Part shown: positions 1-64,000 of the stretch, piece after piece | How positions within the stretch are numbered: position 1 is the stretch's first letter | Layout of the letters: each line of letters starts with the position of its first letter | Assembly: GCF_020531915.1 (NCBI RefSeq) | Contig: NZ_JAJAVG010000008.1 | Location: forward strand, 434,001 to 498,000 | Source of the DNA: Methylovorus mays | GTDB lineage: Bacteria > Pseudomonadota > Gammaproteobacteria > Burkholderiales > Methylophilaceae | DNA length: 64,000 bases | Reading direction: 5' to 3' | The notes under the pieces: model-generated | The model's database searches: none | The model's input: the letters and a program-made list of their open reading frames with translations, nothing else | Told to the model about the DNA's origin: nothing | Program-made: the position numbers and the translations under genes

Positions 1-1900
1 CAACCTGACCAAGGATCAGATCCTTGAGCTTTACATCAACCAGATTTATCTGGGGCAGCGTTCGTATGGTTTTGCCGCAGCTTCACAAGTCTATTACGGC
101 AAGCCTTTAAATAAATTGAGTGTGGCGGAGGCCGCCATGCTGGCCGGACTGCCAAAAGCGCCATCGCGCTACAACCCTTTTGCCAACCCAAAACGTGCCA
201 CAGCGCGCCAGCACTACGTTTTGCGACGCATGAAGGAGTTGCGCTACATCGATGAAAATACTTACAACAATGCTTTAAAAGAGCCGCAAAAATTCCGTCA
301 GACCAAGCAAGTGCGTGACCTGGCTGCCGATTATGTGGCCGAAATCGCGCGGCAAATGATGTATCAGCGTTACAAGGATGACATCTACACCAGCGGCCTC
401 AAGGTCTACACCACCATCCGCAAATCCAATCAGGAGGCCGCGAACAAGGCCGTACTGCAAGGCATACTCGATTACGACAGCCGCCATGGCTATCGCGGGC
501 CGGAAAAAGTGATTCACCCCCCGGCACACGGGACTGAAGAAGAAGCCAACTGGGTAGACAAGGCGCTGGATGAAATAGAAGTTTCCAATGGCCTGATCCC
601 CGCCATGGTCATCAACCTGAGCCCCAAGCTGGTCACCGTGCACTCGCAGAGCGGCGAAGATATCCAGATCACCGGCAACGGCCTGTCACTGGTACAAAAG
701 ACCTTGAATGAGAAAGACCCGAGCAAGCGCAAGCTGCAACCGGGGGCCATTGTTCGCATCGTCAAGACCACCGATGGCTGGCAGATTACGCAGCTGCCAC
801 AAGTGCAGTCGGGCTTTATTGCGCTGGATCCTTCCACCGGGGCGGTACGTGCGCTGGTCGGCGGCTTTGATTTCAACCGCAACAAGTTCAATCACGTTAC
901 GCAAGCCTGGCGCCAGCCAGGTTCCAGCTTCAAGCCCTTCATCTACTCGGCTGCGCTGGAGAAAGGCTTCACCCCTGCCAGCATGATTGAGGATGAACCC
1001 ATCACGCTTTCTGCAGCAGAAACCGGCAGCGGCTCGGCCTGGGAGCCCAAGAACTTCGACAACACATACGAAGGCCCCATGCGCATGCGTACCGCGCTGA
1101 CCAAATCCAAGAATATGGTCTCCATCCGCATACTGCAGAGTATCGGTGTGCGTTACGGCCAGGATTACATTACCCGCTTTGGCTTCTCGCCCAAGGATCA
1201 CCCGCCGTATCTGGCCATGGCACTAGGTTCAGGCTCGGTCACCCCATGGCAGATGGCTGGCGCTTATGCGGTATTTGCAAATGGCGGCTATCGCGTGCGT
1301 CCTTACCTCATCAGCAAGATCGTGGACCCGCGCGGCAAGGTAATCGAAGAGACCAAGTTTGATGAAGTCGGCAAAAATGCCGTGCGGGTAATTGATGCCC
1401 GCAACGCATTCATCATGACCTCCATGATGCAGGATGTGGCACGCATCGGTACTGCCGCAAAAGCCCGCCAGATTGGCCGCTATGACCTCGCAGGCAAAAC
1501 CGGCACTACCAATAGCCAGGTAGATGCCTGGTTTGCGGGCTTCAACCCGAAACAGGTGGCCATCACCTGGATCGGTTATGACCAGCCACGCTCGCTCGGC
1601 AGCAATGAAACCGGCGGCCGCGCTGCCCTGCCCATCTGGATTGACTATATGACCACAGCCCTGCGCAATGTGCCGGATGAACCATACTCCGTTCCACCAG
1701 GCATCACTTCGGTCAAGATCAACCCACACACCGGAATGCGGGTGAGCGATGATGAAAGCGGGATATATGAATACTTCTATCAGGAATTCATGCCGCCAGA
1801 AACTGAAGACAATACCTTCAGTCCAATTCCAGGATTCCCGACCAGCAAACCAGCGGAATCCACAGCGACGGACCCCACCCGGGCTGATCAATTGTTTTAG
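1..1900 (+). CDS. mrcA: Penicillin-binding protein 1A, 5'-truncated by window edge
   Basis: Bifunctional class A PBP: periplasmic glycosyltransferase plus DD-transpeptidase of peptidoglycan synthesis. The frame is open from base 2, so the N-terminus, including the membrane anchor and most of the glycosyltransferase domain, lies outside the window; the TTG at 116 is internal, not a start. Visible are the end of the glycosyltransferase domain (QIYLGQRSYGFAAAS, then AMLAGLPKAPSRYNP), an OB-like inserted domain, and the transpeptidase motifs SSFK (catalytic Ser near base 923), SKN and KTGTT. The C-terminal tail is rich in Pro/Ser/Thr. The family assignment is secure; 1A rather than another class A PBP rests on the inserted domain and overall organisation. 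Confidence 0.95.
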   Translation, partial: NLTKDQILELYINQIYLGQRSYGFAAASQVYYGKPLNKLSVAEAAMLAGLPKAPSRYNPFANPKRATARQHYVLRRMKELRYIDENTYNNALKEPQKFRQTKQVRDLAADYVAEIARQMMYQRYKDDIYTSGLKVYTTIRKSNQEAANKAVLQGILDYDSRHGYRGPEKVIHPPAHGTEEEANWVDKALDEIEVSNGLIPAMVINLSPKLVTVHSQSGEDIQITGNGLSLVQKTLNEKDPSKRKLQPGAIVRIVKTTDGWQITQLPQVQSGFIALDPSTGAVRALVGGFDFNRNKFNHVTQAWRQPGSSFKPFIYSAALEKGFTPASMIEDEPITLSAAETGSGSAWEPKNFDNTYEGPMRMRTALTKSKNMVSIRILQSIGVRYGQDYITRFGFSPKDHPPYLAMALGSGSVTPWQMAGAYAVFANGGYRVRPYLISKIVDPRGKVIEETKFDEVGKNAVRVIDARNAFIMTSMMQDVARIGTAAKARQIGRYDLAGKTGTTNSQVDAWFAGFNPKQVAITWIGYDQPRSLGSNETGGRAALPIWIDYMTTALRNVPDEPYSVPPGITSVKINPHTGMRVSDDESGIYEYFYQEFMPPETEDNTFSPIPGFPTSKPAESTATDPTRADQLF

Positions 1901-2009
1901 GTGATCCGTTACCACAGGGAATAAGCAAGACAGGTATGTTCTGGCGAGCGATTTACAGGGATTTATAAAGCGTTAGCAATGCCCCGACGGGCGAGGTAGA
2001 GCAAGCATC

Positions 2010-2669
2010 ATGGCAAAAGACAGTTCAGGCCGACAGCAGCATCTGAGACAGCTGATTGCACAGCAGGCGGCCCGCATGATGGCCGAAGAAGGAATATCCG
2101 ACTTCAGCCATGCCAAGCGCAAGGCGGGCAAGCAACTGGGAGCCACCGACATCAACTGCCTGCCGACCAATAGCGAGATTGAGGAGGAGATCCGGCTCTA
2201 TCACGAGATCTACAACAGTGAGGATCAGCCGGAAAATCTGCGCCAATTACGGGCGGATGCCGTTATCGTGATGCGCCTGCTTGAACGCTTCAACCCGCAC
2301 CTGACGGGTCCGGTACTGGACGGCACCGCCGGCAAATTTGCCGAAACCCATATTCATCTTTTCGCCGACAGCCTCAAGGATGTCGAGATGTTCCTGCTGA
2401 ATCAGCAGATTCCGTACGAAACCAACGAAAAATCCTATCGCATCAATGACAGACGCAGCAGTGACCGTAAAGGCGGCGACCGCAAGAAGGTTCCGGTATT
2501 TACACTGGAAGGGCCGCATGGCCTGATCAGGCTCAGCGTATTTGAAATTGACGACCTCCGCACCCCCACCCGCAGTCCGGCAAACGGACAAGCGTCTACT
2601 CGTGTCAACCTGGATGGCCTGAAAGCGTTGATCGCCTTGTCCCGGTTAAATCCGGAACTTGAAATGTAG
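2010..2669 (+). CDS. Conserved hypothetical protein
   Basis: Soluble 219-residue protein with no signal peptide or membrane segment. The N-terminal 70 residues are helical and charged. The middle (about 80-135) has the pattern LDGTAGKFAETHIHLFAD, and the next stretch (about 145-160) is very basic (RRSSDRKGGDRKK). I recognise it only as a type seen next to ponA/mrcA in betaproteobacteria. A link to nucleotidyltransferase-like proteins is possible, but I see no catalytic GS-x(n)-DxD motif to support it. The start is the ATG after GAGGTAG. It is transcribed in the same direction as mrcA, 109 bp downstream. Confidence 0.7.
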   Translation: MAKDSSGRQQHLRQLIAQQAARMMAEEGISDFSHAKRKAGKQLGATDINCLPTNSEIEEEIRLYHEIYNSEDQPENLRQLRADAVIVMRLLERFNPHLTGPVLDGTAGKFAETHIHLFADSLKDVEMFLLNQQIPYETNEKSYRINDRRSSDRKGGDRKKVPVFTLEGPHGLIRLSVFEIDDLRTPTRSPANGQASTRVNLDGLKALIALSRLNPELEM

Positions 2670-2680
2670 TTGTTGAATTG

Positions 2681-2701
2681 GCGCGTTTTTTAAGAAACGC
2701 G

Positions 2702-2702
<1 letters not shown>
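2681..2702. terminator. Hairpin between convergent genes
   Basis: Perfect 8-bp arms GCGCGTTT / AAACGCGC around a 6-nt loop, located between the convergent 2010-2669 gene and hemB and overlapping the first base of the hemB stop codon on the minus strand. It is AT-rich at the loop side and has only a weak T run, so bidirectional termination is plausible but not certain. Confidence 0.5.
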
Positions 2703-4508
<1,806 letters not shown>

Positions 4509-4550
4509 GCTGGTTCCAATTGAAAAATTCGCTAATGGATATTCGCTTGC

Positions 4551-5012
4551 TTACTGATACGTTTTGCCCTGGTATTCGAGCCAGCCGGGCGTATGGCGTT
4601 GCTGCGGGTCATGATGCGTCCAGTGCACCACACCGCCCTTGGCATTCCAGACATATTCACCAAAAAACGCCAGCTCGTCGCCAACCGCCAGTGCCGGAAT
4701 ACGCGGGGCGAGATCAATATTATGGGCAATCAGCACGGTGATGCCGTTTTCAAGGCGAACCAGTATGCGCTGATGCCGTGTACCGTCGTTGTCATCCTTG
4801 AGCACCTTCATCACACGGCCACGCGCCTTGACCTGCACATGGCTGAGCCTGTGGTCAAAGGCCTGACGGATAACCGCATCACCATCCTGCCAGGTCGCGG
4901 GCCGCGCCAGCTCAATGGGCTGGGCAACCGGCGCCACTTCCGTAGCGGCAGAGGAAAAATGCCAAACGGTATACCCAGCGGCAATCGCCGCTGCCAGTAT
5001 CAAGCGCTTCAT
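4551..5012 (-). CDS. DUF3465 exported protein inside the trp run
   Basis: A 153-residue protein with an N-terminal hydrophobic segment (residues about 1-20, MKRLILAAAIAAGYTVWHF) that should act as a signal peptide or anchor, followed by a compact domain with the pattern HVQVKARGRV...RHQRILVRLENG...LIAHNIDLAPRIP...LAVGDELAFFGEY..., a DUF3465-type, probably OB-like beta-barrel. The C-terminus is WLEYQGKTYQ. Its start overlaps the trpD stop by 4 bp, so it is translationally coupled to trpD although no role in tryptophan synthesis is known. The function is unknown; by analogy with OB-fold nuclease-like modules it may bind nucleic acid or oligosaccharide in the periplasm (inference). Confidence 0.75.
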   Translation of the reverse strand: MKRLILAAAIAAGYTVWHFSSAATEVAPVAQPIELARPATWQDGDAVIRQAFDHRLSHVQVKARGRVMKVLKDDNDGTRHQRILVRLENGITVLIAHNIDLAPRIPALAVGDELAFFGEYVWNAKGGVVHWTHHDPQQRHTPGWLEYQGKTYQ

Positions 5013-6034
5013 GCCGATGCGGCCAGGCTACGCAGGGCTTCCAGTTTTTGCATGGCGGCGCCGCTGTCTATCGCCTCGGCAGCACGCTGAATCCCTGCCT
5101 GCAAGGTGGCGGCCTGACCGGCCACATAAATCGCCGCACCCGCATTCAGCAGCACGATATCGCGCGCAGGACCTTGTTCACCGCGTAGGACAGCCTTGAT
5201 CAACTCGGCAGATTCCGCCGCATTTTCCACGCGTATGCTATCCACATCATGCAATGGCATCCCGAAATCACGCGGGTTCAGCGTGTACTCGGTGACCACA
5301 CCGTCTTTCAGTTCCGCCACATAGGTATCGCCAGAGAACGAAATTTCATCCATCTCGTCGGCGCTGAATACCACCATGACATGCTCGCTGCCCAGTCGCT
5401 GCAGCGCATGCGCCAGCAAGGGCACCAGGTCTTTATGGAATACGCCCATCACCTGGCGTTTGGCACCCGCCGGATTGGTCAGCGGTCCCAGAAGATTGAA
5501 CAGTGTACGCACGCCGAGCTCACGCCGCACCGGACCCGCATGTTTCATGGCGCTATGGTGATTAGGCGCAAACATGAAGCCGATGCCAACCTCATTCACG
5601 CAGCGAGCGACCTGCTCAGGCTGCAAGTTGATATTGACGCCCAGCGCCTCCAGCACATCCGCACTGCCAGTCTTGGACGAAGCCGCCCGATTGCCATGCT
5701 TGGCAATGCGCGCCTGTGCACCAGCCGCGACAAATGCAGAGCAGGTCGACACATTGAAGGCCTTGTTCACCGCCCCGCCCGTGCCACAGGTATCAATCAG
5801 ATAGGCGTCATCCGCCACCACCACCTTGGTGGAAAGCTCGCGCATGACTTCGGCAGCTGCGGCAATCTCATCCACCGTTTCGCCCTTGACGCGCAAACCG
5901 ATCAGCAGCCCGGCAATCTGGGCAGGCGTGAGTTCGCCGCCCATCACCTGCCGCATGATGGAGAGCATTTCACCGTGGGTGAAATCCTGATGCTGGATCA
6001 GCTTTTGCAGCGCAGCCTTGACGGTCATGTCCAT
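5009..6034 (-). CDS. trpD: Anthranilate phosphoribosyltransferase
   Basis: Transfers phosphoribose from PRPP to anthranilate. At 341 residues it has normal length for a stand-alone TrpD. Visible are the PRPP/Mg signature DTCGTGGAVNKAFNVST, KHGNRAASSKTGSADVLEALG, FMFAPNHHSAMKH and the NPAGAKRQVMGV region. It overlaps trpG by 1 bp upstream and the DUF3465 gene by 4 bp downstream. A second ATG two codons in (MTVKAAL) is an equally possible start. Confidence 0.97.
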   Translation of the reverse strand: MDMTVKAALQKLIQHQDFTHGEMLSIMRQVMGGELTPAQIAGLLIGLRVKGETVDEIAAAAEVMRELSTKVVVADDAYLIDTCGTGGAVNKAFNVSTCSAFVAAGAQARIAKHGNRAASSKTGSADVLEALGVNINLQPEQVARCVNEVGIGFMFAPNHHSAMKHAGPVRRELGVRTLFNLLGPLTNPAGAKRQVMGVFHKDLVPLLAHALQRLGSEHVMVVFSADEMDEISFSGDTYVAELKDGVVTEYTLNPRDFGMPLHDVDSIRVENAAESAELIKAVLRGEQGPARDIVLLNAGAAIYVAGQAATLQAGIQRAAEAIDSGAAMQKLEALRSLAASA

Positions 6035-6600
6035 CAGTAGGCTTTCAGGAAATTATTCAGGAGATCGTGTCCGTGCTCCGTCAGGATGGATTCCGGGTGA
6101 AACTGCACGCCCTCTACCGGCAGGGTTTTATGCCGTACGCCCATGATCTCGCCGTCATCAGTCCATGCCGTGATTTCCAGGCAATCAGGTATCGTCTCAC
6201 GTTCAATCACCAGCGAATGGTAACGGGTTGCCGTAAACGGATTGGGCAAACCGCTGAACACCCCGACATTGTTATGGGATACCTGCGAGGTCTTGCCGTG
6301 CATCAGCTGCTTGGCGTGAATGATGCGCCCGCCAAACGCCTGACCTATGCTCTGATGGCCCAGGCATACCCCCAGCAAGGGAATCTTGCCCGCAAACTCA
6401 TGGATCAGCGGCACTGAAATACCCGCCTCATTTGGGGTGCAAGGGCCAGGCGAAATCACAATGTGATCCGGCTTCAGTTCAGCCACCTTGGCCAGGTCAA
6501 TTTCATCGTTGCGATAGACCTGCACATCCTGGCCCAGCTCACCCAGATATTGCACCAGGTTATAGGTGAACGAATCGTAGTTATCGATCATCAGCAGCAT
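6034..6600 (-). CDS. trpG: Anthranilate synthase component II (glutamine amidotransferase)
   Basis: Supplies ammonia to TrpE by hydrolysing glutamine; the same subunit often also serves aminodeoxychorismate synthase. A 188-residue class I amidotransferase with oxyanion loop [11 protein letters not shown], nucleophile elbow [15 protein letters not shown] (catalytic Cys) and the His/Glu pair in GVQFHPES. It starts 2 bp after the trpE stop and overlaps trpD by 1 bp, indicating tight coupling. Confidence 0.97.
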
Positions 6601-6602
6601 GA

Positions 6603-8117
6603 TTACTCCTTCCCTTGAGCCAGTTGACCGGCATTACTGTCCAGACCGGCGAGCACAATCTCGGCGGCGCGAATCACGGCTCTTGCCTTGTTCTGCGTTT
6701 CCATCCATTCGCTCTCGGGTACCGAGTCAGCCACAATACCGGCACCGGCCTGCACATAAAGCGTCTTGTCCTTGATCACGGCGGTACGAATGGCAATCGC
6801 CAGGTCCATATCGCCATTGAAGCCGAGATAGCCAACGGCACCGGCATAAATGCCGCGCTTGGAAGGTTCCAGCTCGTCTATGATTTCCATGGCGCGCACC
6901 TTGGGCGCCCCGCTCACCGTACCGGCAGGGAAAGTGGCTTTCAGCACATCAATCGCCTGCATGCCGGGTTTGAGCTGGCCTTCCACGTTGGACACGATAT
7001 GCATGACATGCGAATAGCGCTCAATCACCATGCTGTCTGTCACCTTGACCGAGCCCGTGACTGCCACGCGGCCCACATCGTTACGGCCGAGGTCCATCAG
7101 CTGCACATGCTCGGCACGCTCCTTGGGGTCAGCCAGCAACTCTTCGGCCAGAGCTACGTCGTGCTCGCGCGTCTTGCCCCGTGGACGGGTACCGGCAATC
7201 GGGCGGGCAGTGACCATATCGTTTTCCAGCCGCACCAGTATCTCAGGTGAGGCCCCCACCACATGGTGATCTCCCATGTCGTAGTAAAACATGTAAGGCG
7301 ATGGGTTCAGGCTGCGCAATGCGCGGTAGAGCGACATGGGGGATGCAGCAAACGGTTGTGACAAGCGTTGCGCCAGCACCACCTGCATGATGTCGCCATC
7401 AAAAATATAGCGCTTGGCCTGATCGACGGCCGCCTTGAAATTGGCTTCGCCAAACTCTGACACCGCTTCACTCGGCGCCATCGCAGGCGCTTGAGGAATG
7501 GCCACCGGCTGGCGCAACTGCGTCAGCAATTGCTGCAGGCGCTGATGCGCTGCCTCGTAGGCGTTATCCGTCGCGGGGTCCGCATACACGATGAAATAAA
7601 GCTTGCCTGACAGGTTATCCACCACAGCCAGCTCTTCGGAGACCATGAGCAGAATATCGGGCACACCCAGGGCATCGGTTTTGGCATGCGCGTTGCGCGT
7701 GAGCCGTGGCTCGATATAGCGCACGGTTTCATAGCCGAAATAACCGGCCAGACCGCCGGTAAAGCGCGGCAACCCCTGGTAAGGCGGTGTTTTGAAACGC
7801 GCCTGATACTGTTTGACGAAATCCAGCGGATTGATATCCGCCGCGGATTCAATCACGAGATCATCCTGCAATACCTTGATATCGCGATCATGCGCCACGA
7901 TACGGGTACGGGCAGGCAAACCAATGATGGAATAGCGGCCAAATCGCTCACCGCCCTGCACGGATTCCAGCAGGTAGGAGAAAGGGCGATTCGCCAGTTT
8001 CAGGTAGAGAGAAAGCGGGGTATCGAGGTCGGCGAAGGTTTCGACGACCAGCGGAATACGGTTATAGCCCTGGTCCGCCAGGGCCTTGAACTCGTGCTTA
8101 GTGATGGTTTGTAACAT
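6603..8117 (-). CDS. trpE: Anthranilate synthase component I
   Basis: Converts chorismate to anthranilate with TrpG. About 504 residues with the chorismate-binding core: [73 protein letters not shown] and [13 protein letters not shown]. The N-terminal domain includes the [15 protein letters not shown] allosteric region, typical of tryptophan feedback binding. The ATG at 8117 ([10 protein letters not shown]) is preferred to an in-frame TTG four codons upstream. A structured 140-nt leader precedes it. Confidence 0.97.
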
Positions 8118-8146
8118 AGTAATTCCCAAGTCTTGTATGTGCGTCA

Positions 8147-8225
8147 GGCGCAGCTGTGCGCCCTCCAGATTCGTCCAAACGGACGTTCGTCAGAGTTCAG
8201 CGCCACCATCGCCAGCTGAGCTGGC
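8147..8225 (-). promoter_or_regulatory. trpE leader with three tandem hairpins
   Basis: Between gph and trpE the minus strand can form, in order, GCCAGC-TCA-GCTGGC (8211-8225), CGTCC-GTTT-GGACG (8172-8185) and a GGCGCA...TGCGCC hairpin with a 4-nt loop (8147-8162). A 27-codon ATG-initiated frame crosses them (about 8230 to 8148) but has only one Trp codon, and no T run follows the last hairpin. A classic TrpL attenuator is therefore not shown; translational or protein-mediated control is possible. Confidence 0.4.
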
Positions 8226-8261
8226 ATTTAAAGTCCTGGAAATTCATCTATTTACCCTGGA

Positions 8262-8984
8262 TCACACGTGTTGATCATACGTTAATAAAAAAGCCGCCTC
8301 TTGCAGGCTGTCAATCACCGCATCTGCCCCCAGCATATTGGCGGGCTGCCCGCGATTATACCCATACGAAACCGCAATCGCCGCACATCCAGCGGCACGC
8401 GCCGCACCGACATCTGCCGAGGAGTCGCCTATCATCACCATCTGCGCGGGGCTGACACCAAACATTTCGGCCATATGCAGCAATGGCAGGGGATCCGGCT
8501 TTTTCCGCGGCAGACTGTCTCCCGACAGCACCAGTGAAAAATACGGCAGCATGCCCATCGCTTGGAGCAGTGGCAGCGTAAAGCGTTCCGGCTTGTTGGT
8601 AATACAGGCCAGCTTGTAGCCGGCCTGATGCAATTGCCTTACCCCATCCATTGCGCCGGGGTAAGGCGCACTGCGCCGCGTCAACACCTCGGCATAGTGC
8701 TCAAAAAACAAATTCTGCGCCTGCTCGAATAGCGCTGCATCCGGCTCGGCGTCCATGTCGCCGGTCAACAAACGCTTGACGAGTCGCGCGGCGCCATTAC
8801 CCACATAGGTCATGACCAGAGCCTCAGGCAGGACTGGCCGACCCATTGCATTCAGCATGCGATTGGCTGCATCAGCGAGATCTGGCGCGGTATGCAATAA
8901 GGTACCGTCCAGATCCAGCGCCACGGCCCGCACCGGAATCGGGAAATTCACTATGGGAATTCCGCAGAGCGCTCCATACGCCAC
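8262..8984 (-). CDS. gph: Phosphoglycolate phosphatase (HAD family)
   Basis: Dephosphorylates 2-phosphoglycolate. It is a HAD hydrolase of 240 residues (fewer if a later start is used) with motif I DLDGTLLHTAPDLADAANRML (nucleophile Asp), the helical cap around RLVKRLLTG, motif II/III region CITNKPERFTLPLL, and motif IV MIGDSSADVGAARAAG. The window-frame start is a GTG with a weak ribosome site; a second GTG about 11 codons downstream (VNFPIPVRAVALDLDG) would give the more usual N-terminus. It lies 22 bp downstream of rpe, the normal betaproteobacterial order. Confidence 0.93.
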   Translation of the reverse strand: MAYGALCGIPIVNFPIPVRAVALDLDGTLLHTAPDLADAANRMLNAMGRPVLPEALVMTYVGNGAARLVKRLLTGDMDAEPDAALFEQAQNLFFEHYAEVLTRRSAPYPGAMDGVRQLHQAGYKLACITNKPERFTLPLLQAMGMLPYFSLVLSGDSLPRKKPDPLPLLHMAEMFGVSPAQMVMIGDSSADVGAARAAGCAAIAVSYGYNRGQPANMLGADAVIDSLQEAAFLLTYDQHV

Positions 8985-9006
8985 CGCTTACGCGATGGCA
9001 GCAGGA

Positions 9007-9705
9007 TTACACCTTGGCCAGCTCAGCGCGCAGGTTGCCGATGATGGTGTCGTAACGGTTAGGATCGGTATCCTTGCCAGCACCGAACACGGCAGAACCA
9101 GCCACGAAGGTATCAGCACCGGCACGGGCGATCTCGGCGATATTGGCCGTATTCACACCCCCGTCGATTTCCAGCCAGATTTCACGGCCCGTCTTTTCGG
9201 TGTAGGCATCAATACGGGCACGGGCCTGGCGCAGCTTGTCCAGGGTGCCAGGAATAAACTTCTGACCACCAAAACCAGGGTTAACCGACATCAGCAGAAT
9301 CATGTCGACCTTGTCCATGACGTAGTCGAGGTAATCCAGCGGAGTAGCAGGGTTGAACACCAGGCCGGACTTGCAACCCAGTTCGCGCACCAGCGACAGG
9401 CTACGGTCAATGTGGTCGGAAGCTTCAGGGTGGAAGGTAATGATGTTGGCGCCAGCCTTGGCGAAGTCAGGGATGATGCGATCCACTGGCTTGACCATCA
9501 AATGCACATCAATGATGGCATCGGTCACTGGGCGGATGGCCTCACAGACCAAGGGACCAATGGTCAGGTTGGGAACGTAGTGGTTATCCATTACGTCGAA
9601 GTGAACGATATCCGCACCGGAAGTGATGACATCGCTGATTTCCTGGCCCAGCTTGGCAAAGTTGGCGGAAAGAATACTTGGGGCAATTCTGAATGGTTTG
9701 GCCAT
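9007..9705 (-). CDS. rpe: Ribulose-phosphate 3-epimerase
   Basis: Interconverts ribulose-5-phosphate and xylulose-5-phosphate. In a methylotroph of this family it also feeds the ribulose monophosphate cycle of formaldehyde assimilation (family knowledge). 232 residues: [13 protein letters not shown], metal ligands in [20 protein letters not shown] and [18 protein letters not shown] and LEIDGGVN. First gene of the rpe-gph-trpEGD-trpC-hemB run; the promoter should lie in the 170 bp shared with divergent hemA. Confidence 0.97.
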
Positions 9706-9876
9706 GGCTACGAATCAATCAGTTGAAAAACCCGCATTTTACCCGGATTTGTGACGTCAAGACAGCCCTTTAGCCCCGCCAGAGGTCAACATTTCGCCCA
9801 ACTGGCCGTTACTAGGGAAGATATCTATCTGACTGAAATTGTTGCTTATGCTGGCGCGATACTGGAAAATTACGAA

Positions 9877-11124
9877 ATGCATCTATTCACCGTCGGTGTG
9901 AACCACACCACCGCCCCCATTGCGATCCGCGAGCACGTAGCCTTTCAGAGCGAAACCCTGGAAGAAGCCCTGCGCGATCTCAGCACGCATGGCGTGCGCG
10001 AGGCGGCCATCCTGTCCACCTGCAACCGGACAGAGCTTTACTGTAATACCGACGACCCGCAAAAAGCCCTGGACTGGCTGGCAAAATACCACCAGCTGCA
10101 AACGCACAATATCCAGCCTTACATGTATACCCTGCCCAGCGAAGATGCCGTAAAGCACGCCTTCCGCGTGGCCGCAGGGCTGGATTCCATGGTACTGGGC
10201 GAAGCGCAGATTCTGGGGCAGATGAAGCAGGCAGTAAAAATCGCCGAACACGCCGGCACCCTGGGCACGCTGCTGCACAAGCTGTTCCAGCGCACCTTTG
10301 CCGTCGCCAAGGAAGTCCGCACCACCACCGACATTGGCGCCAGCTCCATTTCCATGGCCGCGGCCTCGGTCAAGCTGGCGCAGCGCATCTTTGGCAATCT
10401 GCATGGACTGCATGTACTGTTCATCGGCGCGGGCGAAATGATCGAGTTATGTGCGGAGCACTTTGCCACGCACAAGCCTGCCTCCATCACCGTGGCGAAT
10501 CGCACCATGGAGCGCGGCAGCGAACTGGCTGCCCGCATCGGCGGCCACGCCATGCTGTTGGGCGATATTCCGGACCGCCTGGCCGATTTTGATATTGTCG
10601 TCACCTCCACCGCCAGCCAGCTGCCCATTGTCGGCCTCGGCATGGTGGAGCGTGCCATCAAGACCCGCAAACACCGCCCCATGTTCATGGTGGACCTCGC
10701 CGTACCACGCGACATTGAAGCCGAAGCCGCCGAGCTGGATGACGTCTTCCTCTATACCGTGGACGACCTGGCGCAAGTGGTGCAGGAAGGCCTGGTGAAT
10801 CGCCAGGAAGCCGCACGCGAAGCCGAAAAGATCATTGCCCTGCGCGTGGACAATTTCATGCACTGGCTGAAAACCCGCGATGCTGTTCCCACCATACGGG
10901 CGCTGCGCGATCAGGCCGAGCATTTCCGCCGCAGCGAGCTTGAAAAAGCCCAGAAACTGATCGCCCGCGGCGAAGACCCGATTGCCGCCCTGGAAGCGCT
11001 GAGCACCGCGCTCACCAACAAACTTTTGCACGGCCCCAGCCACGCCCTGAATCAAGCCCATGGCGACAACCGCGAACAACTGGAAAACCTGTTGCGCCAA
11101 CTCTACCAGCTCCACCACGATTAA
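9877..11124 (+). CDS. hemA: Glutamyl-tRNA reductase
   Basis: Reduces glutamyl-tRNA(Glu) to glutamate-1-semialdehyde, the committed step of C5 haem synthesis. 415 residues: N-terminal [15 protein letters not shown], catalytic Cys in [31 protein letters not shown]-binding LFIGAGEM, and a C-terminal helical dimerisation domain. An in-frame open stretch begins 42 codons earlier, but the ATG at 9877 gives the conserved N-terminus. It is followed by prfA after 9 bp; the hemA-prfA-prmC order is conserved in many proteobacteria. Confidence 0.97.
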
Positions 11125-11133
11125 GAATCCGTA

Positions 11134-12216
11134 ATGAAACCCTCCATGCTGAAAAAGCTCGCCACCCTGAGCGAGCGCCTTGATGAACTGAACCGCCTGC
11201 TATCCAGTGAAGACGCTACGTCGGATATGGAGAATTACCGCAAGATTTCGCGCGAGCACGCCGAAATCACGCCCATCGTCGAGCAATACCGCGCCTACGA
11301 GCAATGCGAGAACGACCTCAAGGAAGCCCATGCCATGCTGGCAGACCCTGAGATGAAAGCCTTTGCGCAGGAAGAAATCGAGGCAGGCAAAGCACGGCTG
11401 GAAGAGATTGCCATGGCCCTGCAGAAACTGCTGCTGCCCAAGGATCCCAACGACGAACGCAATATCTTCCTCGAAATTCGTGCCGGTACTGGCGGCGATG
11501 AATCGGCACTGTTTGCCGGTGACCTGTTCCGCATGTATTCCCGCTATGCCGAACGCCAGCGCTGGAAAGTGGAAGTGGTCTCCGCCAGTGAGTCCGAAGT
11601 CGGCGGCTACAAGGAAATCATCGCCAAGATTGAAGGCTTTGGCGCTTACTCCAAACTCAAGTTCGAGTCGGGCGGCCACCGTGTGCAACGCGTGCCGGAA
11701 ACCGAAACCCAGGGCCGCATCCACACCTCGGCCTGCACCGTGGCGGTATTGCCTGAAGTCGACGAGGTCAGCGATGTCACCATCAACCCCGCTGATATCC
11801 GCATTGATACCTTCCGCGCCTCCGGCGCCGGTGGTCAGCACATCAACAAAACCGACTCCGCCGTGCGCATCACCCACTTTCCTACCGGCATTGTGGTGGA
11901 ATGTCAGGATGGCCGCAGCCAGCACTCCAACAAGGCGCAGGCCATGCAGGTGCTGGCAGCCCGCATCAAGGCCAAGCAGGTCAACGAGCAGCAGAGCAAG
12001 ATTGCCAGCGAGCGCCGCAGCCTGATCGGCAGCGGAGATCGCTCCGAACGCATCCGCACCTACAATTATCCGCAAGGCCGCATCACCGACCATCGCATCA
12101 ACCTCACGCTGTACAAGATCGATGCGATTACCGAGGGCGACATGGACGAGCTGATCAACACCCTTGCCAACGAGCACCAGGCCGACCTGCTGGCCACGCT
12201 GGGCGAAGACAACTAG
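11134..12216 (+). CDS. prfA: Peptide chain release factor 1
   Basis: Terminates translation at UAA/UAG. 360 residues. The stop-codon-reading PxT motif appears as PET in [18 protein letters not shown], and the peptidyl-tRNA hydrolysis motif is GGQ in [13 protein letters not shown]. That glutamine is the N5 methylation target of PrmC, encoded two genes downstream. Normal RF1 length, with no frameshift site of the RF2 kind. Confidence 0.98.
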
Positions 12217-12225
12217 GCGACGGCC

Positions 12226-12666
12226 ATGAAATCCGCCGCCAGCCTGCGCAGCATCGCCCTGCTGGAAGCCGCCAAAGGCGCCCTGATCCTGCTCACCGCC
12301 CTTGCCGTGCTGACGCACTTGCATACCGACTGGCAAGCCGCTGCCGAGCAACTGGTGGCGCACTTCCATCTGAATCCCGCCCGGCAAACCCCGCGCTTTT
12401 TATTGCAACTGGCCGCCGATGCCAGCCAGCCGCGCCTGCTGGCCATCACCGCTGGGGCCCTGGTTTATGTGGGACTGCGCTGGGCAGAAGCCTATGGACT
12501 TTGGCACGACCGGCCATGGGCAAAATGGCTGGGCTTGGTCAGTGCCGGTGTCTACCTGCCGTTTGAATTCATTGAAATCCTGCGGCAACCCTCCATGCTG
12601 AGTTACGCCCTGCTCCTGCTCAATCTTGGCATAGTCATCATCCTCTGGCGCCACCTGCGCAAGTAA
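12226..12666 (+). CDS. DUF2127 small membrane protein
   Basis: 146 residues with about four hydrophobic segments (roughly 10-30, 65-85, 95-115, 120-142) and the DUF2127-like pattern LLEAAKGALILLTAL...LVYVGLRWAEAYGLW...WLGLVSAGVYLPFEFIEIL. Function unknown; inner-membrane location is inferred. It lies between prfA and prmC (9 bp and 3 bp gaps), so it is expressed with them. Confidence 0.8.
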   Translation: MKSAASLRSIALLEAAKGALILLTALAVLTHLHTDWQAAAEQLVAHFHLNPARQTPRFLLQLAADASQPRLLAITAGALVYVGLRWAEAYGLWHDRPWAKWLGLVSAGVYLPFEFIEILRQPSMLSYALLLLNLGIVIILWRHLRK

Positions 12667-12669
12667 GTC

Positions 12670-13563
12670 ATGCCCACCATTCAACAAGCGCTGCGCGAAG
12701 CCCAGCAGCAACTCTGCTCCAGGCTGAACCTGGAAACGCGAGAAGCGCGCAATGAAGCCCGCATGCTGATGAGCCACGCCCTGGGCAATGTCGAGCATGC
12801 CTGGCTGATCGCCCATGAAAGCGATGCACTGCCCCCCGAGATCGCCTCCGCATTCCAAGATTTACTGCACAGACGCCTGGCGGGCGAGCCCGTTGCCTAT
12901 ATTCTCGGCAACCGCGAATTTTTTGGATTACGTCTCGCGGTATCGCCCGCCACGCTGATTCCACGACCAGATACCGAAACGCTGGTAGAAACCGCCCTGG
13001 CGCGCATCCCGAGTGAAGGCGCTCGCGAGGTGCTTGATCTCGGCACTGGCACCGGCGCCATCGCACTGGCCATAGCCGCGCACCGCCCACAATGCCGCGT
13101 GGTAGCTGTCGATGCATGCGCGGCGGCCTTGCAGGTTGCTAGGCAGAATGCCGAAATGCTGGGGTTGGCCGCCACCGAATCCGATGACCATGGCATGACA
13201 AAAGGGAATGTGGAATTCAGACTGGGCAGCTGGTTTGCCCCGCTCGCCGATTTGAAGTTTGATGTCATCGTCAGCAATCCACCCTATATTCGCAACGACG
13301 ACCCGCATTTGCAGCTGGGTGATCTTCGCCATGAGCCCATCAGCGCACTGGCTTCCGGAGCGGATGGGCTGGATGACATTCGCATCATCGTCCAGCATGC
13401 CCCGGCACACCTCATGCCATCAGGCTGGCTGCTGCTGGAGCATGGCTACGATCAGGCCGACGCCGTCGCCACCTTGATGCGCGATACTGACTTTGCAAAT
13501 GTTCAGCATGCACACGACCTGGCAGGCATAGCCCGTGTGACGCTCGGGCAATGGATCGGCTAG
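12670..13563 (+). CDS. prmC: Release-factor glutamine methyltransferase
   Basis: N5-methylates the GGQ glutamine of release factors using SAM. 297 residues: N-terminal helical domain, then motif [28 protein letters not shown], and the NPPYI active-site signature that binds the glutamine amide. Its substrate RF1 is encoded in the same operon. Confidence 0.96.
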
Positions 13564-13689
13564 ATCATGCTGGCGCGGAAAATATGCCGGCAGCCGACCC
13601 CACCAGCATTCAACAGTAAAAAATAGGGATCGAGAAATTCAGACACCCACACACCGACGAAACATACCCGGCGTGCGGGAATAAAGAGA

Positions 13690-14235
13690 TTAGTGCAAGC
13701 GACGGCGATCACTGCCGCCAGGTGTCAGGCCCACACTGAAATCATTGGCTTGCAGGGCATGGCCCTGACGCCGGAACAGCTGATCGACCAGCCCCAGCAC
13801 CTCATCGATTTCACCCTGACCAAAATGCCGCGCCAGCAGGCCACCTACATCCGCCAGCATTTCGCGGCGCTGTGCATCCAGAATCGCAGCTGCCGTCGGG
13901 CCAACAAAGATAAGCTGCAGCTCGTCGCGCCCATCTTCATGGTAGGTACTGACCTCGACTGGCGATGCCTTTTCGCATAAAGGCCCCAGCGCCACCATGG
14001 CGGCTTCCAGCGCCTTGAAGAAAGTCTCTTCCACTTCCAGCGTGCAGCACATCTCCAGCGCCCAATTGCCCGCATTGTAGAAAAAGCCGGGCTGTTCGGG
14101 CTCCATGCTTTTCAACTCGCTCAGGTGCGCCACTTCCATTTCCTGCAGCAAAGGACGACAGGCATCCTCCACCTGGCGCGCGCTCACGCCCTCAACCAGC
14201 TCAAGATAGCCATGCACATGGACTTCGGTAGGCAT
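13690..14235 (-). CDS. Conserved hypothetical protein (DUF6806-like)
   Basis: 181-residue soluble protein. It begins MPTEVHVHGYLELVEGVSARQVEDA, a pattern I associate with betaproteobacterial proteins labelled DUF6806. Later motifs are PGFFYNAGNWALEMCCTLEVEETFF and YHEDGRDELQLIFVGP. The ATG at 14235 is chosen over one six codons upstream because AAGGAG sits 5 nt before it. No function is known. It is followed, in reading direction, by 126 bp without features before prmC. Confidence 0.65.
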   Translation of the reverse strand: MPTEVHVHGYLELVEGVSARQVEDACRPLLQEMEVAHLSELKSMEPEQPGFFYNAGNWALEMCCTLEVEETFFKALEAAMVALGPLCEKASPVEVSTYHEDGRDELQLIFVGPTAAAILDAQRREMLADVGGLLARHFGQGEIDEVLGLVDQLFRRQGHALQANDFSVGLTPGGSDRRRLH

Positions 14236-14276
14236 GCCCACTCCTTCATTCAAATCAAGGGGATGATTATACCTGA

Positions 14277-14840
14277 TCAGGCCGTCGCATCTGGATGCAG
14301 ATAGCGATCCTTGAGCCGCATGTAGTGCTGGGCAGAATAGCTGAAATGGGCGATCTCCGCCTCGGTGAGGGCACGCACCTTTTTGGCCGGGCGGCCGATA
14401 TACAAATAGCCGCTTTCCAGAATCTTACCCTCCGGCACCAGACTGCCAGCGCCCAGCAATACATGCTTTTGCACCACGACCTTGTCCATGACAATACTAC
14501 CCATGCCGATCAGGCACTCATCTTCCAACGTGCAGCCATGCAGGATCACGCTATGGCCGACCGTGACATGGTTGCCGATAATCAGTGGGGCGCCAGGCGG
14601 ATCCCAGCTCGATTGATGGCTGACATGCAGCATGCTGAGATCCTGGATATTGGTGCCATGGCCGATACGGATGAAATTCACATCGCCGCGTATCACCACC
14701 CCAGGCCATACGGAGGCATCATCACCCAGGCTGACCTGACCAATAATGGTGGCGGCATCATGCACAAACACGCGGGAACCGAACTCGGGAAAATGGCTCT
14801 GAAAAGCACTGATAGACATGTTGTTATCCAGATAGGGCAT
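14277..14840 (-). CDS. Gamma-class carbonic anhydrase-like protein (YrdA/PaaY type)
   Basis: Left-handed beta-helix hexapeptide-repeat protein of 187 residues (180 if the ATG at 14819 is used). Metal-ligand type residues are visible in GDVNFIRIGHGTNIQDLSMLHVSHQ and GNHVTVGHSVILHGCTLEDE, matching the three-histidine pattern of gamma carbonic anhydrases. Many such homologues have low or unproven carbonic anhydrase activity, so the enzymatic role is inference. It diverges from metX with 28 bp between the starts. Confidence 0.88.
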   Translation of the reverse strand: MPYLDNNMSISAFQSHFPEFGSRVFVHDAATIIGQVSLGDDASVWPGVVIRGDVNFIRIGHGTNIQDLSMLHVSHQSSWDPPGAPLIIGNHVTVGHSVILHGCTLEDECLIGMGSIVMDKVVVQKHVLLGAGSLVPEGKILESGYLYIGRPAKKVRALTEAEIAHFSYSAQHYMRLKDRYLHPDATA

Positions 14841-14868
14841 AGGGCTTTAGCCATAGTATAATCGCGAA

Positions 14869-16008
14869 ATGTCAGAATCCTCCTCCATCGGCATTGTAGC
14901 CCCACAGATTGCGCACTTCACTGAACCGCTGCCCCTGAAAAGCGGCGAAGTCCTTCCGCAATACGACCTCGTTTATGAAACCTATGGCACGCTGAACGCG
15001 GACAAATCCAACGCGGTGATGATCTGTCACGCGCTGTCCGGCCATCACCATGTGGCAGGCAAATACGCCGACACCGACAAACATGCCGGCTGGTGGGATA
15101 ATCTGATCGGCCCCGGCAAGCCTCTGGATACCAACCGCTTTTTCGTCATCGGCCTCAACAACCTGGGTGGCTGCCATGGCAGCACCGGCCCATCGAGCAT
15201 ACATCCGCAAACCGGCAAGCCCTGGGGATCGGCTTTCCCGCTGCTCACGGTGGAAGACTGGGTCACATCGCAAGCACGCCTGGCCGATTATCTGGGCATC
15301 AAACAGCTGGCCGCCATCGTCGGTGGCAGTCTGGGCGGCATGCAGGCCTTGCAATGGACCATCAGCTATCCCGAACGGGTGCGTCATGCACTGGTGATTG
15401 CCGCAGCTCCCAATCTCACTGCGCAGAATATCGCCTTCAATGAGGTGGCACGCCAGGCCATCATCACCGACCCTGAATTCCACGGCGGTGATTACTATGC
15501 GCACAAGGTCGTGCCACGCCGCGGCCTGCGCATTGCCCGCATGCTGGGGCACATCACCTATCTATCTGACGATGCCATGGGCGCCAAGTTTGGCCGCAAA
15601 CTGCGTGAAGGCGAGATCAAGTACAGCTTTGACGTCGAGTTCGAGATGGAGTCCTACCTGCGCTATCAGGGCGATAAATTCGCCGGTGAGTTTGATGCCA
15701 ACACCTATCTGCGCATGACGCGCGCGCTGGATTATTTTGATCCCGCTCTGGCGCACGATGGCGATCTCTCGCGGGCACTGGCGCCTGCCCAGGCAGATTT
15801 TCTGGTGATTTCATTCACCAGTGACTGGCGCTTCTCGCCAGCACGCTCACGCGAGATCGTAAAGGCGCTACTGGATAACGAGTTGTCGGTAAGTTATGCC
15901 GAAGTGACAGCGGCCCACGGCCATGATGCCTTTTTGATGCAGGATGCCCATTACCACGCCATTCTGCGCAACTATCTCAAGAAAATTAAAGTCGGAGGCC
16001 CAGCATGA
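14869..16008 (+). CDS. metX: Homoserine O-acyltransferase
   Basis: Activates homoserine for methionine synthesis. Alpha/beta-hydrolase fold of 379 residues: nucleophile elbow [10 protein letters not shown] (Ser), Asp in [12 protein letters not shown], His in [15 protein letters not shown], plus [15 protein letters not shown]. Proteobacterial MetX paired with MetW often uses succinyl-CoA rather than acetyl-CoA (established for some MetX clades), so acyl specificity should not be assumed from the family name. Overlaps metW by 4 bp (ATGA). Confidence 0.96.
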
Positions 16009-16625
16009 GCAATACCTCCATCAAGTTTGCCGATGCTGCAAAATCAAGACACGACTTTGCGCTGATTGCCAAGTGGATCAAACCCGGCGCCAAGGTGCTA
16101 GACCTGGGATGCGGCGACGGCACCCTGCTCGGCTATTTGCGCAACACCTTGCAGGTGCGCGGTTATGGCGTAGAAAAAGACGATGCCAACTGGCTGGCCA
16201 GCATGAGCAATGGCGTCGACGTCATCCAGATGGACCTGGAAGCGGGCCTGTCGGGATTTGAAGCCAAATCATTTGATGTAGTGATCTTGTCGCAGACCTT
16301 GCAGGCGGTGCTCAATACCGAAGGCATCGTGCAGGAAATGCTACGCGTGGGTCATGAAGCCATCGTCACCTTTCCCAATTTTGGTTACTGGCGTCATCGC
16401 TTTCAGCTGATTGCCGGGCAGATGCCGGTTTCCAAGAATCTGCCTTACCAGTGGTATGACACGCCTAACGTGCATCTGTGCACCATCAAGGATTTTGACG
16501 AGTTCTGCATCAACCACCATATTGAAGTGATGGAGCGGCTGGTGCTGACTGAGCAGGAGCCCATCAACATGATGCCCAACCTGCGGGGCAGCCTGGCCAT
16601 GTATCACCTCAAGCCAGCAGAGTAA
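16005..16625 (+). CDS. metW: Methionine biosynthesis protein MetW
   Basis: 206-residue class I methyltransferase-fold partner of MetX. Motif [38 protein letters not shown], and the MetW hallmark [24 protein letters not shown]. Translationally coupled to metX. In related bacteria MetW is needed for homoserine acylation, probably by acting with MetX rather than as a methyltransferase. Confidence 0.96.
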
Positions 16626-16643
16626 GCATCACCGTTGATGCTT
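16624..16643. terminator. Hairpin between convergent metW and TauE/SafE gene
   Basis: Perfect 8-bp arms AAGCATCA / TGATGCTT with loop CCGT, starting on the last bases of the metW stop codon. Two genes converge here, so a bidirectional stop is expected; the T run is short. Confidence 0.5.
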
Positions 16644-16656
16644 GCCCTGCGCGCGC

Positions 16657-17322
16657 TCAAAGCAGCACGCGATAAAGCCCGAACAGGCCAAACAGTATTA
16701 CCGCCAGCCCACTCAGCTTTCTGAGCCAACCTTGCTGCAAGACTTTTTTCAGTTTCACCGCCGCCATACCCATCGCCAGCAAGGTGGGCAAGGTGCCCAG
16801 GCCAAACGCCAGCATAAGCAAGCCGCCCTGCACGGCATCTCCCGCAGCCAGCGCTGCCACCAGCACGCTATAAACCAAACCACAGGGCAGCCAACCCCAT
16901 ACCGCGCCCAGCAATATGGCCTGCCAGGGCGACTGCACCGGCAACAAGCGTCTGGACAAGGGCTGCAACTGCCGCCATAGCACACTGCCCAGCCGCTCGA
17001 CATAGGTCACGCCGTGCCACACGCCTGCCAGATACAAGCCCAGCAACACCAGCATCAGGCTGCTGAGTCCGTAGAGTATTTTTTGAATGGGGAGGATATG
17101 TCCCAGAAAAAAGCTGCTGGCGCCGAGCGCGCCCGCCAAGACCCCGGCCAAGGTGTAACTCAAAATACGCCCGCCATTGTAGGCCAGCAGAAATGGCAAG
17201 CGTGGTCGCGCGCCCGGCAAGCTCATGCTGACCGCGCCGACGATGCCACCGCACATCCCGGCGCAGTGGCCGCCACCCAGCAAGCCCACCATGAACACGC
17301 CAAATAAAGTGAATTCCAACAT
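16657..17322 (-). CDS. TauE/SafE-type membrane protein
   Basis: 221 residues with about six hydrophobic segments. It opens MLEFTLFGVFMVGLLGGGHCAGMCGGIVGA, with the His-Cys-x-x-Met-Cys pattern of the SafE / UreH-like membrane proteins found near cytochrome oxidase or copper-handling genes. Later motifs are WGWLPCGLVYSVLVAALA and MLAFGLGTLPTLLAMG. A role in metal (copper or nickel) or sulfur transport is suggested by the family, not shown. ATG 17322 is chosen; an in-frame extension of 19 codons upstream has no conserved content. Confidence 0.85.
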   Translation of the reverse strand: MLEFTLFGVFMVGLLGGGHCAGMCGGIVGAVSMSLPGARPRLPFLLAYNGGRILSYTLAGVLAGALGASSFFLGHILPIQKILYGLSSLMLVLLGLYLAGVWHGVTYVERLGSVLWRQLQPLSRRLLPVQSPWQAILLGAVWGWLPCGLVYSVLVAALAAGDAVQGGLLMLAFGLGTLPTLLAMGMAAVKLKKVLQQGWLRKLSGLAVILFGLFGLYRVLL

Positions 17323-17369
17323 CCTGATATTGTGGCATGCGGCACCCGATTTCGGGTAATGTGTCGCCC

Positions 17370-18635
17370 ATGAACGCACAACCCACCTGGCTAAAGGCGC
17401 TGCTCAATCGGCGCATGCTGATCTGCATTTTCACCGGCTTCAGCTCCGGACTCCCCTTATTCATCCTGATCAGCCTGCTACCAGCATGGCTGCGTTCCGA
17501 AGGGGTCGACCTCAAGGCCATCGGCCTGTTTGCCTTGATCCAGCTGCCCTTTACCTGGAAGTTCATCTGGGCTCCGCTGTTTGACCGCTACATTCCGCCC
17601 ATGGGCAGGCGGCGTGGCTGGCTACTGGTGACGCAGGTTGCCCTGCTGGTCAGCATTCCCCTGTTCGGCAAGCTGCATCCGGTGCTGGATATCTGGACCA
17701 TCGCCTATCTGGCCGCGGTGGTAGCGTTTTTCAGCGCCAGCCAGGATGTGGTGATTGATGCCTATCGCCGTGAAATCCTGCCCGATGCAGAGCTGGGCCT
17801 GGGCAATGTGATTCACGTGAATGCCTACAAGATTGCCGGCCTGATCCCGGGCTCGCTATCGCTGATCCTCGCCGACCATATGGCATGGGATAGCGTGTTC
17901 ATGATCACCGCGCTTTTCATGCTGCCCGGCATGGTGATGACGCTGCTGGTCAAAGAGCCCGAGCTCAAGCCCGGGCGGCCAAGAACCCTCGCCGCCGCCG
18001 TCATCGAGCCATTCAATGAATTCATCCACCGCAATGGCTGGCGCTCCGCGCTGCTAATTCTGGCGTTTATCTTTTTATACAAGCTGGGTGACAGCATGGC
18101 GGTAGCGCTGGCCACGCCGTTTTATCTGGACATGGGGTTCAGCAAGACGGAAATCGGCCTCATCGCCAAAAATGCCGGGCTGTGGCCGAGCGTGATAGGC
18201 GGCCTGCTGGGCGGCATCTGGATGGTGCGGCTCGGCATACACCGCTCGCTGTGGCTGTTTGGTGCGGTACAAATGCTGGCGATTCTGGGCTTTGCCTGGC
18301 TGGCCGTCGTGGGGCACGACCTGCTGTGGCTGGGGGTTGTGATTGGCGTGGAAGCCTTTGGCGTAGGCCTGGGTACCGCCGCGTTCGTCGCCTATATCGC
18401 CCAGACCACGCATCCGCTCTATACCGCCACCCAGTTTGCGTTGTTCACCAGCCTGGCGGCGGTGCCACGCACCTTTGCCAACGCCACCACCGGCTATCTG
18501 GTGGATATGCTGGGCTGGGTGAATTTCTTCCTGCTGTGTTTTGTGGCGGCAATTCCGGGCATGCTGTTGCTGCTCAAGATCGCGCCATGGCATGGCAAGC
18601 CGCTTGCCACGCCTTCTATCCGCGACCCCGAGTAA
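17370..18635 (+). CDS. ampG: AmpG-like muropeptide permease (MFS)
   Basis: Major-facilitator inner-membrane protein of 421 residues with about 12 hydrophobic segments. FTGFSSGLPLFILISLLPAWLRSEGVDLK, WKFIWAPLFDRYIPP, SASQDVVIDAYRREIL and DMGFSKTEIGLIAK are typical of AmpG, which imports GlcNAc-anhydroMurNAc peptides for cell-wall recycling. The start MNAQPTWLKALL leaves 47 bp to the divergent membrane-protein gene. No recycling or ampC/ampR genes are nearby. Confidence 0.92.
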   Translation: MNAQPTWLKALLNRRMLICIFTGFSSGLPLFILISLLPAWLRSEGVDLKAIGLFALIQLPFTWKFIWAPLFDRYIPPMGRRRGWLLVTQVALLVSIPLFGKLHPVLDIWTIAYLAAVVAFFSASQDVVIDAYRREILPDAELGLGNVIHVNAYKIAGLIPGSLSLILADHMAWDSVFMITALFMLPGMVMTLLVKEPELKPGRPRTLAAAVIEPFNEFIHRNGWRSALLILAFIFLYKLGDSMAVALATPFYLDMGFSKTEIGLIAKNAGLWPSVIGGLLGGIWMVRLGIHRSLWLFGAVQMLAILGFAWLAVVGHDLLWLGVVIGVEAFGVGLGTAAFVAYIAQTTHPLYTATQFALFTSLAAVPRTFANATTGYLVDMLGWVNFFLLCFVAAIPGMLLLLKIAPWHGKPLATPSIRDPE

Positions 18636-18653
18636 AGGTGCACCGAAAGCAGC

Positions 18654-19448
18654 TTAGCGCTGGTAATCAATAATCAGCGGCGCATGGTCGCTAAAGCGTT
18701 CCAGTTTGTAGATACTGGCTGCTACCGCCTTGGCAGCAAAATCCGGGGTCGCAATCTGGTAATCAATACGCCAACCCACGTTCTTGGCCCAGGCCTGCCC
18801 GCGATTGCTCCACCAGGTATAGCATTCGTCGGTGGTATCCGGATGCAGCACCCGGTAGACATCCACCCAGCCCACGCGGTCAAACAGATCCGTCAGCCAA
18901 GCGCGTTCCTCTGGCAAAAAGCCTGAGTTCTTTTTGTTGCCTTTCCAGTTTTTGAGATCGGCCTCTTTGTGCGCGATATTCCAATCGCCACAGATCACCA
19001 CATCGCGACCGGCAGCCCGCAAGGCTTCGAGATGCACCAGGAATCGCGTCATCACACTGAACTTGAAGGCCTGGCGCTCTTCGCCGCTGGAACCGGAGGG
19101 CAGATACAGCGACACCACGCTGAGATTACCAAACTGCAGCTCCAGATAGCGGCCTTCGGCATCAATATCGGCTATCCCCAGGCCCACAATCACCGCATCC
19201 GGCTGCATGCGGGTATAGATGCCCACGCCGCTGTAGCCTTTCTTTTCGGCGTAGTGAAAATAGCCAAAATAGCCTTCCGGGTTCAGCATTTCCGGCGTCA
19301 TGTCCGCCAGTTGCGCCTTCAGCTCCTGCATGCAGACGATGTCAGCATTCTGCTGTTGCAGCCAGGGGTAGAACCCTTTATTGGCCGCGGACCGGATGCC
19401 ATTCAGATTTGCAGATATAATTCGGTACAAGCTCAACCCCTTTTCCAT
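18654..19448 (-). CDS. xth: Exodeoxyribonuclease III / AP endonuclease
   Basis: Base-excision repair nuclease, 264 residues. Motifs [24 protein letters not shown] (metal Glu), [14 protein letters not shown] (Asn/Asp site), [12 protein letters not shown] and the catalytic FSDHAPL. The frame is open far upstream (to 20231), but that extension is the antisense shadow of pyrE; the conserved N-terminus begins at ATG 19448. Its start codon is separated from the divergent pyrE start by only 6 bp. Confidence 0.96.
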
Positions 19449-19454
19449 ATTCTC

Positions 19455-20114
19455 ATGTCTGATCAAGCCCTCGATTTTACGCAACAATTCATTGCCTTTG
19501 CCATTGATAAGCAAGTATTGCGCTTTGGCGAATTCAAAACCAAGGCTGGCCGCCTCAGTCCTTACTTTTTCAATGCGGGTCTGTTCAACGATGGCGAAAG
19601 CCTGATGAAGCTCGGCGAATATTATGCCGCCGCTATTGTGCAGTCCGGCATCCCTTTCGACATGCTGTTTGGCCCCGCCTATAAGGGCATCACCCTGGCC
19701 GCCAGTATCTCGATTGCCCTGGCGCGCCGTGGCGTCAATGTACCGTATGCCTACAACCGCAAGGAAGCAAAAGACCATGGCGAAGGCGGCACCATCGTCG
19801 GCGCCCCGCTCAAGGGTCGCGTGCTGATTGTGGATGACGTGATCTCGGCTGGCACCTCGGTGCGGGAGTCCGTGGAAATGATACGTGCGGCAGGTGCCAC
19901 GCCCGCAGCGGTTGCGATTGCCATTGACCGGCAGGAACGCGGCCTGGGGAGCCTCTCTGCCGTGCAGGAAGTCGAACAGCAATCCGGCATGCCCGTGATC
20001 AGCATCGCGAGCTTGAGCAGCCTGATTGATTACCTCAAACATGCGCCGGAGCTTGCCACATTCCAGCCCGCCATTGAGGCTTACCGCAACGAGTACGGCG
20101 TGAGCTGCGCTTAA
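19455..20114 (+). CDS. pyrE: Orotate phosphoribosyltransferase
   Basis: Makes OMP from orotate and PRPP in pyrimidine synthesis. 219 residues: [44 protein letters not shown] flexible loop, and the PRPP signature [17 protein letters not shown]. The divergent neighbour xth starts 6 bp away, so the ribosome-binding site and promoter of pyrE must lie within the 5' end of xth read antisense. Confidence 0.97.
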
Positions 20115-20142
20115 TCTCCGACACGGCGGGCATCCTTGCACC

Positions 20143-20676
20143 ATGGCCAGCATTGAAGGTTTCCCCGCCGTTGCCCAGGACGATGCCCGCGTTCTGATCT
20201 TGGGCTCCATGCCCGGCATTGCCTCGCTCACGCAGCAGCAGTATTACGGCCATCCGCACAATCTGTTCTGGCCCATCATGGGCGAGCTGGTCGGGGCTCA
20301 CCCCCATCTGCCGTATGCAGAGCGTCTGGCCCAGCTAACACGCCACCACATTGCGCTGTGGGATGTCATGCATCAATGCTTTCGCCCCGGCAGCCTGGAT
20401 AGCGCCATTGATGAAGGCAGCATTGTCGCCAACGACTTCGCCGGTTTTTTTGCCACACATGCGCAGATCCGCCATGTGTTTTTCAATGGGCAAAAGGCGG
20501 CGCAGGCATTTCAGCGCCATGTGCTCAAAGCAGAAAAGTTAAACAAGGATGCGCTGGCAAGCCTGAGGTTTACCACCTTGCCATCCACCAGCCCGGCGAA
20601 TGCCAGCATTCCGCAAACGACAAAACGGCAGCAGTGGCAAAGCATCCTGCAGGCACTAGCAGACAGCGCGATGTAA
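20143..20676 (+). CDS. DNA-deoxyinosine (hypoxanthine) glycosylase, UDG family 6
   Basis: 177-residue UDG-superfamily enzyme. The motif LGSMPGIASLTQQQYYGHP then NLFW matches the HDG (family 6) signature, where the Asn of the GHPxNxFW element is catalytic. LPSTSPANA is the C-terminal DNA-intercalating motif. The expected role is removal of hypoxanthine from deaminated adenine. Its position 28 bp after pyrE suggests co-transcription; with xth adjacent, two repair genes flank pyrE. Confidence 0.88.
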   Translation: MASIEGFPAVAQDDARVLILGSMPGIASLTQQQYYGHPHNLFWPIMGELVGAHPHLPYAERLAQLTRHHIALWDVMHQCFRPGSLDSAIDEGSIVANDFAGFFATHAQIRHVFFNGQKAAQAFQRHVLKAEKLNKDALASLRFTTLPSTSPANASIPQTTKRQQWQSILQALADSAM

Positions 20677-20681
20677 AAATG

Positions 20682-20709
20682 AAAAAAGCCGGGACATCCC
20701 GGCTTTTTT
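20682..20709. terminator. Strong bidirectional intrinsic terminator
   Basis: 13-bp perfect arms AAAAAAGCCGGGA / TCCCGGCTTTTTT with a 2-nt loop. A-tract before and T-tract after give termination in both directions, serving the glycosylase gene (plus) and gatB (minus). Confidence 0.9.
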
Positions 20710-20735
20710 CATGCGCGCAAACTATTGCCAGCTGA

Positions 20736-22166
20736 TCAGGCACCCAGTTTTCGGCGCAGCACCTCATTTACCTGTGCCGGGTTGGCCTTGCCCTTGGAAG
20801 CTTTCATGGCCTGGCCCACCAGCGCGTTGAAGGCTTTTTCCTTGCCGGCGCGGAACTCTTCCACCATGGCAGCGTTGGCAGCCAGCACTTCATCGATGAT
20901 GGCTTCGATGGCGCCGCTATCCGTCACCTGCTTCAGGCCTTTTTTCTCGATGATACTGTCGGCATCGCCTTCACCAGCCCACATCGCGTCGAATACTTCT
21001 CTGGCGATCTTGTTGGAGATGGTGTTGTCGGCAATGCGCTTGAGCAACCCGGCCAGTTGCAGCGGGCTCACCGGTGAAGCGCTGATATCCTGATCCTGCT
21101 CGTTGAGCTTGGCCGCGACACTGCCCATGACCCAGTTGGCCGCCATTTTAGGCTCGGCACCCTGCGCTACCACGGCCGTAAAGTAATCGGCAATGCCACG
21201 CGAAGATGTCAGGCCAGATGCGTCATAGGCTGAGAGCGAATACTCACGTTCGAAGCGTTCTTTCATGTCGCCCGGCAGCTCGGGCATCACGGCTTTCACC
21301 TTGGCAATGTCTTCCAGCGTAATCTGCAAAGGCAGCAAATCAGGGTCAGGGAAGTAACGATAGTCGTTGGCTTCTTCCTTGCTGCGCATGGCGCGGGTTT
21401 CACCGGTATCGGGGTTGAACAGCACGGTGGCCTGCTGGATGGTGCCGCCGTCTTCCAGCGTCTCGATCTGCCAGCGGGTTTCGTATTCAATCGCCTGCTG
21501 CATGAAGCGGAAGGAGTTGAGGTTCTTGATCTCGCGGCGCGTGCCGAGCTTGTCGGAACCCTTGGGGCGTACCGAGACGTTCACGTCGCAACGGAAACTG
21601 CCTTCCTGCATGTTGCCGTCGCATATACCTATCCACTGCACCAGCTCGTGCAGCTTTTTGGCATAGGCCACGGCCTCGGCGGCCGAGCGCATGTCCGGCT
21701 CGGTCACAATTTCCAGCAGCGGCGTACCGGCACGGTTGAGGTCTATGCCCGACATGCCAGCCGACGCGCCATGCACCGACTTGCCCGCATCTTCTTCCAG
21801 ATGCGCGCGGGTAATGCGGATGGTCTTCTCCTGATCGCCCACCTGCACGGTGAGCGATCCCTTGCCTACCACGGGCAGCTCGTACTGGCTGATCTGGTAG
21901 CCCTTGGGCAAGTCCGGGTAAAAGTAATTCTTGCGGGCAAACACCGAACGCGGCGCGATCTCGGCATTCACCGCGAGGCCAAACTTGATAGCGCACTGCA
22001 CAGCTTCCGCATTCAGCACTGGCAACACACCAGGCAAGGCGATATCCACCGCGCTGGCCTGGGTATTCGGCTCAGCACCAAAGGCAATGCTGCTGCCGGA
22101 AAAAATCTTGGACCTGGTTTGAAGCTGGGTATGTGTTTCCAGCCCGATAACAACTTCCCACTGCAT
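20736..22166 (-). CDS. gatB: Asp/Glu-tRNA amidotransferase subunit B
   Basis: tRNA-binding kinase-like subunit of GatCAB, which converts misacylated Glu-tRNA(Gln) and Asp-tRNA(Asn). 476 residues: [59 protein letters not shown] and [12 protein letters not shown]. The C-terminal YqeY-like tail ends [18 protein letters not shown] 22166 lies 2 bp after the gatA stop. The terminator at 20682-20709 closes the operon. Confidence 0.97.
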
Positions 22167-22168
22167 GA

Positions 22169-23632
22169 TTAAAGCCCCTCCGGCATACGGGTATGCCAAT
22201 CCGTCACTTGCTGATAGGCGTGGCCTACATTCAGCATACGCGCCTCGTCAAAATAGTTACCGATCACCTGCAGACCGACTGGCAGTTGCTTGCCATCCAC
22301 ACTGGCAAACCCGGCAGGGATGCTCATGCCAGGCAAACCGGCCAGATTGACGGCGATGGTGTAAAGATCTTCGAGGTACATGGCCACCGGGTCATTTGCT
22401 TTTTCACCGCTACGGAATGCCGTGCCTGGCGCGGTGGGCCCCATGATCACATCACACTGGGTGAATGCCTTGGCAAAGTCCTCGGCAATCAGGCGGCGGA
22501 TTTGCTGCGCCTTGAGGTAGTAGGCATCGTAATAGCCTGCCGACAACACATAAGTACCGATCAGGATGCGGCGCTTGACCTCGGCACCAAAGCCTTCAGC
22601 GCGGCTCTTGCAATACATATCCAGCAGATCGTCATACTCTGCAGCGCGGTGCCCGTAGCGCACACCATCGAAACGCGACAGGTTGCTGGAGGCTTCCGCC
22701 GGGGCCAGCACATAGTAAACCGGAATGGATAATTGGGTATTGGGCAGGCTGATCTCGACAATCTCGGCCCCCAGCTTGCGATATTCGGCAATGGCCGATT
22801 CCACCACGGCAGCGACTTCGCTGCTGAGGCCGTCAGCAAAAAACTCCTTGGGCAGACCGACGCGCAGACCTTGCAATGGCTTGCCCAACTCACGCTCGTA
22901 ATCTTCCTTGTCGCGTTGCAGACTGGTGGAGTCACGCTCATCAAAGCCGGTCATGACATTCATCATCAGCGCCATGTCTTCACAGGACTTGGCCATGGGG
23001 CCTGCCTGATCCAGGCTGGAGGCAAAGGCGATCATGCCATAGCGCGACACCAGACCATAGGTCGGTTTCAGGCCGGACAAGCCGCACAGCGAGGCTGGCT
23101 GGCGGATGGAGCCGCCGGTATCGGTACCGGTCGCCGCCGCACAGAGGCGCGCTGCCACGGCAGCCGCACTGCCGCCAGAGCTGCCGCCCGGTACGCGCGT
23201 GCGATCCCATGGGTTTTGCACCTTGCCGTAGTAACTGGTTTCGTTGGAAGAGCCCATGGCGAACTCGTCCATATTGGTCTTGCCCAGGTTCACTGCGCCG
23301 GCCTGATCAAACAGCTTGATCACGGTGGCGTCGTATGGCCCGATAAAGTTGTCCAGCATTTTGGAGCCACAGGTGGTTTTCCAGCCATTGGCGACAAAAA
23401 TGTCTTTCTGCGCAATCGGAATACCAGTGAGCGGCTGCGCATTGCCAGCGGCGATGCGTGCATCGGCGGCCTTAGCCTGGGCGAGGCTGCGCTCAGCGTC
23501 TATCGTGATATAGGCATTGATCTCGGGGTTATGATCATCAATGCGCTGCAGGAACGCCTGCGTCAGTTCGGTACTGGATATCTGCTTCGCCTGAAGCATG
23601 GCACCCAGCTGTTTGAGGCTGCTGTTTATCAT
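22169..23632 (-). CDS. gatA: Asp/Glu-tRNA amidotransferase subunit A
   Basis: Amidase-signature enzyme of 487 residues that releases ammonia from glutamine. The Ser-cisSer-Lys triad context is visible: PIAQKDIFV (Lys), [13 protein letters not shown] (cis-Ser and Ser) and [17 protein letters not shown]. Middle gene of gatC-gatA-gatB. Confidence 0.97.
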
Positions 23633-23656
23633 GGAGTTGATTCGCGAACGTTAGGG

Positions 23657-23944
23657 TTATTCGATGACTTTGGGAACGAGGTAAAGTCCGTTTTCAACGG
23701 CAGGCGCAATCGCCTGGAAAGCGGCACGCTGATCGTTTTCAGTGACCACATCAGGACGCAAGCGCTGCACCACATCCTGCGAATGCGACATGGGCACGAT
23801 GCCGGTGGTATCCACCGCCTGCATCTGTTCAATCAGCCCAAGAATGCCGGATAACTTCTGCAAGGTGGCTTCAGCCTCCTCATCGCTCACCTCAATTCGC
23901 GCAAGATGCGCGATGCGCTTTACATCTGAACTGCTCAGTGACAT
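23657..23944 (-). CDS. gatC: Asp/Glu-tRNA amidotransferase subunit C
   Basis: 95-residue belt subunit that wraps GatA and Gat[20 protein letters not shown], then [19 protein letters not shown] and RLRPDVVTE are typical. First gene of the operon; the promoter should be in the 200 bp shared with divergent mreB. Confidence 0.95.
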
Positions 23945-24068
23945 GGGTTTATTCCAGAACGCTTAAAGATTAAGCCGCCTTGGCGGCCAATGTGGACAGG
24001 GGAGCAACGGCCCGCCAGCCCAAATTTAAAACTAGTCTTAAAATTCGCGACTATATCGGGTATTATAA

Positions 24069-25187
<1,119 letters not shown>

Positions 25188-25213
25188 GCAGATCCGCGTA
25201 TCTGCATAACCGT

Positions 25214-25237
25214 AACAGGCCGGCAACGGCCTGTTTT
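25214..25237 (+). terminator. Intrinsic terminator between mreB and mreC
   Basis: Perfect 9-bp arms AACAGGCCG / CGGCCTGTT, loop GCAA (a stable tetraloop class), followed by further T residues. It should reduce read-through from mreB, letting mreB be made in excess over the downstream genes. Confidence 0.85.
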
Positions 25238-25314
25238 AATTGATAAGCGTAGTTTGTTGGTGCCCAGCCTGACGGGCCCTCAACTACAGGATAGACTCAG
25301 GGCTGAACCTATCG

Positions 25315-26259
25315 ATGCCGCGTCCGCTTGAACCTCAACACTCACCGGCCTTCTTTGTCCGCGGCCCCAGTCCGTTTGCCCGCCTCATTTTCTTTGCCGC
25401 CGTCTCGCTCACCCTGATGGCCACCGATTCGCGCCTGCATTATCTGGTCGAGGTTCGTCAGGGCTTCAGCGCCTTGATGCATCCCCTGCAGGTGCTGGCC
25501 AATGCGCCATCAGACCTGATGCACGATGCCAACGAATACCTCACCACGCACAGCACCCTGCTCAAGCAAAACAGCCGATTGACCGAGCAGGCCTTGCTGC
25601 AAAGCGCAGAACTGCAACGCTTCCGCTCACTGGAGCAGGAAAACGAACACCTGCGCAACCTGCTGGGTGCCGCCCGCAATTCGCCACAAAATGCGCGCCT
25701 GGGCGAGATTCTGCATATCGGCCGTGACCCCTTCACCCATCGCGTGGTGATCAACCTGGGCAGCCGCCATGAGGTGATCGCCGGGCAAGCCGTGATTGAT
25801 GCCGATGGCGTCATCGGACAAGTCACCCGGGTCTACCCGTTTACCAGCGAAGTCACGCTGATTACCGACCGCGAACTCTCCGTGCCCATTCAGGTGGAGC
25901 GCAACAGCTTGCGCGCCATTGCCTTTGGTCATGGGCGCGACACCATGCTCGACTTGCCTTACTTGCCAGCCAATGTGGATATCCGTCAAGGTGACCGACT
26001 GGTGACCTCAGGAATTGATGGGGTTTATCCCATGGGGCTGGCAGTTGCAGTAGTCGTCAAGGTCGAGCGCAATCCCAACTCGCCATTTGCGCATATCGTT
26101 TGCAAACCTCTGGCGGGCATCGAAAATCACAAACAGGTGCTGCTGCTGGATATGCCAAAACCTGAACCCGTGGTTAACCAGAAAAAAACGGCAGCATCTG
26201 CGGCGACTTCTGCGAGCCAGAAAACCCCGGCCCCTAAAACCCCGACAGCTCCCCAATAA
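25315..26259 (+). CDS. mreC: Rod shape-determining protein MreC
   Basis: 314-residue bitopic periplasmic elongasome protein. One membrane segment (about residues 21-38), a coiled coil (about 65-115, with TEQALLQSAELQRFRSLEQENEHLRNLLG), then the beta domain with VIGQVTRVYPFTSEVTLITDRELSVPI and YPMGLAVAVV. The tail is Ala/Pro/Lys-rich, as often seen. Begins after the mreB terminator and likely has its own promoter in 25238-25314. Confidence 0.95.
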   Translation: MPRPLEPQHSPAFFVRGPSPFARLIFFAAVSLTLMATDSRLHYLVEVRQGFSALMHPLQVLANAPSDLMHDANEYLTTHSTLLKQNSRLTEQALLQSAELQRFRSLEQENEHLRNLLGAARNSPQNARLGEILHIGRDPFTHRVVINLGSRHEVIAGQAVIDADGVIGQVTRVYPFTSEVTLITDRELSVPIQVERNSLRAIAFGHGRDTMLDLPYLPANVDIRQGDRLVTSGIDGVYPMGLAVAVVVKVERNPNSPFAHIVCKPLAGIENHKQVLLLDMPKPEPVVNQKKTAASAATSASQKTPAPKTPTAPQ

Positions 26260-26265
26260 TCTGAC

Positions 26266-26742
26266 ATGCGCCCCAACCTCAGCACCATCTACCTGACTCT
26301 ACTTGCGGCCCTGCTGTGCCAGCTTCTGCCTTGGTCGGGCATCGCATTGACCATGCGCCCGGACTTTGTCCTGCTCGTCTTGCTTTATTGGCTTTTGCGT
26401 GCGCCACATTTATGCAACATCGGCACCGCATGGTTCGCGGGCCTGGTGATTGACCTGGCGACTGGTGGCCTGTTTGGCCAGGCAGCGCTGGCATATGCTC
26501 TAACGGCGTTCTTTGCCTTGATCTATCAGCGCCGCCTTACTCTGTTCAATATCTGGCAACAAGCAGCCTATGTATTTGCTCTGCTGGTGTTCAACCAGGG
26601 TACGCTGCTCATTCTCAAGATGTTTGCCGGTGGCGAAAGTCCAGGCTGGGGCTATTTCTACCCTTGCATTACCGGCATCATGCTATGGCTGGCAGTGATT
26701 TTCACCCGGCTTGGCATTCAAGGCCACACGGATCAGGACTAA
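26266..26742 (+). CDS. mreD: Rod shape-determining protein MreD
   Basis: 158-residue integral membrane protein, five to six hydrophobic segments, MRPDFVLLVLLYWLLRAPH and WFAGLVIDLATGGLFGQAALAY typical. 6 bp after mreC and 6 bp before mrdA. Confidence 0.94.
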   Translation: MRPNLSTIYLTLLAALLCQLLPWSGIALTMRPDFVLLVLLYWLLRAPHLCNIGTAWFAGLVIDLATGGLFGQAALAYALTAFFALIYQRRLTLFNIWQQAAYVFALLVFNQGTLLILKMFAGGESPGWGYFYPCITGIMLWLAVIFTRLGIQGHTDQD

Positions 26743-26748
26743 GCCCGA

Positions 26749-28680
26749 TTGAACTACCGCTCCGAGCTCCGCAACTACCAGCTGGAACAGCATAACTTCC
26801 GCCTGCGCCTGGCGTTTATGGCCGTGCTGGTGCTGGTCTGCTTTGGCATTCTGGGTAGCCGCTTCTTCTTCCTGCAGATGATGAAGTACGATTATTTCCA
26901 GACCCTGGCGGAAAACAACCGCATCTCGCTGGTGCCTATCGTCCCCAATCGCGGGCTGATCCTGGATCGCAATGGCGTGATACTGGCGCACAACTTCTTT
27001 GCTTACACGCTGGAAATCACTCCCTCCAAAGTTAAAAATGTAGAAGACACCATCAACGAAATCAGCGAATTCATTGAGGTCAGTGCAGCTGACCGCAAGC
27101 GCTTCAAGAAGCTGCGTGCGCAGAGCCACAGCTTTGAGAGCGTGCCAATACGCACACATTTGAACGAAACTGAAGCGGCACGCTTTGCCGTCAACCGTTA
27201 CCGGTTCCCCGGGGTTGAAATCCGTTCGCGCCTGTTCCGCCACTATCCGGAAAACAATCTCGGTGCGCACATGATTGGCTATATTGGCCGCATTAATGAC
27301 CGCGATTTGACCGCCTTGTCTGAGTCCAACGAGTTATCCAACTACAAAGGCTCCGATCACATCGGCAAAAGCGGCCTGGAGCAGTATTACGAACGCCAGC
27401 TGCATGGCACCACCGGTTTCCAGCAAGTGGAAATCGATGCCGACGGTCATGCCGTACGTGTATTGTCCAGCACGCCGCCAGTACCAGGCGACAACCTCAT
27501 CCTGAGCATGGATAGCAAGCTGCAACGCATAGGTGAAGAAGCCTTTGGCGATCATCGAGGGGCCCTCGTTGCCATCAACCCGAAAAATGGCGAAGTGCTG
27601 GCTTATGTGAGTCAGCCCACGTTTGACCCCAACCTGTTTGTAGACGGCATCGACAGTGAAAGCTGGAAGGCCCTCAACGACTCCATCGACAAACCCTTAA
27701 TCAATCGCCCCATGCGCGGCATTTATCCCCCTGGCTCCACCTTCAAGCCATTTGTGGCGCTGGCCGGACTGGAGGCGGGCAAGCGCGAGCCGCCTTTCAG
27801 CATCAGCGATCCCGGCTATTTCATGCTGCCCGGCAGCTCGCACCGCTACCGCGACTGGAAACCAGGCGGTCATGGTCAGGTTGATGTACAACGTGCCATT
27901 ACCGTATCTTGCGACACGTTTTTTTATGGCCTGGCGCTGGATCTGGGCATTGAACGCCTGACTTCATTTGTCAGCCACTTTGGATTTGGCCGCAAGACTG
28001 ACATTGACATGAAAGGCGAAATGAGCGGCCTGCTGCCTACACCAGAATGGAAATGGAAGCGCTGGAAACAGCGCTGGTTCCCAGGTGAAACCGTGATTAC
28101 CGGCATTGGCCAGGGCTACACGCTGGTCACACCACTGCAGCTGGCTCAGGCCACCGCCATCCTGGCCAACAAGGGTGTCGCCATGCGGCCGCGGCTGGTA
28201 AACAGCATTCAGAATGCACGCAATGGCGTGACGACACCCAACCCAGCGGTGGTCGTTGATCGCGTAGCACTGGATCCGCACCATGTGGAAATCGTCACCC
28301 AAGGCATGGTTGATGTCACCTTGCCTGGAGGTACTGCCGCGAGCGTGGGTGCAGGCAGCCCCTATGCCATCGCCGCCAAGACCGGTACAGCGCAGGTCAT
28401 CGGCATCAAGCAAAATGAAAAGTACAACGAGAGCAAGATCAACGAACGGCATCTGGATCATGCATTATTCATTGCTTATGCGCCGGCCGATGACCCGACA
28501 ATTGCCGTCGCTGTTATCGTGGAAAATGGTCGCCATGGCGGTTCAACGGCTGGCCCGATAGCACGCAAGATCATGGACTATTACCTGTTGGGCAAGGAAC
28601 CCTCGCCACCCGTGCCCGCTGCTGGCCCTGCGGTGGTCAATAGCCCGGAACCCACGCACGAGGAAGAATTGCATGATTAG
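26749..28680 (+). CDS. mrdA: Penicillin-binding protein 2 (elongation transpeptidase)
   Basis: Class B PBP, 643 residues, periplasmic with one N-terminal anchor (about residues 22-43). Pedestal domain about 55-240, transpeptidase 260-610: GSTFKPF (active Ser), SCD in place of SxN, and KTGTAQ. The start is TTG: the stop of mreD is 6 bp upstream and AGGA precedes it at about 10 nt. Works with RodA, whose gene overlaps its end by 8 bp. Confidence 0.96.
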   Translation: MNYRSELRNYQLEQHNFRLRLAFMAVLVLVCFGILGSRFFFLQMMKYDYFQTLAENNRISLVPIVPNRGLILDRNGVILAHNFFAYTLEITPSKVKNVEDTINEISEFIEVSAADRKRFKKLRAQSHSFESVPIRTHLNETEAARFAVNRYRFPGVEIRSRLFRHYPENNLGAHMIGYIGRINDRDLTALSESNELSNYKGSDHIGKSGLEQYYERQLHGTTGFQQVEIDADGHAVRVLSSTPPVPGDNLILSMDSKLQRIGEEAFGDHRGALVAINPKNGEVLAYVSQPTFDPNLFVDGIDSESWKALNDSIDKPLINRPMRGIYPPGSTFKPFVALAGLEAGKREPPFSISDPGYFMLPGSSHRYRDWKPGGHGQVDVQRAITVSCDTFFYGLALDLGIERLTSFVSHFGFGRKTDIDMKGEMSGLLPTPEWKWKRWKQRWFPGETVITGIGQGYTLVTPLQLAQATAILANKGVAMRPRLVNSIQNARNGVTTPNPAVVVDRVALDPHHVEIVTQGMVDVTLPGGTAASVGAGSPYAIAAKTGTAQVIGIKQNEKYNESKINERHLDHALFIAYAPADDPTIAVAVIVENGRHGGSTAGPIARKIMDYYLLGKEPSPPVPAAGPAVVNSPEPTHEEELHD

Positions 28681-29767
28681 TCGCTTCGGCTCTTATGTTG
28701 TCAGACATATCGACTCCTTCCTGATGGGCAGCCTGCTGTTTACCATGCTGGTGGGGCTGTTTGTGCTGTATAGCGCATCTGGCCAGAATGTGGACCGCGT
28801 GCTTTCACAAGCTGCCAACATGGGCGCCGCACTCGGGATCCTGTGGATAGCCGCCAATATCGCGCCGCAGCATCTGGAACGGCTGGCTTTGCCGGTTTAT
28901 ATCCTGGGTATGGTGTTATTGGTAGGCGTATTCTTTTTTGGCGAGATCAGCCATGGCGCCCGGCGCTGGCTGCACATAGGTCTTGTGCGCATCCAGCCTT
29001 CCGAGCTGATGAAGATCGGCGTGCCCATGCTGCTTGCCTGGTATTTTTCGCGGCGCGACAACACACTGCGCCTCAGCAACCATGCCATTGGAGCACTATT
29101 GCTGGCGATTCCGGTGGCATTCATCATGAAGCAACCTGACCTTGGCACCTCACTGCTGATCGCCTCTTCCGGCTTTTATGTCTTGTTTCTCGCAGGCTTG
29201 AGCTGGCGCCTGCTGATCGGCCTGGCCGTATTTGCGGGGGTCATGGCGCCCATCTTCTGGACCATGCTGCATGACTATCAGCGCAAGCGGATTGAAATTC
29301 TGTTTGATCCCTACCAGGACCCCCTGGGCGCTGGCTACCACACCATCCAGGCCACCATTGCCCTGGGCTCTGGTGGCATGGCGGGCAAAGGCTGGCTGCA
29401 CGGCACGCAGTCACAGCTGGATTTTCTGCCGGAGCGCACGACCGACTTCATCTTCGCCGTGTTCGGGGAGGAGTTTGGCCTGATGGGCAATCTGCTGTTG
29501 CTGCTGCTGTTCACGCTGATCATCGGCCGCGGCATGGTGATCGCAGCTCAGGCACAAAACATGTTCTGCCGATTGCTCGCAGGTAGCATCACCCTTACCT
29601 TTTTTACCTATGTTTTCGTCAATATCGGCATGGTCAGCGGAATTTTACCGGTCGTTGGCGTTCCATTACCATTGATCAGCTACGGCGGCACCTCACTGGT
29701 GACCCTGTTGCTGGGTTTTGGTATTTTGATGAGCATACACACCCATAAAAAACTGGTGACTTCCTGA
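28673..29767 (+). CDS. rodA: RodA peptidoglycan glycosyltransferase (SEDS)
   Basis: 364-residue SEDS-family polymerase with about ten hydrophobic segments. Hallmarks: FFGEISHGARRWLHIG, IQPSELMKIG, KQPDLGTSLLI, LPERTTDFIFAVFGEEFGL and PLPLISYGGTSLV. Overlaps mrdA by 8 bp and rlpA by 1 bp. Confidence 0.96.
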   Translation: MISRFGSYVVRHIDSFLMGSLLFTMLVGLFVLYSASGQNVDRVLSQAANMGAALGILWIAANIAPQHLERLALPVYILGMVLLVGVFFFGEISHGARRWLHIGLVRIQPSELMKIGVPMLLAWYFSRRDNTLRLSNHAIGALLLAIPVAFIMKQPDLGTSLLIASSGFYVLFLAGLSWRLLIGLAVFAGVMAPIFWTMLHDYQRKRIEILFDPYQDPLGAGYHTIQATIALGSGGMAGKGWLHGTQSQLDFLPERTTDFIFAVFGEEFGLMGNLLLLLLFTLIIGRGMVIAAQAQNMFCRLLAGSITLTFFTYVFVNIGMVSGILPVVGVPLPLISYGGTSLVTLLLGFGILMSIHTHKKLVTS

Positions 29768-30738
29768 TGAGCCTACCTCGCTATCTGATTGCCCTTGCCA
29801 TTCCACTCTGGTTAAGCGCCTGCGGCGGCAGCACCAGCGTCAAACCCGAGAGCGCTACGCCCGCTGCCAGCAAACCAGGCACCAGCACCACCGCCCCTCC
29901 CAAGCGCGGCGGCTACTACCTGGATGATGGCCCTGGTGATAACCCTCCAGCCGACATCGATGCCATTCCTGATGCGGTACCCCGCGCCGAAGCCCTGTTG
30001 CCCCGCGCCAATCGCCCTTACATTGCGCTCGGGGTCTCGTACAAACCCATGACGGAATATCAGCCTTACAAGCAGCGGGGCATTGCCTCCTGGTATGGGC
30101 GTCGCTATCACGGGCAGAAAACCTCGAGCGGCGAAATCTACGATATGTATGGCATGACGGGTGCCCACACCACCCTGCCGTTGCCAAGCTACGTGCGGGT
30201 CACCAACCCCGACAATGGCCGCTCGGTGATCGTACGCATCAACGATCGTGGCCCATTTCACAGCGACCGTATCATTGATCTTTCCTACGCGGCGGCCTAC
30301 AAACTACGTCTGAGCGAAAAAGGCAGCGGACTGGTTGATGTCGAAGCCATCGACACGCGGCCAGGCGCAAAACCCTTGCCATCCGTGGTCACACCCACCC
30401 CGGCGGTGCCCACCCCACCACCCGGCGCGCCAGTGGCTGATACTCCATTGCCGCAGCCAATCACCGCCAATGCCCTGCCGCAAGTGGACAATACGGCCAG
30501 CATTGCCAGTGGCGATTACGTGCAGGTTGGCGCATTCAAATTACAATCCAACGCAGACGCATTGAGCAGCCGAATCAGGGAGCAAGGCTTGGCCGGCAAT
30601 GTCGCCACCCAGAGCTGGTATAATAACGGCACCTATCGAGTGCTGCTGGGGCCATATAGCAGCCGGGCGGAAGCTGACCGCGCTGCAGCCAACATCAAGC
30701 AGACGCTGGGCACCACCGCCATCGTCATCCGCAAGTAA
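29767..30738 (+). CDS. rlpA: RlpA-family lipoprotein (septal ring / lytic)
   Basis: 323 residues. Signal peptide with lipobox LSAC, so an outer-membrane lipoprotein is expected. A double-psi beta-barrel domain at about 95-195 (GIASWYGRRYHGQKTSSGE, HTTLPLPSYVRVTN, VRINDRGPFHSDRIIDLSYAAA; the catalytic-type Asp and His are present) and a C-terminal SPOR domain at about 245-320 (YVQVGAFKLQSNADALSSR). A Pro-rich linker separates them. In Pseudomonas RlpA cleaves denuded glycan; here that activity is inferred. Confidence 0.93.
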   Translation: MSLPRYLIALAIPLWLSACGGSTSVKPESATPAASKPGTSTTAPPKRGGYYLDDGPGDNPPADIDAIPDAVPRAEALLPRANRPYIALGVSYKPMTEYQPYKQRGIASWYGRRYHGQKTSSGEIYDMYGMTGAHTTLPLPSYVRVTNPDNGRSVIVRINDRGPFHSDRIIDLSYAAAYKLRLSEKGSGLVDVEAIDTRPGAKPLPSVVTPTPAVPTPPPGAPVADTPLPQPITANALPQVDNTASIASGDYVQVGAFKLQSNADALSSRIREQGLAGNVATQSWYNNGTYRVLLGPYSSRAEADRAAANIKQTLGTTAIVIRK

Positions 30739-30756
30739 TTTTCAAAGTAGGAAGCC

Positions 30757-31893
30757 ATGTCTTATTTTTCTCGCATTTTTACCTTGGTTGCCGCCATTTG
30801 CAGTATTACCGCTCAGGCCGCAGAGATTCCACCACCACCTTCGCTCGCTGTTAAATCGTATGTGCTGCGCGATTTCAACAGCCAGTCCACCATCGCCCAG
30901 CAAGCAGGAGATGAGCGGGTTGAACCCGCCTCACTGACCAAGCTGATGACGGCCTATCTTTCATTCAAGGCAGTCAAGAATGGTCATCTGCAGCTGACCC
31001 AGACGCTGCCGATCAGCGTCAAGGCCTGGAAAGTGGAAGGCTCCAAGATGTTTGTCGAGCCGAACCGTCCAGTGACGGTAGATGAGCTGATGCATGGCAT
31101 GATCATCCAGTCTGGCAATGACGCATCGATTGCGCTAGCGGAAGGCATTGCGATTACCGAAGAAGCCTTTGCTGACCTGATGAACAAGGAAGCGGCACGC
31201 CTGGGCATGAAAAATACCCATTTCATGAATGCCACGGGCCTGCCTGATCCGCAGCATTACACCACGGCGTATGACCTGTCACTGCTGGCATCCGCGCTGA
31301 TTCGCGACTTCCCTGAAGATTACAAGCGTCTGTATTCGCAAAAGCAATACAGCTACAACAACATTACCCAGCCTAACCGCAATCGTCTGCTATGGCTGGA
31401 CCCGTATGTGGATGGCATGAAAACGGGCCACACCAAGACCGCTGGTTATTGTCTGATTTCTTCCGCCAAACGTGGCGAGACACGGTTGATTTCGGTCGTG
31501 CTTGGCACCCCTTCGGACAGCGCCCGTGCCACCGAAAGCCAGAAACTGCTGAACTATGGCTTCCAGTTCTATGAGTCACACCTGGTATACAAGCGTGGCC
31601 AGCCGATCAACCAGCTCAAGGTATGGAAAGGTCAGGACAATGTCGTCCCGGCCACGGTCCCCGCTGACCTGTCGATCACGTTGCCCAAGGGCGAATACGC
31701 CCGTGTAAAAGCCAAGGTGACCAGCCGTCAGCCTTTGATTGCCCCGATCAGCGCCGGTCAGAATGTGGGCACCATCGAATTCTTCCTGGATGACAAGTTG
31801 ATCGACAAGCGTACCCTGGTCGCGGCCAAAAACGTGGAAGTGGCCGGCCTGTTTGGTCGCCTGTGGGATACGATCAAACTCTGGTTTGCCTAA
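30757..31893 (+). CDS. dacA: D-Ala-D-Ala carboxypeptidase (PBP5/6 type)
   Basis: 378-residue exported low-molecular-mass PBP that trims peptidoglycan pentapeptides. Signal peptide residues 1-23 (ends AQAA), SLTK active site, SGN, KTGHT, then the PBP5-type C-terminal beta domain and an amphipathic membrane-binding tail (LFGRLWDTIKLWFA). RBS AGGAAG upstream. 18 bp after rlpA. Confidence 0.95.
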   Translation: MSYFSRIFTLVAAICSITAQAAEIPPPPSLAVKSYVLRDFNSQSTIAQQAGDERVEPASLTKLMTAYLSFKAVKNGHLQLTQTLPISVKAWKVEGSKMFVEPNRPVTVDELMHGMIIQSGNDASIALAEGIAITEEAFADLMNKEAARLGMKNTHFMNATGLPDPQHYTTAYDLSLLASALIRDFPEDYKRLYSQKQYSYNNITQPNRNRLLWLDPYVDGMKTGHTKTAGYCLISSAKRGETRLISVVLGTPSDSARATESQKLLNYGFQFYESHLVYKRGQPINQLKVWKGQDNVVPATVPADLSITLPKGEYARVKAKVTSRQPLIAPISAGQNVGTIEFFLDDKLIDKRTLVAAKNVEVAGLFGRLWDTIKLWFA

Positions 31894-31897
31894 ATTC

Positions 31898-32770
31898 ATG
31901 TCGCAGATCGTGTACCTGAACGGCGCCTTCATGCCGATAGAAGAAGCCCGCATTCCGGTACTCGATCGTGGCTTCATCTTCGGCGATGGCGTGTATGAGT
32001 TGATCCCGGTTTACTCGCGCCACCCCTTTCGCCTGCAAGAACATTTGCGCCGGCTGAATGCCAGCCTCAGCAGCCTACGCATACCCAATCTGTACGACAG
32101 CGCTGCCTGGAGCCGCCATGTGGAAGAGCTGATCAAGCGCAATGAAGCAGAAGACCAGTCCATCTACATTCAGGTCACGCGTGGGCCTGCACCGCGCGAC
32201 CATGCATTTCCTGCGCATGTGGAGCCTACCGTTTTCATGATGAGCAATCCGCTGATCACGCCGCCTGCCAGTCTGGTGGAAAGCGGCGCCGTCGCCATCA
32301 GCAGTCAGGATATCCGCTGGGATCATTGCGACATCAAAGCCATCTCATTGCTGCCCAATGTGTTGCTGCGTCAGATGGCGGTGGACGAAGGGGCGGTCGA
32401 GACTATTCTGTTCCGGGACGGTGTGCTGACCGAAGGGGCGGCCAGCAATATCTTTGCGGTCGATAATGGCGTGATACTGGCCCCGCCCAAAGACCAGCAC
32501 ATGCTGCCTGGCATTACCTACGATGTGATCTTGGAACTGGCGGCAAGCGAAGGCATTTCCGTTGATATTGGCTATTTCCCTGAGGCACGCATCCGTAGCG
32601 CCGATGAACTATGGATGACCTCATCGACCAAGGAAATCCTGCCCATCGTCAAGTTGGACAATGCCCCCATTGCAAACGGCCTGCCTGGCCCCATATTCAA
32701 GCGCATGTATAAAGCCTATCAGCTTTATAAAAACCACATAATGCGTAGCGCGGAGACACCCCATGGCTGA
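31898..32770 (+). CDS. dat: D-amino acid aminotransferase (class IV PLP)
   Basis: 290 residues, fold-type IV aminotransferase: VPLD-like segment IPVLDRGFIFGDGVYE, IYIQVTRGPAPRDH, the PLP lysine within CDIKAISLLPNVLLRQ, GAASNIF and TSSTKEI. The expected product is D-glutamate or D-alanine for the wall, which fits the neighbouring dacA. A branched-chain enzyme is a less likely alternative. Starts 4 bp after dacA and overlaps the DUF493 gene by 8 bp. Confidence 0.9.
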   Translation: MSQIVYLNGAFMPIEEARIPVLDRGFIFGDGVYELIPVYSRHPFRLQEHLRRLNASLSSLRIPNLYDSAAWSRHVEELIKRNEAEDQSIYIQVTRGPAPRDHAFPAHVEPTVFMMSNPLITPPASLVESGAVAISSQDIRWDHCDIKAISLLPNVLLRQMAVDEGAVETILFRDGVLTEGAASNIFAVDNGVILAPPKDQHMLPGITYDVILELAASEGISVDIGYFPEARIRSADELWMTSSTKEILPIVKLDNAPIANGLPGPIFKRMYKAYQLYKNHIMRSAETPHG

Positions 32771-33029
32771 TCAAGACACTCTGATTGAATTTCCTTGCGA
32801 CTTCCCCATCAAGGTGATGGGAGAAACGCACGAGACCTTTTCCGACACCGTGGTGGATGTTATCCGGGTGCATGCGCCCGAATTCGATGCTACCCGCGTC
32901 GAGATGCGCGCAAGCTCTGGTGGACGCTATATCAGCCTGACATGCTATGTGTATGTGACTTCCAAGCCCCAGCTCGATGACATCTATCGCGCATTGACTT
33001 CGCACCCTAGCGTCAAGGTTGTGCTCTAA
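32763..33029 (+). CDS. ybeD: DUF493 (YbeD-like) protein
   Basis: 88-residue ferredoxin-like alpha/beta protein: [52 protein letters not shown]. Almost always found between the PBP5-type gene and lipB in proteobacteria; a small regulatory role (possible ACT-like fold) is proposed but unproven. Overlaps dat and lies 2 bp before lipB. Confidence 0.9.
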
Positions 33030-33031
33030 GC

Positions 33032-33673
33032 ATGCCCTTGCATATTCGCCGGCTCGGCTTGAGCGGGTATGAAGACACCTGGCATGCCATGCAGCATTTC
33101 ACCGCCAGCCGCGGCGCTGACACGCCGGATGAGCTGTGGCTTACCGAGCATGCTCCCATCTACACCCTAGGGCTGAACCGGCGCGATGCGACGCCCCCGT
33201 TACGTTCCGACATCCCGCTGTTGCCGGTAGATCGTGGAGGAAAAATTACCTACCATGGCCCTGGTCAAGTTGTGATTTATCTGCTGTTGGATCTGGGACG
33301 ACGCAACTGGACCATCCGGCATGTCGTGGATGCCATGGAAAACAGCATCGTCGCCTTGCTGGCCGAGCATGCAATAGAAGCCCATGCCCGCGCGGATGCC
33401 CCCGGCGTCTATATCGGCGAGGCCAAGATCGCCTCCCTGGGCCTGCGGATAAAGCAGCAGCGCTGCTATCATGGCCTAGCCTTGAATGTGGACATGGACC
33501 TTGCCCCTTTCAGCGCGATCGATCCTTGCGGCTATAAAGGCATGCCTGTTACACAAACACGTGACCTTGGCCTGCCCCTCACCCCAGCGCAGGCAGGCGA
33601 GCGACTGCTGAAATTGCTGGCTGGCAAGCTGGGGTATACTGAAAACGAATTCTTAAGAACCGAAGCCCTATGA
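33032..33673 (+). CDS. lipB: Octanoyl-[ACP]:protein octanoyltransferase
   Basis: Transfers octanoyl from ACP to lipoyl domains. 213 residues: [29 protein letters not shown] (thioester/RGG motif), [18 protein letters not shown] (Lys) and a YHGLALNV segment. The usual active-site Cys region reads [12 protein letters not shown]. Overlaps lipA by 4 bp. Confidence 0.95.
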
Positions 33674-34656
33674 GCGACACACTGGAAATCATCCCGCCCC
33701 CGGCCACTCCCCCACGCAAGGTAGCGGGTGTCAAAGAAACCGGTGCGGCAAAAACAGCGCGTATTCCCATCAAGATTGTGCCGCAACCTGCTATGCGCAA
33801 ACCGGAATGGATACGTATGAAAGTGCCAGATAGTGCGCGCTTTCAGGAGATAAAACAGGTATTGCGTGAGAACAATCTGCATACCGTCTGCGAAGAAGCA
33901 TCCTGCCCCAATATCGGAGAATGCTTTAGTGGCGGGACTGCCACTTTCATGATTCTGGGAGATATCTGCACGCGTCGCTGCCCATTCTGTGACGTTGCGC
34001 ATGGCAAACCACTGCCGCCAGATGTCAACGAACCTGAGAATCTCGCCCGCACCATTGCCCAGATGCGCCTGCGCTATGTCGTGATTACCAGTGTAGACCG
34101 TGACGATCTCAAGGATGGCGGCGCCCAGCATTTTGTCGACTGCATACGCGCAGTCCGCAGCCAATCCCCCGCCATCAAAATTGAAATTCTGGTGCCCGAT
34201 TTTCGCGGTCGCCTGGACCGTGCAATGGAAATCCTGTCGCAAGTCCCGCCCGACGTCATGAATCACAACCTTGAAACAGTGCCACGCCTTTACAAGCAAG
34301 CGCGGCCCGGTTCTGATTATCAGAACTCCCTGGACCTGCTGAAAGCCTTCGGCGACCAGCATCCTGATACTCCCACCAAGTCTGGACTGATGCTCGGCCT
34401 CGGCGAAACCGACGACGAGATTCTGCAGGTAATGCGGGATCTGCGCGCGCATGGTGTCACCATGCTGACACTGGGCCAATACCTGCAACCCAGTCCGCAC
34501 CATTTGCCCGTGGTCAGATTCGTCACACCGGAACGATTCGCCCAGTTTGAGCAAGAAGCTCTCGCCATGGGCTTTGTCAATGCCAGCTGCGGCCCCATGG
34601 TACGCTCGTCCTACCACGCTGACGAGCAAGCACACGCAGCAGGTACTCCACTCTAA
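33670..34656 (+). CDS. lipA: Lipoyl synthase (radical SAM)
   Basis: Inserts sulfur at C6 and C8 of protein-bound octanoyl groups. 328 residues with both cluster motifs: auxiliary [12 protein letters not shown] and radical [13 protein letters not shown]. The C-terminal serine ligand is seen in [13 protein letters not shown]. The N-terminal 40 residues are Pro-rich and variable. Last gene of the elongation/lipoate cluster. Confidence 0.97.
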
Positions 34657-34675
34657 CGCCCCCCGCCACTATGCT

Positions 34676-34706
34676 TAACCTCCATCCGCTCACCGGAAGG
34701 AGGTTA
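34676..34706 (+). terminator. Hairpin downstream of lipA
   Basis: Arms TAACCTCC / GGAGGTTA plus an inner TCCG / CGGA separated by an A-A mismatch, loop CTCAC. A stable 12-bp stem 20 nt after the lipA stop, but without a T tract, so it may be a factor-dependent terminator or mRNA-stabilising structure. Confidence 0.55.
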
Positions 34707-35615
34707 GCGCATCTTCCTGCTTTATTCGCACACCACTAACGTGGAATCTCCCTGATACAGCAGCCTCGACATTCCACATGCGTGCAATTTCCGTCGCCAT
34801 CCATCAAAGCCTTAACACCTCAATCCCCAGCTAGATTTAACTCCTGTTGCAGAACTTTTTCTTCAAGCATGAATAGGCATGATGACTTTATTAATTCATC
34901 ATTATCACATCCTGCTTTTTCCTCATAACTTCTCATCCAATTCACTTTTATCAAGAAATTAAGCACTTCTTCCATTGCAAAAACCCAATAAATTATGGAT
35001 TAATCTTAAACTGAATTTCAGTCATTACTATTATTCATGCTGGGGCAGAATTGATTAGATAGAGAGCAAATTGTAAAGGTTAGTTAAAAACTTATTCAAA
35101 GAAATATTATGCAACCAGTCATGATTTTGGCGCATAGCATTACGCATATCAGAGGGAGAAAAAAAGTAAATTTGCATCAGATCATTAATGCAAAATTTCA
35201 TGTCTCCCTACAAAGCACTATTTGGATGCAATTTGCGGACTTATGAGGTCTGCAGACTGATTGGCACGCGCACGCCACATAGCATTGTGATGATTAATAT
35301 ACAAAATATTAAGATGCCAATTTGTTGCCGGGGAGCATCCATTAATATGAAAAATGCCTGGTCAGCATTTGCCATATGTCGCATTCAACAAAAAATGTGA
35401 CCCACCATCACAGGGGAATTGATAAAGCCACCGTGGAGAAGCAGCAACTTTCCACATGATCACAGCTAAACGTCATCATGCCGTCCTAAACTTATCCTCC
35501 ACTTAATATTTCACTTTTTCACATGAGAGACGGCAGCACCTGCCCCAAGGGGATATTACCCTGCAGGGCAAACCTATTTATCGTTAGACACGAAAGCTAA
35601 GAAATTAAAAATGAA
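34707..35615. other. AT-rich gap of about 0.9 kb without a convincing gene
   Basis: No supported gene between lipA and the sensor kinase. The base composition is clearly richer in A+T than the flanks, from about 34850 on. A 70-codon frame at 35188-35400 has no ribosome site or protein-like pattern and is not accepted. No tRNA-like cloverleaf or direct repeat was recognised. Together with the following genes it marks the left edge of an accessory segment. Confidence 0.5.
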
Positions 35616-35630
35616 ATGGGGAAAACAAAA

Positions 35631-37004
35631 ATGGAGATAGGCCCAACAAGTCCAGACTTCTTAATGGCCGCCTTAATCGCATGGCTTTTGCCTGTCATCT
35701 CTTGGGGCTTGATGCAAAGCCAGTTTTCCATGTCAAAAAAATCCTGGTGTCTGGGCCATCTATTACTGGCCATTTCCCTGCTGCAGCTTCTCGTATTCCC
35801 AGGGTCAACCCTTCATTGGGTCACATTCATCTGCATCCTCATCGCCAATACCTTGTGCGCTTACAGCTTGGCGCTGGAACTCACCAATATCATTCAATGG
35901 CGAATGTGGGCCATTATCCTTGGCGTGGTCTGCGCTGCCTATGCCCTGATCCAGCAGGCAGGTCATCGCGAATTGAGCGTGCTATTCACGCAGTTCATAT
36001 TCGCATTACAACTTTCCGGATTGTGCCTGCTTGCATTCAAGTTACACAAACAAGCATCCCTGGAGAATGCAAAGTGGCTGGGATACAGCTATACCCCAGC
36101 GCTTATCGGCGTGCTGGAGATGCCAGACACGCCTCTATTCAATCATGTGCCATTACCCATGAGCATGCCATTAGACGGCGACCTGTTCTATATCTGCCTG
36201 CTTTCCTCCAGCATCTTCTCGCAATTCGCCTATCTTGCCCTGATTTATGAAAAAGGGGCCGCAAAAAAAGTAACGGGACACATGAAGGAAGCCGACGCAG
36301 ATGAGCTTCATCATCTGAATGAAATCGCCCATAACGCCAGGCAAGAAGTACTGCTCGAACTCACGCCTTACCTTGCCCATGAACTCAGCCAGCCACTCTC
36401 CAGCATATTGCTTGAGATACAGTACATTGAACGGTTACTACCCAAAGAAAATGCCATTGATCAGGAAATCCTTGCTGCCACGAATCGCATCTCATCCGCA
36501 GCTCAAGCAGCATCCCGCATCGTCAACAATATCCGTTCCTTTATTAAACCTTCGGCAACCACCCATCGCAAAGTTTCCATTAATGAGCTAATCGCCAAGG
36601 CCCATGATCTTGTTCACGCGTATGCGGGAAAAGCCGGCGTGAATTTTGTATTTACCCCGCCCGAACACCCGATGTTCATTATTGGTGACCAGGCCATGCT
36701 GATCCAGGTGCTCGTCAATATTTATCGCAACAGCATTGATGCAATGCGCGACGCGCCCAACAAGATCATCCATGTTAGCGCGTATATGCAGGCGATATTT
36801 CCCTGTATTGAAATCACAGATAGCGGTGATGGATTTAAAAATCTTGAAACACTCGGCACGCCATTCATGACCACAAAAGAAAATGGGCTTGGACTGGGAC
36901 TTGCTATTTCAAGCTCAATCATGCGGTTGCATCAAGGAGAGATTCTTTTTTCAAACGCTAAGGAAGGGGGCGCAAAAATCAAGTTACGTTTCAGAAGTAG
37001 TTAA
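35631..37004 (+). CDS. Membrane sensor histidine kinase, FixL-type H-box
   Basis: About 457 residues. About seven hydrophobic segments fill the first 200 residues (no PAS, HAMP or periplasmic domain evident). The cytoplasmic kinase core has H-box AHELSQPLSSILLE (phosphorylated His), N-box NIYRNSIDAM, G1 DSGDGF and G2 GLGLGLAIS. The AHELxQPL form is typical of the FixL/TodS-like group. ATG 35631 is preferred over the ATG five codons earlier because GGGGA precedes it by 8 nt. It pairs with the response regulator 62 bp downstream. The signal sensed is unknown; the membrane domain is the sensor by elimination. Confidence 0.88.
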   Translation: MEIGPTSPDFLMAALIAWLLPVISWGLMQSQFSMSKKSWCLGHLLLAISLLQLLVFPGSTLHWVTFICILIANTLCAYSLALELTNIIQWRMWAIILGVVCAAYALIQQAGHRELSVLFTQFIFALQLSGLCLLAFKLHKQASLENAKWLGYSYTPALIGVLEMPDTPLFNHVPLPMSMPLDGDLFYICLLSSSIFSQFAYLALIYEKGAAKKVTGHMKEADADELHHLNEIAHNARQEVLLELTPYLAHELSQPLSSILLEIQYIERLLPKENAIDQEILAATNRISSAAQAASRIVNNIRSFIKPSATTHRKVSINELIAKAHDLVHAYAGKAGVNFVFTPPEHPMFIIGDQAMLIQVLVNIYRNSIDAMRDAPNKIIHVSAYMQAIFPCIEITDSGDGFKNLETLGTPFMTTKENGLGLGLAISSSIMRLHQGEILFSNAKEGGAKIKLRFRSS

Positions 37005-37066
37005 CTTATGTAATCCATCGAAAAACATAAATCCAAAACACTCTCTCGGGGAAAGTACTTATTAAT

Positions 37067-37702
37067 ATGGAACTACTCAATAGCCATAGTAAGAACGTCA
37101 TCATCATTGACGACGATCCAGCGATCAATGCATCCATGTCGCGCTTTTTGACATTGGCGGGGTACCAATGCCACGTATTCGGTTCGGCCGTCGGTGTAAT
37201 CAGCTTCATCAAAGAACATACTGAGTTTCTGACGACCCCTTCATGCATCGTTTGCGACAACCAGATGAGCGGCATGACAGGGTTGCAGCTCCAGGAAGCG
37301 TTGCAAGACAAGGACATTAACGTACCATTAATTCTGATCAGTGGAGAAAGCGATGTTCACGAAGTCGCCAGCGGATTCAGAAAGGGGGCAATTGACTTTC
37401 TGATCAAGCCGCTAGATGTTAACAAGCTTGAACAGGCCACCGAAAAAGCCCTGGCCTACCACTCCACACAATTGCAATCGACCAGCAGCAAATCCATCCT
37501 GGCCAGCCGGGTGGCTTTGCTTACGCCACGTGAACGCGAAGTGGCACGTCTGGTGGCTAAAGGGCACACCAACCTTGGGGTGGCATTAAATCTCAATATT
37601 GCATTAAGAACGGTTAAGCTGCACCGGCACCGTGCATTAAAAAAGCTGAACGCTTCGGGCCTGGTCGATCTGGTGAAAATCAGTGAGCTAGTAGATTTGT
37701 AG
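37067..37702 (+). CDS. FixJ-type response regulator (REC + LuxR HTH)
   Basis: 211 residues. Receiver domain 1-125: acidic pocket IIDDDP, phospho-acceptor Asp in CIVCDNQMSGM, switch Ser in LISGES, Lys in FLIKPLD. C-terminal LuxR/NarL helix-turn-helix about 145-205: LTPREREVARLVAKGHTNLGVALNLNIALRTVKLHRHR. Cognate partner of the upstream kinase. The genes it controls are not evident; nearby candidates are the kinase operon itself, the convergent surface protein and xoxF (inference). Confidence 0.9.
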   Translation: MELLNSHSKNVIIIDDDPAINASMSRFLTLAGYQCHVFGSAVGVISFIKEHTEFLTTPSCIVCDNQMSGMTGLQLQEALQDKDINVPLILISGESDVHEVASGFRKGAIDFLIKPLDVNKLEQATEKALAYHSTQLQSTSSKSILASRVALLTPREREVARLVAKGHTNLGVALNLNIALRTVKLHRHRALKKLNASGLVDLVKISELVDL

Positions 37703-37775
37703 ATATCGTGCTGATCAATAGAAATAACACCTCATGACGCAACACCCAGGGTCGTTTCCGTACTCGTTATTGCAA

Positions 37776-37909
37776 GGCAACCAACGCTGCATATGCATTG
37801 GTTGCCAACACACAGTCTTTCGTCTCGCCGGATACCAGGCTACACGCCCAGGCTATGTGGCATTTCCCAACTCCGCGTAGCCCACCAAACCCTCGGCCTC
37901 AGCTACGCG
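37776..37909. repeat. Two adjacent long inverted repeats between convergent genes
   Basis: First: arms GGCAACCAA (37776-37784) / TTGGTTGCC (37798-37806) enclosing the 10-bp palindrome TGCATATGCA. Second: arms CGCGTAGC (37874-37881) / GCTACGCG (37902-37909), loop 20 nt. They lie between the response regulator and the end of the surface-protein gene. Neither has a T tract. They may end transcription from both sides or be remnants of a mobile boundary. Confidence 0.5.
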
Positions 37910-37941
37910 ATTCCACCTGCAGGCATTCTCTCGTCCGTCTA

Positions 37942-40251
37942 TCACTCCACCTGGACCTGGAAGAGTACATTCCCACTGGCAGACGGGTTGAGGATCCCAT
38001 CAAAACTCCATTGCATTTCCCCCTTGCCACCCTTTGACTGCGTGGCCGAGCAGGCTACCGGTGTGCTGGTGTTCTGGGGGGTTGTCTTCAGGCAGTTGCC
38101 TAAGTCCGGCGGCGTCGTGCCCGCACTCGCCGACTGGAAGATCGTATACGCCGGCGTGCTGTCCGAGATCACTATCGTGCTCATCGGGCTGCTGCTCTTG
38201 TTGGTGTAGGTAACACGGTATTCCAGAATGTCTCCGCTCTTGGCTTGGTTCTTGGTGCCGAAGGTGCCACTGTTTGTCACGTTACGAACCTCTTTCACCA
38301 AGGAGAAGGCATTGTTGCCCACCGTGGTAGTCTCTGTGACGCTGTAGCTGGCACTCAGGCTGGGGCTGGCGTTGCTGAAGCTGAACGTGCCGCTGAGGGT
38401 CGTGATGTTGCTGTTGCCGTTCATTGCGGTGGCGGGAACGCTGACCACACTCACCAGGCACATAACCTCACCCTGTATCACCGTGACCGGCCCGGTAATG
38501 AGGCTGGCATTGCTTTGACGACTACCCGTGCAACCCGTGTCAGTGTAAAGCGCGTTATTCCAGCCGCTGATCGTGGGGGTGGAGACTTGGCTGCTGCTGA
38601 AGCTGACGCTGCCCCCTGTGCCCGCCGTGAAGGTGTGGCTGTAAGAGACGGTTCCTCCGGCTTGGCCGGACTGCGTGCCGTTACTGGTGAAGGTGCTGAC
38701 CGGGACCAGGCCGAAGTTGAGAACGGCAGTACCGCTGGCGGGGGCGCTGAAGCTGATGCGCTGGGTGCTGCGGCTGTAGGTGTAGCTAATGCTATTGACG
38801 TTAGTGGCGGTGTCACTCGGCAACACGGTGCCGTTGGCGTTGGCGCCTGTGCCCAGGTAGGTGTTGGGTGCCGTGACGCTGACGCAGAGCGGACTGCCTG
38901 CCGTGACGCTACTGGGGATGTTGAAGGCCCAGGCGCCGTTGCCGTCGGTGGTGGTGGTGCCGTAGCTGGTGCTGCCGCAGTCACTCAGGCTGAGGCTGAG
39001 GTTGCTGATGCCGGCCTCATTGCCGTTACGCAGGCCGTCGTTCGGAGTGCCGGTGTTGCTGGTGCCGTTAGGGGCACCACCGTCATTGAACACGACGCCG
39101 GAAAGACCGTTCAGCTGGTTGACAATAGTGCAGGTGAAGTCGGCATTCGCCACCATTTTATTGGCAGGGATGGTGAGCACGCTGCCCGTGAGAGTACCAA
39201 TGGCGCCGGTGCCGTTATTGTCGGTGCTGCCGTTGGCGTCTACGCAACTGGCGGAGACTGGCTGCTTGGACCAGCCGAGCGGACCGGCGGATTCGGTAAT
39301 GGTGGCTTCCTGCCCGGCGGTGCCGCTGAAGGTGGTGGGGTGCTGCACAGCGGTGCCGGCGGTCACCGTGGTGATGCTGGCGGTGGTGGCCGAGAGGCCT
39401 TTCAGCTCAAACGTGAAGGTGCCAACACCGCCTTGCGATTGCTTGGCGATCTTCACACGCGGATTAACCAGCACGCTGATCTCGTCGTTGGTGCTTTGCC
39501 AGACGGTGTAGGCGGCAGCGGTGCTGCCCATTGTGATGAGGTTCATCGGGGCAACACCGATGGTATTGCGTGTCCCGTTGGTGAAGGCCGTCGCGAAGAG
39601 GTGATCGCTGTCTTTGGTCCAGTTGCTCACCGTCAACGCATAGCTGTTGAGGGTAAGGGTGGCGACTTTCAAGCTGGCAAAGCCGCTGCTGTCCAGGTCG
39701 ATGGTACTGGCCGCGTTCTGGCTTAAGGTGCCCAGGCTGATCGTCTTGCCACCAGCGATCTTGAGCGTACCTCCAACCAGGACGATATTGACGTTGAGGT
39801 TGGTAAGGTTGTCTGTCAGGATCAGTGTGGCGCCACTGTTGACCGTGATGGTGCCGCTGCCGGTGATCGTGCCGACGCTGAAGGTGCCGCTGGTGAGTGT
39901 CACACTGGCATTGGTGCCAAGCGCGAGTGTGCCACTAATGCTGGTATTGGCGCTACGCGTCACGCTTTGGCTGTTGATGTCGAGCGTGGCACCATTATCT
40001 ACCGTCACCACGCTGCCAGCGGGCACGCCACTATTGCCACCGTAGCTTAAGGTACCAGCGCTCACTGTGGTGTTACCACTGTAGGTATTTGCGTATGACA
40101 GGGTCACCTTACCAGCGCCAGTCTTGGTGACTGTTCCGTCATTCCAGAGCAGAGCACTAACTAATAGAGTGGCGCCAGATGCGGCAATATGCGACCCGAA
40201 AAGCAAGGTAAACCTGGGCATACAAATGGGGGGAAGTTGGCGATTGCTCAC
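37942..40251 (-). CDS. Large surface-type protein with autotransporter-, SdrD-B- and DUF11-like domains, no clear export signal
   Basis: 769 residues, very rich in Ser/Thr/Gly/Asn/Val and nearly free of Lys/Arg. Order: a passenger-associated repeat (about 43-70, TKTGAGKVTLSYANTYSG), beta-helix-like stretches to about 270, a prealbumin/SpaA-like domain (270-380), an SdrD B-like domain (381-510, GLSGVVFNDGGAPNGTSNTG), a linker domain, and a DUF11-like C-terminal domain (650-769, EYRVTYTNKSSSPMSTIVISD) ending SGNVLFQVQVE, a common natural end for this family. The N-terminus (MSNRQLPPICMPRFTLLFG...) is only weakly hydrophobic and joins abruptly to mid-passenger sequence, so the gene looks 5'-truncated or recombined. 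No outer-membrane beta-barrel, LPXTG or sorting signal is seen. Confidence 0.75.
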   Translation of the reverse strand: MSNRQLPPICMPRFTLLFGSHIAASGATLLVSALLWNDGTVTKTGAGKVTLSYANTYSGNTTVSAGTLSYGGNSGVPAGSVVTVDNGATLDINSQSVTRSANTSISGTLALGTNASVTLTSGTFSVGTITGSGTITVNSGATLILTDNLTNLNVNIVLVGGTLKIAGGKTISLGTLSQNAASTIDLDSSGFASLKVATLTLNSYALTVSNWTKDSDHLFATAFTNGTRNTIGVAPMNLITMGSTAAAYTVWQSTNDEISVLVNPRVKIAKQSQGGVGTFTFELKGLSATTASITTVTAGTAVQHPTTFSGTAGQEATITESAGPLGWSKQPVSASCVDANGSTDNNGTGAIGTLTGSVLTIPANKMVANADFTCTIVNQLNGLSGVVFNDGGAPNGTSNTGTPNDGLRNGNEAGISNLSLSLSDCGSTSYGTTTTDGNGAWAFNIPSSVTAGSPLCVSVTAPNTYLGTGANANGTVLPSDTATNVNSISYTYSRSTQRISFSAPASGTAVLNFGLVPVSTFTSNGTQSGQAGGTVSYSHTFTAGTGGSVSFSSSQVSTPTISGWNNALYTDTGCTGSRQSNASLITGPVTVIQGEVMCLVSVVSVPATAMNGNSNITTLSGTFSFSNASPSLSASYSVTETTTVGNNAFSLVKEVRNVTNSGTFGTKNQAKSGDILEYRVTYTNKSSSPMSTIVISDSTPAYTIFQSASAGTTPPDLGNCLKTTPQNTSTPVACSATQSKGGKGEMQWSFDGILNPSASGNVLFQVQVE

Positions 40252-40647
40252 CTACTTTTTATGGAAATGGGAAGGGTGAAGGGAAGTGAACTAAGGCGCA
40301 GATTCTGATTGTCTTAAATATGAAATATGACTTTTCTCATGGACTGAATCAGTTAGTTGAAGTTTCTGAAACTTGGAATGAAAATACTATCTTAACTTTA
40401 TGTTTATATTGTTTTTTTACAAAAACTTACCAAGCACCCTCATGCTGAGGCATATCGAAAATGGGGGACGATAAGAACTAAAAAAAAGTGGGGATCCAGA
40501 GAAAAATGCAGGGGACGTCGGGTACTCAAAATTGACAGCCATGGCATGTTTATTTTTTGAGATTCCCGCTTTTTTGCAGCGATTGGAAAATGCAAATTTT
40601 TGGCTGTGGATGACAGCCTTGAGTTTTTTATTTTGTGGTGACCTAAA
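40252..40647. other. Intergenic region between surface-protein gene and MocR gene
   Basis: About 400 bp, AT-rich around 40310-40440. On the minus strand it lies upstream of the surface-protein gene, where a missing signal peptide would be expected, but no in-frame or shifted continuation with signal-peptide character was seen. It is also immediately downstream of the MocR gene; no clear intrinsic terminator was found. Confidence 0.45.
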
Positions 40648-42141
40648 TCACCGTGTAAACAGCCCTATCACATGCTTAATCTTCAGGATGAGCTCCTTCA
40701 TCTGAAACTCGTCCAGATGGGAATAGCCTAAAAGCACGCCCGGCAGGCGACTGCTTTCGGCCGCGTAATGAATATTCTGGACCAGCTGAATGCCGGCTAG
40801 CTTTACATGCTCAGCCCAGACAACAGGCGGGATGGAAAGTTTAAACCCCAACCAGAAAAACAGGCCAGCCTCTGGCATACGAAATGACACCAGTTCGCCC
40901 AGCTCATCCAAAAGCAGGTTGGCGGCGTACAAGCGACGTTGGTTGTAAATACGGGAGGCACGACGCACCAATCGGTGGAATTCCCCATTCTGGATAAGTT
41001 CGGTAATGGCTGACTGACTCACCGGGTCGTCTACTTGCCCCATCAACTGGCGTTGGCGTGCGCATTTATCAATGAACTGCGGCGTATTGGCGATGTAGCC
41101 TACTTGGCGATCAGCAGGCAACACGCTCGGCAGCGCGCCGAGATAGATGATCCGTTTGCGCATATTGCCCGTCGCGACGGGCGGAAACGCAGGTCTATTG
41201 AAAAAGAGATGCTGGGAATAATCAGCCGCAATAATGTGAAAATCCAGCTCATCGGCGACCTGCAGCAGTCGTCGTCTACGCGCAACGCTCAGGGAGACGG
41301 TAGTCGGGTATTGCACCTGATGAGTGACAAAAATGGCCTTCACCGGATGATGGCGGCAAAGTGCTTCTATCTCGTCATCTTTCACCCCAGCCTCATCAAT
41401 ATCGGCAAACAGAATACGCGCACCTAGCGACTCAAATACACTCAAGGCTTCCGCGGGGGCCCAACGTTCAAAAATCACGTAATCGCCAGGAGATAGTAAA
41501 GCACGCGCGCTGATATAAATGCTCTGTTGTAATCCGCGTGTCAGGCAAAGCTGATCAACCGCCACATTAAAGCCACACTCCTCATGCAATAAACCAGCTA
41601 CGGCCTGCCGGAACGTGGGGTGCCCTCTGTAGTCGGGTGCTTCCATATAGGAGGCACGCGCGACTTTAGCCATGGCACGCTTGGAGGCCCGGATGTAGGT
41701 TTCATATGGAATAACCCGTTTGTCCGGCAATCCCTCGCCCAACAACAGCATAGGGGTTTGCTGCGGCGTAATTGGCATGGACGCGCTGGCGGAGAATGCC
41801 AAGTCCAGTGCCGGGACCTCCAACAGCTGGGTTTTTGCAGGATAAGGCAGAGCCTCAGAAACAAAGGTTCCTCGTCGATGCTGAGTGGTAAGCCAGCCCT
41901 GAGCAATCAGTTCGTCGTATGAAAGTACAATGGTTTTGCGGTTAACGTTCAGCATCGCCGCTAGCTCGCGGCTGCCTGGCATGACGGTATTGGGTGGCAG
42001 TCGCCCCTGGCGGATTTTTTCAACGATTTGCTCGGCAATTTGCAGGTAAAGCGCCGTGCCAGGCTTGAATGGACTGAAATCAATATTCAGGTTCCAGGTA
42101 CGACGTAAACTTTGGCCATGTGACGACATAGTGCGCGTCAT
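40648..42141 (-). CDS. MocR/PdxR-family regulator with degenerate PLP site
   Basis: 497 residues. N-terminal GntR-type winged HTH (about 20-95: ALYLQIAEQIVEKIRQGRLP, MPGSRELAAMLNVNRKTIVLSYDEL, GWLTTQHRRGTFV), linker, then an aminotransferase-I-like domain (about 150-490). The usual GTxSKxLxPxxRxGY segment reads GALPSVLPADRQVGY: the Schiff-base Lys is Ser339 and the phosphate-binding Arg is Gln346. Upstream, the EDDY motif reads AADY, so the Asp that holds the PLP ring nitrogen is Ala306. The spacings (33 and 7) match GabR Asp279/Lys312/Arg319. PLP binding is therefore doubtful and another ligand is likely. Divergent from xoxF. A second Met (MSSHGQS) four codons in is an alternative start. Confidence 0.9.
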   Translation of the reverse strand: MTRTMSSHGQSLRRTWNLNIDFSPFKPGTALYLQIAEQIVEKIRQGRLPPNTVMPGSRELAAMLNVNRKTIVLSYDELIAQGWLTTQHRRGTFVSEALPYPAKTQLLEVPALDLAFSASASMPITPQQTPMLLLGEGLPDKRVIPYETYIRASKRAMAKVARASYMEAPDYRGHPTFRQAVAGLLHEECGFNVAVDQLCLTRGLQQSIYISARALLSPGDYVIFERWAPAEALSVFESLGARILFADIDEAGVKDDEIEALCRHHPVKAIFVTHQVQYPTTVSLSVARRRRLLQVADELDFHIIAADYSQHLFFNRPAFPPVATGNMRKRIIYLGALPSVLPADRQVGYIANTPQFIDKCARQRQLMGQVDDPVSQSAITELIQNGEFHRLVRRASRIYNQRRLYAANLLLDELGELVSFRMPEAGLFFWLGFKLSIPPVVWAEHVKLAGIQLVQNIHYAAESSRLPGVLLGYSHLDEFQMKELILKIKHVIGLFTR

Positions 42142-42251
42142 GCCATACGCACCTGTTGCACATCTGGATCGATCAGTGTTGCAGCGTTAAACATGGGAAA
42201 TTTCATCAGGGATCAGCCCCTGAATTGTCGCTCATTGACCCCTGGTAAAAT

Positions 42252-42285
42252 TGTAGCAATTTGTATATTAAATGTTACAATTTGT
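42252..42285. promoter_or_regulatory. Direct-repeat operator candidate between MocR gene and xoxF
   Basis: Two 13-bp direct repeats, TGTAGCAATTTGT (42252-42264) and TGTTACAATTTGT (42273-42285), identical at 11 of 13 positions and 21 bp apart, i.e. two helical turns. MocR-family regulators commonly bind direct repeats on one helical face. The same bases also give an inverted repeat ATTGTAGCA / TGTTACAAT. On the minus strand TTGTAA and TACAAT (19-bp spacer) could be the promoter of the regulator itself, about 100 nt before its start, so autoregulation is likely. Confidence 0.5.
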
Positions 42286-42491
42286 TGGCATTCACTTGCC
42301 CGCATGTTGCAGCATGTATGTGTACACTTCACGCCAAAACCTGATACATCCAAGCTAACAAGGCAAACTAGGATTGCCACAGTCCACTGCCAGCTTAATT
42401 TCTCACTGCCTGGCCCCCAATGATGATCGCCATCTGGACCATTTGGACCCTTAAAGTTATTTCATCTGGCTCACGCCATCCATTTTACGTT

Positions 42492-42532
42492 TCGTTACAG
42501 TCTTTCGCTTCAAACCTTAATTTCTCGTTACA
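42492..42532 (+). promoter_or_regulatory. Repeated TCGTTACA upstream of xoxF
   Basis: TCGTTACA occurs at 42492-42499 and 42525-42532, 33 bp apart (about three turns), 86-126 bp before the xoxF start. It shares GTTACA with the right half of the upstream repeat. It may be a second regulator-binding region in the xoxF promoter; no convincing sigma-70 -35/-10 pair was fixed. Confidence 0.35.
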
Positions 42533-42617
42533 TATTTGAGGTTTGGTCAGAAAAAGGGGCTCAACCCCATTCCCACAGCTATGGTGGCGTAAGACTTAAA
42601 CAATGGAGATTTTAAAG

Positions 42618-44489
42618 ATGAGCAAGATGAAATTGGCACTGGGCGCCGTGGTCGGCATGACCGTCGCCCTGCCCATGATGGCATTTGCTGCAGCCGATCA
42701 GGAAGCCGCAATGGCCAACCCTGCCAACTGGGCTGGCCCACGTGGTCAGTACAATGGCCAAGGCTACAGCACGCTGAACCAGATCAACAAATCCAACATC
42801 AAGAGCCTGAAATCGGCATGGACTTTCTCTACCGGTGTTAACCGTGGTCACGAAGGCTCCCCCTTGGTGATCAATGGCGTGATGTATGTGCACACTGCGT
42901 TCCCGAACAACGTTTACGCGCTGGACCTGAACGACGACCAGAAGATTCTCTGGACTTACTTCCCCAAGCAAGACCCCTCCGTACAAGCAGTGCTGTGCTG
43001 CGACAACGTCAGCCGCGGCCTGGGTTTTGGCGATGGCAAGATTTTCCTGCAACAGAATGACGGCATGCTGGTTGCCCTGGATGCCAAGACCGGTGCCAAG
43101 GTTTGGGATGTGAAGAACACCGACCCCAAGCTGGGCGCCAGCAACACCAACGCACCTCACGTATTCAAGGATAAAGTGCTGACCGGTTGCTCCGGCGGCG
43201 AGTTCGGCGTGCGCTGCTTCCTGGCTGCTTACAACCTGAAAGATGGTTCGCTGGCCTGGAAAGCTTACTCCACAGGTCCTGATAGCGAAGTGCTGATCGG
43301 CGAAGACTTCAACAAGGCTAACCCGCACTACAATGCGCTGTCTGTATACCAGGACGTGAACGGTGGTAACAAGGAAGGTGGCTCGTTCAAGGCACTGACC
43401 AAGGACCAGCTGAAGTACCCTGAAAAAGAACTGGGCACGCGCACCTGGCTGAAGCCACAAGCCACCAAGAATGGCTGGGAGCACGGCGGCGGTTCCGTAT
43501 GGGGCTGGTTCTCCTATGATCCCAAGCTGAATTACGTGTACTACGGCACGGGTAACCCATCTGTCTGGAACCCGGACGTACGTCCTGGTGACAACAAGTG
43601 GTCCATGACCCTGTTCGCACGTGACTTGAATACCGGTATCGCCAAGTGGGGTTATCAGATGACCCCTCACGACGAGTGGGACTATGACGGCATCAACGAA
43701 ATCGTCCTGTTCGACAAGGGCGACAAGAAGTACGCTTTCCACACAGACCGTAACGGTTTCAACTACACCCTGGACCGCACCAACGGTACTCTGCTGGTGG
43801 CTGAGAAGGCTCACCCCTTCATCAACTGGGCGACCAAGGTTGACCTGAAGTCCGGCGTGCCACAAAAAGATGCGCGTTACTCCACACACGAAGACTACAA
43901 CGCCAAGGGTATCTGCCCGGCCGCGCTGGGTGTCAAGGACCAACAGCCTATGGCTTACTCGCCACGCACTGGTCTGATGTACATCCCGTTGAACCACGTT
44001 TGCATGACCTACGAGCCCGTGGAATCCAAGTATGTGGCTGGCCAACCATGGGTGGGTGCAAGCCTGACCATGTTTGCTGGTCCAGATGGCGTAATGGGCG
44101 GTTTCGAAGCCTGGGATCCATTGAAGGGCAAGGCCGTCTGGTACAACAAGGAGAAGTTCTCCTCATGGGGCGGCGTACTGGCAACAGCTTCTGACCTCGT
44201 GTTCTACGGCACTCTGGAGCGTGACTTCAAGGCCGTGGATGCACAAACCGGCAAGTTGCTGTGGAAGTTCCAGGTTGGTTCTGGCGTGATCGGCAATGCC
44301 TTCACCTACAGCAACAAGGGCAAGCAATACGTTGGCGTACTGTCCGGTATCGGCGGTTGGGCTGGCGTTGCGATGAACCTGGGCCTGGATAACGACTCCG
44401 ACGCACTCGGTGCCGCAGGTGGTTACAAGGAACTGACCAAGTACAACGCGGCTCCTGGCGGCGGTGCACTGAACGTGTTCAGCCTGTAA
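42618..44489 (+). CDS. xoxF: Lanthanide-dependent methanol dehydrogenase XoxF
   Basis: Periplasmic PQQ enzyme oxidising methanol (and possibly formaldehyde). 623 residues; signal peptide about 1-24 (ends MMAFA). PQQ propeller with vicinal disulfide Cys127-Cys128 (VLCCDN). The catalytic Asp355 lies in DEWDYDG, and Asp357, two residues on, is the extra lanthanide ligand that calcium-type MxaF replaces with Ala. Repeated W-motifs such as GTVLWKFQ-like [11 protein letters not shown] are present. The start at 42618 is set by GGAG nine nt upstream, although that GGAG lies inside an earlier in-frame ATG (42603). No mxaG/J/I or xoxG/J cytochrome and binding-protein genes and no pqq genes are nearby, so it stands alone. 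An intrinsic terminator follows. Confidence 0.96.
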
Positions 44490-44532
44490 TCAAGCTGCTG
44501 TTTTCAATCGCCTGGTAACGGGCATTGATAAT

Positions 44533-44566
44533 AAAAAACCCGCCTCACATCGAGGCGGGTTTTTTT
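44533..44566. terminator. Intrinsic terminator after xoxF
   Basis: 14-bp perfect arms AAAAAACCCGCCTC / GAGGCGGGTTTTTT, 5-nt loop, then further T. Works in both directions, serving xoxF and the convergent DUF2171 gene. Confidence 0.92.
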
Positions 44567-44600
44567 ATGACCAGAACCAATACAGCCAAAAGCCGTGGCT

Positions 44601-44834
44601 TCAGTTGGGTTGGGTCAGCCACTCTGAAACAGCGCGCTTTTCATCGCAAGAAAGTTTTACTTCAGCATTATCGGTAGAAGCCACCCAGTCCTTGGGAATG
44701 TAGTGATGTTGGCCCTGCTCATCCTTGGTGAGTTTGATGAGATTGGTCCCTTCCAGGCCATCGACGGTACCCACTTTGGTGTTCTGGGCGGAAAGCACCG
44801 GCATGCCGGGCAAAATAGCGTGAGAAACTGACAT
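44601..44834 (-). CDS. DUF2171 small protein
   Basis: 77 residues. MSVSHAILPGMPVLSAQNTKVGTVDGLEG, LIKLTKDEQGQHHYIPKDWV and EWLTQPN follow the DUF2171 pattern (PRC-barrel-like small domain). GGAGG stands 7 nt before the ATG at 44834. Genes of this type are common in stress and desiccation regions, but the function is unknown. The divergent neighbour is the exported Ser/Gly-rich protein. Confidence 0.82.
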   Translation of the reverse strand: MSVSHAILPGMPVLSAQNTKVGTVDGLEGTNLIKLTKDEQGQHHYIPKDWVASTDNAEVKLSCDEKRAVSEWLTQPN

Positions 44835-44955
44835 ATCAAAACCTCCATATCGTCTAAAAGTCATCTGGTGCGTAGTGCAGTTGCATGCGACATGCAAACC
44901 ATGGATTCACGATGACAGATCAGACGCGTGCTCAGCGAGAGAGTCACGTCCTATA

Positions 44956-45009
44956 GTGCTGTAGGACTTTATTAGCCGGTCATGTCCGATTTAGATTTTC
45001 CTACAGCAC
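44956..45009. promoter_or_regulatory. Divergent promoter region with 10-bp inverted repeat
   Basis: GTGCTGTAGG (44956-44965) and CCTACAGCAC (45000-45009) are perfect inverted copies 34 bp apart, midway between the divergent DUF2171 and 45109 genes. Read outward, each copy runs CCTACAGCAC followed by TATAGG (left) or AATAAG (right), 14 of 16 alike, so each half could be the -10 side of one of two divergent, co-regulated promoters. Confidence 0.4.
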
Positions 45010-45108
45010 AATAAGAAATACCTTGATGTTGCAGGTGGCGCTTAGCTTTCACGATACATCCTTGCACAGTCAATACATCCCATAACTCAAGACTTCAAGG
45101 AGATCATC

Positions 45109-45435
45109 ATGAAAATCAATATCTACGGAAAATACCTCGGCCTTGGCATTCTGCTCGCCTGCCTGCAAACGCCATTGGCCTTTGCCGGAGGCACCAACAG
45201 TGGCTCGAATACCAACGCCACCCCGGGCGACAACAGCACCTCCACATCAACCCCGGCCGACGGCAGTGGTAGCCAGCGCAAGGGCACCCACCAGCCAGAA
45301 AAAACACAAACACCCAAGCGTTCGGATGAACTGAATTCAAACCGCGCGGGGACAGGAACCGGCAATAATTCTGGCACTGGCAACAGCTCGTCCGGCAGCT
45401 CCAGTGGTTCAGGCAGCAGCTCTGGCTCGCATTAA
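45109..45435 (+). CDS. Exported Ser/Gly/Asn-rich low-complexity protein
   Basis: 108 residues. Signal peptide about 1-26 (GLGILLACLQTPLAFAGG), mature part almost entirely Ser, Gly, Thr, Asn and Pro with a short charged patch (QRKGTHQPEKTQTPKRSDELNSNR), tail of Ser-Gly repeats. AAGGAG sits 6 nt before the ATG. Likely disordered in the periplasm or outside the cell; function unknown. Confidence 0.75.
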   Translation: MKINIYGKYLGLGILLACLQTPLAFAGGTNSGSNTNATPGDNSTSTSTPADGSGSQRKGTHQPEKTQTPKRSDELNSNRAGTGTGNNSGTGNSSSGSSSGSGSSSGSH

Positions 45436-45514
45436 GCAAGCACTTGCCGCCTGCTGGTTATTCCTGGCGGGTGGCGGTCAACTATTCAGCCAATCTCATT
45501 TCAGGAGAATTCGT

Positions 45515-45706
45515 ATGGGTTTGTTCTACATAAGCGCGTGGGATAAATCCGCCCATCGTGACACCCCCATCTGGGAACATTCGCTGTCTGCCAAGGATAT
45601 CGATGAAGCATATCGCATCGGCAAAGCGCAATTTCAAACCGAACGGCCGGAGCTGGACCTGCGTCAGTTCCGATTCGAGGCCACCTGGGGTTCGGTTGAA
45701 AAATAA
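45515..45706 (+). CDS. Small hypothetical protein
   Basis: 63 residues, begins MGLFYISAWDKSAHRDTPIW and ends LRQFRFEATWGSVEK; acidic/aromatic, soluble, no known domain. Supported by AGGAG 7 nt before the ATG and a protein-like composition. Lies 79 bp after the Ser/Gly-rich gene, probably in the same transcript. Confidence 0.6.
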   Translation: MGLFYISAWDKSAHRDTPIWEHSLSAKDIDEAYRIGKAQFQTERPELDLRQFRFEATWGSVEK

Positions 45707-45736
45707 CAGCTGACACATGGGGATATAGAGGTCCCA

Positions 45737-45953
45737 TCAGGCATCGATATATCCCCATTTGCGCAACAAGTTCAGTTCTCCATTCTCCAGGCGCTGGCCT
45801 ATATCGTTGCGGTAGCGCAGATTAGGCACAATCACCTTGCCCGCCAGCACATAGGCACGCGCTGGTTTGTTCCACTGTCAGAACCGTGCCAGTAGCCACA
45901 CGGCTGTACATGCCAGGGAGGTCACAGTATTCACCTATCGCCAATGTGCGCAT
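45737..45953 (-). pseudogene. Small gene broken by a frameshift
   Basis: Reading from ATG 45953, the frame gives MRTLAIGEYCDLPGMYSRVA and continues to TVEQ near 45867, then runs into nonsense and a stop. One base off, from about 45868, an equally protein-like frame continues as KPARAYVLAGKVIVPNLRYR, then NDIGQRLENGELNLLRKWGYIDA, ending at TGA 45737. Joined, they make a coherent protein of about 72 residues; one extra base in the GAACAAACC stretch explains it. It begins 5 bp after the stop of the methyltransferase gene, same strand. Family not recognised. Confidence 0.65.
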
Positions 45954-45958
45954 GGCGG

Positions 45959-46954
45959 CTATGGCTCGCGCTTCAGGGTGAGCACCACGGCCGCAATGCG
46001 GTCCGCGATGTCATAGGGTGGCAGGTCCAGCTCCTCCCCAAAAATATCGGGGTCAATTTCATCGTAATGCCAGGAAAAACCAGATCGGTTTTGCAGACGC
46101 GCCTGCACGTCAGCAAAAAAAGGATCAGCTCCCTCCACCATGGCAACGCCGGTATACAGCAACAGCACACCACCCGGCGCCAGGCGCGCCATGGCAGCAT
46201 CGACCATGCTCAGCGAAAGCTCGGCACCCAGCGCCCCTCCACCATGGCGGTAACTGCGCTGAGCGGCATCGACCAGATACGGCGGATTGGCAATAATGAG
46301 ATCAAACTCACCAGGCACATCCTGCAATAAATCACTGTGCAGCATCTGCACCCGCTCGCAGCCATTGGCTGCGGCATTCACCCGTGCCAGCGCCAGCGCA
46401 TGCGGGTTGATATCCACCCCCAATACCTCGGCATTCGGGAACAAACCGGCCAGCGCAATCGCCCCGACGCCGCTCCCTGTTCCGATGTCCACTGCTCGCC
46501 TGACCATCGGCTGCTGGGTCCTGGCATATTGTTGTACGGCCCGGATAAAGCGGTAAGTATCCGGACCAAAAAATACCGACGACGCCTCCAGCGTGGGATA
46601 AGCCGAATGCAGGAAGAGCTGCCCGTTCAGGGACGCCACCCGTACCTTGCTGCGCCAGCCCATTTCCACGGGTTGCAGCACATCGCCAGCTTCCATCAGG
46701 CCAAATAACGGCTCACCGGCCACATCCGCATGAAAGGGCCGCCCCCAGCCCACGATGTCGCGTACCGTTTTAGCCCAGGCCTGGGCATCTCGCTTGTAAA
46801 TGCGCGAATGGCTCAAGGGAGTAATCGCCACATGCTGGTAATTCACGCCTCGTAGATAAACAAGCAAATCCCGCAACGCGGTCGCTTGCTCGGAAGACAT
46901 GATCTGTTCGGAGTTGACGGGCTCTGGCTGGTTCGCGGGTTCATCGGGGTTCAA
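45959..46954 (-). CDS. HemK-like SAM-dependent methyltransferase
   Basis: 331 residues (TTG start; an ATG at 46900 would give 313). N-terminal helical part, then the methyltransferase core at about 145-290: motif I AVDIGTGSGVGAIALAG, VLGVDINPHALALARVNA, DLIIANPPYLVD (NPPY for amide or exocyclic amine methylation), and APGGVLLLYTG. It resembles PrmB/PrmC/RsmC-type enzymes but the substrate cannot be told. The C-terminus has DPDIFGEELDLPPYD, an acidic extension. The frameshifted small gene follows directly. Confidence 0.82.
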   Translation of the reverse strand: MNPDEPANQPEPVNSEQIMSSEQATALRDLLVYLRGVNYQHVAITPLSHSRIYKRDAQAWAKTVRDIVGWGRPFHADVAGEPLFGLMEAGDVLQPVEMGWRSKVRVASLNGQLFLHSAYPTLEASSVFFGPDTYRFIRAVQQYARTQQPMVRRAVDIGTGSGVGAIALAGLFPNAEVLGVDINPHALALARVNAAANGCERVQMLHSDLLQDVPGEFDLIIANPPYLVDAAQRSYRHGGGALGAELSLSMVDAAMARLAPGGVLLLYTGVAMVEGADPFFADVQARLQNRSGFSWHYDEIDPDIFGEELDLPPYDIADRIAAVVLTLKREP

Positions 46955-47159
46955 AGCTGGCCTCTGGTTTCAATGGGATGATCAAACAGCGTCCTGGCAC
47001 CTCTTTTGGAGCTGGAGGCGCCGACCTATTCATGGCTCAGCTTAACAAAAGCCACTGGCACCGTCTGTAAGCCGCGTCTTACAGCAATCTCGGAGCCGGG
47101 CGGATAAGCAGAAGAGGCGACTCCGCCCATACTTTTCGCATTAAGAAGAAGGAACCAAC

Positions 47160-48608
47160 ATGCCCGGAGACCCAAGAATATTTGACGAGGAAGCTGTCAC
47201 GCCGCCTGCGCCTGCCAAGGCGCCCCTCGCCATTAAAACGCTGTACTTTGATTTGCTTAATCCCGACCTGTCGGCAGAGCGACATGTGGACTCTTCACAC
47301 CAGGCTAATGCCTTTCTGACTCAGCAACTGGCGCAGATAGATGCGTCGTCCATGGAATCAGACCCCGAATTAATCGAAGCCCTGTTGGCAGACTCGCCCC
47401 ATGCCCTGCAGGCGTGGATACAGCGCAATGCGCAGGCCACAGGTCGGGAGTATCAGGAATACCTGGAAGGCCGCAAACGCGGCGAGCCCCGTCGCTATTT
47501 TTCATGTAAGTCGCATGCACTGAATTTTCTGTTGCAGGTGGCCCCCACCAAGATGGTGGACGGTGCCTGGCTTTATGGCCTCACACGGCAGTGGGATGAT
47601 CCGCGTTATGCCTCCCTGATCAAGACCTATCTGGAAGAGCTGGGCGAAGGCCGCAGCGACAAGAACCATGTCGTGCTATATCAGCAGCTATTGCGCCGCT
47701 ATGACCTCGATACCGAGTGGCATGCCCTGGATGACAGCCATTTTGTGCAAGGACTCACGCAGCTGGCGCTGGGCCATCATGCAGAAAGCTATCTGCCCGA
47801 AGTCATCGGCTTCAACCTGGCCTATGAGCAATTGCCGCTCCATCTGCTCATCACCACGCACGAGCTGGAAGAGCTCAACATCGACCCCTATTACTTCATG
47901 CTGCATGTCACGGTGGATAACGCCATGACAGGCCACGCCATGCGTGCCGCCTGGGCGGTATTTGAAGCCTTACCCAGACGCCAGCAACGCCAGGCATTCA
48001 TGATGCGCATGTTGCGCGGCATGGCGCTTAACTCGGTGGGGCTGGCAACCCCTACGCTCATCCAGCAGTTTGATGCCGAAACCGAAATCACCGCTGTGTT
48101 TCTCAAAAAAGCCTCGGTGGGGAAATTCATGCACGCCAATCAGTGCAAACTCGGCGCTTACAGCATCAATGAATGGCTGTCTGATCCGCAAAAAATCCCC
48201 CAACTGCTGAATGCGCTGGTAGACGCCGGCTGGATGACGCGACACCAGGACCCTGCGCAATCGCGCTTCTGGAAATTGATGGAAGGGGAACATGCCAGCA
48301 TGTTCGGGGTATTCACCCCCTATGAAAAACAGCTGATGTATGACTGGATGGCTGGAGAGGTGCTGGATACGCTGCCGCGCCAAGCCAGACTTGGCGAGCA
48401 CTGGCGCAAGAGAGGCATGGCGGAAAGCAGCCAACGTCCGGCAGATACCTCCTATGCCACCTTGCAGTCGCTGATAGAGCCTGCCTTGCTGACCCAACCG
48501 AGCCGCCAGATGCACAACATGGCGAAATGGCTGGCTCCGGGACAACACCACACGTCTGCCGGGCTCGCCGCCACGCGCCTTTACATGCAGCAAACGGGCC
48601 TGAATTAA
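47160..48608 (+). CDS. Haem-oxygenase-like iron-containing redox protein
   Basis: 482 residues, soluble. The central part matches the haem-oxygenase-like diiron superfamily: YLEELGEGRSDKNHVVLYQQLL, TTHELEELNIDPYYFMLHVTVDN, DNAMTGHAM; the Glu/His/Asp-xxx-His pattern could bind two irons. The roughly 150-residue C-terminal region (KFMHANQCKLGAYSINEWL and on) is not typical of the short members. GAAGGA lies 7 nt before the ATG. Members act in N-oxygenation, fatty-acid decarboxylation and other chemistry, so no substrate is proposed. No biosynthetic partner is adjacent. Confidence 0.75.
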   Translation: MPGDPRIFDEEAVTPPAPAKAPLAIKTLYFDLLNPDLSAERHVDSSHQANAFLTQQLAQIDASSMESDPELIEALLADSPHALQAWIQRNAQATGREYQEYLEGRKRGEPRRYFSCKSHALNFLLQVAPTKMVDGAWLYGLTRQWDDPRYASLIKTYLEELGEGRSDKNHVVLYQQLLRRYDLDTEWHALDDSHFVQGLTQLALGHHAESYLPEVIGFNLAYEQLPLHLLITTHELEELNIDPYYFMLHVTVDNAMTGHAMRAAWAVFEALPRRQQRQAFMMRMLRGMALNSVGLATPTLIQQFDAETEITAVFLKKASVGKFMHANQCKLGAYSINEWLSDPQKIPQLLNALVDAGWMTRHQDPAQSRFWKLMEGEHASMFGVFTPYEKQLMYDWMAGEVLDTLPRQARLGEHWRKRGMAESSQRPADTSYATLQSLIEPALLTQPSRQMHNMAKWLAPGQHHTSAGLAATRLYMQQTGLN

Positions 48609-48995
48609 GCCAATAAACCAAGGTTCGTTTACATGTGCATGGCACAGTCCCGTTCTGCCAATCCACATGATTCAAGACATTTCTGCTGATCGTTATGTAT
48701 GGCAGGCGCCATGTTCCAGATGCCGCAATTGATTCATTCATCAAATGCGGCTTTCTTTCCGTGGGCCAAGCCTGCGCGTCCATAAAAACCGCCTCAAACT
48801 ATCCTTACAGACGTTTCCAATTTTCTCCTACAGCCCTTCCCAGCCCCAGCCTTTAGGCTACAAGTGCAAGCCCTGCGGCCTGAGTCAGGCGATGAATACC
48901 ACACTTAACCTGAGGTGATGTACCCCTCCAGTTAAGGCATTCGACCTGACACATCCAGCCCAATTACTCCAGCCCCTTTGCATGAAGCGTCCGTC
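48609..48995. other. Region upstream of glgE, no gene seen
   Basis: About 390 bp with no supported gene. CTTACAG (48804-48810) and CCTACAG (48827-48833) occur 23 bp apart as direct copies, similar to half-sites at 44956-45009, but a 7-mer this degenerate is expected several times by chance. The promoter of the trehalose/glucan block should be here. Confidence 0.4.
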
Positions 48996-51239
48996 ATGTC
49001 CCTCTCTCAGCAGAGCCATGGCAGGGGAAAAGGCGGCTTGCTGATTGCCCCTCATTTTTCAACAGGATCTCAGCCTGGGAAAGCATTGCAGATGATGTTA
49101 CCGGAAGACCTAGATCACACACCCGACCCCTTGCAGCAAAGCAAGGAAGCGGCAGTACTGGAATATCGGTTTGCGATATTGCATCGCTCCCGCATTGCCA
49201 TTGAAAACGTCACCCCGTGCGTGGATAACGGGCGTTTTGCCGTCAAGCGCAAAGAGCAAGAAGCCGTGGTAGTGAGTGCTGACGTGTTCATGGATACCCA
49301 TGACCTGTTGCGCGTGTGCCTGGCCTGGCATAGCGGAGAAGACGGACGGGTGCATTACATCGCCATGCAAAGCCTGGGAAATGATCGCTGGCAGGCCAGT
49401 TTTGTACCGCCAGACATTGGCTGCCACTATTTTTTCGTTGAAGCCTGGCACGACGAATTTGGTACCTATGTATCCCATCTGCGCAAAAAAGCGCAAGCAC
49501 GGCTGCCAGTGGAACTCGAAATCGAAGAAGGCCGCCTGCTCATTGCCAAATACCTCGCCAATTCGAATGGCGGGCCTGCCGACCAGCAGGATGCGCTGCA
49601 TGCCAAGGAGTTTCTTGCGCGGCTGGTCTGCGCACTGGAAGCGCCAGAAATCACGGCTGCCTGCACCATGCAAGGTGAGCTGCAGCAGCTGGATACCAGC
49701 GACCTCTCTACCTATTCCGGGCGCGATCAGGTCAAGCTCAGTCTGCTGCTGTCCGGCGATGTCGCATACATGATGGATGCGCTGGACCCCAGGAACTTCA
49801 TGGCGCGCAGCATCAAATTCCCCCTCATGGTGGAGCGCAACGCCGCCGCCTTTGCCAGCTGGTATGAAATGTTCCCGCGTTCGCAAAGCGGGGATACCGA
49901 GCGCCATGGCACCCTCAAGGATGTCGTCGCCCGTCTGCCGGCCATCCGCGACATGGGCTTCGATGTGCTGTATTTCCCGCCGATACATCCAATAGGGCTC
50001 ACTCATCGAAAAGGCCGCAACAATGCACTGGTCGCCCAGGCCAATGATCCCGGAAGTCCATATGCCATTGGGTCGCATGAAGGTGGGCATGATGCCTTGC
50101 ATCCGCAACTTGGCACCTGGGAAGACTGGGATCACCTGCTGGAACAGACACGCCTGCATGGCATGGAAATCGCGCTGGATTTTGCCATCCAATGCTCCCC
50201 CGACCACCCGTGGATATCGCAACACCCGGAATGGTTTGACTGGCGGCCGGACGGCTCGCTACGCCACGCCGAAAATCCGCCCAAGAAATACGAAGATATT
50301 GTGAATGTGGCGTTTTATGCGTCCGAAGCTATCCCGCATCTGTGGCGGGCCTTGCGCAATATCCTGCTGCATTGGATCGCCAAGGGCGTGAAGATATTCC
50401 GCGTGGACAATCCACATACCAAGCCACTGCCCTTCTGGGAATGGTTGCTGCGTACCGTGCGTGAACAGCACCCCGATGTCGTGTTTCTGTCCGAAGCCTT
50501 CACCACGCCCAAAATGAAGTATCGGCTGGCGAAAACCGGCTTCAGCCAATCCTATACCTACTTCACCTGGCGTAACGACAAACAAGGCTTGACCGATTAT
50601 CTGCAGGAAATGGCGCAGGGCGAAATTGCCGATTTCTTCCGACCCAATTTCTTTGTCAACACACCGGATATCAATCCGGTCTTCCTGCAGGAATCCGGCC
50701 GGCCAGGCTTTCTGATCCGCGCCGCACTCGCCGCCACCCTGTCAGGCTTGTGGGGGATTTCGTCCGGCTTTGAACTATGCGAAGCCGATGCCGTGCCCGA
50801 CAGCGAGGAATTCAACCATTCGGAAAAGTATGAAATCCGCGCCTGGGACTGGCAACGCCCGGGCAATATCGTGGCCGAGATCAGTCGACTCAACCAGATT
50901 CGCCGCGAAAACCCGCAACTGCAAACACACCTTGGGGTGCGTTTTCACCCCAGCAGCAATGATCAGGTGCTGTTTTTCTCCAAGACCGGTCAGCGCGACG
51001 TCACCCGCCCCAGCGCAACGGTAGTGCTGGTCGCCATCAATCTGGACCCGCACGCCACCCAAAGCGCCACGCTACAGATACCGCTTTACCTGCTGGGCCT
51101 GGTGGACGACGCCGATGTGGACGTGCTGGACCTGTGGGAAAACCAGCCCACCCGCTGGCAGGGCAAATTCCAGACCATCACCCTGGACCCTGCTGATCGC
51201 CCCTTTGCCATTTGGCGTATGGACGCCGGGAACCGATAA
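48996..51239 (+). CDS. glgE: Maltosyltransferase GlgE (maltose-1-phosphate : alpha-1,4-glucan)
   Basis: GH13_3 enzyme that extends alpha-1,4-glucan with maltosyl units from maltose-1-phosphate. About 747 residues. N-terminal beta-sandwich (about 60-180), helical insert (180-270), then the barrel: IKFPLMVERNAAAFASWYEMFPRS, YFPPIHPIGLTHRKGRNN, KYEDIVNVAF, nucleophile Asp in FRVDNPHTKPLPFWEW, acid Glu in FLSEAFTTPKM, and YFTWRNDK. The N-terminal 30-35 residues are low-complexity; ATG 48996 is used, though MMLPEDLD (49092) is possible. The next gene starts on the base after its stop codon. Confidence 0.94.
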   Translation: MSLSQQSHGRGKGGLLIAPHFSTGSQPGKALQMMLPEDLDHTPDPLQQSKEAAVLEYRFAILHRSRIAIENVTPCVDNGRFAVKRKEQEAVVVSADVFMDTHDLLRVCLAWHSGEDGRVHYIAMQSLGNDRWQASFVPPDIGCHYFFVEAWHDEFGTYVSHLRKKAQARLPVELEIEEGRLLIAKYLANSNGGPADQQDALHAKEFLARLVCALEAPEITAACTMQGELQQLDTSDLSTYSGRDQVKLSLLLSGDVAYMMDALDPRNFMARSIKFPLMVERNAAAFASWYEMFPRSQSGDTERHGTLKDVVARLPAIRDMGFDVLYFPPIHPIGLTHRKGRNNALVAQANDPGSPYAIGSHEGGHDALHPQLGTWEDWDHLLEQTRLHGMEIALDFAIQCSPDHPWISQHPEWFDWRPDGSLRHAENPPKKYEDIVNVAFYASEAIPHLWRALRNILLHWIAKGVKIFRVDNPHTKPLPFWEWLLRTVREQHPDVVFLSEAFTTPKMKYRLAKTGFSQSYTYFTWRNDKQGLTDYLQEMAQGEIADFFRPNFFVNTPDINPVFLQESGRPGFLIRAALAATLSGLWGISSGFELCEADAVPDSEEFNHSEKYEIRAWDWQRPGNIVAEISRLNQIRRENPQLQTHLGVRFHPSSNDQVLFFSKTGQRDVTRPSATVVLVAINLDPHATQSATLQIPLYLLGLVDDADVDVLDLWENQPTRWQGKFQTITLDPADRPFAIWRMDAGNR

Positions 51240-54200
51240 ATGCCTACCTCCAAACATACAGACAAGAAGACCACCGACAAGAAACGGACCGATCGCCGGA
51301 GCAGCGCGCTGCAATTCACGCGCGACCCGCTTTGGTACAAGGATGCCGTGATTTATCAAGTGCACGTCAAATCCTTTTTTGACGGCAACAATGACGGCAT
51401 AGGCGATTTTGCCGGCCTGATCCAGAAGCTGGATTACATTGTCAGCCTGGGCGTGAATACCCTGTGGCTGTTGCCCTTCTACCCCTCACCCCGCCGCGAT
51501 GATGGCTACGATATTTCCGACTATCGCGGTGTGCATCCGGATTACGGCAACCTGTTTGACGTGAAGCGCTTCATCGCCGAAGCCCACAAGCACGGGCTGC
51601 GCGTCATCACCGAGCTCATCATCAACCATACCTCGGATCAGCACCCCTGGTTTCAGCGAGCACGGCAGGCCAAGCCTGGCTCGGCTGCCCGCAACTTTTA
51701 TGTGTGGTCCGATACCGATACCGCGTACAGCCAGACCCGTATCATTTTCACCGATACCGAAAAATCCAACTGGACCTGGGATCCGGTGGCTAATGCCTTC
51801 TACTGGCACCGTTTTTTCTCGCATCAGCCCGATCTCAATTACGACAACCCCCGCGTATTCAATACCGTCATGAGCATCATGGAGTTCTGGCTGGACCTGG
51901 GCGTGGATGGCCTGCGGCTGGATGCCGTGCCCTACCTGATTGAACGCGAAGGCACCTCCAATGAAAACCTGCCGGAAACCCACCAGATCCTGAAAAAAAT
52001 CCGGCAGTTCATTGATCAACGCTACCCCGACCGCATGCTGCTGGCCGAGGCCAATATGTGGCCGGAAGATGTGCAGTATTACTTCGGCAATAACGATGAA
52101 TGCCACATGGCATTTCACTTCCCGCTCATGCCGCGCATGTACCTGGCACTGGCACAGGAAGACCGCTTTCCCATTACCGATATTCTGCAGCAGACGCCGG
52201 ATATCCCCAGCGATTGCCAGTGGGCAATTTTCCTGCGCAATCACGATGAGCTGACGCTGGAAATGGTCACCGATAATGAGCGCGCCTACATGCTCAACTT
52301 TTACGCGGCGGATAACCGGGCGCGGCTCAATGTTGGCATTCGACGCCGCCTCGCCCCGCTGTTGCAGCGTGATCGTCGTCGCCTGGAGCTGTTGAACAGC
52401 CTGCTGCTTTCCATGCCCGGCACGCCGGTAATCTATTACGGTGACGAAATCGGCATGGGCGACAACATCCACCTGGGCGACCGCGATGGCGTACGCACGC
52501 CCATGCAATGGACCCCGGATCGCAATGGCGGCTTTTCCCTCACCGACCCGGCACGCCTGGTGCTGCCCTTGAACATGGACACCCTTTACGGCTACCAGGC
52601 CGTGAATGTGGAAGCGCAAAGCGCAGACCCGCATTCCCTGCTCAATTGGATGCGCCGCCTGTTGGCCGTGCGCAAGCAGTTCTATGCCTTTGGCCGCGGC
52701 AGTTTCCGGCTGTTATACCCGGCCAACCGCAAGATTCTCGCTTATCTGCGCGAGTACAAGCCGCAAGATATTCTGGCGCATGGCAGCCCCAACACCGCGT
52801 TTGACCCGACAGCCGACGCACGGGCGAGTAGCGCCCCGCCCCCGGAGAAAACCCAGGGAGAGACCAAGCCGGGCGAGACAGCCGCAGACCAGCCAGCCAG
52901 CATCAAGGCCCTGAGTGACGAGATTTTGCTGTGCGTGGCCAATGTCGGCAGTACCGCGCAGGCGGTAGAGCTCGACCTCTCGGAATACGCAGGCTATACG
53001 CCCACCGAGCTGATGGGGGGGGAAAAGTTTCCCGTGATTGGCCCTTCCCCGTATGTGCTGACGCTGGCGCCCTATGATTTTTACTGGTTCCGTCTCAGCA
53101 ACGAGCAAAGTCCGCTGGCCACGCCTTCGCGTCTGAGTGCCGTGCCTTTCATCGCCCCCGAATACCGCACCCTGGTGCTGAATGCCGGCATACATGACCT
53201 CATGCAGCCCCGCTTGCAGCAACGCCTGGAAACCGAAATATTCCCGGCCTACCTGGCACGTCAGCGCTGGTTTTCCAGCCAGGCTGAGAACACTAAAAAG
53301 TCTGCCGGCCCCGCAAAAGGGCCGATGACTGTCCACCTGCAATACCTTACCCAGCTACCGAGGTCAGGTAATAGGGGAACAGATTTTCTGTTGGTAAGCG
53401 TCGCCGCCAGCGATAGCAATGCCTGGTTTTTCATGCCGCTCGGCATTGTCCCGGAAGAGACGTCCACCTCCACAGTGATACAGCAACACGTAATCTGTCG
53501 GGTACGTCAGGGCCCCAAAGTCGGCTTGCTGGTCGATGCCTATTGCATGGATGAGTTTGCGCTCACCCTGCTGGAGCAGTTCCGGCATTACGGCCAATAT
53601 CGTGAAGGCGCTCGCGAGCTGCGCTTTGAATCCACCGCCAGCTTTGACGCGCTGGATTTCAAGAGCAGCGAGGGCAAACCGGGGCTCGTTATCCGTCGCC
53701 CGCATGCCGAGCAATCCAACAGCTCGCTGATTATCAACGATCTTGCCATCGTCAAAATGGTGCGGCACTTCCAGCCCGGCACGCACCCCGAGCTGGAAAT
53801 GGCCCAGCGGCTGGATGAACTGGGTTACCACAACACGCCCGCCTTGCTGGGGCATATGGCGTTTACCAATGCCGAGGGCGAAAGCTATACCCAGATCGTC
53901 ATGCAGGCCTATGTGCACAATCAGGGCGATGCCTGGCAATGGACCATCGATCGCCTGGGCATTGCCATCCAGCAGCTGAATGCCGCGGATATCGCCGCGC
54001 AAGCCTTGGCGCCGGAAGACACCAATGCCATGAAAGAGCTGCAGAATTTTGCCGCCACGCTTGGCAAACGGCTGGCCGAGCTGCACAACCTGCTTTCACT
54101 GCCCACCGTGCATGAAGCCTTCAAACCGCAACAGCTGGGCAAATCCGACATTACCGCCCTCAAGCAGCGCATCGTCCAGCAATGGCGGGAGGCATTTTCC

Positions 54201-54839
54201 GGGCTGGCGCATTTCAAGGCAGACAATCTGGCAGATCCGCAATTGCTGCCAGATATGCTGGGACGTCAAAAAGAAGTGTTTGCCCGCGTGGAGGCGCTGA
54301 TAGACCAGGCCCGTGGTCAAGCCCTGACACGCATTCACGGCGACTTTCACCTCGGCCAGGTTCTGGTAGTGGGCGAGGACGTGCTGATCATTGACTTTGA
54401 AGGTGAACCAGCACGCCCGCTGCCCGAGCGGCGGCAGAAAGACAACCCCTTGCGCGATGTCGCTGGGCTGATCCGCTCGTTTTCCTATGTCGCAGCCTTT
54501 ATCGAGAAAAGCGAACTGTACGCCAGCAGTGGTGGCAGCCTGCCCCGCCGGCAGATTCTGCAACGCTACAAGGACATCTCCGAAACAGCCTTCCTGCAAA
54601 GCTATTTTGACCACGCCCTGCCTCACCCACTAAGTCAGCCAGAGCAGAGCCTGAATGCAGGGGCTTATGCCCATGCCTCGGATATGGCGCTGCTACAGCT
54701 CTACAAGCTGGAAAAAGTAGGCTATGAAATCGCCTACGAACTGATGCACAGGCCCTCCTGGACCGAAGTGCCACTGGAAGGCCTGAAGTCTTTGCTGGAA
54801 GAGTTGGCGCATGACAAACCTCACCATGATGAAAAGTAA
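51240..54839 (+). CDS. treS: Trehalose synthase - maltokinase fusion (TreS-Pep2)
   Basis: 1199 residues. TreS part (about 20-640): WYKDAVIYQVHVKSFFDGN, LRLDAVPYLIEREGTS (nucleophile Asp), LAEANMWPEDVQYYFG (acid/base Glu), LRNHDELTLEMV. It interconverts trehalose and maltose. The maltokinase part (about 660-1199) phosphorylates maltose to maltose-1-phosphate for GlgE: ARQRWFSSQAENTKK near its N-terminus, catalytic IHGDFHLGQVL, metal DFEGEPARPLPERR. The TreS C-terminal beta domain carries an odd Pro/Glu/Lys-rich insert (about 520-560, SSAPPPEKTQGETKPGE). The fused order is known in other proteobacteria. Directly abuts glgE. Confidence 0.95.
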   Translation: MPTSKHTDKKTTDKKRTDRRSSALQFTRDPLWYKDAVIYQVHVKSFFDGNNDGIGDFAGLIQKLDYIVSLGVNTLWLLPFYPSPRRDDGYDISDYRGVHPDYGNLFDVKRFIAEAHKHGLRVITELIINHTSDQHPWFQRARQAKPGSAARNFYVWSDTDTAYSQTRIIFTDTEKSNWTWDPVANAFYWHRFFSHQPDLNYDNPRVFNTVMSIMEFWLDLGVDGLRLDAVPYLIEREGTSNENLPETHQILKKIRQFIDQRYPDRMLLAEANMWPEDVQYYFGNNDECHMAFHFPLMPRMYLALAQEDRFPITDILQQTPDIPSDCQWAIFLRNHDELTLEMVTDNERAYMLNFYAADNRARLNVGIRRRLAPLLQRDRRRLELLNSLLLSMPGTPVIYYGDEIGMGDNIHLGDRDGVRTPMQWTPDRNGGFSLTDPARLVLPLNMDTLYGYQAVNVEAQSADPHSLLNWMRRLLAVRKQFYAFGRGSFRLLYPANRKILAYLREYKPQDILAHGSPNTAFDPTADARASSAPPPEKTQGETKPGETAADQPASIKALSDEILLCVANVGSTAQAVELDLSEYAGYTPTELMGGEKFPVIGPSPYVLTLAPYDFYWFRLSNEQSPLATPSRLSAVPFIAPEYRTLVLNAGIHDLMQPRLQQRLETEIFPAYLARQRWFSSQAENTKKSAGPAKGPMTVHLQYLTQLPRSGNRGTDFLLVSVAASDSNAWFFMPLGIVPEETSTSTVIQQHVICRVRQGPKVGLLVDAYCMDEFALTLLEQFRHYGQYREGARELRFESTASFDALDFKSSEGKPGLVIRRPHAEQSNSSLIINDLAIVKMVRHFQPGTHPELEMAQRLDELGYHNTPALLGHMAFTNAEGESYTQIVMQAYVHNQGDAWQWTIDRLGIAIQQLNAADIAAQALAPEDTNAMKELQNFAATLGKRLAELHNLLSLPTVHEAFKPQQLGKSDITALKQRIVQQWREAFSGLAHFKADNLADPQLLPDMLGRQKEVFARVEALIDQARGQALTRIHGDFHLGQVLVVGEDVLIIDFEGEPARPLPERRQKDNPLRDVAGLIRSFSYVAAFIEKSELYASSGGSLPRRQILQRYKDISETAFLQSYFDHALPHPLSQPEQSLNAGAYAHASDMALLQLYKLEKVGYEIAYELMHRPSWTEVPLEGLKSLLEELAHDKPHHDEK

Positions 54840-54855
54840 CCCCAAGGAAAACGTG

Positions 54856-56763
54856 ATGCCCACCCCAGCCCACCCCTGTTCCGAGCATACATCTGACCAG
54901 CCGCGCAATACCTTCAACTATCGGCTTGCCGGTGGCGCCCGCCTGCTCAGTCTGGCAGAAACCGAGTTCCGCCTGTGGGCGCCTAATGCACGCCAGGTCG
55001 ACCTGATTCTAGACAAAGGCACCGTCATCCCCATGCAGCAGGAGGCCACCAGCGGCTGGTTCATCACACAGGCAGAATGTGGCCCGGGGATAGAGTACCG
55101 TTATCGCGCCATCAATAAGGAGGGCAACGAACTCCTGGTGCCCGATCCCTACTCGCGCAGGCAAACGGGCAGCGTGCATGGCAGCAGCGTGGTGGTCGAT
55201 CCACAAAGCTATCGCTGGCGTCATCTGCAATGGAAAGGTCGGCCATGGCATGAAACCGTGATCTACGAAGCCCATGCCGGCGTGATGGGCGGCTTTGTCG
55301 GGGTGCGTGCCAAATTGGCTGAACTGGCGGCCATGGGCTTTACGGCGATTGAGCTAATGCCGATTGCAAGTTTCCCCGGGGCACATAACTGGGGGTATGA
55401 CGGCGTACTGCAATTTGCCCCTCATGTGAGTTATGGCTCGCCGGATGAACTCAAGGCTCTGGTGGATGAAGCCCATGCGCTGGGCATGTCGATTTTCCTG
55501 GATGTGGTCTACAACCATTTCGGTCCCGATGGCAATTACCTGTGGCACTATGCGCCCGAATTTTTCAACCATGCCTACAAAACGCCCTGGGGCGATGCGA
55601 TTGATTTTGCCGAGCCGCATGTCCAGCAGTTTTTTGTCGACAACATTTACTACTGGCTGGAAGAGTATCGCTTTGACGGCCTGCGCTTTGATGCCTGCCA
55701 CGCCATCTGGAACAAAGCCTGGCTGGGAGACACGATCAAGCAGGTACGCGAGCACTATCAGGGCAAACGCCATGTGCATCTGGTCGCAGAAAACGACGAC
55801 AATGCGGCCAGCCTGTTGGGAGACCGCTTTGTTGCCCAATGGAATGATGATGGCCATCATGTGCTGCACGTGCTGCTGACCGGCGAAACCGAAGGCTATT
55901 ACTCGGATTACGCAGAACATGCCGCGGAAAAACTGGCGCGTTGCCTGGCAGAAGGCTTTGTCTACCAGGGCGAGGTCTCGCAACATCGGCAAGGTGAGGG
56001 GCGGGGCGAAAACAGTCAGCATTTGCCACTGAGCTCCTTCGTGCTCTTTTTGCAAAACCATGACCAGATCGGCAACCGTCCCTTTGGCGAACGCCTGACC
56101 ACGCTGGTCCCCGAGCCTGCCTTGCGGGCGGCCATGGGACTGGTGCTGCTAAGCCCGCAGATTCCGCTGCTGTTCATGGGCGAAGAGTTCGGTGCCACCC
56201 AGCCTTTTCTGTACTTCACGGATCATGAAAACCCCGAGCTGGCGGCGGCCGTATGGGAAGGGCGGCGCCGTGAATTCTCCACCTTCGAGAAATTTAACAA
56301 GGCGAGCTTTGCAGAAAAAATCCCCAACCCGAATGACATCGAAAGTTTTAACGCGTCCATTCCCCGACCAATAGGTAGTCATGACCCCGACATCAATCGC
56401 GCGTCGGAATGGCAAGCGTGGATACGGCAGTTGCTGAGCCTTCGCCACCAGCATATTGCCCCTTATCTGGAACACACCAGAACCTTGTCGGCCTATGCCA
56501 TTGGCCCGGCAGCGGTAAAGGCACGCTGGCGTCTGGGCAATGGGGCCACGCTGGAAATCCTGCTGAACCTGGGCGATAGCCCCGTGCATTTCGGCGAGCA
56601 GTGGCCTGAAGACAAACTGGCGCAGACCCTTCTGAATGTGGGCAACCGTCATGAAGCATTAATGCAGGGCTCTCTGGGCGCTTATAGCTGCCTGGTACTG
56701 CTGGAAGGCCCGCTAGGCACGGATAACGAAGCCAGCTTCGGCGCCGGAGAACCGCGGCCATGA
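54856..56763 (+). CDS. treZ: Maltooligosyltrehalose trehalohydrolase
   Basis: GH13 enzyme releasing trehalose from maltooligosyl-trehalose. About 635 residues: N-terminal beta domain (EFRLWAPNARQVDLIL), barrel with SFPGAHNWGYDGVLQFAPH, VVYNHFGPDGNYLW, nucleophile Asp in LRFDACHAIWN, acid Glu in HLVAENDDN, FLQNHDQIGNRPFGERL. ATG 54856 is selected because AAGGA lies 7 nt upstream, 16 bp after the fusion gene; an earlier in-frame ATG would overlap that gene. Overlaps treY by 4 bp. Confidence 0.95.
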   Translation: MPTPAHPCSEHTSDQPRNTFNYRLAGGARLLSLAETEFRLWAPNARQVDLILDKGTVIPMQQEATSGWFITQAECGPGIEYRYRAINKEGNELLVPDPYSRRQTGSVHGSSVVVDPQSYRWRHLQWKGRPWHETVIYEAHAGVMGGFVGVRAKLAELAAMGFTAIELMPIASFPGAHNWGYDGVLQFAPHVSYGSPDELKALVDEAHALGMSIFLDVVYNHFGPDGNYLWHYAPEFFNHAYKTPWGDAIDFAEPHVQQFFVDNIYYWLEEYRFDGLRFDACHAIWNKAWLGDTIKQVREHYQGKRHVHLVAENDDNAASLLGDRFVAQWNDDGHHVLHVLLTGETEGYYSDYAEHAAEKLARCLAEGFVYQGEVSQHRQGEGRGENSQHLPLSSFVLFLQNHDQIGNRPFGERLTTLVPEPALRAAMGLVLLSPQIPLLFMGEEFGATQPFLYFTDHENPELAAAVWEGRRREFSTFEKFNKASFAEKIPNPNDIESFNASIPRPIGSHDPDINRASEWQAWIRQLLSLRHQHIAPYLEHTRTLSAYAIGPAAVKARWRLGNGATLEILLNLGDSPVHFGEQWPEDKLAQTLLNVGNRHEALMQGSLGAYSCLVLLEGPLGTDNEASFGAGEPRP

Positions 56764-59591
56764 CACCTCAGCATCCACTATCCACCCTGCGCCTGCAGTT
56801 TCACAAGGGCTTTACCTTTGCCGATGCACTGGAACATGTGGGGTATTTTTCCTCACTGGGTGTCAGCCATATTTATGCATCGCCCATTTTTACGGCGCGG
56901 CCCAATTCCAGTCATGGCTATGACATTGTGGATCCGACGCAGATCAACCCCGAGCTGGGCGGGCGTAAAGGTCTGGCCCGACTGGTAGAAGCGTTGCGCC
57001 ATGCCCACATGGGCCTGATCGTGGACATTGTGCCCAATCACATGGGGGTAGGCGGTGCCGATAACCCTTGGTGGCAGCATGTATTCGAGTGGGGGCGCCA
57101 TAGCCCGTATGCCATGTGGTTTGATATCGACTGGCATTCGCCCGACCCTTACCTGCACAACAAGATTCTCGCGCCTTTTTTAGGGGATGCTTATGGCGCG
57201 GTGATCGATCAGGGGGATATCCGCCTGGAATATGACCGCCAGACCCAACGCATACAGGCACGTTATTTTGATAATGCCTTTCCCATTGCGCTGGCTGACT
57301 ATGCGGATATTTTGCAAGGGGTCGATCATCCAGGCGTGGCAAGGCTGCTTGCGCAGTTTCGCCGGATAGACTACAGCCTGCCCTTTCTGGACATACAGTC
57401 GCAGGTCAACCAGGTGTTGGCCGCGCTGGCGACCCTCAGTCTGCATCCGGAAGTCGAGGACGCCATCAACACGGCACTGGCGGCCTACTCTGACCAGGGA
57501 ATAGCGAAGCTGCATCCTTTGCTGGAAAAACAGCACTACCGCCTTACCTGGTGGCGCAATGCCTCGGACCAGATCAACTGGCGCCGCTTTTTTGAAGTGA
57601 GCGAGCTGGCTGGCGTGCGGGTGGAACTCGATGAAGTGTTTGAAGCCACGCATTCGCTGCTGTTTGAGCTGTACGCGCAGGGCCTGATCGATGGGGTGCG
57701 ACTAGACCATATTGATGGGCTGGCTCAGCCGCAGCATTATTGCCGCAAGCTGCGGGCGAGACTGGAAAGCCTGATGCCGAACCGGCCGCCGCATCTGCGC
57801 ACGCCGCTCTACATGATTGCCGAAAAAATCCTGGCGCCCGGCGAATGGCTGCGCGAGGGATGGGGACTGGACGGTACCACCGGTTATGAGTTCATGGATC
57901 AGGTATCAGCGCTGCTGCATGACCCGCAAGGGGATCAGCCATTGAACGCCTTGTGGCATCAGTTAAGCCAGGATGAGAAATCCTTTCATCAGCATGTAGA
58001 ACAGGCACGCCGCCAGTTGCTGTCGGAAAATCTGGTCAGCGAATTTGAGGCAGCAGTGCATGCCCTGCATGCCATCGCCCGCGCTGACCTGCATACGCGC
58101 GATTATTCGCTGGCCTCGATCCGGCGCGTGTTTACCGAGATTCTGGTGCACTTTCCGGTGTATCGCAGCTATGTCACGGTGGATGGCATGGATGCCCAGG
58201 ATCAGGAGCTGTTTGAAAGCACGGCCATCAAGGCGAGACGCACATTGGGCCATGTCGACAAACCACTGGTGGACATCATTTTCAGCTGGTTGCGCGGGGA
58301 TCTGATCCATAACGCACCGTCACCAGAAATATCCGACCTGTCGCAGCGCGCCATTACCCGCTTCCAGCAACTGATGCCGCCCTTGTGCGCCAAATCCATG
58401 GAAGACACGGCGTTTTATCGCTTCGGCAGGCTGGTCTCCCGCAATGAAGTCGGCAGCGACCCCGATATGTTCACGCTCGATATAGCCGCGTTTCATGATG
58501 CCTGCCAACGGCGGCTGAACCTGTATCCAGCCAACCTGCTCGCCACCGCCACGCATGATCATAAGCGTGGGGAAGATGTGCGCGCCCGTATCGCAGTCAT
58601 CAGCCAGGTGCCCGCGCAATGGGAGCTTCAGGTAAAGCGGTGGATAGAGATGAACCGCCGCTTTCACAGCCGGGTCTTCCCCGATGAAATGCGATATGTG
58701 GCATATGAGGCGCCGCGCATCACGCATGAATACATGCTGTACCAGATGCTGGTGGGCGCTTGGCCGTTTGACTTGCAGGTGAATGATGTCGCAGGCTTGA
58801 AGGCTTATGGCGAGCGCATGGAAGCCTGGTTCATCAAAAGCATACGTGAGGCAAAATGGATGTCGAGCTGGGTACAGGCCAATGAACCTTATGAAGATGC
58901 CTGTGCCGGCTTTTTGAAGAGTATTCTCGACCCGGCGCAAAGCGGCGAGTTTCTGGCATCGGTCGCCCAGTTCATTGCGATGATCGCCCCAGCCGGGGCG
59001 ATGAATGGCCTGGCCCAGACTGTATTGCGCATGACAGTGCCTGGCATACCCGATCTTTACCAAGGCACCGAGCTCTGGGATTTCAGCCTGGTCGATCCGG
59101 ACAATCGCCGCCCGGTCGATTACCTGCAACGCACGCAGGCGTTGCATGCTTCGCCCGCGTTGGCAGCCCAGCTTGCCAACTGGCGTCAGGGCACTATCAA
59201 GCAGACCATCATCCACCAGCTGCTGCGTTACCGCCAGCAACATCCACGCCTGTTTGAAGCAGCCGATTATCAGCCGCTGTATGCGCAAGGCATCTACAGC
59301 GACAACATCGTGGCATTTCAGCGCCAACATGGGGAGCAATGCCTGTTGGTGGTGGTGCCCCGCTTTTGCCATGCATTGCTCACCGACCATGGCGCCTTGC
59401 GTCTGGGCAACTGGCAAGATACTTATCTGAGCAATGGCTTGCACTTGCATGGGCGCTATCGCGACATCCTGAGCGGTACCCATCACACGGTGACTGACAA
59501 AGGCCTGACCATCACCCAGCTTTTTTCCACATTACCACTGGCCGTATTGGCGCTGGAACCGAATCCACCAGACGGGGCCCTGCTGTCGTGA
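56760..59591 (+). CDS. treY: Maltooligosyltrehalose synthase
   Basis: GH13 intramolecular transglucosylase that converts the reducing end of maltooligosaccharides to a trehalose unit. 943 residues: TLRLQFHKGFTFADALEHVG, YASPIFTARPNSSHGYDIVD, VDIVPNHMG, nucleophile Asp in GVRLDHIDGLAQP, acid Glu in IAEKILAPGEWL, THDHKRGEDVRARI, and VPGIPDLYQGTELWDFSLVDPDNRRPVDY. Last gene of the block. Confidence 0.96.
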   Translation: MTPQHPLSTLRLQFHKGFTFADALEHVGYFSSLGVSHIYASPIFTARPNSSHGYDIVDPTQINPELGGRKGLARLVEALRHAHMGLIVDIVPNHMGVGGADNPWWQHVFEWGRHSPYAMWFDIDWHSPDPYLHNKILAPFLGDAYGAVIDQGDIRLEYDRQTQRIQARYFDNAFPIALADYADILQGVDHPGVARLLAQFRRIDYSLPFLDIQSQVNQVLAALATLSLHPEVEDAINTALAAYSDQGIAKLHPLLEKQHYRLTWWRNASDQINWRRFFEVSELAGVRVELDEVFEATHSLLFELYAQGLIDGVRLDHIDGLAQPQHYCRKLRARLESLMPNRPPHLRTPLYMIAEKILAPGEWLREGWGLDGTTGYEFMDQVSALLHDPQGDQPLNALWHQLSQDEKSFHQHVEQARRQLLSENLVSEFEAAVHALHAIARADLHTRDYSLASIRRVFTEILVHFPVYRSYVTVDGMDAQDQELFESTAIKARRTLGHVDKPLVDIIFSWLRGDLIHNAPSPEISDLSQRAITRFQQLMPPLCAKSMEDTAFYRFGRLVSRNEVGSDPDMFTLDIAAFHDACQRRLNLYPANLLATATHDHKRGEDVRARIAVISQVPAQWELQVKRWIEMNRRFHSRVFPDEMRYVAYEAPRITHEYMLYQMLVGAWPFDLQVNDVAGLKAYGERMEAWFIKSIREAKWMSSWVQANEPYEDACAGFLKSILDPAQSGEFLASVAQFIAMIAPAGAMNGLAQTVLRMTVPGIPDLYQGTELWDFSLVDPDNRRPVDYLQRTQALHASPALAAQLANWRQGTIKQTIIHQLLRYRQQHPRLFEAADYQPLYAQGIYSDNIVAFQRQHGEQCLLVVVPRFCHALLTDHGALRLGNWQDTYLSNGLHLHGRYRDILSGTHHTVTDKGLTITQLFSTLPLAVLALEPNPPDGALLS

Positions 59592-59611
59592 GGCACTGAT
59601 ATTTATTATTT

Positions 59612-59691
59612 GCCAAGGTCGGGCTGGTCCGCGAGCAGGCCTTGGCGAACCGTGACAAGGTCTGATTGAAGGTCTCTTAGCCCTTTAGGGC
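59612..59691 (+). terminator. Hairpins after treY
   Basis: Long-loop stem GCCAAGG (59612-59618) / CCTTGGC (59640-59646), and a short stem GCCCT-TT-AGGGC (59680-59691). No strong T run. They probably end or process the glgE-treY transcript. The rest of 59592-59874 holds no recognised feature apart from the next ribosome site. Confidence 0.4.
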
Positions 59692-59874
59692 AATGCCGCC
59701 ATTTAAAAATCCTATGCATCATCGTCTTGCACAGGCCAGTCATGTTGACTCGCCTATCAACTGACGGAGACGATGCATGCCCTTCACCAGAATTCTCCCT
59801 TCACTTGCCACTTTTCCGTTTTCCCGTCCTGCCATTTGCGGCAGGCATATCCAACCCGCGGGGAGGACATGAGT

Positions 59875-61317
59875 ATGTGGGAACAGCTGAAAGTGGCATT
59901 GGCGACCCTGAAAGCAGCCCCTGTCGGATGGGTGGATGGTATTAACGAAGGCAGCGAGCAGACAGTACAGTGGATGTGGGAAGTGCTACAGGGGGATTTC
60001 GGCGAAGCCGAGCAATCCAGCGCCCAACTCGCTACCGGCACTCTCATTTCCATGGTCCCGCTGATAGACCAGGTCTGCGATGTGCGCGATCTGATCGCCA
60101 ATTGCAAGCAGATCAATAAAGACCCCAATAACGGCTGGCACTGGTTTGCGCTATGCCTCACCTTGCTGGGGCTTTTCCCCACGCTGGGCTCGCTACTCAA
60201 GGGTTGCCTCAAAATTCTGTTTGGCTATGCCCGACATGGCATCCCCAAGGCCATGCGCACTAATGCCAATGTGTGGGATGCCCTGTCTCCTTTCGTGGAA
60301 CGCAGCATTCAACGGCTCAATGTGCACCTGAGCAGCGGCATCGTCAGAAAAACCCTCAAAACCATGCGCATCACCAACCCCTATGGCTGGCTGGCAACAC
60401 AGGTAAGGGCGCTCTCAAAATCCATCAACTCGCGGGAATTACTGGCGGCCTTTGATCATCTGCATCAAACCTTGAGCGAACTGCTGGATTACATCAGTCG
60501 CTATGGCAACACCACCACCCAACATAAGGTCGTGCAATTGCTGCGCGAGATCAAGGCCGTGCGTGAACGCGCCAACGGCATCATGGGCCGCATGGTGAGA
60601 CCTTTGCAGGAATGGCTGGAGAAACTGGCCAAACGGCTGGATGAAGAGCAGGCACGGACGCTCAAAAGCACGGCGTCGGCAGCCCAGGGGCCCAGGCTCC
60701 TGCATATGGAAAAAGAGGCCATGGACAAGGCCAAGCCTACCTGGGTGGACAAGGGGTTCATCCGCCCCCAGTACCCTGGCCTGGATGACATGCCGGGGAA
60801 CGCTGAAGAGATGATACAGAAGGGCTATCCACGCAATATCCAGTATGAGTTTGCCAACTTCCACGGCAATGTGATGCCAGCGAAATACCCGCCAGGCACC
60901 GTGCTGTACCGGATTGTGGACCCGGCGGAAAAATCGTTTGCAAGTGGTCAATGGTGGACCAGCAAAACCGAATTTGATGCCATCAGCAGCAAGGATGGGT
61001 GGCGGCGCAAATTTGGCGTGTGGCGCATCTGGAAAAGCAATGGCGAATTCATGACCTATCAGGTACCCGAAGGCACTGTGCTCAAAGGCTGGCAGGGCAT
61101 CAGTGCCTCGCAGGAAATGTATGGCACAGCCTATACCCTGGAGGGGGGAGCCTTGCAAATCCTGCTGGACCCTTACGATCTCAAAAGTGAAAGCCTGCAA
61201 AAACGATGGCCGACGCATTGGGGCTACAACCCCTACAATCCTGGCAACCCAAAACTTATCGGCGTGCCGGTATTGCAGCACAAATGGCCTCCCGCTTCCG
61301 ACAAGGACCCAACATGA
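59875..61317 (+). CDS. Candidate polymorphic toxin / effector with pretoxin membrane domain
   Basis: About 480 residues. The start is ATG 59875 because GGGAGG lies 8 nt before it, too close to the ATG at 59869. Residues about 15-115 are a hydrophobic module (LATGTLISMVPLIDQVCDVRDLI, then WHWFALCLTLLGLFPTLGSLL) like the pretoxin transmembrane domain of proteobacterial effectors. A helical/coiled middle follows (about 150-290). The C-terminal domain (about 340-450) reads VLYRIVDPAEKSF, GQWWTSKTEF, WRRKFGVWRIW, NGEFMTYQVPEGTVLKGW and YTLEGGALQILLD. I associate that layout with toxins seen behind PAAR domains; an R-S/T-E ADP-ribosyltransferase fold is only a guess. No PAAR, VgrG or other T6SS genes are in the window. 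The next gene overlaps by 4 bp, as an immunity gene should. Confidence 0.62.
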   Translation: MWEQLKVALATLKAAPVGWVDGINEGSEQTVQWMWEVLQGDFGEAEQSSAQLATGTLISMVPLIDQVCDVRDLIANCKQINKDPNNGWHWFALCLTLLGLFPTLGSLLKGCLKILFGYARHGIPKAMRTNANVWDALSPFVERSIQRLNVHLSSGIVRKTLKTMRITNPYGWLATQVRALSKSINSRELLAAFDHLHQTLSELLDYISRYGNTTTQHKVVQLLREIKAVRERANGIMGRMVRPLQEWLEKLAKRLDEEQARTLKSTASAAQGPRLLHMEKEAMDKAKPTWVDKGFIRPQYPGLDDMPGNAEEMIQKGYPRNIQYEFANFHGNVMPAKYPPGTVLYRIVDPAEKSFASGQWWTSKTEFDAISSKDGWRRKFGVWRIWKSNGEFMTYQVPEGTVLKGWQGISASQEMYGTAYTLEGGALQILLDPYDLKSESLQKRWPTHWGYNPYNPGNPKLIGVPVLQHKWPPASDKDPT

Positions 61318-62315
61318 GCAGCATGGACCTCAAGACTCCCTTGATCCCCCAGGAAATCTGGCTACAGGAGCAATACAGCAGCCCGCGGTATTTCGCCAGG
61401 ATGCTGAATGCCTGGGAACGCATGGTGGAGGTGGCCGAACTGGCTTACGACGATTACATGCGGCATATCCCTTCCAATTTCCGCCTGCGCGAGCCGGGAA
61501 CGCAGGTGGATATCGTATGGGGAAACCGGATATTGCCCAATTTCATCCGGACCTTGATGCAGATGCGTGAAATTCATCATCGCATCAGCAAGGGTGACCT
61601 TGGCGTGTGGGCACCTGCCGCCATCCAGAGCGATATACGCGGCGCCAGCGATTACTGGCATGGCTGGATGGAGGAACCCGCACTGGTCGCGCGCCTGGGC
61701 TTCAATCCCTTGCAGGAGTACTATCGGCAACAAGGCATTGCGCAAAAATACGCCGCCAATATCGGACCCACGTTTCGTTATGGCTGGAAACGCGGCGATC
61801 TGCTGGGTGACCTGAAAGAAAACGGGCGCGGATGGGATATCAGCCTGCCCCAGGAGTGGCCTGCCTATCAACTGAATCCGCAATATCAGTGTGCCACTGG
61901 CGAGGAAGTCCCCAGACCTGGGATTTATCTGCCGGATATCGCCTATAGTTGCGCGCAGCTGATTGTCCCGCTTCCTGATGCACCCGAGGCCAGCATGGCC
62001 AATGTGGGGCGTACTCCCGATGGTATCCGTTACAACCATCTGGAGCCTGCCGTGTGGACATTGGTGGAGCGTGTCTCCGATACCGGTGGGGGACTGGTGG
62101 ATACGCGCCTGATCACCGCAGCCCAGGAACACGCCTCGGATGAGGAAACCTGGCTGTCCGCTCTCGCCGGGGAGGCATGTCCGCGCGAAGGGATATGGCT
62201 GTGCCCGCGCATCAATATGCGCGAAGTGCGATTGCGTCTTGGTGAACCCATGCCAGGTGCCGGTGAACCAGGTTTGTCAGGCAGTTTGATCTGGTACTGG
62301 AGATCCGGCCTGTGA
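61314..62315 (+). CDS. Putative immunity protein (Imm71/Imm72-like)
   Basis: 333 residues, soluble, no signal peptide. The N-terminal half is helical (WLQEQYSSPRYFARMLNAWERMVEVAELAYDDY is the region near residues 15-47), and the C-terminal half has repeated beta-type segments with RPGIYLPDIAYSCAQLI, EPAVWTLVERVSDTGGG, REGIWLCPRINMREVRLRLG and ending SGSLIWYWRSGL. It resembles two-domain immunity proteins paired with T6SS-linked toxins, from memory and not searched. ATG-TGA overlap with the upstream toxin candidate supports the pairing. An alternative is a helper or adaptor of the effector. Confidence 0.55.
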   Translation: MSSMDLKTPLIPQEIWLQEQYSSPRYFARMLNAWERMVEVAELAYDDYMRHIPSNFRLREPGTQVDIVWGNRILPNFIRTLMQMREIHHRISKGDLGVWAPAAIQSDIRGASDYWHGWMEEPALVARLGFNPLQEYYRQQGIAQKYAANIGPTFRYGWKRGDLLGDLKENGRGWDISLPQEWPAYQLNPQYQCATGEEVPRPGIYLPDIAYSCAQLIVPLPDAPEASMANVGRTPDGIRYNHLEPAVWTLVERVSDTGGGLVDTRLITAAQEHASDEETWLSALAGEACPREGIWLCPRINMREVRLRLGEPMPGAGEPGLSGSLIWYWRSGL

Positions 62316-62497
62316 GCGAGCCGGCCCCGCACGTGCGCCGCTAAAGGCCTTCGCCGGCTGTTCTCGTGCTTTGCAGATGTTCCTGCCGGGCAGGTGCTTA
62401 CATAAAATCTGACGTCGATAGCAGCCGCTCTCCGATGCCCGCCATGCGAACCCATGCTTAAGGTGTATGCCTGATTCCTCACCTTATGGAGATCATC

Positions 62498-62947
62498 ATG
62501 CATTCAGCCCTCATGGCAGGCTCCCCCGCCTCCAGCTTTGAATATCATCACAACTGGCAATTTCCGTCTGACCATTTCATGGATGATTCTGGCATCTGCC
62601 CCGCCGATGCAGCCTCACGGAATGACGACGACAATCTTGAAAATGAAAATGTATCCGGCGGCCAGGCTTTCCCAGATGCAGGCAAGCATCATCGTGACAG
62701 GCAAGCTGAGAAACAGCCGCCATCACCGCCCGATCTGCTTGATCAGCCCAACCCGCCCACCGCGGATCCCGACTACCGCCAGCATCCCCCTGAAACCGTG
62801 ACTCCCGATCCGCACAAGGCATATCCGCCCACGGATCCTGAGCACACCCAGCCCGAGCCAGAAATCATGGATGATGAGACGGTCAGGGACAAGCCCAACG
62901 TCATACCGCCACCCGATGGGTTTTTCATCCAGAAAACTACCAAATAG
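62498..62947 (+). CDS. Proline/aspartate-rich, probably disordered protein
   Basis: 149 residues dominated by Pro, Asp, Asn, Glu and His (for example PPSPPDLLDQPNPPTADPDY), without hydrophobic core, signal peptide or known domain. ATG 62498 follows GGAG by 6 nt. A strong terminator follows 37 bp after its stop, supporting a real transcription unit. Function unknown. Confidence 0.6.
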   Translation: MHSALMAGSPASSFEYHHNWQFPSDHFMDDSGICPADAASRNDDDNLENENVSGGQAFPDAGKHHRDRQAEKQPPSPPDLLDQPNPPTADPDYRQHPPETVTPDPHKAYPPTDPEHTQPEPEIMDDETVRDKPNVIPPPDGFFIQKTTK

Positions 62948-62983
62948 CGATTTATCCTCAGCGATTCATGGTCAGGGGCATAA

Positions 62984-63014
62984 AAAAAACAGGAGCCACG
63001 GGCTCCTGTTTTTT
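62984..63014. terminator. Bidirectional intrinsic terminator
   Basis: Perfect 14-bp arms AAAAAACAGGAGCC / GGCTCCTGTTTTTT with a 3-nt loop, between the convergent 62498-62947 and hemerythrin genes. Confidence 0.92.
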
Positions 63015-63041
63015 GGCTGAATCCACGCTAATGTCAGGCGC

Positions 63042-63617
63042 TTAATGTTTGGGCATCGATTGCTGGACAGCCGCTTTCAGCTTCTTGATATCAATATCCC
63101 CTTCGGCATTGACCACTTCCGCCATCAGCTGGCCTTTGCGCTTGCTTAATTCCACTTCCAGCTCTTCCAGGTCCACCTTGGCTTTTTTGACCTTGGGGAA
63201 CATTTCCTTTTCCTCCTCCTCCACGTGATGCTCAATGTATTCGCTAAGCACCGTCATCTTGGCGTCGTACATGGGGTCTGCCGGGTTCATGGATTGAATC
63301 TGCCCGATCAGGCTCTTGGCACTGCTATGCTCCACCACCGCCTCATTCAACAGATCATCATCATGAATGGCAGCCCGGGCGGCAGGATAAAAAATCTCCT
63401 CCTCCACTCGTGTGTGCACGGTGAGCTCCAGACATATTTGGTTGGCAATGGAGGCTTTGCCTTCGATATCATCCTTCTCGGCCAGCTTGGTATATTGCTT
63501 GAACAGTTTTTTCACATTCTTGTGATCATCTGTCAGGTGCTGGATTACGTCTTTCTTCTGCGCCGTGCGGCGGGTGGTGGATTTCACGGTCGCATCGGCT
63601 TGTCGTGGTAACGTCAT
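63042..63617 (-). CDS. Hemerythrin HHE-domain protein
   Basis: About 191 residues. Helical bundle at about 20-145 with HLTDDHKNVKKLF, HTRVEEEIFYPAA, HSSAKSLIGQI and YIEHHVEEEEKEMFPKV, the His/Glu set expected for a diiron site; oxygen, nitric oxide or stress sensing or iron handling are family roles. The C-terminal tail is Lys/Glu-rich. Two ATGs lie 6 nt apart; the second (63617) is favoured because GAGGAG directly abuts the first and is 6 nt from the second. Confidence 0.88.
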   Translation of the reverse strand: MTLPRQADATVKSTTRRTAQKKDVIQHLTDDHKNVKKLFKQYTKLAEKDDIEGKASIANQICLELTVHTRVEEEIFYPAARAAIHDDDLLNEAVVEHSSAKSLIGQIQSMNPADPMYDAKMTVLSEYIEHHVEEEEKEMFPKVKKAKVDLEELEVELSKRKGQLMAEVVNAEGDIDIKKLKAAVQQSMPKH

Positions 63618-63642
63618 TTTCATCTCCTCAAGGTAGGTTTTT

Positions 63643-63882
63643 TTAATGCCCCTTCAGAGTGTCACTAGCGGTCACGCTCAACCAGCGGATAAAGCTGATT
63701 GCCATGTAGGAAATACTGTAGAGATTGGCGTGGAAGAACATCAGGGCAAGGACGAATGGTCACGCGAAGAAATGATTCAGTAGTGCCATGAACAGCAGAA
63801 ATACGGCAATGCATACCTCCACAAAATAGAGGTGATACCACTTTGCAGGTTTTTCGCTTGGCTCGGGATCGTCGTTCAACAT
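63643..63882 (-). pseudogene. Two-segment membrane protein interrupted by in-frame TGA
   Basis: From ATG 63882: MLNDDPEPSEKPAKWYHLYF, then VEVCIAVFLLFMALLNHFFA (membrane segment), an in-frame TGA at 63760-63762, then in the same frame PFVLALMFFHANLYSISYM, AISFIRWLSVTASDTLKGH and TAA at 63643. Both halves are clearly membrane-protein-like, so one TGG-to-TGA change (Trp41) would explain the break. It lies 26 bp upstream of the hemerythrin gene on the same strand, so co-transcription was likely. Translation may also restart or end as a 40-residue single-pass peptide. Confidence 0.65.
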
Positions 63883-64000
63883 GATATGCAGAATGCCTTC
63901 TCATTCCTGATTGTTGAATAATCTGGGTGGCTAACTTGCATAATATTTTAGTTATTCACCGATCGGGCTGGCAAGCACTCCCACACACGCCATAACCCTT
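63883..64000. other. Window end, no gene seen
   Basis: 118 bp, AT-rich near 63910-63960. It likely holds the promoter of the small membrane protein / hemerythrin pair; GAAGG at 63900-63896 (minus strand) is a weak ribosome site 12-13 nt before ATG 63882. Confidence 0.3.

Follow-up and report, generated by a model that had tools for sequence, protein, structure and literature searches.

Loss of PLP-site residues in a MocR-type regulator divergent from xoxF in Methylovorus

In the window analysed here, a 64,000-nucleotide stretch of the Methylovorus mays genome, a gene divergent from xoxF encodes a MocR-type regulator in which nine cofactor and substrate positions are altered together. The Methylovorus MocR gene is under purifying selection, and its family is accompanied by a conserved predicted operator, found at the promoters of xoxF and of a gene cluster read as serving methanol dehydrogenase maturation. 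We propose that the protein is a dedicated, PLP-independent regulator of xoxF that would read a different small molecule in a re-shaped pocket, a proposal that we consider evenly balanced between right and wrong. The features discussed are listed in Table 1.

Table 1. Coordinates of the regulator gene, its domains, the replaced PLP-site residues and the region shared with xoxF
Feature	Position in window	Strand	Basis
MocR-type regulator, 497 aa, GntR winged helix and aminotransferase-like domain without PLP residues	40648..42141	-	ORF and domain matches
DNA-binding winged helix (residues 31-94) with the recognition segment NVNRKT retained	41860..42051	-	Pfam
Aminotransferase-like (fold type I) domain, Pfam residues 145-435	40837..41709	-	Pfam and structure-sequence alignment
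Ser339, Schiff-base lysine position (GabR Lys312)	41125..41127	-	Alignments
Ala306, ring-nitrogen Asp position (GabR Asp279)	41224..41226	-	Alignments
Gln346, phosphate Arg position (GabR Arg319)	41104..41106	-	Alignments
Probable promoter of the MocR gene, GTAACA-17-TGnTACAAT	42250..42278	-	Weak consensus match, in a block conserved across three Methylovorus
Predicted operator, four CCAG-type boxes (42466-42470, 42443-42447, 42434-42438, 42410-42414)	42410..42470	-	Family repeat
xoxF, lanthanide-type methanol dehydrogenase, divergent, presumed target	42603..44489	+	Domain/family models

The regulator and its genomic context

Pfam matches assign a GntR domain (PF00392; 60.3 bits against a cut-off of 27, 1.5e-16) to the N-terminus of the protein and Aminotran_1_2 (PF00155; 39.2 bits against 19.7, 6.4e-10) to its C-terminal part. 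The predicted architecture, a GntR winged helix with a C-terminal fold-type-I domain, is that of a MocR regulator. Among named families, PdxR scores best (model NF052282, 242.2 bits) but stays below the cut-off of 320, and the GabR model NF052285 reaches 128.3 bits against a cut-off of 600. Hence, the sequence classifies the protein as a MocR by architecture, but neither as PdxR or GabR by curated cut-offs nor, as described below, as a PLP-dependent MocR.

The product of the divergent gene matches the model of PQQ methanol/ethanol-family dehydrogenases (TIGR03075, 649 bits), and the Asp-x-Asp in WDYDG, a signature of lanthanide (Xox) enzymes, can be read in its sequence. The start codons of the two genes are separated by 461 bp. 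The source genome has four copies of xoxF and three of the mxaR cluster, numbers also reported for Methylovorus glucosotrophus SIP3-4 (PMC4109929). An mxaF-like gene (G000:C9:274929-276698) was matched as two pieces with 51% and 54% identity to the query; these are separate matches of one 623-aa open frame, probably divided by a break in the alignment and not by a frameshift.

Residues of the PLP site

The first-pass annotation of this DNA had proposed that the lysine, aspartate and arginine of the PLP site are replaced by Ser339, Ala306 and Gln346, and that PLP chemistry has been lost in a protein that keeps the MocR architecture. The three replacements are confirmed. When all solved structures were searched with phmmer, GabR (4n0b/4mgr, E ~2e-23) was aligned over MocR residues 28-487, and S339, A306 and Q346 fell on Lys, Asp and Arg with no gap between them. 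The phmmer alignment with the aminotransferase 1wst places the three residues likewise, and a 77-row MAFFT alignment agrees. The concordance of these alignments rules out an alignment slip. An assembly error is ruled out by the presence of the same changes in three genomes: the two other Methylovorus genomes have Ser and Ser at the lysine position, Ser and Ala at the aspartate position, and Gln and Gln at the arginine position. A moved lysine can also be discarded, as the aminotransferase-domain lysines common to the three Methylovorus proteins (141, 154, 159, 268, 329, 359, 434, 487 and 489) include no relocated conserved lysine in the pocket loops.

Six more ligand positions are changed: the phosphate-loop Ser to Leu204, the stacking Tyr to Pro229, the His of the THQ-type loop to Val276, the two Ser beside the lysine to Ala336 and Pro338, and the Arg386-type carboxylate Arg to Leu470. 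Among 55 lysine-bearing relatives, each of these positions is close to invariant apart from the stacking one, which is Tyr in 42; the Arg386-type residue is Arg in 54 of the 55. The nine changes, taken with purifying selection on the gene, support the view that PLP chemistry has been lost while the architecture was kept. The first-pass annotation had suggested methanol, formaldehyde, an amino-acid adduct or a lanthanide as possible signals. Because Leu470 occupies the place of the carboxylate Arg, the pocket sequence makes an amino-acid ligand bound in the canonical manner less likely.

In a survey of MocR proteins, Asp279 and Lys312 were found conserved across all clusters (PMC6677901), which gives the present case its interest for the MocR field. 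With Ser339 and Ala306 in place of the Schiff-base lysine and the ring-nitrogen aspartate, the Methylovorus protein would fall outside the PLP-dependent MocRs. Its fold was assigned by sequence only, and two AlphaFold2 models (mean pLDDT 42 for the single sequence and 37 for the window plus L001) were too poor for inspection of the pocket.

A MocR family linked to xoxF and mxaRSACKL

The nearest relatives, with 79-80% identity, are found in two other Methylovorus genomes, one of them M. menthalis VKM B-2663, and both are divergent from xoxF. About 70 relatives with 27-43% identity occur in Methylophilaceae. In the tree, the family forms a clade of 70 rows split from remote MocRs by a 100/100 branch, and the Methylovorus row is nested in sets of 10 rows (100/99) and 16 rows (99/90); since the Methylovorus branch is long (2.6), its precise position among them is less certain.

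The divergent neighbour is xoxF in 32 distinct cases and the gene of a 349-aa MoxR-type ATPase in 26. The ATPase gene is followed by a DUF58 gene, then by genes for an unmatched protein of ~320 aa and a VWA protein, and the cluster is read as mxaRSACKL, involved in methanol dehydrogenase maturation; the names mxaR, S, A and C were given by domain order, with no curated model. Several copies of mxaRSACKL are known in Methylophilaceae (PMC4109929).

Tree position indicates that the Methylovorus protein is a member of this xoxF/mxaRSACKL-linked family. Its identity to the mxaR-linked relatives is 64% in the DNA-binding head and 32% in the aminotransferase domain, and only one of the 48 family-invariant positions changed in Methylovorus lies in the head. 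The mxaR-linked members share the predicted operator with it, but differ in that all 26 have the Lys, Asp and Arg and are divergent from mxaR, not from xoxF. No prior description of the mxaRSACKL-linked MocR of Methylophilaceae was found in the literature searched.

The lysine position has undergone at least seven changes on the family tree. The lysine is kept in 26/26 mxaR-linked members, and is lost in 11 of the 32 linked to xoxF (where Ser, Asn, His or Arg is found) and in 4 of the 12 located at a contig end or beside another neighbour. The first-pass annotation had raised the question of whether the same substitutions recur beside xoxF elsewhere. The answer is mixed: lysine loss is indeed repeated, but the full set of changes is specific to Methylovorus and many xoxF-linked members keep the lysine.

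A link of lysine loss to xoxF, as opposed to mxaR, is no more than suggestive, because the absence of losses on mxaR-linked branches has a P of 0.06-0.24 once tree length is allowed for (branch-length Poisson estimate); a comparison of lysine loss with gene context on independent pairs had three pairs only and therefore no power. Other MocRs are more constant. Both Asp279 and Lys312 are kept in 60/60 further MocRs from unrelated contexts in the same family of organisms, and the lysine is kept in 64 of 65 other MocRs from the genomes studied. At equal tree length, seven changes in the family against one in the other MocRs give P ~0.04 in a simple binomial test. The single exception, L102 (G055:C1, 588360-589748), is a remote MocR unrelated to xoxF, in which Arg replaces the PLP-site Lys and Val the Asp.

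A direct repeat as predicted operator

The intergenic regions of the family contain a direct repeat with the consensus TCCAG-N18-TCCAG (23 bp), in which GG generally precedes the second box. Of 58 xoxF/mxaR-linked intergenic regions, 42 contain two CCAG boxes spaced by 23 bp, while shuffled regions yielded at most two loci for any single spacing. In eight genomes searched with one mismatch or none, nearly all exact matches were located at xoxF/mxaR-MocR loci. In two genomes (G128 and G149) whose mxaR cluster lies apart from the MocR gene, the repeat stays with mxaR; in another (G121), where xoxF lies between MocR and mxaR, the repeat is found at both promoters; and two unlinked second mxaR clusters have a one-mismatch repeat. 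Because it is present at relocated and unlinked mxaR clusters and in three orthologues from outside the family of organisms, the repeat appears to track the regulator and its targets. The tie between MocR and xoxF that had been read from their adjacency is thus strengthened by a conserved predicted site at xoxF and mxaRSACKL promoters.

The outside orthologues (L244, L245 and L246), from other families of the order, have the lysine intact and the same repeat. Their neighbours are a ferredoxin-type reductase gene in two cases and a class II aldolase gene in one; judging from them, the regulator family may have originated outside methanol oxidation.

At Methylovorus xoxF the boxes are spaced by 23, 9 and 24 bp. 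The resulting 0/23/32/56 layout is common to the Methylovorus locus and to L033, L076 and L079. The first box pair departs from the consensus (GCCAG, TCCAA). The four-box array is present in three Methylovorus genomes, with one box degenerate in two of them, and box 4 has been kept in the three while the flanking DNA diverged. With CCAG pairs 23 and 24 bp apart, the array has in silico the form of a direct-repeat operator.

A search for a wider regulon in the source genome gave 52 matches with two mismatches or fewer, against 58 for a reversed control, and no repeat of the right type was found before any mxaR cluster of that genome or before its three remaining xoxF genes. The site at the xoxF promoter is the sole credible repeat there. 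Direct repeats of a different kind, TGTAAC/GTTACA, separate the MocR operator from the start of xoxF or mxaR, at 42494-42532 here and in 18 of 58 intergenic regions of related loci; they are possibly the site of a second regulator.

Proposed mechanism

In the mechanism that we propose, the GntR head would bind the TCCAG-type direct repeats ~130-190 bp upstream of xoxF, as the conservation of the site suggests, and the aminotransferase-like body would act as dimer and effector module without PLP. The protein would dispense with the PLP-amine aldimine switch on which GabR, PdxR and EnuR rely; most likely, a different, non-covalently bound small molecule would be read in the re-shaped pocket, and xoxF would be under the control of the protein. 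Because the operator is situated 133-189 bp before xoxF, beyond its probable core promoter, and its distance from the probable MocR promoter exceeds 130 bp, activation of xoxF may be more likely than autorepression, an indication that we take as weak. A counterpoint is that 21 xoxF-linked relatives keep the lysine; therefore, its loss is not required at xoxF. A more tentative idea, in which our confidence falls somewhat short of even, is that the family shed its cofactor several times at xoxF and that the Methylovorus pocket was remodelled to sense a different molecule connected with methanol oxidation.

Selection on the former pocket and alternative explanations

In comparisons of Methylovorus species, dN/dS amounts to 0.051-0.075 for the whole gene, 0.01-0.02 for the head and 0.041-0.079 for the aminotransferase domain (two pairs with measurable dS), values that are rough as synonymous sites are near saturation; pairs of PLP-intact members give similar figures (0.046-0.072). 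In three Methylovorus proteins, the segments of the former pocket reach 90% identity, while the remainder of the domain has 72% (p = 0.001). The same comparison gives 49% and 49% in a group with a lysine-to-histidine change (L098-L100). Two outcomes can thus be told apart in the sequences, with a pocket that appears re-fixed in Methylovorus and relaxed in L098-L100. However, pocket conservation need not imply a ligand, since the segments, picked by hand from the GabR alignment, include core and dimer-interface residues.

One alternative is that the protein is ligand-independent: its body would be a dimerisation scaffold, and the protein, locked in one state, would compete for the operator or occupy it permanently. 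We consider this rather unlikely, but the rival is serious because the EnuR variant Lys302His, which folds, dimerises and represses constitutively without PLP (PMC8739950), shows that a PLP-free MocR is workable in principle. The same change occurs naturally in L098-L100, whose pocket is no more conserved than the rest. Moreover, in each of three genomes (G064, G067 and G185) a lysine-lost paralogue accompanies a PLP-intact MocR that is mxaR-linked. Both loci have the operator or a relaxed form of it, and the paralogues likely compete for similar operators. The Methylovorus protein departs from these cases: conservation is higher in its pocket than elsewhere in the domain, and the source genome has no PLP-intact partner from this family, the other four matches there being remote.

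It is improbable that PLP, PMP or another B6 form is still bound non-covalently, with the protein working much like other MocRs. Some fold-type-I proteins do work without the lysine, such as ColD, which uses PMP and has His at the lysine place. In addition, the protein retains Tyr308 and the GxQ-loop Gln, and Arg345, which adjoins Gln346, might be a partial stand-in for the phosphate Arg; the Lys and Asp are absent regardless. What stands against B6 binding is the joint change of the Asp, the phosphate Arg, the phosphate-site Ser/Thr and Ser, the stacking Tyr and the His276-type residue. Neutral decay of a pseudogene in the making could be suspected from the long branch and from an aminotransferase domain that evolves fast (79% identical at the protein level in species that share 98-99.7% identity in XoxF), but is hardly credible given the low dN/dS, similar to that of PLP-intact pairs and lowest in the head, and the preservation of both the open frame and the operator across three genomes.

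Relationship to known regulators

GabR of B. subtilis shares with the Methylovorus MocR a GntR head and a fold-type-I body over nearly the whole length, and its operators are likewise direct repeats. In contrast, the target of GabR is gabTD, that of the Methylovorus protein would be xoxF, and GabR Lys312, Asp279, Arg319, Tyr205 (stacking) and Ser311 are all replaced. PdxR differs in that no pdx gene adjoins the Methylovorus MocR gene, whose product has lost the PLP site. The ectoine regulators EnuR/EhuR have the same architecture, but the lysine is conserved in 278/278 EnuR proteins inspected (PMC8739950), whereas the loss in Methylovorus is natural and accompanied by that of the rest of the site. 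Known regulators of xoxF and the lanthanide switch, two-component systems such as PedS2/PedR2, also control lanthanide alcohol dehydrogenase genes, but belong to protein families unrelated to MocR.

No report joining MocR with xoxF was found in the literature searched, and papers mentioning MocR together with methanol dehydrogenase concern other pathways, judging by title and abstract. Methylophilaceae carry up to four copies of xoxF. The regulator and its conserved predicted operator make a concrete candidate for tying xoxF to the mxaRSACKL maturation genes, and natural lysine loss, repeated and under purifying selection, makes it possible to study the role of the MocR fold without PLP.

Two other loci in the neighbourhood deserve mention. 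At 37942-40251 (-), a Thr/Ser-rich, adhesin-like ORF of 769 aa adjoins the MocR gene in the source genome only, among the three Methylovorus; the complementary strand also contains long open frames. Near xoxF, a histidine kinase (462 aa) and a FixJ/LuxR-type response regulator (211 aa) are encoded at 35616-37702 (+); the same type of pair adjoins the MocR gene in L034, and the pair is a candidate lanthanide- or methanol-responsive two-component system.
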